Shown one piece after another: positions 1 to 34,610 of a stretch of DNA of 34,610 bases. This stretch comes from a virus. Numbering within the stretch: the first letter of the stretch is position 1; the number at the start of each line of letters is the position of its first letter. The translations under genes were made by a program, and so were the position numbers. Below the pieces are notes generated by a model, which saw nothing but the letters and a program-made list of their open reading frames with translations, made no database searches and was not told where the DNA came from. The stretch lies in the IMG/VR virus record IMGVR_UViG_3300042549_006194, positions 1 through 34,610 of that record. One strand, given 5' to 3'.

Positions 1-450
1 ATTCAGTTGGAAGAAGTACTTCTGGAGTTGGTATTGAAACTGGAGGAGTAACAGATTTAGTAAATTGTACTGGAGTATCAGTTTCGGGACAAGGAATATT
101 TTTATACAATAGTGCATCCAAAAATATTGTTAATAATACTGGAATTAGTTCTTCTGCTTACGCAATGAGATTTCAAGCATCATTTTGTTTTAATGGTACT
201 TTTATCACTTCATCTAATGCAGTAGTTTGGGACACAGCATCAAGTGGAAGATTGTATAATTGTAATTTAATTACAAGTTGGAATAATGCTAATGGTTGGG
301 GAATACAAGGAAATGCTGGTACTTTACCAGTTTCAATAATTGATTGCAGATTCTTATTATCTAACGCTTCTGCTAATTATATAAATAATGGTGGGGTTGC
401 AAAAGTTATAAAAATGCGCGGTAATACATACGAAGGTGGCGCAACATTTA
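1..450 (+). repeat. Left copy of diverged fibre-tip repeat (allele A)
   Basis: Bases 1-450 align base for base, with no gaps, to 34161-34610. By manual count there are about 83 differences, or 82% identity. Identity rises along the repeat, from about 70% in the first 120 bases to 100% over the last 52 (399-450). Both copies are in the same fibre reading frame. The identical 52 bases end exactly at the right edge of the window. Confidence 0.9.
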
Positions 451-512
451 ATGTAAACATTACACAAGGAATTACAAATATAGAAGATGCACAAGGAAAT
501 ATTTACTTATAA
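1..512 (+). CDS. Tail fibre/spike protein, C-terminal end (partial, 5' end off window)
   Basis: Open from the left edge (codons in frame from base 3) to a TAA at 510-512. It encodes about 169 residues rich in Gly, Ser, Asn and Thr, with spaced turns such as NCTG, NNTGISSS and NCNLITSW, the pattern of a right-handed parallel beta-helix seen in receptor-binding spikes. The first ATG in this frame, at 165, is internal and not a real start. The same frame and fold are found at 34161-34610, which aligns without gaps at about 82% nucleotide identity, so this is the end of the gene beginning at 32453 or an alternative allele of it. The last residues (VNITQGITNIEDAQGNIYL) form the natural C-terminus. 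Function as a host-binding tip is inferred from fold and position. Confidence 0.85.
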   Translation, partial: SVGRSTSGVGIETGGVTDLVNCTGVSVSGQGIFLYNSASKNIVNNTGISSSAYAMRFQASFCFNGTFITSSNAVVWDTASSGRLYNCNLITSWNNANGWGIQGNAGTLPVSIIDCRFLLSNASANYINNGGVAKVIKMRGNTYEGGATFNVNITQGITNIEDAQGNIYL

Positions 513-525
513 TAAATAAAAAAAT

Positions 526-822
526 ATGGAATCAGTTACAAAAATTGACATAATTAGCAAAGAAATATACGCATACGATGAACTGGAAAATAAAAGAGAA
601 ATTTATCCTTTGACATCGGAATTCGATTTTTTCATGAATCAATTTTCAGATACGCAAGAATTGTTGTCGGTGAACATTTACAATCCAATACCAAGAATTA
701 TGAAGTTTTATGGAATTGAAAATTCTATTCCTGAAAGTTTCACAGAACTTGATTATATTGACATGACAACAAAACAAAAAGCAGACTTTGATTCGTTTGT
801 TTCCATAATTAAGTCAAAATAA
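526..822 (+). CDS. Hypothetical protein, 98 aa, downstream of tail fibre
   Basis: I do not recognise this family. The product is a small acidic protein without signal peptide or membrane segment. Its middle part (SVNIYNPIPRIMKFYGIENSIP) suggests a compact soluble fold. It starts 13 bases after the fibre stop, after an A-rich stretch (TAAATAAAAAAAT) typical of Bacteroidota translation starts, and ends 2 bases before the next gene, so it belongs to the fibre operon. Small genes directly after fibre genes often encode fibre chaperones or attachment partners. That is only a positional suggestion here. Confidence 0.8.
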   Translation: MESVTKIDIISKEIYAYDELENKREIYPLTSEFDFFMNQFSDTQELLSVNIYNPIPRIMKFYGIENSIPESFTELDYIDMTTKQKADFDSFVSIIKSK

Positions 823-824
823 TC

Positions 825-1994
825 ATGGCTTGTGAATGTATAAAAATCACTTTAAGACTTCCAGAAGGGTTCAAAATAACAACCATTGAAGTTAATATTT
901 CAGGTGTTTACGATGGACAAAACTATTATGAATGGACATATCTGGGTGAAACTTATTTCATGTATTACAATTCCGTTGGTCGCCAGTGGGAAGTGACAAT
1001 CGGTGGTCTTGGTTTTCCAGAATTTCCGCTTGCAACTGCTTGGAAGTTGTCTTCACCACCATGTCCACCTTTTGGTTCAATACCAGATTGGACAACTGGC
1101 TATTTTGAAACATTCACAACTGCTGAATGTGGAAGATGTGGAATTGAAGAACGAATTGAACGTGAATATAAATCGATTAAACTTCCAGAAAACTTTGAAG
1201 AACCAAATCGCGGACTGAAAGGTTGTTGTGAATGTGAATACTTGGTATTTGCATCTGGAAGTTCATCAACTTTTGAAAACGATGTCACCAGTGCATGGAT
1301 GAAGTTATCTGATTCCAATGACATCATCACATTCGTTCTGGAAGATTCAAATGGAAATGCGACAAATTACATTCCAACACCACAAGCATTCATCAAAGAA
1401 CCATCTGCATTTTATACAACTATTCAATGGAAAGATGTCTTGAATTCTGATGGTGAAGGATGTTACACATTGAAGATTCAATATGAAATCAGTGGAATCG
1501 TTGGTTTTGTAATCTGGGGACAATTCAAGTTGCAAAACTATTCCATCGAAAGCACACTAAAAACTGCCAGAATTCGTGCAATTTTCAATGCTTATCACGA
1601 AATGGAACAAATTGATTTCACTGATTCGAATGTTGAATCCACTTTTCGTTTTTATGGTTTTATCGGAAATCGACAACCAAATACTGAAATCGACAACATT
1701 ATTTATCAGAATCGTGAAATGAAACGCGTGATGCGTGAAAACTTGAATCAATACGAAATCATCACTGAACCAGTTTTTGAATGTTTCACCAGACCTTTGA
1801 TTGAACTATTTTTGTTGTCGGAAAATCAATTGTTCATATCTGACTACAATGCACACAATCATTCATATAGAATTCAAGACCTTCCAGTCATCCTTGAAGA
1901 ATCTGCACAATTGAATTATCTTCCTTTGTCCAGATATGCAATTTTGACTTGCAAAGTAGGTGACAAGTTCAAAAACAAACGAACACACTATTAA
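825..1994 (+). CDS. Putative virion (tail-tip/fibre-associated) protein, 389 aa
   Basis: Large protein of unknown family lying two bases after the previous stop. The first 140 residues are cysteine-rich: CEC at residues 3-5, CPP near 79, CGRCG near 102 and CCEC near 133, which could bind metal or form disulfides. The rest is mixed alpha/beta with many aromatic residues and resembles a structural rather than an enzymatic protein. Its place between the fibre end and another fibre-like gene supports a role in the host-contact apparatus. No signal peptide or membrane helix is visible. The start is ATG GCT TGT, the only plausible one given the spacing. Confidence 0.85.
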   Translation: MACECIKITLRLPEGFKITTIEVNISGVYDGQNYYEWTYLGETYFMYYNSVGRQWEVTIGGLGFPEFPLATAWKLSSPPCPPFGSIPDWTTGYFETFTTAECGRCGIEERIEREYKSIKLPENFEEPNRGLKGCCECEYLVFASGSSSTFENDVTSAWMKLSDSNDIITFVLEDSNGNATNYIPTPQAFIKEPSAFYTTIQWKDVLNSDGEGCYTLKIQYEISGIVGFVIWGQFKLQNYSIESTLKTARIRAIFNAYHEMEQIDFTDSNVESTFRFYGFIGNRQPNTEIDNIIYQNREMKRVMRENLNQYEIITEPVFECFTRPLIELFLLSENQLFISDYNAHNHSYRIQDLPVILEESAQLNYLPLSRYAILTCKVGDKFKNKRTHY

Positions 1995-2004
1995 AAAAAG
2001 TGAC

Positions 2005-2012
2005 TATTTTTG
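2005..2012 (+). promoter_or_regulatory. Candidate promoter, -7 box TATTTTTG
   Basis: The intergenic sequence GTGACTATTTTTGTAAAAA matches the Bacteroidota TAnnTTTG -7 element and resembles the late CACTAACTTTGTA motif in base order. The box ends 13 bases before the ATG at 2026. No clear -33 TTTG is visible. It would drive the 2026 gene and perhaps the lysis cassette. Confidence 0.5.
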
Positions 2013-2025
2013 TAAAAAATAAATA

Positions 2026-3024
2026 ATGGCAAGACAAATCAAAAGATACGAATCAACAATTCAAGGCAATTATGTTTTTATCAATGAATATCTTGTTGAT
2101 TTGGAAACACTTGAATCAACATTGATTGATTTTGTTGAAATTCAAATGTCAAATTCACGAATTGTTCCAATCACAAAAGAATCAGGAACAATTCTTGAAA
2201 AAACTGGATTGTCAATCATTTCAAACAATGTGAATGTTTTTGTTTTTCAGAAATTTAGTGAAGTAATACTTGAAGGAATAATAAATCTTGTTGAAAATCA
2301 ATTTTTGTGTCAAAACATAGTTCAAAGTTTTGATGAAAATCTTGCATATTTTGCAAAAAACACTGGAAATTCAGGTAAAATAAATCTTCAATGGGGTGGA
2401 ATAACTGGTGACATTGCTGAACAATCAGATTTGCAAATTGCATTTAATAACAAAGCGGATGTTCCTTTGAAATTAAGAGTTTCAGGAATAAATGATTACA
2501 TTCCTGAATCAGATGTGAATGAAGCAAGACTTTTGTTTGACTTTTCACACTTAAACTTTGAAAATGGAAATAAATATGTGTTATTAATTGATAGGTACAA
2601 ACCCAGAGAATGGAAAAAAAGTAAAAATGTCATAAATATAGATGATGATGGAAATCCATTTATTGACACAATTAAAGTTTGGTATCCAGCAAAATTTTAT
2701 CACGAATCTTTTAATGATGCATTGGCAAACAATCGAAAATCAGAAATTCCAATTGAAAGAAATGCATTGATTCATGTTCCCATTGAAGCTAACAAATATT
2801 TTGGTGGAATAAATGATGGATTGGGTGGGAAAAGATGGTTTCCAAAGCCGAAAGGTTATCGAAAAAACACAAATAGAAGTCAATATCAAGGATTGGTTGT
2901 TTTGCAATTTAGAATAAGAATATTAAATGAATTTAACGAATTGATTCATGAAACAAATTCATTAGCAAAAATTCAAATTGTTTCAAGTTTGGATAATAGA
3001 AAAATTACATATAAATTGATATAA
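2026..3024 (+). CDS. Fibre-like structural protein, 332 aa
   Basis: Unknown by name, but the middle segment (about residues 123-145, QWGGITGDIAEQSDLQIAFNNKAD) matches a repeat motif common in phage tail-fibre stalks (W-G-x-I-T-G-x-x-x-x-Q-x-D-L-Q). The rest is rich in Asn, Ile and aromatic residues. A likely second domain near residues 225-295 contains HVPIEANKYFGGIN and GGKRWFPKPKGYRK. No membrane segment. It has its own candidate promoter and ends just before the structured region at 3023-3192. A second fibre or a fibre-network partner is the most likely role. It may instead be a baseplate decoration. Confidence 0.85.
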   Translation: MARQIKRYESTIQGNYVFINEYLVDLETLESTLIDFVEIQMSNSRIVPITKESGTILEKTGLSIISNNVNVFVFQKFSEVILEGIINLVENQFLCQNIVQSFDENLAYFAKNTGNSGKINLQWGGITGDIAEQSDLQIAFNNKADVPLKLRVSGINDYIPESDVNEARLLFDFSHLNFENGNKYVLLIDRYKPREWKKSKNVINIDDDGNPFIDTIKVWYPAKFYHESFNDALANNRKSEIPIERNALIHVPIEANKYFGGINDGLGGKRWFPKPKGYRKNTNRSQYQGLVVLQFRIRILNEFNELIHETNSLAKIQIVSSLDNRKITYKLI

Positions 3025-3192
3025 AAGGAATCTGGATGGGATTGTATGCTTATACCTTTGGCTATTTGAAAACTTGTTTTATCTGAAAAGATGGACTTAA
3101 ACATTTTTTCAAATAGTTTTGAAGGATTGGTTGAATATACCTACAAATGCGCATAGTAGGATTGTTTTTTCATACCCATCCAGACCTTTTTT
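3023..3192 (+). ncRNA. Candidate structured RNA, about 170 nt, multi-helix
   Basis: This 180-base gap holds nested inverted repeats rather than a gene. P1 pairs TCTGGATGGG (3031-3040) with CCCATCCAGA (3175-3184) perfectly and continues, past a two-base bulge, as AAAAGG (3023-3028) with CCTTTT (3185-3190). P2 pairs CTATTTGAAAA (3062-3072) with TTTTCAAATAG (3106-3116). It continues outward with two G-U pairs and CCTTT (3055-3059) to GAAGG (3121-3125). P3 is ATCT-GAAA-AGAT (3081-3092), a GAAA tetraloop, nested in GTTT (3076-3079)/AAAC (3099-3102). P4 is CCTAC (3140-3144)/GTAGG (3156-3160) with loop palindrome ATGCGCAT. A T-run follows P1. This is too elaborate for a simple terminator. No known class is recognised. 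Folding is by hand. Confidence 0.6.
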
Positions 3193-3204
3193 AAATTAAA
3201 AAAA

Positions 3205-3531
3205 ATGAAAGGAATTGAAAATTTTACTGATTTAATTGCAATGTGCATCGGAGTGATTGGTGCATTTTTAAAAGGAATGAAAAAAAAATTCAGTAAATCA
3301 ACGATAATTATCGGAATGTTGATTGCTGGTGTCCTGACATATGCGATTACTGGATTGATTGAAATGTTTTTCAATGATGTTCCACAGAAAGTCATCATTT
3401 TGATTTCGTTTTGTGTTGGGTGGATTGCAAATGAAGTAACAGAAAAACTTGACGAATTTGTAAATGATTTTTATGACATCATCATTGAATGGATTCGAAG
3501 AAAATTCAATTATAAAAACAAAGAAAAATGA
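3205..3531 (+). CDS. Putative holin, 108 aa, three membrane segments
   Basis: Hydrophobic segments lie at about residues 9-23, 33-55 and 60-77, separated by a basic turn (KGMKKKFSKS), followed by a charged cytoplasmic-type tail (WIRRKFNYKNKEK). Size, topology and basic C-terminus fit a holin of the LydA type, which opens the inner membrane at lysis. It is the first gene of a three-gene lysis cassette; its stop overlaps the next start (ATGA). The ATG follows an A8 stretch. Family identity is inferred from topology and neighbours rather than a diagnostic motif. Confidence 0.75.
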   Translation: MKGIENFTDLIAMCIGVIGAFLKGMKKKFSKSTIIIGMLIAGVLTYAITGLIEMFFNDVPQKVIILISFCVGWIANEVTEKLDEFVNDFYDIIIEWIRRKFNYKNKEK

Positions 3532-3878
3532 AAAAAACAATGATTTCAATTCTTTTCGTTCTGATTGCATCTGCTGAACTTTATTCAGCAAATGATATGA
3601 ATATCCAAGAATATTCAAAAAGTCTTTCAGAATCGATAAAAACAATACAAAATGATGATTCATTGTTGTATTCTGACACCATTGTCAAACATGATGTTAA
3701 AGAAGTTGATGGTCATCTGGTTATTCAGGACACAATCATCATCGAAAATTTGATTGAACGTGAAGTAAAAAAATTCATTCAAGATGATTCGCACAAACCA
3801 ATTGAAAAATTCATGGTTATTCTTGTGTTCACGTTTGTCATTTCTGCACTAATTTATAGAAAAAAGAAAAATGGTTAA
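3528..3878 (+). CDS. Small exported membrane protein, spanin-like, 116 aa
   Basis: The N-terminus (MKKTMISILFVLIASAELYSA) is a typical signal sequence, followed by about 70 polar residues and a C-terminal membrane helix (about residues 95-110) ending in a positive tail RKKKNG. This N-out, C-anchored layout in a lysis cassette suggests a spanin-like or holin-accessory role linking periplasm and inner membrane. There is no lipobox cysteine, so it is not an outer-membrane spanin lipoprotein. Start overlaps the holin stop by 4 bases and its end overlaps the next gene by 8, showing tight translational coupling. Confidence 0.75.
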   Translation: MKKTMISILFVLIASAELYSANDMNIQEYSKSLSESIKTIQNDDSLLYSDTIVKHDVKEVDGHLVIQDTIIIENLIEREVKKFIQDDSHKPIEKFMVILVFTFVISALIYRKKKNG

Positions 3879-4437
3879 AAATTACACCGATTCACAATTG
3901 CTGAACAAAGTAAAATCACTTCCATCATTCAATGGATTTCCACAAGATTTCTGGATTCTTGGTGTTCAATCAGAAGAAGATACATTCAATGTATTTGATG
4001 ATAAATTCTACATTTTTAAAGGTCAACAATTCATCATGGTGACATCTGGAACAACCAATGCTGGAAAGAATGGTTTGATGAATTACGATGACTATAATTC
4101 AGAAGGTGTTGCCGTAATCAAGACAAATGAATTTTATTACAATGTATGGAAATTCGGTCTTCACAAAGGAAAAATGGAAGCATTGAAGCAAGTCAGACCA
4201 TTTCTGATTTCACGCGATGGTGACAAAGACCAGAAGATTGAAGAAGGTCTTTCCATTCCAGTGATTTGTGGAATAAATTTTCATGCAAACACATACGATT
4301 TTGACATCAAAGAAGTTAAAAAATTTATTGGTGGATGGTCTTTGGGTTGTCAAGTTGTTAATGCCAAATACAAAGAAATCATTCAACTTTTAAAACCACA
4401 AAAAATTGTTTCTTATTGCTTATTGAAAGAATTCTAA
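3871..4437 (+). CDS. Putative endolysin with YkuD-like active-site motif, 188 aa
   Basis: The C-terminal half carries GINFH (His138) followed 19 residues later by S157-L-G-C160-Q, reminiscent of the L,D-transpeptidase/YkuD signature, in which a His and an S/T-x-G-C pair act on peptidoglycan stem peptides. GLHKGK near residue 96 and RDGDKD near 115 may help bind substrate or metal. There is no signal peptide, so export would depend on the holin. As the third lysis gene it is the best candidate for the wall-degrading enzyme. Whether it hydrolyses or transfers peptides cannot be read from sequence. The spacing in the motif is slightly longer than in classical YkuD proteins. Confidence 0.75.
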   Translation: MVKNYTDSQLLNKVKSLPSFNGFPQDFWILGVQSEEDTFNVFDDKFYIFKGQQFIMVTSGTTNAGKNGLMNYDDYNSEGVAVIKTNEFYYNVWKFGLHKGKMEALKQVRPFLISRDGDKDQKIEEGLSIPVICGINFHANTYDFDIKEVKKFIGGWSLGCQVVNAKYKEIIQLLKPQKIVSYCLLKEF

Positions 4438-4458
4438 TATAAAAAAAGTTTTATTTTC

Positions 4459-4515
4459 AAACCATTGAATTCATTGGGTTTTTCAAAAACCATGATGGTT
4501 TCTTTGGTTTTTTTT
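4459..4515 (+). terminator. Terminator-like region after lysis cassette
   Basis: Two hairpins lie back to back. AAACC (4459-4463) pairs with GGTTT (4477-4481) around the palindrome TGAATTCA. AAAAACC (4485-4491) pairs with GGTTTTT (4506-4512) and runs into an eight-base T tract ending at 4515. It lies between the last late gene and the first early promoter, where a stop is expected. Confidence 0.55.
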
Positions 4516-4522
4516 CACCTTC

Positions 4523-4555
4523 TTGGTATCAAGAAAGAAAAAAAGTATATATTTG
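4523..4555 (+). promoter_or_regulatory. Early promoter 1 (TTG-N22-TATATTTG)
   Basis: The -7 box TATATTTG at 4548-4555 matches Bacteroidota TAnnTTTG, with TTG at 4523-4525 as a possible -33 element. The flanking AAGAAAGAAAAAAAGTATAT is repeated almost exactly at 8629-8647 and partly at 11994-12011. It lies directly after the terminator and drives the first early operon. Confidence 0.75.
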
Positions 4556-4587
4556 TGATGTCAATGGTGACAAAAAAAACAGAAATT

Positions 4588-4962
4588 ATGACAACAGAAA
4601 CAACACAATCACTTGAAAATCAGTTAATTACATTGAAAAACAACCTTAAATTTGCACAACATTTTGAAGTAGTTTGTCAAGCACAAATGAAAAAAGAATT
4701 TTATTCTTTCGTTTCACTTTCATTGTCTGATGTGACATTGTTCAATGACACCATTTTCAATTTCAATGGTTTGAATATAAAATTGTATGAAGTAAAGCAT
4801 TTTGAAGAAATGTTTGAACTATGTTTTGACAAAAAAATCTACAATGAAAAATGGATTCATGTCATCAAATCAATGAAGTATGTTTTGAAGCACATCGAAT
4901 CAGATGACAATGTCACAATTGCATATCAGATTGGAAACGAAATTTTCAATACAAAATATTAA
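4588..4962 (+). CDS. Hypothetical early protein, 124 aa, ENQ-tag N-terminus
   Basis: Unknown function. I chose ATG 4588 instead of upstream in-frame starts because it follows the promoter at a normal distance and because the leader AAAAAACAGAAATTATGA is identical to that of the 8671 gene. The first residues (MTTETTQSLENQL) match those of the products at 8671 and 12042. The remainder is helical and charged with hydrophobic patches but no membrane segment. As the first gene after an early promoter it may act on host functions; that is inference only. Confidence 0.75.
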   Translation: MTTETTQSLENQLITLKNNLKFAQHFEVVCQAQMKKEFYSFVSLSLSDVTLFNDTIFNFNGLNIKLYEVKHFEEMFELCFDKKIYNEKWIHVIKSMKYVLKHIESDDNVTIAYQIGNEIFNTKY

Positions 4963-4986
4963 TTAATCAATCTTAAAACAGAAAAC

Positions 4987-5283
4987 ATGATTTATCCAAC
5001 ATACATGACAAACGGAAAAGCAACAAAAAATGAAATTGAAAACATTCAATACATGGATTTGTTTCTGGCACATAAAAAATATTTGAAAGAAGCAAATGAC
5101 TACAAATGTGATTATCTGGATTTAAAAAATAGATTAAAAGATGTCAAGTCAGAAAATCGTGAAGCATTATTGACATTGATTGATTCAGTTAAAAATGATG
5201 CAATTGAATTTTGGAATAAATCACAAGAATATTTACAAAAATCAATTGAATTTCAATCAAAAAGAAAATATCCAAACTATTAA
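4987..5283 (+). CDS. Hypothetical early protein, 98 aa
   Basis: Charged, almost wholly helical protein (heptad-like run around NRLKDVKSENREALLTLIDSVKNDAIEF is split between Lys/Glu and Leu/Ile positions), suggesting a coiled coil near residues 40-75. No known motif. It is preceded by the leader sequence CTTAAAACAGAAAAC, repeated before several small genes in this region. Second gene of the 4588 operon. Confidence 0.75.
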   Translation: MIYPTYMTNGKATKNEIENIQYMDLFLAHKKYLKEANDYKCDYLDLKNRLKDVKSENREALLTLIDSVKNDAIEFWNKSQEYLQKSIEFQSKRKYPNY

Positions 5284-5304
5284 TCAATTTTAAAACAGAA
5301 CAAA

Positions 5305-5469
5305 ATGAATCCTTACAAATTCCAATTTTTAGACAAAAAAAATAATGTTATTGAAGAAAAAATAACATGGTGTACATCAAAACAAGATGCAGTTAAAATA
5401 GCAAATGATTATTTTGCTGAATGCAGACATAACGATGTAGTAAAAATCAAGAATTTCAAAGCATATTAA
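5305..5469 (+). CDS. Hypothetical small early protein, 54 aa
   Basis: A short ORF from ATG 5305 to TAA 5469 fills the gap between neighbours exactly. It has the same intergenic leader as the gene before (TTTTAAAACAGAACAAA then ATG) and phage-like codon use. The product begins MNPYKFQFLDKKNNVI and contains TSKQDAVKIANDYFAE, an alpha-beta pattern; the family is unknown. Spacing of 21 bases from the previous stop and 23 to the next ATG supports it as a real gene despite its size. Confidence 0.65.
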   Translation: MNPYKFQFLDKKNNVIEEKITWCTSKQDAVKIANDYFAECRHNDVVKIKNFKAY

Positions 5470-5492
5470 TTAACCTTAAAAATCATTCAAAA

Positions 5493-5678
5493 ATGAAAAA
5501 TTCAACAATCAAATCGAAAATCATTCAAGCAGAAAATGTGTTCATTCCTTATCCAAAAAATATCATGCAATGCATTAAATTCTGGAAGAACCAATCATTG
5601 ACACAATGCGATGACAAAGGTGGTTCATTCAATCTGGAATTGTATCTTGATTATCTTGAAATCAGACAGAAATCATGA
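5493..5678 (+). CDS. Hypothetical small early protein, 61 aa
   Basis: Basic N-terminal half and a more acidic C-terminus (GGSFNLELYLDYLEIRQKS). No recognisable domain. The leader CCTTAAAAATCATTCAAAA precedes the ATG. The stop overlaps the next start by four bases (ATGA), so the two genes are translationally coupled and may work together. Confidence 0.65.
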   Translation: MKNSTIKSKIIQAENVFIPYPKNIMQCIKFWKNQSLTQCDDKGGSFNLELYLDYLEIRQKS

Positions 5679-5914
5679 TTGAATACATCAAGAAAAAAAA
5701 GGAAATTTCCATCAAAATTCAGATTGATGATATTTCTGACATTCAATCTACAATGACCATGTTGTCAAATCAATTACTGAATGGGAGTCAATATAATGAA
5801 TTTAAAAATCAAAGTTCATTAGTGACCTATTCAATGGAATACATCGACAAATCTGATTACAAAGAAATTGAAATTGATGGTGTCTGGCATCAAGTCAGGA
5901 AATCTTCAATGTAA
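5675..5914 (+). CDS. Hypothetical early protein, 79 aa
   Basis: Small protein of unknown function, with a basic N-terminus (MIEYIKKKKEISIKI), a middle helix (MTMLSNQLLNGSQYNEF) and a C-terminal beta-like stretch EIEIDGVWHQVRKSSM. The start overlaps the preceding stop. It ends 9 bases before the next promoter box, closing the first early operon. Confidence 0.7.
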   Translation: MIEYIKKKKEISIKIQIDDISDIQSTMTMLSNQLLNGSQYNEFKNQSSLVTYSMEYIDKSDYKEIEIDGVWHQVRKSSM

Positions 5915-5923
5915 ATAAAAAAG

Positions 5924-5931
5924 TATATTTG
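5924..5931 (+). promoter_or_regulatory. Early promoter 2, -7 box TATATTTG
   Basis: AAAAAAGTATATTTGCA at 5917-5933 repeats the early promoter core. The -33 element is not clear. It lies 24 bases before the ATG at 5956 and argues against a TTG start at 5929, which would lie inside the box. Confidence 0.7.
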
Positions 5932-5955
5932 CAAAAACAATCAAAACAATCAATC

Positions 5956-6579
5956 ATGAAAAAAACAACATTCTTTCTGCACATGGATTCACTTTCCGTT
6001 CTGGATGAACTGACAAATGAACAATCAGGAATCCTTTTCAAAGCCATACGTGACTTCAATTCTGGAATAGAACCAGAACTTGATTTCGCAATGAAAATGG
6101 CTTTTATTCCTTTCAAGAATCAATTCACGCGTGACCTTGAAAGATATGAATTGAAGTGTGAAAAAAATCGTGAAAATGGAAAGTTTGGTGGAAGACCAAA
6201 GAAAGCAGAAACCGAAAAAACCGACATGGTTATTTTGAAACCGAATGAAACCGAAGCGAACCCAAATAACCACGAAAAGGAAAAAGAAAAGGAAAAAGAA
6301 AAGGAAAAAGAAATAACTGATGTAAATGACATCGTTCTTTTTGATATTTTTTGGAATCAATACGGAAAGAAGATTGACAAATCAAAATGTTTTAAATCAT
6401 GGAAAAAGATTCCAGAATCAAAAAGAACATTCATTCAGGAACAAGCAAAAAAATATGTTAGGTCAACACCAGATGTAAAATTCAGAAAGAATCTTCTGAC
6501 ATGGTTAAATGGTGAATGCTGGAATGATGAAATCGAAGAAATGAAGATTAATTCCACAAAATACATTCCAACACTATGA
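5956..6579 (+). CDS. Replisome organiser/helicase loader-like protein, 207 aa
   Basis: Three parts are visible. Residues 1-70 (KKTTFFLHMDSLSVLDELTNEQ, GILFKAIRDF) resemble the small N-terminal domain of Bacteroidota phage replication proteins (DUF6291-like, from memory). Next comes a basic GGRPKK stretch and a low-complexity KEKEKE linker. The C-terminal domain (FDIFWNQYGKKIDKSKCFKSW and FRKNLLTWLNGECW) has the W and TWLN positions typical of phage replication initiators. The gene immediately precedes and overlaps the DnaB-type helicase, as helicase loaders do. I chose ATG 5956 because of the promoter. The role is inferred from context. Confidence 0.8.
   Translation: MKKTTFFLHMDSLSVLDELTNEQSGILFKAIRDFNSGIEPELDFAMKMAFIPFKNQFTRDLERYELKCEKNRENGKFGGRPKKAETEKTDMVILKPNETEANPNNHEKEKEKEKEKEKEITDVNDIVLFDIFWNQYGKKIDKSKCFKSWKKIPESKRTFIQEQAKKYVRSTPDVKFRKNLLTWLNGECWNDEIEEMKINSTKYIPTL
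6274..6309 (+). repeat. Three tandem 12-bp units coding for KEKEKE linker
   Basis: GAAAAGGAAAAA is repeated three times exactly, in frame, encoding alternating Glu and Lys. This is a likely slippage-prone microsatellite giving a flexible linker between the two domains of the loader-like protein. Confidence 0.85.
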
Positions 6580-7850
6580 AGGCAGTAATTGAACAAATAT
6601 TTGGTTTGATGATGCACCAATCCAAAGAAGATTGTATTGAAACATATAATCGAATCGATGAACGATTTTTGAAAACTGGATTTCAAAAAAGAATTCATCA
6701 AGCAATTGGTCAACTTATCAAGGAAAAGAAAGGAATTGATTTATTGACAATCACAATGCAATTCAAAGAAAATGGATGGTTTGACCAGAAGATTGTTGTT
6801 CAGATTTCACAATTGACTTCACAATCGTATTCATTGACCAGCACACTTCGATTGTCATCAATGTTTGAACAATGTATTCAAGAACTTGTGTTTGAAAAAG
6901 CACTTTCAATCAGAAATCAGATTGATGTTCTTCTGGAATCAGAAAATTTGACATTGACAAAATTCCAAGAAATCATTCAATCTGGAAATGATGTGAAATT
7001 TGAAGAAAAAAAGGAAAAATCCAATGTGGATGTCATTTTTGATGTTGTAAAAGACCATCTTGATGCAAAACAAGGAATCATTTGTGGCACTGGAATAGGT
7101 TATTCATTTCTGAATCAAGTTGTCCTTCTGGAAGCAGTTGATGTGATGATTGTTGGCGCTCGACCAGCTATGGGAAAAACTGCATTTGGTGTAAACACCT
7201 TGATAAAAATGGCATTTCAAGGAAAGAAAGTTGCATTTTTTGCTTTGGAAATGACAAAAAAACAGATGGTTCGAAGAATTTTGGCAAACATTTCTGGAAT
7301 CGATTCAAACAAGATAAAATACGGAAATTGTAACGAAGAAGAAATGCAAAGAATTTATGCAATTCAAGAACTTGACATCTGGAAGGACATTTTTATTTTT
7401 GAAGGTTCACATTCCATCAATGACATTGCATCTGAAATGAATAAATTGAAACGTGAACATCAGATTGATTTGTTTTTCGTTGATTACATTCAGAAAATAC
7501 AACCAAAATCATCAAGGTCAAGATATGAAGTTGTAAGTGAAATCAGTAATGGATTGAAATTAATTTGTCAGAATCTTCTGATTCCATGTGTTGCATTTGC
7601 ACAATTATCACGTGATTCTTCAAAAATGGGAAAAAGACCATCACTGCCAGACTTGAAAGAAAGCGGTGAAATCGAACAAGACGCATCCATTGTTGCATTC
7701 CTTCACCGACCTGAATACTATGGTGAAACTGAAACATACAATGGAAATGATTCAACAAATGTGTGCGAATTGCTTATTGCAAAAAATCGTGAAGGTGAAC
7801 TTGGAATCTGGGAAATGGTTGTTGATTTGAAGACATCAAAATTCATCTGA
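6576..7850 (+). CDS. Replicative DNA helicase, DnaB type, 424 aa
   Basis: Unwinds the phage replication fork as a hexamer. The N-terminal helical domain (residues 1-110) is followed by a linker and the RecA-like core. The core shows Walker A GARPAMGKTA (194-203), the FALEMT segment with catalytic Glu225, Walker B LFFVDYIQKI (299-308), and a C-terminal AQLSRD and ESGEIEQDAS stretch typical of DnaB. Length is slightly shorter than bacterial DnaB because the N-terminal domain is compact. It starts at an ATG overlapping the loader stop. The closing residues (DLKTSKFI) end abruptly but the core is complete. Confidence 0.95.
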   Translation: MKAVIEQIFGLMMHQSKEDCIETYNRIDERFLKTGFQKRIHQAIGQLIKEKKGIDLLTITMQFKENGWFDQKIVVQISQLTSQSYSLTSTLRLSSMFEQCIQELVFEKALSIRNQIDVLLESENLTLTKFQEIIQSGNDVKFEEKKEKSNVDVIFDVVKDHLDAKQGIICGTGIGYSFLNQVVLLEAVDVMIVGARPAMGKTAFGVNTLIKMAFQGKKVAFFALEMTKKQMVRRILANISGIDSNKIKYGNCNEEEMQRIYAIQELDIWKDIFIFEGSHSINDIASEMNKLKREHQIDLFFVDYIQKIQPKSSRSRYEVVSEISNGLKLICQNLLIPCVAFAQLSRDSSKMGKRPSLPDLKESGEIEQDASIVAFLHRPEYYGETETYNGNDSTNVCELLIAKNREGELGIWEMVVDLKTSKFI

Positions 7851-8065
7851 TGAAAGCGCAAATCATTGAAAACAAACAAATCATTTATTCTGATGATGCA
7901 AATGATTTGTCCAGTTACGCTTTTGAATGGTTTGACAAGCACTTTGAATCAGAAATGAAGAATCATGTCATGAACAATCAAAAGTTCATTAGAATGCTTA
8001 AAAACGAAGAAATAATTTTGATTCATAAAAATCAATTATCAATATTTGACCATGAAGAAATGTAA
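7850..8065 (+). CDS. Hypothetical protein, 71 aa
   Basis: Small protein beginning MKAQIIENKQIIYSDDANDL, followed by an aromatic helical segment. The ATG overlaps the helicase TGA by one base, and its 3' end overlaps the next gene by 14 bases. Coupling to helicase and NinG suggests a role in DNA metabolism, but no motif supports a specific function. Confidence 0.7.
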   Translation: MKAQIIENKQIIYSDDANDLSSYAFEWFDKHFESEMKNHVMNNQKFIRMLKNEEIILIHKNQLSIFDHEEM

Positions 8066-8603
8066 AAACTGCAAAATTCCATTTGAACCAAGATTCAGCA
8101 CATTGGAAAAGTTCTGCTGGAATACCGATTGCAAATTGATTGAAGCAATGGAAAAGTTGTCAAAAATCAAGAAGAACCAGAAACTGGATGACAACATCAA
8201 ATGGAAGGAAAAGAAGGAATCATTGAAGACCTTGCAAGACTATTTGCAAGAATATCAAAAACTGGTGAATACATTTATTCGATTGCGTGACAGAAGCAAA
8301 AGATGTATTTCTTGCAATAAGCCACTAAAAGCAAAATTTGATGCTGGACATTTTTTTTCAGTCGGTTCTTATCCATCAGTCAGATTCGATTTGACAAATA
8401 TTCATGGTCAATGTGTACACTGCAATCAACACCTTCGCGGAAATGTCCATGAATACCGAAAAAACATCACAAAACGAATCAATCATGAAGAACTGGAACA
8501 ACTGGAAATGAAAAGTCAGATTCCTTCACGTTACATGAAACATGAAATCATTGAACTGATGGAAGAAATGAAAAACCTAATCAAAAAAATGCGATTAAAC
8601 TGA
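8052..8603 (+). CDS. ninG: NinG-like recombination protein (Rap), 183 aa
   Basis: Related to lambda NinG/Rap, a structure-specific nuclease factor in phage recombination. It shows an N-terminal zinc-binding CKNC...CWNTDC cluster, a basic helical linker, then the family core RDRSKRCISC, DAGHFFSVGSYPSVRF and NIHGQCVHCNQHLRGNVHEYR, with the two Cys pairs and His/Asp positions of an HNH-like fold. I prefer ATG 8052 over TTG 8046. It lies in the same operon as helicase and upstream of the ERF and exonuclease genes, matching a recombination module. Confidence 0.9.
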   Translation: MKKCKNCKIPFEPRFSTLEKFCWNTDCKLIEAMEKLSKIKKNQKLDDNIKWKEKKESLKTLQDYLQEYQKLVNTFIRLRDRSKRCISCNKPLKAKFDAGHFFSVGSYPSVRFDLTNIHGQCVHCNQHLRGNVHEYRKNITKRINHEELEQLEMKSQIPSRYMKHEIIELMEEMKNLIKKMRLN

Positions 8604-8644
8604 TATTTATTTTCTTAAATGTGAATCAAGAAAGAAAAAAAGTA

Positions 8645-8652
8645 TATCTTTG
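8645..8652 (+). promoter_or_regulatory. Early promoter 3, -7 box TATCTTTG
   Basis: AAGAAAGAAAAAAAGTATAT (8630-8648 region) followed by CTTTG repeats early promoter 1 with one change in the box. It lies 18 bases before the ATG at 8671, in the 67-base gap after ninG. The -33 element is weak (TGTG near 8620). Confidence 0.7.
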
Positions 8653-8670
8653 AAAGAAAAAACAGAAATT

Positions 8671-8976
8671 ATGAAGGTTAAAAATACACAATCAGTTGAA
8701 AATCAAGCACTTGCATTAATTAAGTCATTGGAAAACACCATTGAAGATTGCAAAAAGTATTCAGTAAGAAATCACACTGAATGTGAAAAAGTGAAAGAAT
8801 TCATGAAAATTCAGCATCCAGAAATGTTTTTAAATGAATTTGACAATCATGATTCAATCGTGATGGAATTCAGCATGAAAAAAGATGATGAAGAAAGACT
8901 TGCTAAAAATTTACACAAAGCAATGATGGATGTGATGAAAAACACAACCATGTTGTATTCAAATATGTTCAATTAA
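8671..8976 (+). CDS. Hypothetical early protein, 101 aa, ENQ-tag N-terminus
   Basis: Unknown function; a helical, charged protein. ATG 8671 was chosen over TTG 8650 because the latter lies inside the promoter and because the leader and first residues match the 4588 gene. The N-terminus (MKVKNTQSVENQALAL) shares its NTQSVENQ tag with the products of 4588 and 12042, while the rest differs. It starts a second recombination operon (ERF, exonuclease, SSB). Confidence 0.75.
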   Translation: MKVKNTQSVENQALALIKSLENTIEDCKKYSVRNHTECEKVKEFMKIQHPEMFLNEFDNHDSIVMEFSMKKDDEERLAKNLHKAMMDVMKNTTMLYSNMFN

Positions 8977-8998
8977 GTAATCAATAAATCAATATAAA

Positions 8999-9568
8999 AT
9001 GGAAAAACAGAAGCACACCAGAAGACCAAAGAAGTCTGCATCAGAATACTTGGATGCATTCAAAAGAATCAAAATGGAAATTGATTTGAATCCAAAAGTC
9101 AAAACATCCAGAATTGCAAATGAAATTGGTATTTCACACTATTCAATTTCAAAATTGAAGCAACTTGGAATCATCAATGAAAGTGAACATGGTTTGTTTT
9201 GGATTGGAATTGAACCAACATCACAGATGGTGAATTCAGTCAAATCATTGTTCAATGTCCCTTCAAAGAAAAAAGTGACAAAAACAACGAAAGGTACATC
9301 AGAACCAAAAAATCATGCGCCACAACGAATCATGGATTTTGAATCAGTCGAAGATTGGAACAAACGCGTTTCAGAACAAATTTCAGAAGTTACAACTAAA
9401 CGCATTAAGCAAGAAACACCAGTTGATTCTTCATTTGTTACTGAATTGATTGAAAATGATATTCTGGAAGCACCACAGAAGCAGAAACAAAAACGAACTG
9501 CAAAAACAAAAGAAAAAATCTTTGAAGTCAAAATATTTGGCTTTGTTTTATTTACAATGAAATATTAA
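8999..9568 (+). CDS. DNA-binding protein with HTH, 189 aa
   Basis: After a basic start (EKQKHTRRPKKSASEYL) comes a helix-turn-helix-like segment: KTSRIANEIGISHYSISKLK (about 37-56), then a winged turn IINESEHGLFWIG. The middle is disordered and rich in Lys, Thr and Pro. The last residues (EVKIFGFVLFTMKY) form a short hydrophobic beta strand at the C-terminus. A regulator of the early operon or a DNA-bridging factor is likely; the exact family is not recognised. Confidence 0.75.
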   Translation: MEKQKHTRRPKKSASEYLDAFKRIKMEIDLNPKVKTSRIANEIGISHYSISKLKQLGIINESEHGLFWIGIEPTSQMVNSVKSLFNVPSKKKVTKTTKGTSEPKNHAPQRIMDFESVEDWNKRVSEQISEVTTKRIKQETPVDSSFVTELIENDILEAPQKQKQKRTAKTKEKIFEVKIFGFVLFTMKY

Positions 9569-9572
9569 AAAA

Positions 9573-9935
9573 ATGTCAAAAGGAAAAAAAATCAATCCAG
9601 CAGAATCAGTGGAAAACACAAAAAAAATCAATGAATTGACACCGATGGAAAAATTAATGTACACCATCGGTCAAAAGCATGAAGCATCAACTAAAAAATC
9701 TGAACAAAAAGTGTTGTCAGAAGTCATGAAATCAATTGAAGATTTGATTCTTAAAGGTGTGGAAGAAAAAATGTTCATTAAATTCTATGTAATGACGCGA
9801 ATGTTTGTTTTGGATGAAATGTCTGAAAAAGATGTCGAAGTGTGCTGGAAAGAAGCAGTGACATCATTCATGGTCATTTTTAACACAAAGACACTTTTTG
9901 ATGAAGAAATCAATTTTCTAACTAAAAACAATTAA
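9573..9935 (+). CDS. Hypothetical protein, 120 aa
   Basis: Charged helical protein with a basic N-terminus (MSKGKKINPAESVENTKK) and an amphipathic body (SEVMKSIEDLILKGVEEKMF). No known motif. ESVENT distantly echoes the ENQ tag of other early genes. It sits four bases after the HTH gene and four before ERF, so a recombination or replication accessory role is plausible but unproven. Confidence 0.7.
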   Translation: MSKGKKINPAESVENTKKINELTPMEKLMYTIGQKHEASTKKSEQKVLSEVMKSIEDLILKGVEEKMFIKFYVMTRMFVLDEMSEKDVEVCWKEAVTSFMVIFNTKTLFDEEINFLTKNN

Positions 9936-9939
9936 AATA

Positions 9940-10518
9940 ATGGAATTCGAAATGCAAAAAACAGAAACAAAAATTGAACTATTCAAAGCACTGGCACAAT
10001 TTCAATCTGAATGTCCAATAATTCCGAAAGGAAAAAAGGGTTTTGGCTATAATTACGCGGAACTTTCAAAAACGATTGAAATCATCAGACCAATTCTTCA
10101 CAAGAACAAAATCGGTTTCACGCAATTGATTCATGGAAATGGAAATTTGAAGACAATCATTTTTCACACTGAATTTGGACAATCACTTGAAAGTGACTTC
10201 ATCCTTCCATCTGGAATCGAATTGAAAGGAATGAATTTGTTTCAGACTGATGGTGCAAAATTCACATATTACAAAAGATATTGTCTTCTTTCAATGTTAG
10301 CAGTTTTCAGTGAAGATGAAGATATTGATGCAAAAGGTCAAGTAAAACAAACACCATCAGCACCAGCACAACCAATTCAGAAGAAAAAACTGAATGAACA
10401 TCAATTCATTTCAATACTTGGTGCAGTGAATGCTGGTCAATACACCAAAGAAGAAGTTTTAAACACTTTTGACCTTACATCAGAACAAATGGTCACAATC
10501 AATTCAATCAACGCTTAA
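9940..10518 (+). CDS. erf: ERF-family single-strand annealing protein, 192 aa
   Basis: Anneals complementary single strands in phage recombination and genome circularisation. The core shows the ERF pattern: GFGYNYAELSKTIEIIRPIL (about 32-51), a GFTQLIHGNGNLKTIIFHTEFGQ strand pair, then DGAKFTYYKRYCLLSMLAVFSEDEDID (about 102-128), equivalent to the family's Tyr-Arg-Tyr helix and acidic end. A flexible Pro/Ala/Gln linker (TPSAPAQPIQKKK) leads to a short C-terminal domain. Encoded just before the exonuclease and SSB, as in other annealase systems. A second ATG at 9952 is possible. Confidence 0.9.
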   Translation: MEFEMQKTETKIELFKALAQFQSECPIIPKGKKGFGYNYAELSKTIEIIRPILHKNKIGFTQLIHGNGNLKTIIFHTEFGQSLESDFILPSGIELKGMNLFQTDGAKFTYYKRYCLLSMLAVFSEDEDIDAKGQVKQTPSAPAQPIQKKKLNEHQFISILGAVNAGQYTKEEVLNTFDLTSEQMVTINSINA

Positions 10519-10539
10519 AAACAAAAAAAACAATTAATC

Positions 10540-11271
10540 ATGGAAAAGAATCAATTCATCGCGCGCGCATCACAAATTGGAAAGTTGATGACAAATGACA
10601 GAAGTGGAAAAAAACTGGGTGCAACGGCACTGACTGCACTGAAAGAAATTGTCTTATTTGACAAGTATGGTTTCAGGAAGGATATCACTTCAAAGTATCT
10701 GGAAAAAGGAATCCAAAATGAAAAGACATCAATCAGACTTGCATCGAAGGTTTTAAACTGGTTTGATGTCGATGCAGAAACTGAACAACAAAGATTGGTG
10801 AATGATTTCATCACTGGAAAACCTGACATCAACACAAAAGCAGTTCTTGCAGATGTGAAGTCTTCATGGAATGCATTGACTTTTCCAATATTTCATGCAG
10901 ATGATTCAGAAACTGACATTCCTAATCAAGACTATTTTTATCAAATGATGTCTTATTGTTGGTTAACAAACAAAAGCCAATGCGAATTGGTGTATTGCCT
11001 GACTGATTCACCAGAACAAATGATAATGGATGAAGTAAATCGTGCAGTCTGGAAGAATCTTGGAAATCCAATTTTTGAAGATTTCACGCAAACTGAAATT
11101 GAAGACCATTTTGACATGGTCATCAGACAACAAATGACATTCGGAAATGTACCAGATGAAAAACGCGTCAAAAGATTCATCATCAAAGCAGATGAAGAAG
11201 TAATTGACAAAATGAAAGCGCGAATTGAAGAATGTCGCATCATTTACACAAGTTTACATTCAATAATTTAA
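10540..11271 (+). CDS. YqaJ-like PD-(D/E)XK exonuclease, 243 aa
   Basis: Probable 5'-3' exonuclease supplying single strands for ERF. Motifs in order: GIQNE with Glu61, VNDFITGKPDIN with Asp96, LADVKSSW with Asp105 and Lys107 (the D-x(n)-D-x-K nuclease core), and YFYQMMSYCWL with the conserved Gln and Tyr of YqaJ/lambda Exo-type nucleases. No membrane or signal sequence. Length fits the family. It follows erf by 21 bases and precedes the SSB gene, completing a recombination cassette. Confidence 0.88.
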   Translation: MEKNQFIARASQIGKLMTNDRSGKKLGATALTALKEIVLFDKYGFRKDITSKYLEKGIQNEKTSIRLASKVLNWFDVDAETEQQRLVNDFITGKPDINTKAVLADVKSSWNALTFPIFHADDSETDIPNQDYFYQMMSYCWLTNKSQCELVYCLTDSPEQMIMDEVNRAVWKNLGNPIFEDFTQTEIEDHFDMVIRQQMTFGNVPDEKRVKRFIIKADEEVIDKMKARIEECRIIYTSLHSII

Positions 11272-11292
11272 TTAATAAAAAACAAAGAAAAA

Positions 11293-11712
11293 ATGGAAAA
11301 GCAAATCATGAAAATATCTGGACAAATCATCCACATCGGACAACTTGAAGTGATGTCTGAAAAATTCAAAAAACGTGAATTCGTAATTCAGACAGAAGGA
11401 CAATATCCACAAGAAATTCAACTTCAAGTCACGCAAGACAAATGTGACCTTCTAAACAATCTAAAATTCGGTGACATTGTTGATGCATCAATCAACATTC
11501 GTGGAAGGTCATGGACATCAAAAGAAGGTGTCAAAAAATGGTTCAATTCAATTGAAGCATGGTCAATCAATTATGGAAATGCATCTGGAACATCTTTTGA
11601 ACAAAAAACATTCCAGCAGATGGAACAAAAGTCAATCGTTCCTGAACAACCAGAAAAAAAACCATTGTCTGCATTTCTTGATGCAGATGCAGATGATGAC
11701 CTTTCATTTTAA
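11293..11712 (+). CDS. DUF3127-type single-stranded DNA-binding protein, 139 aa
   Basis: The OB-fold region (residues 6-95) fits the DUF3127 pattern seen in Bacteroidota phages: KKREFVIQTEGQYPQEIQL, then LLNNLKFGDIVDASINIRGR and WFNSIEAWSI. A flexible Gln/Glu/Pro linker ends in an acidic tip DADADDDLSF, closely resembling the SSB C-terminal peptide that recruits partner enzymes. It probably protects single strands and docks ERF, exonuclease or helicase. No second start is needed; the ATG follows AAAACAAAGAAAAA. Confidence 0.88.
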   Translation: MEKQIMKISGQIIHIGQLEVMSEKFKKREFVIQTEGQYPQEIQLQVTQDKCDLLNNLKFGDIVDASINIRGRSWTSKEGVKKWFNSIEAWSINYGNASGTSFEQKTFQQMEQKSIVPEQPEKKPLSAFLDADADDDLSF

Positions 11713-11724
11713 AAAACAAAATAC

Positions 11725-11937
11725 ATGAAATCAGAAGAACTAAAAGACCTGAACGCAAATGTGAAGAAAATGATTCAATTACACATTGACAAGAATTTAA
11801 TCACATTGACAGAATTTGCAAGAAACGCAAAGATTCATCAGTCACATCTTTGGGAGTTTATGAATACCAAAGACAAGAAGAAAGGAATGCATTCCAGCAC
11901 ACTTGAAAAGATTGGTGAATTTCTGAATCAAAAATAA
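11725..11937 (+). CDS. Small HTH (Cro/CI-like) regulator, 70 aa
   Basis: A single helix-turn-helix domain fills the protein: ITLTEFARNAKIHQSHLWEFM is the probable two-helix core (split around Ala-Lys), followed by KDKKKGMHSSTLEKIGEFL as a third helix. It resembles XRE-type regulators in order of helices. It lies 12 bases after the SSB gene and directly before a strong terminator, so it ends the second early operon and may repress an early promoter. No operator can be assigned. Confidence 0.8.
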   Translation: MKSEELKDLNANVKKMIQLHIDKNLITLTEFARNAKIHQSHLWEFMNTKDKKKGMHSSTLEKIGEFLNQK

Positions 11938-11940
11938 AAG

Positions 11941-11977
11941 AAAGAAGATGCATGAAAAAAAAGTGCATCTTTTTTTG
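11941..11977 (+). terminator. Rho-independent terminator
   Basis: AAGATGCA (11945-11952) pairs perfectly with TGCATCTT (11964-11971) around an 11-base loop; further A-T pairs extend the stem, and a T run to 11976 follows. It closes the operon that ends with the HTH gene and abuts the next promoter. Confidence 0.85.
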
Positions 11978-11980
11978 TGT

Positions 11981-12014
11981 TTTGTGTTATAACAAAGAAA
12001 AAAAAGTATATTTG
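11981..12014 (+). promoter_or_regulatory. Early promoter 4 (TTTG-N22-TATATTTG)
   Basis: The clearest promoter of the window: -33 TTTG at 11981-11984, 22-base spacer, -7 TATATTTG at 12007-12014. The AAAGAAAAAAAAGTATA core matches the other early promoters. ATG 12042 follows 27 bases later. Confidence 0.8.
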
Positions 12015-12041
12015 TGGAAACCAATTGAAAAACAGAAGAAC

Positions 12042-12671
12042 ATGAAAAACGCACAAAACACAGAGAATCAAGCAATTACAACATTTAATGTTGTTTCAGA
12101 ATTAACTGCAAACTTCAAAAAAGAGTATTTGCAAATCGTTGAAAACTGGTTGCAAATAGAATTTAAAAGAAAAATTCAAATTATTTCTGACTTTAAATTA
12201 AATGTAGAACCATTCCTTGACAAATACGGAAGATTAAAATCTGAAAATCTTCCAGAAGGTGTTTTGTATTGGGAAGCAATGGAACTTTCAAAAAAGTTTC
12301 AAGCAATAACGTATGAAATCCATACTTGTGCAAGATTAATGGCAAGCACACCAGAAAAATTTGACAATCGCGCTTATAAATCATTTTCTCAAATTGAAGC
12401 AAAAATTGAAGAAAACAAATCTTTCTGGATTGCATCTGAAATGAAGAAGACTTCAAAATCTTTTGATAATTCATTGATGAAAATTGCTAATGCAATTACA
12501 AATCTTGACATGAATCTTGACAAAATGAATGTGAAAAGTGTTTTGATGGAATTAGGAATTGATATTACTTTGACTGATGGAAACAAACAAGTTCATGCAT
12601 TTACAATCATTGCTTGTGGTGAAATTGTAAGACCACATTTCAGATTCTTAATCAAATCAAAAACACTTTAA
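12042..12671 (+). CDS. Hypothetical early protein, 209 aa, ENQ-tag N-terminus
   Basis: Large helical protein of unknown function. The start was chosen at 12042, since an in-frame ATG at 11952 lies within the preceding terminator and upstream of the promoter. N-terminus MKNAQNTENQAITTF matches the tag of the 4588 and 8671 products. The body is charged with amphipathic helices (FKRKIQIISDFKLNVEPFL, KIANAITNLDMNLDKM) but has no enzyme motif. It forms its own transcription unit, promoter on one side and a strong hairpin on the other, so it is probably highly expressed early. Confidence 0.8.
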   Translation: MKNAQNTENQAITTFNVVSELTANFKKEYLQIVENWLQIEFKRKIQIISDFKLNVEPFLDKYGRLKSENLPEGVLYWEAMELSKKFQAITYEIHTCARLMASTPEKFDNRAYKSFSQIEAKIEENKSFWIASEMKKTSKSFDNSLMKIANAITNLDMNLDKMNVKSVLMELGIDITLTDGNKQVHAFTIIACGEIVRPHFRFLIKSKTL

Positions 12672-12682
12672 TCAAATAAAAT

Positions 12683-12711
12683 AAGACTGGTGTGATTATC
12701 ACACCAGTCTT
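12683..12711 (+). terminator. Perfect 13-bp hairpin after the 12042 gene
   Basis: AAGACTGGTGTGA (12683-12695), loop TTA, TCACACCAGTCTT (12699-12711). The stem is perfect. It is followed by only a short TTC rather than a T tract, so it may be a weak or bidirectional terminator, or an RNA-stabilising hairpin between two genes. Confidence 0.75.
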
Positions 12712-12734
12712 TCAAACCTTAAAAATAGAAAATC

Positions 12735-13142
12735 ATGACACCAAAAATCAAACAACAATTTCTTGACCTTGCAGAAAGATTTGCAAATCATGGTAAAAAA
12801 CACAATTTTAATACTGGATTCACAACACTTCCAATTGAAGGAAAAAAAATGGAAGTCAGGTTGTATTTTTCAGACTACAACAAAAAAGAATGGGCAGTAT
12901 ATTTTGCAATTTATAGTGACCATCGAAAAACAATTGAAGTTGCGCAATATTCAAAAAAAATGTCCTTTGGTTATTTAACTACATTGAAAGAAATGAACTT
13001 CATTATTTTAGAAAGCACAAAAGAAATTGAACAACTTGAATTGAAGGCAATTGTTATTGATGAAGAAAATGAAGAAATCAAGTCAAAAATCAATGAACTT
13101 CAAGGTCAACTTGATGACCTTACAAAACAATTAAAATCATGA
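12735..13142 (+). CDS. Hypothetical protein, 135 aa
   Basis: The N-terminal 85 residues are an alpha/beta domain (RLYFSDYNKKEWAVYFAIYS). The C-terminal 45 residues form a likely coiled coil (IDEENEEIKSKINELQGQL, then DDLTKQLKS). Function is unknown. The leader AACCTTAAAAATAGAAAATC repeats the small-gene leader of this phage. The 3' end overlaps the next start (ATGA). Confidence 0.75.
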   Translation: MTPKIKQQFLDLAERFANHGKKHNFNTGFTTLPIEGKKMEVRLYFSDYNKKEWAVYFAIYSDHRKTIEVAQYSKKMSFGYLTTLKEMNFIILESTKEIEQLELKAIVIDEENEEIKSKINELQGQLDDLTKQLKS

Positions 13143-13522
13143 CAAATAAAAACTGGACACTTGAAATCGAATCCTTCCAAAATGATGAAGGATTCGGAAC
13201 AATCAAATTTAAAGGAAGAACCGATTTAATATTTCAATTCAACTTTGACATCAACGCAAGGTCACATGATGGAAATGGAAGATTTGATGACATCGATGTC
13301 ACATTGCATTCTTTTGAATTTGATGACACCAGAACGCACAAAATTGACATCAATGAAAGAAACACCAATCTTCTTTGCAATCTGATTGCAGAAATCATCA
13401 ATGAAGATGTCACTGCATTCGGTTTTGATTTCGATGACCATGATGAACTGCAATTCGATGAAGAATTGACAATCTGGTCAACAATGTATTCTGGAAGACC
13501 TTCACGTGTTCTTGACCTTTAA
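13139..13522 (+). CDS. Acidic hypothetical protein, 127 aa
   Basis: Strongly acidic beta-rich protein with many Asp residues (FDDIDVTLHSFEFDD, FGFDFDDHDELQFDEE). Such charge can mimic DNA, and several phage DNA-mimic inhibitors are small acidic early proteins; this is a speculation that charge alone cannot prove. It is coupled to the preceding gene by a four-base overlap. No known family is recognised. Confidence 0.75.
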   Translation: MTNKNWTLEIESFQNDEGFGTIKFKGRTDLIFQFNFDINARSHDGNGRFDDIDVTLHSFEFDDTRTHKIDINERNTNLLCNLIAEIINEDVTAFGFDFDDHDELQFDEELTIWSTMYSGRPSRVLDL

Positions 13523-13530
13523 AAATAAGT

Positions 13531-13541
13531 CACTAACTTTG
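13531..13541 (+). promoter_or_regulatory. CACTAACTTTG promoter, copy 1
   Basis: CACTAACTTTG contains the -7 box TAACTTTG (13534-13541). The same 11 bases recur at 17063 and 18303. Box ends 12 bases before ATG 13554. Possibly a middle or late promoter. Confidence 0.65.
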
Positions 13542-13553
13542 AAAAAAAAGACA

Positions 13554-13727
13554 ATGGAATCAGAAAACAATACAAAAAAGAACATCATCAAGGTAGGTGT
13601 TCTTTTTCCAGAACATGAATTTGTCATGGTCAATGGTGTCAGTAAAAAAATTGACAAAGAAAAAGAAATTGAACTTCCTGAAAACATGGAAGGATTCAAG
13701 ATTGAAATTCCGTATATTAACGATTAA
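13554..13727 (+). CDS. Hypothetical small protein, 57 aa
   Basis: Begins MESENNTKKNIIKVGVLFPEHEF and ends PENMEGFKIEIPYIND: a short beta-rich protein. I chose ATG 13554 since the upstream in-frame start at 13506 precedes the promoter. The arrangement of VGVLFPEHEFVMVNG and KIDKEKEIELPE suggests a small barrel, but I recognise no family. Confidence 0.65.
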   Translation: MESENNTKKNIIKVGVLFPEHEFVMVNGVSKKIDKEKEIELPENMEGFKIEIPYIND

Positions 13728-13740
13728 AAAACATAAAAAA

Positions 13741-14196
13741 ATGCTTGAAAAACACATCTTTCACACTTTCATTGAAGATTTTATTGTCTTGGTAAGCCCA
13801 GACGAAACAGATTTATTCAAATACTTTAATGTTTCGCAAATTCAAAATTTCAATCTGTTTGATGCGGAAAAATCTGTCAAACAACATGAAGTCTACATCA
13901 AATCGATTTGTGGCTATTCACCAATAAATGGAAGACCATACATTTTCCTGAACCAGAAGATGATGAATGAACTTCCAATGTGGAAAACTGCATCAAAAAT
14001 CATGTCATGCACAAACACATTATCATTTCTTCTTCACAATGATTCAAAAGAAGCAGAATTGTATGCAAATCAAATCATGGAAAGGTTAAATTTCCCACAA
14101 ATCTATTTCATGTATCAAAAAAGTGAACAAAAAAATAAATTGCGTTCGGAATATACATCGCATGATGGTGAAATACACACAAATGATGACATCTGA
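13741..14196 (+). CDS. Hypothetical protein, 151 aa
   Basis: Starts MLEKHIFHTFIEDFIVLVSPDET and has mixed alpha/beta character with no recognised motif. An in-frame start at 13597 would overlap the preceding gene by 131 bases, so ATG 13741, 13 bases after that stop and after an A-rich leader, is preferred. The 67-base gap after it contains an 8-bp inverted repeat, ATGACATC (14186-14193)/GATGTCAT (14216-14223), which may form a hairpin. Confidence 0.75.
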   Translation: MLEKHIFHTFIEDFIVLVSPDETDLFKYFNVSQIQNFNLFDAEKSVKQHEVYIKSICGYSPINGRPYIFLNQKMMNELPMWKTASKIMSCTNTLSFLLHNDSKEAELYANQIMERLNFPQIYFMYQKSEQKNKLRSEYTSHDGEIHTNDDI

Positions 14197-14263
14197 CAAA
14201 CAAAAAATCAAAAATGATGTCATTGGTTCACATTGGTGATTGAAATGTCTTAAATCAAAGAAA

Positions 14264-14557
14264 ATGAAAATAATTCGATGCGAAATTGAATGTGAAAATG
14301 GATTTCCCACAGAACGAACAATCAAATGTCTTCTTTCTGGCTATGGAATTGACTTCGATGCAGTCACATTCAGTGATGAATTCGGTCATTCCAATAAATG
14401 CGAAATACTATGGAAGGAAAATGCCATCAAACAAAATATGTCAACATTCAGAAAATTTCTTGAATTCAATGACATTCCAGTGAAGAAAATCAAGTTTGAA
14501 GGTCAAATCCATTCAATCACATTTAAACAAAAAGATTCTTATCTTTGCAAGGATTGA
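14264..14557 (+). CDS. Hypothetical protein, 97 aa
   Basis: Small protein beginning MKIIRCEIECENGFPTERTIKC, with four cysteines that could bind metal or stay reduced in the cytoplasm. ATG 14264 is preceded by AAATCAAAGAAA, a better context than the TTG at 14240. It is the last gene before the strong hairpin at 14567-14617 and so closes the early region. Function unknown. Confidence 0.7.
   Translation: MKIIRCEIECENGFPTERTIKCLLSGYGIDFDAVTFSDEFGHSNKCEILWKENAIKQNMSTFRKFLEFNDIPVKKIKFEGQIHSITFKQKDSYLCKD
14540..14547 (+). promoter_or_regulatory. Possible promoter box TATCTTTG inside gene end
   Basis: TATCTTTGCA matches the early promoter 3 box. It lies in the last codons of the 14264 gene and points to the late region. 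No -33 element is evident, and the hairpin at 14567 would lie at the start of the transcript. Confidence 0.4.
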
Positions 14558-14566
14558 TTGTTTTCA

Positions 14567-14617
14567 AATGGTGGTGCATCTTTCGGTTTTCTGTTTGGGT
14601 TTGGATGCACCATCATT
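14567..14617 (+). terminator. Long hairpin between early and late regions
   Basis: AATGGTGGTGCATC (14567-14580) pairs with GATGCACCATCATT (14604-14617) through 14 pairs, one of them G-U, leaving a 23-base loop. TTGTTTT-like bases follow. It may be the terminator of the early region or a regulatory leader hairpin for the late operon. Confidence 0.7.
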
Positions 14618-14639
14618 GTTTTAACTTAAAAACAAACAC

Positions 14640-14867
14640 ATGAAAAAAAAAGAAATTTTGAAGATTATAATCGGAATAGTATTGACACCAATACTTCTTG
14701 CAATTTTCTTCATTGACCGACAGATTCTGGTCATTTTACCACATTTACAATTATTGACCATCAGAAAATGGTTTGACAATGTCAATAACATCATCCAGTC
14801 TTTCATCAGAATCATTGCAGTGGTTGCAATGGTCATTCTGGTTAAATTAACACTAATGTTGTTCTGA
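14640..14867 (+). CDS. Small membrane protein, 75 aa
   Basis: Two hydrophobic helices, about residues 8-25 and 57-75, joined by a basic/polar segment, with basic MKKKEILK at the start. No family recognised. It lies at the head of the late operon, far from the lysis cassette, so holin function is less likely; membrane modification or superinfection exclusion is possible. The stop overlaps the next start by one base. Confidence 0.7.
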   Translation: MKKKEILKIIIGIVLTPILLAIFFIDRQILVILPHLQLLTIRKWFDNVNNIIQSFIRIIAVVAMVILVKLTLMLF

Positions 14868-15103
14868 TGGATGAAAATGATGAAGATTTGATTGACTTGT
14901 CCTTCAATGATAACCAAGAAATGTCAGAAAAGTATATGTTTTGCATTGTAGGACAATCAAGTGAAGGTCATGACATTTATTCATGGAAAAAGATGATGAA
15001 AGTGGTCAAATCATTCGGTCTGGATGAAAACGATGCAGAAGACTTTTTGTTCAGGACATCAATCAATTTTCCAGATGACATCATCATCTTGATGGACAAC
15101 TGA
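14867..15103 (+). CDS. Hypothetical acidic protein, 78 aa
   Basis: Begins MDENDEDLIDLSFNDNQEM and continues with an alpha/beta part (FCIVGQSSEGHDIYSW). Very acidic N-terminus. The start overlaps the previous stop by one base. It is placed before the terminase genes, but no motif links it to packaging. Confidence 0.7.
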   Translation: MDENDEDLIDLSFNDNQEMSEKYMFCIVGQSSEGHDIYSWKKMMKVVKSFGLDENDAEDFLFRTSINFPDDIIILMDN

Positions 15104-15136
15104 AAACTGCATCAATTAAAATTAAAACAGATAAAC

Positions 15137-15328
15137 ATGGAACAAACACCACTTGAATGGTTTGCAAATAGATTAATTGAAAGAGGTCTTGACTATTCAA
15201 TTGAAGACTTTGAACAAGCCAAAGAAATAGAACAAGCACAAAGGCGAAAAGACTTCATTGCTGGGAATGAATGCGCGTGTATGTGCCACGAAAACATTGA
15301 TGACTATTTTAACCAGTATATTGATTAA
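15137..15328 (+). CDS. Hypothetical small protein, 63 aa
   Basis: Helical acidic protein (MEQTPLEWFANRLIERGLDY, then EIEQAQRRKDFIAGN) with a CACMCH cluster near residue 47 that could coordinate a metal ion. It carries the repeated leader AAATTAAAACAGATAAAC before the ATG and sits just ahead of terminase. Family unknown. Confidence 0.7.
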   Translation: MEQTPLEWFANRLIERGLDYSIEDFEQAKEIEQAQRRKDFIAGNECACMCHENIDDYFNQYID

Positions 15329-15339
15329 AAACTAATCAA

Positions 15340-15726
15340 ATGAATCAAAACAATATAGACAACTATAAAAGTCAAATGATTGAAGCATTGACACAAGCAA
15401 ATGGTGTTGTCACAACTGCAATAAATGCAGTACAATTGCATCGGTCAACATTTTATAAGTGGATGAAGGAAGATGAAGCATTCAAGAAGGAAGTGGATGA
15501 CATACGTGAATCTGCACTTGACTATGTTGAATCGAAGATGTTTGAACGCATCAAAAATGGTTCAGATACCATGATAATCTTCTTTTTGAAGACTCAAGGA
15601 AAGAAACGTGGCTACATTGAAAGGTCACAACTTGATGTTCAGAACACTTCACCAGACTTTTCTGGTCTTTCCACCGATGACATCATCAATCTTTTGAACG
15701 AAAATGACACAAAATCAATCGATTAA
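15340..15726 (+). CDS. terS: Terminase small subunit, 128 aa
   Basis: Recognises the packaging site on phage DNA. The N-terminal part is a helix-turn-helix: GVVTTAINAVQLHRSTFYKWM (about residues 22-42), then DEAFKKEVDDIRESALDYVESKM, the oligomerisation helices, and a C-terminal tail that would contact the large subunit. Length and domain order fit small terminases. Its end overlaps the large subunit start by 23 bases, as expected for coupled terminase genes. Confidence 0.9.
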   Translation: MNQNNIDNYKSQMIEALTQANGVVTTAINAVQLHRSTFYKWMKEDEAFKKEVDDIRESALDYVESKMFERIKNGSDTMIIFFLKTQGKKRGYIERSQLDVQNTSPDFSGLSTDDIINLLNENDTKSID

Positions 15727-17068
15727 GTCGCAACAATTAAAGGAATTATTGAAGTTTGAATTGTGCAGAAGACAATTCTGGGTGTTCTGTCTTCATTATG
15801 ACGAACAATTCTTCATTTCCAGACCTTTCTTAAAGGAAATTGCAGATGCATTTCAAGAAATCGAAGAAAGAACCATCACATCATTGTCAGTAAGTCTTCC
15901 ACCACGTGCGGGAAAATCTTATATTACATCCTTGTTTTGTGCATGGACAACTGGAAGGAATCCAGACCAGTCAGTGATGCGTAACACATGTACGGCAACA
16001 CTATTCTTGAAATTCAGTTACGATGTCAGGACAATCGTGAAATCAGATAAATTCAAACAAATATTCACCGATGTAGTCTTGTCAGATGACAAATCTAACC
16101 TTCAAGGATGGAACACCAATAAGTCAAAACAAGTCGCATACTTTGGTGCTGGTGTAGGTGGAACAATCATCGGTTTTGGTGCATCCAATGTGGCAATAAC
16201 AGATGACCTTTATCGCGGAATTGAAGATGCATTGTCAGACACAATCAATGACCGAATCAACTCATGGAAGGAATCAACGCATGATTCAAGGTTTGAAAGA
16301 GGATGTGCGCGTATTGACATCGGAACGCGTTGGTCATTGAATGATGTAATTGGAAGGAATATCGAATCGCATTCATACCAGAAGACCATAATGGTCAAAG
16401 CACTGGATGAAAAAGACCAATCATTTTGTGAAGCAGTCATGTCAACTGATGAATATCTGGACAAACGAAAGAAGACTGCTAATGAAATATGGTGTGCAGA
16501 ATATCAACAAGAACCAGTTGACATTGCTGGAAGGACATTCACTGACATTAAAACCATCGGAAAGGATGAATTTGATGCGATTAAAGACCAGATTGAAGGT
16601 TGCATCGGTTATGTTGATGTTGCAGATGCTGGAATTGACTACACTGCACTTGCAATATGCGCAATAATCAAAAATGAATTGTACATCGTTGATTATGTTT
16701 TCAGTCGGGAAAATACAGATGTGACCATTCCATTGGTTGCACAAAAACTGAATGAATGGAATGTCAATTATTGTCGCGTTGAATCAAACAATGTTGGCGC
16801 AATGTTTGGAAGAAGTCTTCAAAAAGAAACCAAATCAAGAATCCTTCTGGTGCATAATTCAGTCAACAAGATGACCAGAATCATGATGCAAAGTGCATTC
16901 ATCCAGAATCGATTCATATTTGTCAAAACTGGTGACCAAAATCAAGAACTTTTCATCCAGAATTTGTTGTCATTCACCAAAGAAGGAAGAAATAAGAACG
17001 ATGATGCACCAGATTGTTGTGCTGGTCTTTCAATATTTGTTCAATCAATGTTCAAAAATCTTCACTAA
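15704..17068 (+). CDS. terL: Terminase large subunit, 454 aa
   Basis: ATP-driven packaging motor and nuclease. Walker A is LPPRAGKSY (65-73), Walker B is NVAITDDLY (162-170) with Asp167-Asp168 in place of the usual Asp-Glu, and the coupling motif IDIGTRWSLNDVIGR follows (204-218). The RNase-H-like nuclease begins at YVDVADAG with Asp305, with a later acidic site near NDDAPD close to the C-terminus. Length fits the family. The TAA stop is embedded in the CACTAACTTTG promoter of the portal gene. Confidence 0.95.
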   Translation: MTQNQSIKSQQLKELLKFELCRRQFWVFCLHYDEQFFISRPFLKEIADAFQEIEERTITSLSVSLPPRAGKSYITSLFCAWTTGRNPDQSVMRNTCTATLFLKFSYDVRTIVKSDKFKQIFTDVVLSDDKSNLQGWNTNKSKQVAYFGAGVGGTIIGFGASNVAITDDLYRGIEDALSDTINDRINSWKESTHDSRFERGCARIDIGTRWSLNDVIGRNIESHSYQKTIMVKALDEKDQSFCEAVMSTDEYLDKRKKTANEIWCAEYQQEPVDIAGRTFTDIKTIGKDEFDAIKDQIEGCIGYVDVADAGIDYTALAICAIIKNELYIVDYVFSRENTDVTIPLVAQKLNEWNVNYCRVESNNVGAMFGRSLQKETKSRILLVHNSVNKMTRIMMQSAFIQNRFIFVKTGDQNQELFIQNLLSFTKEGRNKNDDAPDCCAGLSIFVQSMFKNLH

Positions 17069-17073
17069 CTTTG
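17063..17073 (+). promoter_or_regulatory. CACTAACTTTG late promoter, copy 2
   Basis: Contains TAACTTTG (17066-17073), overlapping the terL stop codon. Followed by TAAAAATC and ATG 17095. A TTTG at 17036-17039 is the nearest -33 candidate but its 26-base spacer is long. Confidence 0.65.
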
Positions 17074-17094
17074 TAAAAATCAAATCACAAAAAT

Positions 17095-18297
17095 ATGAAT
17101 GTTAACTTTTTTGATGCATTTTTCGGTTTGGGAAATAGTTCAGACAATCGAATTCTTGATGACATGAAACGAATCTTTCCATTCGTAAACCAAATTTGGG
17201 GTGTGAAAGAAGCAGTCTGGATTGACACGAATGACTGGTGGAAATTGTATCTGGAAATTCCTGAACTTCGAATGGTAATTGACAGACGCGCATCAATGAT
17301 GGCATCAAATGTCCCATTACTTGTTGATGCAGATGGAAATGAAGTTACAAATCATTGGTTCAGTGAAGTATTGAAGAAGCCAAATCCAGTTCAATCATGG
17401 TCTGATTTGGTTTATTCCTTGTCAGTTCAAGATGCACTTTATTCAAATTCGTTCATATATGCACCAAAAAGGTCATTCGACATCAGAAATTTGTTTGTTC
17501 CGTTACCTTCCAACAAGATTCAAATCAATCTTTCAGGAAAGAAATTGAAGCAAATGGAACAAGAAGGTTTGATTGATTCATTCGTTTTCCAATACGATGA
17601 CAAAAACACTGAAACAATTGACTTCACTGATTTGATTTACTTGATGACAAACGATGGAATGAACATTGTGAAGCCAGTTTCACGAATGGAATCATTGAAA
17701 TATCCATTGTCAAACATCAAAGCATCTTATCACAAACGAAATGTCCTTCTGGAAAACATTGGTGCAATTGGTATTTTGTCCACACAAAACAATGACATGG
17801 GTGGTGCTATTCCAATGACACCAGAAGAAAAGAAACAGATTCAAAAAGACTGGTTCAGAAGACAGAAGGATGAACTGATAATCACTGAAAGTCAAGTTGA
17901 CTGGAAACCAATGAGTTTTCCTACAAAAGACTTGATGTTGTTTGAAGAATTGAGTGCAGACAAAATTGCCATCATTGACACATTCGGAATGTCCTTGAAC
18001 ATCTTTTCAACTGAAAAAGGCGCAACATTCACAAATGTACGCGATTCAATCAGAATGACATATCAAGATACAATCATTCCAGAAACACAACAGATGTACG
18101 ATTCAATCGGTCAACAATGTGGATTGACAGATGAAGGATTGAAACTGATTGCAGAATTTGACCATCTTCCAGTAATGCAAGATGATGAAGTTGCAATCGC
18201 AACAACCATGAAGTTGAAAGCAGAAACACTTGAAAAATTGAATGGTCTTGGAATAGATATGTCATCAGATGAAATGAAAGCACTGCTTGGATTGTAA
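17095..18297 (+). CDS. Portal protein, HK97 type, 400 aa
   Basis: Forms the dodecameric ring at the capsid vertex through which DNA passes. The sequence has the family's order: an N-terminal helical region, ELRMVIDRRASMMASNVPLL (about 59-79), the central NPVQSWSDLVYSLSVQDALYSNSFIY wing/stem part, and a C-terminal section with AIIDTFGMSLNIFSTEKGATFTNV resembling the portal crown. Length of 400 residues is usual for HK97-type portals. Adjacent terminase, protease and capsid genes support the assignment. Confidence 0.9.
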   Translation: MNVNFFDAFFGLGNSSDNRILDDMKRIFPFVNQIWGVKEAVWIDTNDWWKLYLEIPELRMVIDRRASMMASNVPLLVDADGNEVTNHWFSEVLKKPNPVQSWSDLVYSLSVQDALYSNSFIYAPKRSFDIRNLFVPLPSNKIQINLSGKKLKQMEQEGLIDSFVFQYDDKNTETIDFTDLIYLMTNDGMNIVKPVSRMESLKYPLSNIKASYHKRNVLLENIGAIGILSTQNNDMGGAIPMTPEEKKQIQKDWFRRQKDELIITESQVDWKPMSFPTKDLMLFEELSADKIAIIDTFGMSLNIFSTEKGATFTNVRDSIRMTYQDTIIPETQQMYDSIGQQCGLTDEGLKLIAEFDHLPVMQDDEVAIATTMKLKAETLEKLNGLGIDMSSDEMKALLGL

Positions 18298-18302
18298 ATA
18301 AA

Positions 18303-18313
18303 CACTAACTTTG
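18303..18313 (+). promoter_or_regulatory. CACTAACTTTG late promoter, copy 3
   Basis: TAACTTTG at 18306-18313, with TTG at 18287-18289 as a possible -33 element (16-base spacer). The ATG at 18319 lies only five bases after the box, so the mRNA would be leaderless or nearly so. Confidence 0.65.
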
Positions 18314-18318
18314 TATAA

Positions 18319-18570
18319 ATGAAGAAGTTTTTTATTATCGCATTTTCAGCATTAATCATTGAAATATGTTCCACATTTTACATCACGTATGTGACAGAAA
18401 AAAATGTATTTGGAATGATGTTTTTTGCTTTCATTTCGCCTTTTTTGGGTTTGCCTTTTATCGGTTACATGGTGGAATCAAAACTTTGGTCTGAAAGAAT
18501 CAAAATGGCAATTGCTTTGTCGATTGGTTATGTGATTGGAAGCATTTTTGTAATACTATTAATAAAATAA
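18319..18570 (+). CDS. Small three-helix membrane protein, 83 aa
   Basis: Hydrophobic helices at about residues 4-22, 32-51 and 62-81 with short polar loops. Unusual position: between portal and prohead protease, with its own promoter. Structural head genes rarely include a membrane protein, so this may be a moron-like gene acting on the host membrane, such as exclusion of other phages. It resembles nothing I can name. It ends two bases before the protease start, so it co-transcribes with the head genes. Confidence 0.75.
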   Translation: MKKFFIIAFSALIIEICSTFYITYVTEKNVFGMMFFAFISPFLGLPFIGYMVESKLWSERIKMAIALSIGYVIGSIFVILLIK

Positions 18571-18572
18571 AC

Positions 18573-19322
18573 ATGAAAGAAAATCAACTTTATTCAACAA
18601 AAGAAGCATTCGAAGTCAAAGACATGGATGCTGGAAAACGTGAAGTTGCCATATATTTAGCAAAATTTGACATTATTGATTCAGATTTTGATTTGATTCG
18701 CAAAGGTTCATTCACGAAATCGATTCAAGAACATGGTGTGAATTCATCATCAAACAGAAAAATTGCTTTCTTGCGTCACCATGATTGGACAAGGCAAATC
18801 GGAAAGTTCAATCAACTTGGTGAAGATGAAATCGGTCTTTTTGCAGTCGGTCAACTTGGAACATCAACAATCGGTGAAGATGCATGGAAAGATTATGAAG
18901 AAGGAATCATTCGTGAACATTCCATCGGTTTCAAATACATGGCAGACAAGATGAAGTGGATTGAAGATAAAACACTTCCATCTGGTGGATTTTATGACAT
19001 CAAAGAATTGATGTTGTGGGAAGGTTCAGCAGTCACTTTTGGCGCAAATGAATACACAAATGTTGTCGAAGTAATGAAGTCAGCAGATAAAATGGATTTT
19101 GCAAAGAAGATTTCAGGTGAAATTGACCTTCTGGTGAAATCATTGGTCAATGGAAAAGGAACTGATGACCGATTGTTTGAAATAGAAATGAAAATAAAAT
19201 ATTTGAACCAGCAACTGGTGTCACTTGCAGAAACTGAACCGATTGTAAAAGGTCATTCAGAAGAAATCAAGTCGATAAAACCAGACTTTGATTGGTCATT
19301 TGTAGTAAATAGTTTGAAGTAA
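18573..19322 (+). CDS. Prohead protease, HK97 (S78) type, 249 aa
   Basis: Cleaves the scaffold/delta domain of the capsid during head maturation. Catalytic positions fit the family: His69 or His70 in FLRHHD, Ser117 in EHSIGF and a conserved Glu in KELMLWEGSAVTFGANE (Glu150). Their spacing is close to that in HK97. The C-terminal 80 residues are helical and probably an extra scaffold tail. It directly precedes the capsid gene, the usual order. Confidence 0.92.
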   Translation: MKENQLYSTKEAFEVKDMDAGKREVAIYLAKFDIIDSDFDLIRKGSFTKSIQEHGVNSSSNRKIAFLRHHDWTRQIGKFNQLGEDEIGLFAVGQLGTSTIGEDAWKDYEEGIIREHSIGFKYMADKMKWIEDKTLPSGGFYDIKELMLWEGSAVTFGANEYTNVVEVMKSADKMDFAKKISGEIDLLVKSLVNGKGTDDRLFEIEMKIKYLNQQLVSLAETEPIVKGHSEEIKSIKPDFDWSFVVNSLK

Positions 19323-19346
19323 TTAACCAAAAAAAACATCCAAAAA

Positions 19347-20537
19347 ATGGAAAATTTAACACCAGAACAAGTTGTCGAAAAATTAAACAACTTGATTCAA
19401 GAAAAAATGACTTCGATGGTAACATCAGAAGAAGTAACTGCATTGAAAAGTGATGTTGATGGATTGAAAAGTCTTGAAACAAAAAGTTCTGAAATCGAAA
19501 AAGCAATTGCAAAGATGGAAGGAAAACTTGAAGCAATGTCCGAAAAAGCATTTCACAATGCACCAAAAGCACTTGGTTTCAGCGAACAAATCGTGAAATC
19601 AATTGAATTGAACATGGAGTCAATCAAGTCAGGAAAAAGTGTTGACCTTGAAGTGAAAGCAGACACAACGATTGCTGGTGACTACACTGGAACGCGTGCA
19701 TTGTCTGAACTTGACACTGATGTGAATCGTATTGCAAGACAAGCAAACTTGTTACAATTTGCCGTTAATCGCGGAACAACAAATTCAATGTATGTTACGT
19801 ACATCCAACAAACTGCACAACCATCTGGTGCATGGGTTGCTGAAAGTGTATTGAAGACAGAATACGAAGAAAAATACACAGAAGTTTCCAAGCAAGTGAA
19901 AAAAGTTGCTGGAATGGTGAAGGTTTCCAAAGAAATGTTGTCTGATTTATCATTCATCCAGAACGAAATCAACAATGACTTGGTTCAAGGTGTTCTTTCT
20001 TCAATGGACAATTCAATCTTGAATGGTGCTGGTGGAACTGATTTGGAAGGAATTCTTTCTTTCGCACCAGTTTTTTCTGCTGGAACATTCGCTTTGACAA
20101 TACCATCTGCAAACATTCTTGATGTTATTCGTGTTGCGATGTCACAGATTCAAAGTGCTAAATTCGAACCAACACACGTTGTTTTGCATCCAGTTGATGT
20201 TGCAAAAATGCAGTTGACAAAAACAACAACTGGTGAATATACAACACCGATTTTTTATCCTTCACCAAATGGTGACATGAGAATTGCAAGTCTGATTGTT
20301 GTTTCAACAACTTACATGACTGCTGGAAATTTCCTTGTTGGTGACATGACAAAATCAAACCTTCGCATTCGTGAAAACGTGAACATTCAAGTTGGTTATG
20401 TAAACGATGATTTCGCAAGAAACATGGTGACAATTCTTGCAGAAGCGCGTGCAGTTCATTATGTGAAATTGAATGATGTAAATGCATTTGTTCGCGGAAC
20501 AATAGCAACTGCAATCACTGCAATCGCAAAGGTATAA
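19347..20537 (+). CDS. Major capsid protein, HK97 fold, 396 aa
   Basis: Forms the icosahedral shell. Residues 1-100 are a coiled-coil delta domain (LTPEQVVEKLNNLIQEKMTS, EIEKAIAKMEGKLEAMSEK) that serves as scaffold and is probably removed by the protease near residues 98-106. The mature part begins about ADTTIAGDYTGTRALSEL, with the E-loop and P-domain strings YEEKYTEVSKQVKKVAGMVK and VLHPVDVAKMQL typical of HK97-type capsids. It is preceded by AACCAAAAAAAACATCCAAAAA and flanked by protease and connector genes. Confidence 0.93.
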   Translation: MENLTPEQVVEKLNNLIQEKMTSMVTSEEVTALKSDVDGLKSLETKSSEIEKAIAKMEGKLEAMSEKAFHNAPKALGFSEQIVKSIELNMESIKSGKSVDLEVKADTTIAGDYTGTRALSELDTDVNRIARQANLLQFAVNRGTTNSMYVTYIQQTAQPSGAWVAESVLKTEYEEKYTEVSKQVKKVAGMVKVSKEMLSDLSFIQNEINNDLVQGVLSSMDNSILNGAGGTDLEGILSFAPVFSAGTFALTIPSANILDVIRVAMSQIQSAKFEPTHVVLHPVDVAKMQLTKTTTGEYTTPIFYPSPNGDMRIASLIVVSTTYMTAGNFLVGDMTKSNLRIRENVNIQVGYVNDDFARNMVTILAEARAVHYVKLNDVNAFVRGTIATAITAIAKV

Positions 20538-20558
20538 TCACATTAAAAAAAGCATCAA

Positions 20559-20861
20559 ATGAATACACCTAAAAAAGTTAAAAAACCGATTGACATTCTA
20601 ATTGACACCAAAAATGTTGATGTTGAAATCCATCGTGATGCAGAAGGGAATGTTGAAATAGATGTTGACACAAAAAAAGTCGATGCACACTTCAAAAAGA
20701 CAGAAGATGGAATAAATTTGGACATCGAAATTGATGATTCAAAAGAATACCAGTTTGAATCTTTTGGAAGTGAACAAATGCCAAAAGGAACAATCTGGAA
20801 GATTACTGGCGAAATGCTGAAAATCTTCTTGAAACTGAAAATTGGAAAACTTAAAAAATAA
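20559..20861 (+). CDS. Hypothetical head-region protein with internal repeat, 100 aa
   Basis: Beta-rich charged protein. It contains two related segments, LIDTKNVDVEIHRDAEGNVEI and DTKKVDAHFKKTEDGINLDI, suggesting a duplicated beta-hairpin unit. A C-terminal basic tail (LKIFLKLKIGKLKK) may be membrane-associated or bind nucleic acid. It lies directly after the capsid gene, so it might be a decoration protein or a head-completion factor; no family is recognised. Confidence 0.75.
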   Translation: MNTPKKVKKPIDILIDTKNVDVEIHRDAEGNVEIDVDTKKVDAHFKKTEDGINLDIEIDDSKEYQFESFGSEQMPKGTIWKITGEMLKIFLKLKIGKLKK

Positions 20862-20866
20862 AAAAG

Positions 20867-21613
20867 ATGTTTTTAACACCACAAGATTTCACTGGAAAAC
20901 ATGAATTGCATACTGGTCTTTATGACCAATCAAAACTGCAAGACTACATTGACAGATACGAAAAAAAGTATTTGATTGAAATGTTTGGTGCAACACTTTT
21001 TGATGATTTCATTGCAGACCTTGATGTCAACAATGTCCCTATGTCACCGAATTTCATTCAGATTTTCGGTGACTTTCATCTGAATGTCAGTTTGCATGAA
21101 CTTTTGATTTCAGAAGGAGTTCTTGAAATGTTAAAGGGTTTTATTTATTTTGAGTATTCCAAAGACCAGATGAATCAACAGACACCTTTTGGAAATGTCA
21201 CACAATTGTCTGAAAATTCAAAGAAGGTCACCACATTGAATTCAATGATTTACACGCGTTACAATGAAGCGGTGAAGACTTACAATGCAATCCAGAAGTT
21301 CATGATTTTGAACCTGAATGATTTGTTTGTTGTTGGTCAAGTTATCAAACTGATTGTGACTAATGTTGGTGTGAATCCAGTTGGAACATACAATAATTTA
21401 ATTGTTTTTGGTGGTCAAGGAACTGGATTGACAATAAACTTCATCAAAACATCCACCACACAAGCAAATGCGGTCATTTTAACCAATGGTAAAGGATATT
21501 TGAACACAGATAGTTTGTTCATTGCTGGAAATGCAACCTTCACACCACAAATTGCAACTGGTGACTTTAAGATATTCAATGGAATCAATAAACTTTTTGC
21601 ATACTGGATATGA
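20867..21613 (+). CDS. Head-tail connector with inserted beta domain, 248 aa
   Basis: The first 155 residues form a helical connector-type domain (LTPQDFTGKHELHTGLYD to TYNAIQKFM), in the position of an adaptor protein in HK97-like phages (DUF6712-like in Bacteroidota phages, from memory). It is followed by a beta domain, about residues 165-235, that carries G-x-G-T-G-L-T-I and NGKGYLNTDSLFIAG, patterns seen in repeat domains of virion proteins. It ends FNGINKLFAYWI. Its stop overlaps the next start by 4 bases. Confidence 0.75.
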   Translation: MFLTPQDFTGKHELHTGLYDQSKLQDYIDRYEKKYLIEMFGATLFDDFIADLDVNNVPMSPNFIQIFGDFHLNVSLHELLISEGVLEMLKGFIYFEYSKDQMNQQTPFGNVTQLSENSKKVTTLNSMIYTRYNEAVKTYNAIQKFMILNLNDLFVVGQVIKLIVTNVGVNPVGTYNNLIVFGGQGTGLTINFIKTSTTQANAVILTNGKGYLNTDSLFIAGNATFTPQIATGDFKIFNGINKLFAYWI

Positions 21614-22296
21614 ATCAAGACATTTCAAATATTATTGACCAAATTGTTCTGGACATCGACAACACCATTGAAGGAACATTCAATGTCACGTTGAATCGAA
21701 CTGATGTCTGCAAAACAAAATGGATTCGTAAAGGAAAGAAGGTCAAAAATTCTTCTGGAAATGAATATATGGTCATCGATTTTGCAGTTGATGAATGGGT
21801 TGTGGCAACACCAATTGTTTCAACAAGCCCACCACTGAATGGAACTATTTCCATAAATGAACCATATTTCATTACTGGAACAAAAATGTCCGCAAATCGT
21901 GAATGGACAATTGTGACAAATGATGTCACTGCAAAGACTCCGATTGTTTGGTATTTGGATTTTATCAGATTCAAGCAGTTTGGAAAGGAATCAACAATCG
22001 AATTTGAATCAGAACTTCGAATCTTCTTTTTGGATGAAACTGATGTCAGGAATTACTACACAAAAGACCATCGTGACAATGTTGTCAGACCGATGACTGA
22101 ACTTGTGAATGGTTTCATTGAATCAGTGAATGGAAATCGTGTTTTTAAACGAATTGAAGACTTTGAAATTTTAACTTTTTCAAGGTTTGGTGTAGAAAAA
22201 GAAAATGGAATGTTTCAAAGCATTCTGGATGCAGACTTGTCTGGTGTTGAATTACGTTTGACACTAATCAAGTACAAAAATAATTGCAAATGTTAG
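21610..22296 (+). CDS. Putative head closure/tail terminator protein, 228 aa
   Basis: Beta-rich structural protein (MVIDFAVDEWVVATPIV, PLNGTISINEPYFITGT) with a C-terminal half containing RIFFLDETDVRNYYTKDHRD. The family is not named. Position between the connector and the tail tube fits a stopper or neck protein. A C-terminal CKC motif is odd. The TAG stop is followed at once by the palindrome CACTGATATTAGTG (22298-22311). Confidence 0.7.
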   Translation: MNQDISNIIDQIVLDIDNTIEGTFNVTLNRTDVCKTKWIRKGKKVKNSSGNEYMVIDFAVDEWVVATPIVSTSPPLNGTISINEPYFITGTKMSANREWTIVTNDVTAKTPIVWYLDFIRFKQFGKESTIEFESELRIFFLDETDVRNYYTKDHRDNVVRPMTELVNGFIESVNGNRVFKRIEDFEILTFSRFGVEKENGMFQSILDADLSGVELRLTLIKYKNNCKC

Positions 22297-22336
22297 TCAC
22301 TGATATTAGTGCAAAGAAAAATTAAAAATTAGAAAA

Positions 22337-23242
22337 ATGGCTTTAGGATGTAATTGCGAAAATGGTCTTTCCAACACTGGAAGACCTAATTGCGTGCCGA
22401 TTCAATCGGTAACTTCAAAATTGATTCTTGTTCCTTTGAAAGCGAACGATGGAACAAAGAATAAAATTGATTTATCTGGAACTTTACCAGTATGGTCAAC
22501 ATTAGTAAATCAAGCAGATTCCACAAAAAGATGGTTTCCGCTACCAGTTTTTGAGAATGTTGAATTGCCAAAAGCAGATACAACTTTCGAAGAAGCAAAT
22601 TCTGGAAGAATGGTGTACATTCGTCAAGGAAAAAGAAGTTTTGCTGGTGAATTATGGTCAGAAGATTCTTCACCAACATTACTTGGTAAATTGCAAACAA
22701 ATCGATGTGTTGATTTTGGTGTATTTATCGTTGATGTGACTGGAAATCTTGTTGGTTCAAAAGTTGGAACTGACTTGTTTCCAATACCAGTTGACAATCC
22801 TTCCTTCGACCCGAAGTATATGTTCGCAACGGACACAACAACTTCAAAAATCATGCTTGGATTTGACTTTGACAGATTGTTTGACGAGTCAACAATGTAC
22901 ATGATTACACCAACAGAAGCATCACAAAACTTCAATGAATTGGAAGGTCTTATTGATGTAAATTTGGTAAATGTTTCAAATACATCAACAACGCGAGTTT
23001 TCAAAGCACAATTGGATTATGGAACTGCATTGACTCCAATCAAATTCAAAGGTGGTGTTGTTGCAGATTTCACTTTGTTCAATAATACAACTGGTTTACC
23101 AATTGTAATCACATCTGTTGTCGAAAATCCAACAACACTTGGAACGTACACATTGACTGCACCAGCATTTGTTGCTGGCACTTCATACACAATCAATGTT
23201 GTGAAATTAGGTTTTACTGGAAAGTATGTTTTTGTAGCTTAA
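22337..23242 (+). CDS. Major tail (tube) protein, 301 aa
   Basis: Beta-rich protein in the position of the tail tube gene: after the neck genes, before the completion, chaperone and tape measure genes. N-terminus MALGCNCENGLSNTGRPNC is cysteine-rich. Residues 215-301 resemble an Ig-like domain (VADFTLFNNTTGLPIVITSV, YTLTAPAFVAGTSYTINVV), a common C-terminal decoration on tail tubes. A hairpin terminator follows, as expected for a gene needed in many copies. Confidence 0.8.
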   Translation: MALGCNCENGLSNTGRPNCVPIQSVTSKLILVPLKANDGTKNKIDLSGTLPVWSTLVNQADSTKRWFPLPVFENVELPKADTTFEEANSGRMVYIRQGKRSFAGELWSEDSSPTLLGKLQTNRCVDFGVFIVDVTGNLVGSKVGTDLFPIPVDNPSFDPKYMFATDTTTSKIMLGFDFDRLFDESTMYMITPTEASQNFNELEGLIDVNLVNVSNTSTTRVFKAQLDYGTALTPIKFKGGVVADFTLFNNTTGLPIVITSVVENPTTLGTYTLTAPAFVAGTSYTINVVKLGFTGKYVFVA

Positions 23243-23280
23243 TCTGATTAGAAAGAGCAAATAAACAGATAAAACCAAAG

Positions 23281-23312
23281 AAAAGGGAATGCAGAAATGT
23301 GTTCCCTTTTTT
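23281..23312 (+). terminator. Terminator after tail tube gene
   Basis: AAAAGGGAA (23281-23289) pairs with TTCCCTTTT (23302-23310) around a 12-base loop; the T run ends at 23312. The next promoter box begins only three bases later. Confidence 0.85.
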
Positions 23313-23314
23313 CG

Positions 23315-23322
23315 TAACTTTG
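23315..23322 (+). promoter_or_regulatory. Late promoter box TAACTTTG
   Basis: TTCGTAACTTTGTGAAATGG directly after the terminator contains TAACTTTG. ATG 23327 is five bases after the box, suggesting a leaderless transcript for the tail-assembly operon. Confidence 0.6.
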
Positions 23323-23326
23323 TGAA

Positions 23327-23788
23327 ATGGATTTGATGCAAACAGAACTTGGTGCAGTTTTGAACAAATTTCGCGCAATTCGGACACAAGACATCTGGCA
23401 AAAGGTGTTTTTGGACAAGACATTGTCAAGAATGATTCTGGAAATGATTCAACAAGACCAGTTATTCAAACAAGGAATAGATGAAGATGGTGACATCATT
23501 GGAACTTATTCTGAATGGACTGAAATGTTGAATCCAGATAAAGTTGCTGGAACACCATACACACTTTTTGACACTGGTGCATTTTACGAATCCATGAAAA
23601 TAGTGGTGTTGAATGATGCGTTTGTTGTTGAAGCACAACCAATCAAAATTGATGAAAATGGTGAAAAAACAGACCTTTTTGAAAACTATGGTGAAGGTAT
23701 TATTGGACTTACTGATGAAAACAAAGAAAAACTTGCAATCGCAATCAAAGCAAGATTCATCATTGAAGTCAATAAATTACTACAATAA
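23327..23788 (+). CDS. Putative tail completion (gp10-like) protein, 153 aa
   Basis: Alpha/beta protein with a TLFDTGAFYESMKIVV segment (residues about 85-100), which resembles the L-x-D-T-G-x-L pattern of HK97 gp10-like proteins involved in joining tail and head. Following text FENYGEGIIGLTDENKEKLA agrees with a small structural role. Start is ATG 23327, alternative ATG 23336. Its 3' end overlaps the next gene by 26 bases. Confidence 0.75.
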   Translation: MDLMQTELGAVLNKFRAIRTQDIWQKVFLDKTLSRMILEMIQQDQLFKQGIDEDGDIIGTYSEWTEMLNPDKVAGTPYTLFDTGAFYESMKIVVLNDAFVVEAQPIKIDENGEKTDLFENYGEGIIGLTDENKEKLAIAIKARFIIEVNKLLQ

Positions 23789-24221
23789 CATTGAAGAACT
23801 TCCATTGAAGAATTGGATTCAATGCACAAGTGGTCAAATTTGCTTTGTCAGGAAAGATTTAAAGGAAGGAAATGAACTTTTGGATGAATTACACTTTGAA
23901 AAGATTTTCGATTCTTACATCAAAGAATTTGGTCTTTCTGAAATGTACATCAAACTTCTGAAAACAATGCATAAAAAAACACTTCTGGAAATTGATTACA
24001 TCCTGACAAGGGAAAGATTCAAATTGACAGAAGTTGAAATTCAGGTTTCCAGATTAGAAAGTCTGGTGAACAACAATAAAAACGGAATGACCATTGCGCA
24101 AACACTGGTTCATTTATCAAAATGGATGAATCACTGGATTGATTCCAGAAAAATCACAACGCGTGAATATTTTGACATGATGAAAGAATTCGAAAAGAGT
24201 ATAAAAACGGCAAAAAATTAA
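23763..24221 (+). CDS. Putative tail assembly chaperone, 152 aa, TTG start
   Basis: An open frame leads back from 24221 over the previous gene, but its first in-frame ATGs lie in overlapping codons and would produce an unlikely basic N-terminus. TTG 23763 gives MKSINYYNNIEELPLKNWIQ, a sensible start. Helical charged protein of about 150 residues directly before the tape measure gene, which is where tail chaperones lie. The relation to the upstream gene could involve a frameshift, but it would have to be +1 or -2. Start uncertain. Confidence 0.65.
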   Translation: MKSINYYNNIEELPLKNWIQCTSGQICFVRKDLKEGNELLDELHFEKIFDSYIKEFGLSEMYIKLLKTMHKKTLLEIDYILTRERFKLTEVEIQVSRLESLVNNNKNGMTIAQTLVHLSKWMNHWIDSRKITTREYFDMMKEFEKSIKTAKN

Positions 24222-24224
24222 GAC

Positions 24225-27200
24225 ATGAAGAAGATTGGAATTGATGATATATTCAAGGAAATTGACATTTTCAAGTCGGTTCGTGAAAGTGCTGAAAAAA
24301 CCATCACAACATTGGAAACAATGAATCGTGAAGTGGTCACCACTGCTGAAACATTGAAGAAAGCAGTCGGTGGTGCAAAATTTGATTCATCCAAGTCAAT
24401 TAATGAACTGAACAAAGCACAAGCAGAATCGAATAAATTGATGAAAGAAGCAATTTCGATTGAAACATTGAAGGCAAAAGCGAACCAGCAACTGATAAAA
24501 TCAACACAAGAAATTGAAAAACTTGAAGCACTTCACAAAAAAAGACTTCAAGAAAGTGCAAAAGCACAACAACAAGCATCAAAAGCGGACACTGAAAGCA
24601 TTAAAACCAAGCGTGAACAAGTAAAGTTGACACGTGAATTGGAACGCGCAGAAGCGCAAAAAAACAAAGAAATTGCCAAATCAGAAGCACTTGCAAAGAA
24701 AGAAGCATCTGCATACAATCAACTGGTGGTCAAAACGCGTGAATTGAAGAATGCATCGAAAGAACTTGCATCACAAATGATTGCGTTGGAAATAGCTGGA
24801 AAGAAGAATTCTGATGAATACACAAAACTGGCATCAAAATATGGTCAAGTAACAAAACAAGCACAACTTGCAGATGCACAACTGAAAAAAATTGATGCAC
24901 AAGTCGGTGACAATTTCCGAAATGTTGGAAATTACACTGGTGCAGTGGACAAATTGAAGAATGGACTTGGTCAACTTGGTCTTGCATTTGGTATTGGTTC
25001 AGTGATTCAAACTGGTGCAAAAGCATTAATTGACTTCAATCAACAAGTTGCTGACTTAAAAGCAATCACTGGTGCTGGTGGAAAAGACCTTGAATTTTAT
25101 GCTGAACAAGCAAACAAACTTGGTGTTAATGTCGAAGGTGGTGCGAGTGCAGTTGTCGAAGCGTATAAACTTATCGGTTCTGCAAAACCTGAATTGTTGT
25201 CAAATGCAAAAGCACTTGATGCAGTTACACAATCTGCAATCACATTGTCACAAGCATCTGGAATGACACTTCCAGAATCAGCAACTGCTTTGACAGATGC
25301 CATGAATCAGTTTGGTGCGAGTGCCGAAGAAGCGGACAAATTCGTGAATGTTCTTGCAAATGGTGCAAAATTTGGTGCAGTGGAAATTCCACAAATTACA
25401 GAAGCACTTTTAAGATTCGGTTCTGTTGCAAAATCAACGGGAACATCTGTTGAAGAATCCACTGCATTGATTGAATTGCTTGGTGAAAAAGGGTTGAAGG
25501 GTGCAGAAGCGGGAACGGCACTTCGAAATGTCATGTTGAAATTGTCTGCACCAGATGCACTTCCATTAAAAGCAAAAGAAAGTCTTGAAGCACTTGGAAT
25601 TTCACTTGAAGAATTAGGAAATCCAGCATTGTCAATCACTGAAAAGTTGAAAATGCTTTCACCATTGACAAAAGATGCTGGTGCATTGATGAAGGTGTTT
25701 GGTTTGGAAAATGCAACTGCATCACTTGCACTTCTTCAAAATACTGACAGAATCACAGAATTGAATGGTCAAATGTACATTCAAGGAACACATCTGGAAC
25801 AAGCAAAAGAAAGAACAAATACACTTGGTCATGCATTGATGGAATTGAAAAATTCATTTCTTGGTTTATTCACAGAAATGGGTTCTGGCGGTGGCGCGAT
25901 GCAAGGTGTGATTGATGCGTTGAAATATGTCGCATCAAATCTTGGAACAATCATGTCAATTGTTGGAAAAGCAGTCAAGATGTGGTTGATTTACAAAGCA
26001 ACAATGAAAGCAATTGAATTGCAACAATTCATCACAAATGGTGGTTTCAAGGCACTTGGTCAAACATTGATGAAAAACATTCCAATGACTCGCGCATACA
26101 GAATGGAACAAATACAACTTGCAAGGTCACAACGTGATGTCGGAACAACTGCAACATCATCTGGAACTGCAATGTCTGGTGCTGGAAAAGCAATGATGGC
26201 GGTTGGATGGACAATAATCATCACAATGCTTGCAGATGTTGCAACACAATTTTACAATATTGCATCTGGTGCAGAAGATGCAAAACGCGCGATGGATGCA
26301 TACAATGATGCAGTTGCAGATGGTCAAGAATTTGGTTCTGATTTAGTCAGTCAAATTAAAGTTGGTTTTGAAGATGACAAACGAAATCTTGAATTAAAAC
26401 TTGCGACAAAGAAAATCACAAAAGAACAATACAAAGAAGAACTAAAAGACCTTTCCAGATTGCAGTCATCAAGAATAAAATGGGAAATTTCAGTTGAAAA
26501 CGAAGAAAAAAAGACTGCAAAAGACAAAATGAATCGAATGCAAAAGCAATATGACCTTGCAAAAGACACAAATGAATTTCTTCGTTCAGATGCTGAATTC
26601 AGAACCATTCTTCAATATGAAGCATTAAGAAATGAAATCAGTCAGTCAAATGTGGTTTTGAAAGAATTGAATGCTTTGAACAAGGAAGTAAATGATTCAG
26701 CAACACAAGACATCATTGACAAAGCGACAACTGCAACAATGAATCATGCAGAAGCAACAAAAGGTGACGCAAAAGCACAAAAAGAATTTAAAACTTCACT
26801 TTCGGATGTCAATGATTATCTTCAAGAATCAGTCACTTTGATGCAAGAATTGGAAGAAATTTATCAGAATCGTTCAGTTGCAAACATGACCAAAGAAATT
26901 GATGCGCTGATTGAAAAAGGGAAAGCACAAGCGGAAACTGGAAATCTGGTTCTTGGTGTAACTTTGGCAGAAGCAACAACACCAGAACAACAAGATGCAG
27001 TTGACAAAGCAAATCTGGAAGCATTGATTCTTGCAAACACTGAATTGAATGCTAAAATTGAAGAACGATTTGCACTTGAAGCAAAGAATCTGGAACAAAG
27101 AAAGCAGTTTGCAATTAATCAATTGATTTTGGACAATGAAATTGAAAAAGAAGCAGAATTGAATGCATTGAAGAAAGAAAAAATTGACCTACTTTCACAA

Positions 27201-28226
27201 GAAAATCTTTCCACAGAAGCAAGATTGAAAATTGAAGAAGACTACAAAGAAAAGGTTGCACAATTGGACATTGAAAATGCACAACGCGATGAAGATATGC
27301 GATTGAAAACAAAAGTTCTTGATGAAAAAGCAGTTGATGACCAGACTAAATTGGAAGAAGAAAAAGTCAAAGTGAAAACAGAATCAAATACAAAGGTTCT
27401 TGAAGGAAATAAACAACATTACAAAGACAATGCAGAAGCAAAAGCAAAAGCAGATGCAGACGAAATCAAAAGTGAATCTGACAAGCAAAAAACTATTCAG
27501 GCAATTTTGAAAGCCAGTGCAGACTATTTCATCAAGAAGTCAGAAGAAAAAATCAAACAACTGGACATCGAACTTGCAAAATCTGAAAAGACACAAACAA
27601 TGCTTGAAGACCTTGCGAAAAATGGAAATATAACTGCACAACAATCACTTGCTGAAAATCAAAAAATCATTGATGAAGCAAACAAGAAAAAAGAAAGGGA
27701 ACAAAAACGCATTCAAAGAATAAAACTTGCGGAAACTGCATTGACAACCTATTCACAGAAAGTTGAATCTGGTTCAAAATCACCACTTGCAGAAACCATT
27801 CGTGACATAGCACTTTTGCAAACATTTATTGCCACCATTCCAGCGTTTGAAGATGGTATTGAAGACACTGGAAAGAATGGTCAAGGTGTTGATGGAAAAG
27901 GTGGTTTCCATGCGATTCTGCATCCAAATGAAAGGGTTGTTCCAAAGCACTTGAATCAACAAATTGGTGCAATGACAAATGAACAACTGGCACAATTAGC
28001 GACAGAATCAAAAACTGGAAGAATGATGAAAGGTGACTTTCAAAGTGCATCTGCAATGGACACTACACTTCTTGCAAATAAGATTGATTTGTTGACTGAA
28101 ACAATCAGAAACAAACCAGAAACGAACATTGAACTTGGTGAAATCACACAATCCATGATGGAAATCGTGAAATCAACAAAAACTGGAAATACAAAGGTTT
28201 TTAACAGATACAAAATCAAAAGATGA
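24225..28226 (+). CDS. Tail tape measure protein, 1333 aa
   Basis: Sets tail length and is released during DNA entry. N-terminal 230 residues are long coiled coil. They lead into the TP901-type tape measure core: FGIGSVIQTGAKALIDFNQQ, DLKAITGAGGKDLEFYAEQA, and LIELLGEKGLKGAEAGTALR. Hydrophobic segments lie mid-protein (around KMWLIYKAT and AVGWTIIITMLADV) and may span the host membrane. A second long coiled coil covers about residues 700-1150. The end carries GGFHAILHPNERVVPKHL, common in tails of Bacteroidota phages. By the usual 0.15 nm per residue, the tail would be about 200 nm. Confidence 0.95.
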   Translation: MKKIGIDDIFKEIDIFKSVRESAEKTITTLETMNREVVTTAETLKKAVGGAKFDSSKSINELNKAQAESNKLMKEAISIETLKAKANQQLIKSTQEIEKLEALHKKRLQESAKAQQQASKADTESIKTKREQVKLTRELERAEAQKNKEIAKSEALAKKEASAYNQLVVKTRELKNASKELASQMIALEIAGKKNSDEYTKLASKYGQVTKQAQLADAQLKKIDAQVGDNFRNVGNYTGAVDKLKNGLGQLGLAFGIGSVIQTGAKALIDFNQQVADLKAITGAGGKDLEFYAEQANKLGVNVEGGASAVVEAYKLIGSAKPELLSNAKALDAVTQSAITLSQASGMTLPESATALTDAMNQFGASAEEADKFVNVLANGAKFGAVEIPQITEALLRFGSVAKSTGTSVEESTALIELLGEKGLKGAEAGTALRNVMLKLSAPDALPLKAKESLEALGISLEELGNPALSITEKLKMLSPLTKDAGALMKVFGLENATASLALLQNTDRITELNGQMYIQGTHLEQAKERTNTLGHALMELKNSFLGLFTEMGSGGGAMQGVIDALKYVASNLGTIMSIVGKAVKMWLIYKATMKAIELQQFITNGGFKALGQTLMKNIPMTRAYRMEQIQLARSQRDVGTTATSSGTAMSGAGKAMMAVGWTIIITMLADVATQFYNIASGAEDAKRAMDAYNDAVADGQEFGSDLVSQIKVGFEDDKRNLELKLATKKITKEQYKEELKDLSRLQSSRIKWEISVENEEKKTAKDKMNRMQKQYDLAKDTNEFLRSDAEFRTILQYEALRNEISQSNVVLKELNALNKEVNDSATQDIIDKATTATMNHAEATKGDAKAQKEFKTSLSDVNDYLQESVTLMQELEEIYQNRSVANMTKEIDALIEKGKAQAETGNLVLGVTLAEATTPEQQDAVDKANLEALILANTELNAKIEERFALEAKNLEQRKQFAINQLILDNEIEKEAELNALKKEKIDLLSQENLSTEARLKIEEDYKEKVAQLDIENAQRDEDMRLKTKVLDEKAVDDQTKLEEEKVKVKTESNTKVLEGNKQHYKDNAEAKAKADADEIKSESDKQKTIQAILKASADYFIKKSEEKIKQLDIELAKSEKTQTMLEDLAKNGNITAQQSLAENQKIIDEANKKKEREQKRIQRIKLAETALTTYSQKVESGSKSPLAETIRDIALLQTFIATIPAFEDGIEDTGKNGQGVDGKGGFHAILHPNERVVPKHLNQQIGAMTNEQLAQLATESKTGRMMKGDFQSASAMDTTLLANKIDLLTETIRNKPETNIELGEITQSMMEIVKSTKTGNTKVFNRYKIKR

Positions 28227-29947
28227 AGCACTTTTTGAATGACATTGAAATTTCACCACGAAATCGGACTGACATTGGAATTGTTTCTGATTTCACTGGA
28301 AATCCAGAAGTGCTTAAATTAAGCACTGACAATGTAATTTTGCCACGTGAAGGAAACGAAATCATCAAGAATCACATTCAAACGCAAGGTCTTTTTGAAG
28401 GTGTTCCATATCGAATTGAACTTGATGGTGGTGTTGTCCTGAATTACTATGTTGACCTTCTTGATTCATCCACCAAATTCAGGAATTTTGAATGTGAAGT
28501 TGCATTGAAAAAACGGAAAGGTGAAGATGACTTTTTTGATAAAGCATCTGGTGCAACTTTTGAATGGATGTTGTCGCAAGGTGTTCAATATAACCTTGAA
28601 TCGATTCCCTATGTTGTTGTGACCGAAAATCAAGTGGAACAAGCAATTTCACTTTTGATTTCACTTTATGTGATGGGAAAAGAATTGATTTCTGCTGGAC
28701 AAGCAGTTGTGGATGCAGTTTCTGAAATCATTCAGGCAACAACTTTGAATGTTGGTGTGCCACCATCGATTGACACTGGTGATGTAATTGTTGCAATTAT
28801 TAAAGCAATTGCCAGAATTGCATATTTTGCGCTGGTTTTAGCACTTGTGATTGACCTTGCAACACAACTTTTTCAGTTGTTATTTCCACCAATTAGAAAC
28901 TTTTCAGGGTGTAAATTCAAAGAATTGATGACAAAATCATGTCAACAACTTGGATTCACATTTGAATCATCATTGCTTGATTCAGAACCAAACTGGACAA
29001 TTCTTCCCGTTCCATTGGTAAAAAATAGACAATCAATTTTTGAAATACAACCAGCATTTTTGAACAATGCATTCAACAAAGGTGTTCCATCGTCATCAGA
29101 TACAACACCAACACTTCAATCATTTATTGAAGGAATGGAAACAATGTTCAATGGTCAAATCAAAGTCAACAATGGTGTTGTCAGGTTCGAAAGACGCGAT
29201 TGGTGGATGAATCAAACAACAAATCAATTGATTCCAGCACTTTCACTTCAATCAGAACGTGATGATGAATTTCAATACAACACTGATGAAGTTTGGAAAA
29301 GATATTACATCCATTTTCAAACTGATTTCACCGAAATTCATTCATGTGATGGAACACTTTATGATATACACAATTGTGAATTTTCGACAGAACCAACATC
29401 ATTCATCAATCAAGACCTTGTTTCAATTAAAGGTCTGCAAGATGTCAACATTCCATTTGCGCTTGGTGCGAGAAAGGAAAAATTGAACTGGCTTGAAGAA
29501 ATAGCAAAGAATCTTGCAAAAGTCATTGACAAAGTGACTGGTGTTTTTGGTGGTGGAACGAATTATGAATCACAAATTGGTGACAGAAAGAATGTTTTGA
29601 TGATTTCACAACAATTCTTTGCAACAACAAAAGTGTTGTGGACAATCAATGGAAGACAACCAATAACATTCAAAGACAAAGTCAGTGCAATTCAGTTGTG
29701 GAACAAATACCATTACATTAATCAAATTCAGGAAAATGACTGGATTGTCAAAAATGATGTTCGAATACAAATGACATCGAATGATTTCGTAACTTTGCAA
29801 GACAACAATTTTGCAGTGATTGATGGTTTGATGTGTGAAATCTTGAATTGTGAATGGATTGATGAAAAATCCTTCGCTAAAATCACGTATAAACAACGAA
29901 ATCAATATTCAACTGGCAAAGTTTTGACATTACAAATCAACGCATGA
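28223..29947 (+). CDS. Tail-tip/distal tail protein with membrane segment, 574 aa
   Basis: Large protein directly after the tape measure, the place of distal tail or hub proteins. The N-terminal 130 residues are beta-rich (FLNDIEISPRN, RIELDGGVVLNYYVDLLD). A strongly hydrophobic stretch at about residues 187-223 (VIVAIIKAIARIAYFALVLA onward) looks like a membrane helix or pore segment. The C-terminal half is soluble, beta-rich and aromatic. It starts at an ATG overlapping the previous stop (ATGA). The membrane segment may help DNA cross the inner membrane. Confidence 0.8.
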   Translation: MKHFLNDIEISPRNRTDIGIVSDFTGNPEVLKLSTDNVILPREGNEIIKNHIQTQGLFEGVPYRIELDGGVVLNYYVDLLDSSTKFRNFECEVALKKRKGEDDFFDKASGATFEWMLSQGVQYNLESIPYVVVTENQVEQAISLLISLYVMGKELISAGQAVVDAVSEIIQATTLNVGVPPSIDTGDVIVAIIKAIARIAYFALVLALVIDLATQLFQLLFPPIRNFSGCKFKELMTKSCQQLGFTFESSLLDSEPNWTILPVPLVKNRQSIFEIQPAFLNNAFNKGVPSSSDTTPTLQSFIEGMETMFNGQIKVNNGVVRFERRDWWMNQTTNQLIPALSLQSERDDEFQYNTDEVWKRYYIHFQTDFTEIHSCDGTLYDIHNCEFSTEPTSFINQDLVSIKGLQDVNIPFALGARKEKLNWLEEIAKNLAKVIDKVTGVFGGGTNYESQIGDRKNVLMISQQFFATTKVLWTINGRQPITFKDKVSAIQLWNKYHYINQIQENDWIVKNDVRIQMTSNDFVTLQDNNFAVIDGLMCEILNCEWIDEKSFAKITYKQRNQYSTGKVLTLQINA

Positions 29948-30174
29948 TGATGAAGGAAAATGAAACATTGAAAATGATTGATGGATTGACAAAAAATCTG
30001 GAAGGATTGATTGAATTCCAGAAACAAGCAATAAATCTGATTCCAAATGAACATATCAATCTGAAAATAAAAGCAACAAATGACATTGAATCATTGATGG
30101 AATCGGTCAGAAATGGTGAAATGGAAAAAATAATCGAAATACAAAAAAGATATGCCAGTTCAGATAATAAGTAA
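29944..30174 (+). CDS. Hypothetical helical protein, 76 aa
   Basis: Charged helical protein with repeated leucine/isoleucine heptads (LKMIDGLTKNLEGLIEFQK). Three possible ATGs lie in tandem (29944, 29947, 29950). It overlaps the tail-tip gene at the start and the next gene by 23 bases at the end, so it is part of the tail operon. Perhaps a chaperone for a tail protein; no family recognised. Confidence 0.7.
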   Translation: MMMKENETLKMIDGLTKNLEGLIEFQKQAINLIPNEHINLKIKATNDIESLMESVRNGEMEKIIEIQKRYASSDNK

Positions 30175-32449
30175 AAAATTTACTGATGTAAATGGTGTTG
30201 AAACATCATTTTACAGAAGCAATGCTGGTGACCAAACAAATGTAAAATTAAGATTGAAATCAATCATTCAAGCATCAACTGCAAATGCTGGAACTTCCTT
30301 TGTTTTGAATCCAATTGACAACATCATCACTGCATCTGGCGCGATTAATTTCTTGACAGAAGGTTTTCGAATTGGTGATTTTGTTCAATTTATAAAATTC
30401 ACATCAACTGGTTCTGTCATTACTTCGTTGATTACGCAAGTTCAAATGGTGACTTCAAATTCACTTGATGTGAATTCCGTTCCAGCATGGATTGATGCCA
30501 CTGCTGGTGAAATAATGTCAATTACTTCGTTAAATATTACCTATGGTCAAAAAAGGGAATCAATAATTTTTGATTTGAATCATGTGACAAATGGTTCTTC
30601 TGGAAGCAGTTTTTCGTTGATTGATGGTGAATTGACACGATTGAAATTTGATTTGACAACTGCAACAACTTCATATCAAAGTGCATTAAAGATTGGAAAC
30701 CAATCTGGTCAATTTAACACAAGTATTCAAGTTGTTGATGTCACACAAGTTATGACTGGTGTTCCGCCTTCATCATCCAATATTTTGTATTACGATGTAG
30801 TTATCAGAACAATTCAGTCTGGCATTTATGAAGAATCGTATTTCAATTTTGGTCAATGTCTGAAATTTATTGCAAACATGAATTTGCAACGAATAAATGG
30901 TGAACCATCGAACAATTTTCTTGTGTCACTGAATGATGATGCAGACACTGGATGGTTCAATGAAGCATTTAATAATGGAATACCAGAAGCAACACTTGTT
31001 CAAGGTGTTACAGAACTTGCATTTGATTCACCAACAACATTCGAAGTTGTCATTGATTCATCTTCATCAGATTTTGCAATTGGTTCGTCTTACATTCCAG
31101 ATTCTGACATATATTTCAAGAACAAAATTGAAAATCAGTCTGAACTTGGAATGACCATTCAAACAACAATAATTCCTTTACTATTTCCACTTTCATCACC
31201 ATTGAATCCTTCTGGTGCTGGTTATTCTTTGGAAATTACATCAATGGTTGTTGTTGGTACAATTTATACAATGGAAGTTGTATTCACACCGAATGCAAAT
31301 TTCAACACATTTATGGATTCGCGCGATGAAGGTGACAGATTGTTCCGCGTTTGGATGAAATTTGGAAATATTAATTTACTTCTTTTCAATGACCAGATGG
31401 TTTCAAATCCACCGATTGGTGGTGAATTACCAATGGTTGTTTCAACATTTCTTGACCATTCATCGAATGTGACTGATTCTTCAATGATTTCATCTGGTTA
31501 TTCAGCAGACATTGAAGATGACCTTGCATATATTGGAAAATTCAGACTTCCATTGAACAACAACACAATTGAATCCTTCACTGCAAGAATCGAAGCATTG
31601 AATCAAGCAACTGGTGAAAGATTTACACTTCAAAATTCATTTTTTGACATTGCATCCATTCCATTTGTTGGTGGAAAATACATCTTGAATCAATCGCAAC
31701 CAATCATCACAACACTTCCAAATACATCAGTCAAAAACAATGCACTTTTTGTTCTTGATTCATCGATTGATGATTTTTCAAATTATGGTGTAAAAATATA
31801 TTTTCCTTTCTTATATCGATGGGAATATTGGTTGCAACAATTGAATGCAGATGCAGATTTTTATCCTAATGAACAAACAAAAAATTGGTTTCCTTATAAT
31901 TCAACAAATGAATGGTCACTGAATTTGCATCTTGAATTGGTTCGTGATGGTCTTGCATACACTTTTGATGACATAATTGACCTAAAAAATTACGATGCAA
32001 ATGACAACATTGATTCATCCATTGAACTTTTCATTGATTCAACAAATCAAAATGTTGGAATTGTCACAGAAAATCAATTGATGCGAGTTGTTGGTACGCA
32101 TGAATTGACAAATGGACAATTTTGGAATGAAACTTCAATCTGGGGAATGATTACAATTGAACCAAAAGAATCTGCACCAAGATGGATTTTATCAACAATT
32201 CTTCCAACAGATTTCAATTCACTGAATCCATTGTCACCACTTTCTGGTGCATTGTGTGAATTGACATTTCCAACACCAACGATTGCAAGGATGGAATGTT
32301 TCTTCAATCCAAATTTGATTAATTTGACAAATGGCGTTAAATTTACAACTAAAATAAAAGGATGTAGTAAATTGCCAGTTTTCTATAAAATCACAACAAC
32401 TGGAAATAAAAAAATAACAACTGATAATGACTTTAAAATAATATCTTAA
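30152..32449 (+). CDS. Large tail structural protein, 765 aa
   Basis: Beta-rich protein of unknown family, rich in Ser, Thr, Asn and aromatic residues, in the place of a baseplate or upper fibre protein. Its beginning (MPVQIISKKFTDVNGVETSF) and repeated Ser/Asp stretches indicate several beta-sandwich domains; SSSSDFAIGSSYIPDSDIYF near residue 310 may be an interdomain link. No catalytic motif or membrane segment. The last residues (TGNKKITTDNDFKIIS) stop 3 bases before the fibre start. Confidence 0.8.
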   Translation: MPVQIISKKFTDVNGVETSFYRSNAGDQTNVKLRLKSIIQASTANAGTSFVLNPIDNIITASGAINFLTEGFRIGDFVQFIKFTSTGSVITSLITQVQMVTSNSLDVNSVPAWIDATAGEIMSITSLNITYGQKRESIIFDLNHVTNGSSGSSFSLIDGELTRLKFDLTTATTSYQSALKIGNQSGQFNTSIQVVDVTQVMTGVPPSSSNILYYDVVIRTIQSGIYEESYFNFGQCLKFIANMNLQRINGEPSNNFLVSLNDDADTGWFNEAFNNGIPEATLVQGVTELAFDSPTTFEVVIDSSSSDFAIGSSYIPDSDIYFKNKIENQSELGMTIQTTIIPLLFPLSSPLNPSGAGYSLEITSMVVVGTIYTMEVVFTPNANFNTFMDSRDEGDRLFRVWMKFGNINLLLFNDQMVSNPPIGGELPMVVSTFLDHSSNVTDSSMISSGYSADIEDDLAYIGKFRLPLNNNTIESFTARIEALNQATGERFTLQNSFFDIASIPFVGGKYILNQSQPIITTLPNTSVKNNALFVLDSSIDDFSNYGVKIYFPFLYRWEYWLQQLNADADFYPNEQTKNWFPYNSTNEWSLNLHLELVRDGLAYTFDDIIDLKNYDANDNIDSSIELFIDSTNQNVGIVTENQLMRVVGTHELTNGQFWNETSIWGMITIEPKESAPRWILSTILPTDFNSLNPLSPLSGALCELTFPTPTIARMECFFNPNLINLTNGVKFTTKIKGCSKLPVFYKITTTGNKKITTDNDFKIIS

Positions 32450-32452
32450 AAA

Positions 32453-34610
32453 ATGGATTTAAAAATACACGAATACCCATTGGAACGCTTAAGTTTTGGT
32501 GATGATGACTATTATGACATCGATTTCTGGGATGGTTCTGAATATAAAACTGCGAAGATTTTAGGTTCGGTCATTAAAAGTGGAATATTGTCAGGAATTG
32601 CCATCAGTTTGACTGCACCAAGTGCATTCATTGTTGGTGGAAGCCCAGTTGATGGAAGTGGCACTTTGACCTTGACTGGTGCTGGTTTGGCAAATCAATA
32701 CATTCGCGGTGATGGAACACTTGCAACTTTTCCAACAAGTGGTGGTGGTGGAAATAGTGTTAATTACTATTTGAATGGTGGCACTGCATCAAGTGTTGCA
32801 ACTTACTTTCAAATGAGTAAAAACCCAGTGATTGGAACTGGTGTTGATTTTTCGCGTGATGGAAATGGTTTAATTTCACAATGGTTAACAGATTTGAATG
32901 AACCAAATGTCACCGAAATTCCAGCGGGAAATTGGAATTTTGAAATGTATTTTTCCGCAAGTTCTGCTGGTGGTGTTCCAAAATTTTACATTGAAATTCT
33001 GAAATACAATGGCACTACTTTCACAACAATTGCAAATAATTCATCCGTTCCTGAATCAATCACTGGTGGAACAACAATTGATTTGTACTTGACAAGTGTT
33101 CCCGTTCCTTTGACTCCATTGCTTGTGACAGATAGAATTGCTATTCGTGTTTATATTGTTGATTCAACTGCTGGAAGAACAATCATTCATCACACACAAA
33201 ATTCACATCTTTGTCAAATTATCACCAGTTTTTCAAGTGGAATTTCTTCCATAAATGGATTGACCAAACAAACGCAATATTTGGCAGTTGGAACTGCTGG
33301 AAGTGATTTTGCAATCAATTCTGCAACAGATACACATACATTCAATTTACCAACGGCATCTGCATCAATAAGGGGTGCTTTGAGTTCAGCAGATTGGACA
33401 ATTTTCAATAATAAACAAGATTTATTAGTTTCAACAACTAACATCAAAACAATCAATGGAAGTTCAATTTTAGGAAGTGGAAATTTGGTTGTTGGTGCGA
33501 GTTCAGGAGTTTTCGGAATTGCAAACACATCTGGTGTGTATACTTATTATGCTACTCCAGCATTGGCTTATGCTGCTGCAACAGTTGGACAAACTATTGA
33601 GTTATTTGCAGATTATACCACAAGTGGTTCGGAGGTTTTATTACTTACAAAGAATGTAAATTGGAATGGTAACGGACATACTTGGACTAAAACAGCAGTA
33701 AATGAAACTGCAATTTTTTCAAGTGGATATGCATCTTGTAAATTTTCTATACTTAATTTAAATTTAGTAAGACAAAATGGAACTAATCCATCTGGAGTTT
33801 TAGTTTCAAATTTATTTAATGGAGATACAAATGTTTCTGGTAGAATTATAATGACTGGTAGTTATTTTGAAAACCAAAGTACAACTGGAACTGCAATATC
33901 CTTATTTCCATCTTCATTGGAAATAGTCGGATTAATTGCAAAAGGAGTAAATATTGGTTCATTTATAGGTTCTACTAATATAGTGACCAATTGTTCATTT
34001 TATGGTGTTATTGGTACTGATATGCGAGGTATTGCAAATTCTTGCTATGCTCAAGGAACAACTGGAAATGGAATTAGTTTAGCCACATCATCGATTTTAA
34101 ATAATTGCATAGGAGTATCTGTATCTGGCTCTGGAATTTCAGGTGGCGGATATATGTATAATTCAATAGGTAGAAGCACTTCTGGATTTGGAATTGAATC
34201 AAGTGGGGGGATTGACCTAATTGGTTGCACTGGAATTTCAGTTTCTGGACAAGGGTTTTATTTATTTTTTAGCACATCAAAAAATATATCAAATAATACT
34301 GGCATTAGTTCATCTTCTTATGGTATTAGATTTCAAGCGTCTTATTGTTTTAATGGCACTTTTATTTCTACATCAAATGCAGCAGTTTGGGACACTGCGT
34401 CAAGTGGAAAATTGTACAATTGTAATTTAATTACAAGTTGGAATAATGCTTCGGGTTATGGAATTTTAGGAAATGGCGGTACTTTGCCAGTTTCAATAAT
34501 TGATTGCAGATTTAATTTAGCCAATGCTACTGCTAACTATATTAATAATGGTGGAGTGGCAAAAGTTATAAAAATGCGCGGTAATACATACGAAGGTGGC
34601 GCAACATTTA
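32453..34610 (+). CDS. Tail fibre/spike protein, 5' part (partial, runs off right edge)
   Basis: Open from ATG 32453 to the window end: 719 codons, no stop. The order is an N-terminal virion-binding part (MDLKIHEYPLERLSFGDDDY), a stalk domain with GTGVDFSRDGNG, an Ig-like segment, a fibre motif ASIRGALSSADWTIFNNKQD followed by INGSSILGSGNLVVG, then from about residue 360 a beta-helix rich in NCSFYG, NNCIGVSVSG and NCNLITSW turns. This matches the spike end at 1-512. Leucine is mostly TTA after about 33510 but mostly TTG in the preceding tail genes. The beta-helix is the probable receptor-binding or glycan-degrading tip. Confidence 0.9.
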   Translation, partial: MDLKIHEYPLERLSFGDDDYYDIDFWDGSEYKTAKILGSVIKSGILSGIAISLTAPSAFIVGGSPVDGSGTLTLTGAGLANQYIRGDGTLATFPTSGGGGNSVNYYLNGGTASSVATYFQMSKNPVIGTGVDFSRDGNGLISQWLTDLNEPNVTEIPAGNWNFEMYFSASSAGGVPKFYIEILKYNGTTFTTIANNSSVPESITGGTTIDLYLTSVPVPLTPLLVTDRIAIRVYIVDSTAGRTIIHHTQNSHLCQIITSFSSGISSINGLTKQTQYLAVGTAGSDFAINSATDTHTFNLPTASASIRGALSSADWTIFNNKQDLLVSTTNIKTINGSSILGSGNLVVGASSGVFGIANTSGVYTYYATPALAYAAATVGQTIELFADYTTSGSEVLLLTKNVNWNGNGHTWTKTAVNETAIFSSGYASCKFSILNLNLVRQNGTNPSGVLVSNLFNGDTNVSGRIIMTGSYFENQSTTGTAISLFPSSLEIVGLIAKGVNIGSFIGSTNIVTNCSFYGVIGTDMRGIANSCYAQGTTGNGISLATSSILNNCIGVSVSGSGISGGGYMYNSIGRSTSGFGIESSGGIDLIGCTGISVSGQGFYLFFSTSKNISNNTGISSSSYGIRFQASYCFNGTFISTSNAAVWDTASSGKLYNCNLITSWNNASGYGILGNGGTLPVSIIDCRFNLANATANYINNGGVAKVIKMRGNTYEGGATF
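34161..34610 (+). repeat. Right copy of diverged fibre-tip repeat (allele B)
   Basis: Aligns without gaps to 1-450, offset 34160, at about 82% identity. The last 52 bases (34559-34610) equal 399-450 exactly. If the ends overlap, the circle is about 34,160 bases. Confidence 0.9.

Follow-up and report, generated by a model that had tools for sequence, protein, structure and literature searches.

The locus

What function is performed by the interval that separates a tail-type gene from the lysis genes of this Bacteroidota phage? In the window, that is, the whole 34,610-nucleotide stretch of viral DNA analysed here (IMG/VR virus record IMGVR_UViG_3300042549_006194), positions 3023-3192 lie between the stop codon of a 332-aa gene (2026-3024) and the start of the holin gene at 3205, and no open reading frame of 60 aa or more was found on the plus strand of this interval. 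The features that frame it are the following.

2026-3024, plus strand: upstream tail-type gene, 332 aa (tblastn, alignment A6)
2515-3021, plus strand: basic C-terminal domain of its product, 169 aa, pI 9.6, predicted beta sandwich (pI, AlphaFold2)
3023-3192, plus strand: structured RNA, a three-way junction closed by helix P1, with a U tract after it (fold)
3205-3531, plus strand: holin, which opens the lysis cassette (Pfam Phage_holin_3_1, E 4.5e-5; PHROG holin/anti-holin)
3871-4437, plus strand: conserved lysis-cassette protein, the anchor for relatives, called lysin by label only (PHROG 3000, unknown function)

At its two ends (3-512 and 33900-34609) the window encodes near-identical fibre-like copies (RFQAS.CFNGTFI.SNA.VWDTASSG...), a sequence arrangement which suggests either that a duplicated fibre interrupted the assembly or that a circular genome was opened within the repeat.

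Fold and strand of the RNA

On the plus strand, 3023-3192 folds with a minimum free energy (MFE) of -52.7 kcal/mol (z -6.06); 200 dinucleotide shuffles gave -30.1 +/- 3.7, and none was as good. Together with the coding strand and the counterparts in two related loci, L032 and L088, this upholds the structured RNA that the initial annotation had placed between the tail and lysis genes, and the interval very probably encodes a functional structured RNA. It would be read on the coding strand, within the late transcript. The opposite strand reaches an MFE of -41.7 (z -5.16); the sense RNA is the better folder because its fold contains eight G-U pairs and that of the opposite strand one. The same fold is still dominant when flanks are added, and all helices and loops that had been drawn by hand are present in the computed structure, which consists of these elements.

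3031-3040 and 3175-3184, plus strand: closing helix P1, TCTGGATGGG with CCCATCCAGA, 10 perfect pairs (inverted repeat I4, 100% complementary; fold)
3023-3028 and 3185-3190, plus strand: outer extension of P1, AAAAGG with CCTTTT, 6 pairs
3175-3192, plus strand: terminator-like 3' end, formed by the P1 3' strand CCCATCCAGA, CC and then T6 (sequence, fold)
3055-3125, plus strand: P2 arm (fold, inverted repeat I1)
3062-3072 and 3106-3116, plus strand: P2 inner helix, CTATTTGAAAA with TTTTCAAATAG, 11 pairs, within an inverted repeat of 18 nt (89% complementary)
3081-3092, plus strand: P2 apical hairpin ATCT-GAAA-AGAT, with the GAAA loop at 3085-3088
3093-3097, plus strand: GGACT on the 3' side of the P2 arm
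3140-3160, plus strand: P3 hairpin, CCTAC (3140-3144) with GTAGG (3156-3160), 5 pairs (fold, sequence)
3147-3154, plus strand: palindrome ATGCGCAT in the P3 loop (sequence)

The three strands that join the helices are near-copies of each other, a feature absent from the initial annotation.

3039-3056, plus strand: junction linker 1, GG-ATTG-TATGCTT-ATA-CC, GGATTGTATGCTTATACC (direct repeat family D1; three-copy repeat)
3124-3141, plus strand: junction linker 2, GG-ATTG-GTTGAAT-ATA-CC, GGATTGGTTGAATATACC (direct repeat family D1; three-copy repeat)
3159-3176, plus strand: junction linker 3, GG-ATTG-TTTTTTC-ATA-CC, GGATTGTTTTTTCATACC (direct repeat family D1; three-copy repeat)

Every helix is flanked in the form AUA-CC[helix]GG-AUUG, and the linker from GG to CC is exactly 14 nt long in all three cases; the junction is therefore pseudo-threefold. 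Twelve of the 18 linker columns are identical in all three copies, and none of 300 shuffles equalled this, the best of them reaching 10. When at most one mismatch is allowed, the pattern has no other occurrence in the window, and it was found neither in the other loci nor in L032 and L088, where threefold linkers were sought specifically.

Two further observations concern linker 1 and its surroundings. UAUGC in the linker (3045-3049) and GCAUA of the P3 loop (3151-3155) are complementary, so that a pseudoknot is possible as a rival to the putative kissing dimer formed through the palindrome. Inside the RNA, TACCTTTG (3053-3060) fits the Bacteroidota -7 promoter box TAnnTTTG, and there is no -33 box at the right distance.

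Relatives of the RNA and of the upstream domain

The protein encoded at 3871-4437 and homologues of it were used to gather related lysis loci, and 825-1994 to gather upstream genes; about 104 loci were compared for the presence of the RNA and of the C-terminal domain of the upstream protein. In the same gap and on the coding strand, multi-branched RNAs are present in L032 (1862-2035, z -7.5) and in L088 (1589-1868, z -7.88). In the window, L032 and L088 alike the coding strand folds better; its G-U pairs number 8, 7 and 9, and those of the opposite strand 1, 1 and 7. This consistency bears on the idea of a DNA-level element such as a cruciform, a recombination site or a packaging site, which would agree with the position of the module at a variable boundary and with the ability of the interval to fold as DNA (z -5.1); such folding is, however, expected from inverted repeats, and the clearly more stable, G-U-richer coding strand in all three loci makes an element of this kind very improbable.

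The N-terminal ~116 aa of the upstream gene product are tail adaptor-like and are common to relatives without the RNA, and the C-terminal domain occurs outside the window only in L032 and L088 (27-38% identity). The carriers of the RNA are thus the carriers of the domain, in three of about 104 loci, and this perfect 3-of-3 overlap would arise by chance with a probability of ~6e-6 if the loci were independent, which phylogenetically they are not. In the closest relatives (L001-L008) the gap before the holin is at most about 45 nt and contains no RNA; like other close relatives, which retain the N-terminal part of the upstream gene, they have no C-terminal domain. A sliding fold scan upstream of the lysin in 87 loci placed L088 and L032 at the top and the window sixth; among those above the window, L003 and L001 were set aside since their high scores fall in coding sequence. 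A structure before the lysin homologue of L077 was also dismissed as this RNA, being one long hairpin with no adjoining holin gene. No such RNA was found in an additional set of loci beyond the 87, no fourth carrier in further IMG/VR scans with the C-terminal domain, and no RNA at the six distant loci that a search for the lysin in bacterial genomes returned; the C-terminal domain was absent from the three of these lysin-bearing genomes in which it was sought.

The carriers are spread over the lysin tree, whose supported branches require two changes or more, and therefore the domain and the RNA have been gained or lost together. L088 is nearer to the window by its lysin and nearer to L032 by its C-terminal domain, as expected if the module is mobile. 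The RNA and the upstream C-terminal domain probably form one co-inherited module. This link to the upstream gene is the main clue to the function of the RNA, and it was missing from the initial annotation.

The same comparison weakens the possibility of a trans-acting small RNA that is unlinked to the neighbouring protein and acts, for instance, as a dimer through its ATGCGCAT loop. The closing helix with its U tract does resemble the form of an autonomous small RNA, and an 8-nt self-complementary loop would suit such a role; in L032 and L088, however, no 8-nt self-complementary P3 loop was seen when the palindrome of the initial annotation was looked for, and the co-occurrence with the domain is perfect. 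We therefore hold this explanation to be distinctly improbable.

Two strongly folded stretches elsewhere in the locus collection are recorded here. L077:5761-5960 forms one long and nearly perfect hairpin immediately before an isolated lysis-protein homologue. L149:16381-16510 (record G012) is a multi-branched stretch directly 3' of a coding gene in a phage whose terminase is unrelated; its MFE is about -45 kcal/mol for 155 nt, it matches no Rfam family, and blastn gave no relative in the other loci.

Similarity among the three RNAs

The RNAs of the window, L032 and L088 have a common layout and almost no common sequence, and they are too diverged to align. No Rfam 15 covariance model, at gathering or at permissive thresholds, assigned a family to the window, to L122 (which holds the L032 RNA) or to L088, the permissive search giving chance-level matches only (E about 3), and this agrees with the earlier view that no described RNA family is involved. 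RNA sequence searches of IMG/VR, of phages and of all loci returned no relatives, a match of L181 to an 18-mer of L032 being a chance one inside a coding gene, and no description of the RNA was found in a literature search.

Single-sequence covariance models were run unfiltered on 900-nt regions. The window model (R1) scored 18.7 bits at the L032 RNA (E 6e-4), and the L032 model (R2) scored 14.7 bits at the L088 RNA (E 0.002) and 9.5 bits at the window RNA (E 0.05); on L088 the window model gave 8.4 bits, second in the region and no standout. Unrelated structured regions, two searched with R1 and one of these also with R2, scored at most 8.7 bits, and full-length matches to the structured stretch itself did not exceed ~2 bits with either model. 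Over 1.4 Mb, R1 produced chance matches of up to 18.3 bits, the 18.3-bit matches in L005/L006 being dropped for their many broken pairs, and the cross-detection, which is weak, consequently supports a shared layout without proving it. This layout is a putative three-arm plan made up of a closing helix, a long GAAA-capped arm and a short arm. CGCAT occurs in the P3 of each RNA; as its structural element differs from one RNA to the next, it is held to be a coincidence.

The 3' end and the lysis genes

The RNA ends 12 nt before the holin ATG in the window and 12-18 nt before it across the window, L032 and L088; the U tract after P1 is T6 in the window and L088 and TTTTATT in L032. With P1 and the U tract this close to the holin ATG, transcription can arrive at the lysis genes only by way of the RNA, barring an internal promoter. 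A scan for a simple terminator hairpin in 3023-3192 found none; the closing helix and T6 could serve as a multi-branched terminator. In L032, TGGGACTA occurs twice, as the P1 5' strand (1876-1883) and in the P2 apical loop region (1935-1942), and CATGGTG occurs twice in L088; in the window the second copy of the P1 5' motif is only 5 nt long (GATGG). The downstream recurrence of this motif in L032 and L088 would give the P1 3' strand a second possible partner.

The layout resembles that of attenuator- or riboswitch-type leaders, in which a structured leader likewise presents a helix and a U tract shortly before a start codon; in contrast to these, there is here no Rfam match and no ligand, and the RNA is found only alongside one tail domain. 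A simpler explanation is that the RNA is a structured 3' UTR, acting as terminator and stability element of a horizontally swapped receptor-binding tail-tip gene, with no binding by the domain. It follows the stop codon directly, it ends in P1 with a run of U after it (T6 in L088 as in the window), the C-terminal domain occupies a variable position of a tail gene and finds its top fold match in a tail tip, and linked transfer in one recombination unit would suffice for the co-occurrence. On the other hand, a plain hairpin is enough for a terminator, so that 143-270 nt folded into several branches seem more than is needed; termination would leave the holin untranscribed, as the 12-18 nt before its start have no space for a promoter; and the threefold linkers and the basic charge are left unexplained. 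We regard this plain 3' UTR as somewhat unlikely, even though both it and a leader bound by the basic domain fit the facts.

The basic C-terminal domain

The C-terminal domain has a pI of 9.6, 9.6 and 9.5 in the three carriers, whereas the N-terminal part of the protein is acidic (pI 4.5-5.1), as are most other tested proteins of the window. Its AlphaFold2 model is a beta sandwich (pLDDT 74.8, pTM 0.65) with a lambda tail-tip domain as the top structural match, which is weak (Z 5.2 over 78 residues) and weakly in keeping with a predicted role in the tail. Given this match, the charge of the domain may serve receptor binding. Fold searches with the domain gave no RNA-binding or toxin fold, at scores low enough for such a fold still to be possible, and searches of the upstream protein against Pfam, PADLOC and NCBIfam gave no match.

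Comparison with known systems

AbiF-RCd22, from a C. difficile prophage, is by analogy the nearest functional parallel: a protein and an adjacent structured RNA, encoded near a holin gene, form an RNA-protein complex, and RCd22, with its terminator-like 3' end, can act through premature termination (PMC12373285). The phage-encoded protein-RNA pair, the terminator-like 3' end and the vicinity of the holin are common to both systems (abiF RNA, RF03085), whereas in the present phage there is no Abi_2 domain and no RF03085 motif, and the RNA comes after a tail-type gene. In type III toxin-antitoxin systems (ToxIN), a basic protein likewise stands beside a structured RNA with repeated elements, ToxI; unlike ToxI, the RNA described here has no tandem pseudoknot units, its protein partner has a tail-type N-terminus and the gene order is reversed. 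A toxin of the ToxN/CptN/TenpN family was sought with Pfam and PADLOC without a match, and fold-search scores were low.

These parallels raise the question of whether the domain and the RNA constitute a toxin-antitoxin-like or counter-defence pair, in which a nuclease-like basic domain is checked by the RNA or acts via it, as in AbiF-RCd22 and ToxN-ToxI. A basic domain adjoining a structured RNA whose 3' end is terminator-like, the sporadic and co-mobile distribution, and the precedent of a phage-borne RNA-protein pair by a holin gene (RCd22/AbiF, PMC12373285) would agree with this; the missing Abi_2, PADLOC and Pfam toxin matches, the missing abiF RNA match, the fusion of the domain to a tail-type N-terminus and the position of the RNA after the gene instead of before it make such a pair quite improbable.

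The initial annotation had also considered a packaging function, for which phi29 pRNA would be the model. Size, three-way junction, self-complementary loop and the retention of structure while sequence diverges are similar, whereas the present RNA lies beside lysis genes and is absent from most relatives. The large terminase of this phage has a T7-type RNase H nuclease domain, with the small terminase upstream, and is not a phi29-type ATPase; most relatives with the same terminase are without the RNA. The packaging role is accordingly not supported: the resemblance is one of size and shape only, and the packaging machinery differs.

A possible link between tail assembly and lysis

The reading that we tentatively prefer starts from the observed fold, coding strand, position, domain co-occurrence and basic charge: the RNA and the basic tail-protein domain may be a mobile pair in which the RNA is the leader of the lysis operon. 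In such a scheme the basic C-terminal domain, carried on a possibly trimeric tail adaptor, would recognize the RNA, and the three near-identical junction linkers of this phage would offer three equivalent binding sites. The RNA would be an attenuator that changes its termination or its folding when the tail protein binds, and the accumulation of tail protein would thereby be coupled to lysis. The steps differ in their strength. Direct binding of the RNA by the domain is possible, though we hold it with some doubt; attenuation of the lysis operon by the RNA is rather unlikely as it stands; and the trimeric state of the tail protein and the timing of lysis are steps that we infer. Counting against the pairing are the small number of carriers (n=3), the lack of threefold linkers in L032 and L088, the modest R1 score in L088 together with the chance scores of R1, and the predicted domain structure, which corresponds to no known RNA-binding fold. 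A bolder version appears improbable: in it a trimeric tail-tip protein with an RNA-binding domain of its own would bind its own threefold-symmetric RNA, the two being encoded in a single mobile module, and the RNA would serve either as a lysis checkpoint where protein build-up relieves the attenuator or as a component of the tail structure.

To our knowledge, few structured RNAs are tied to phage morphogenesis or lysis genes. If the mobile pair that we tentatively prefer is real, a tail-protein domain and a structured leader of the lysis operon would be joined in one mobile module, which would supply a concrete route for coupling virion assembly to the timing of lysis. It would also represent a class of RNAs that escapes searches by sequence, as structure and gene context are kept where sequence is lost.
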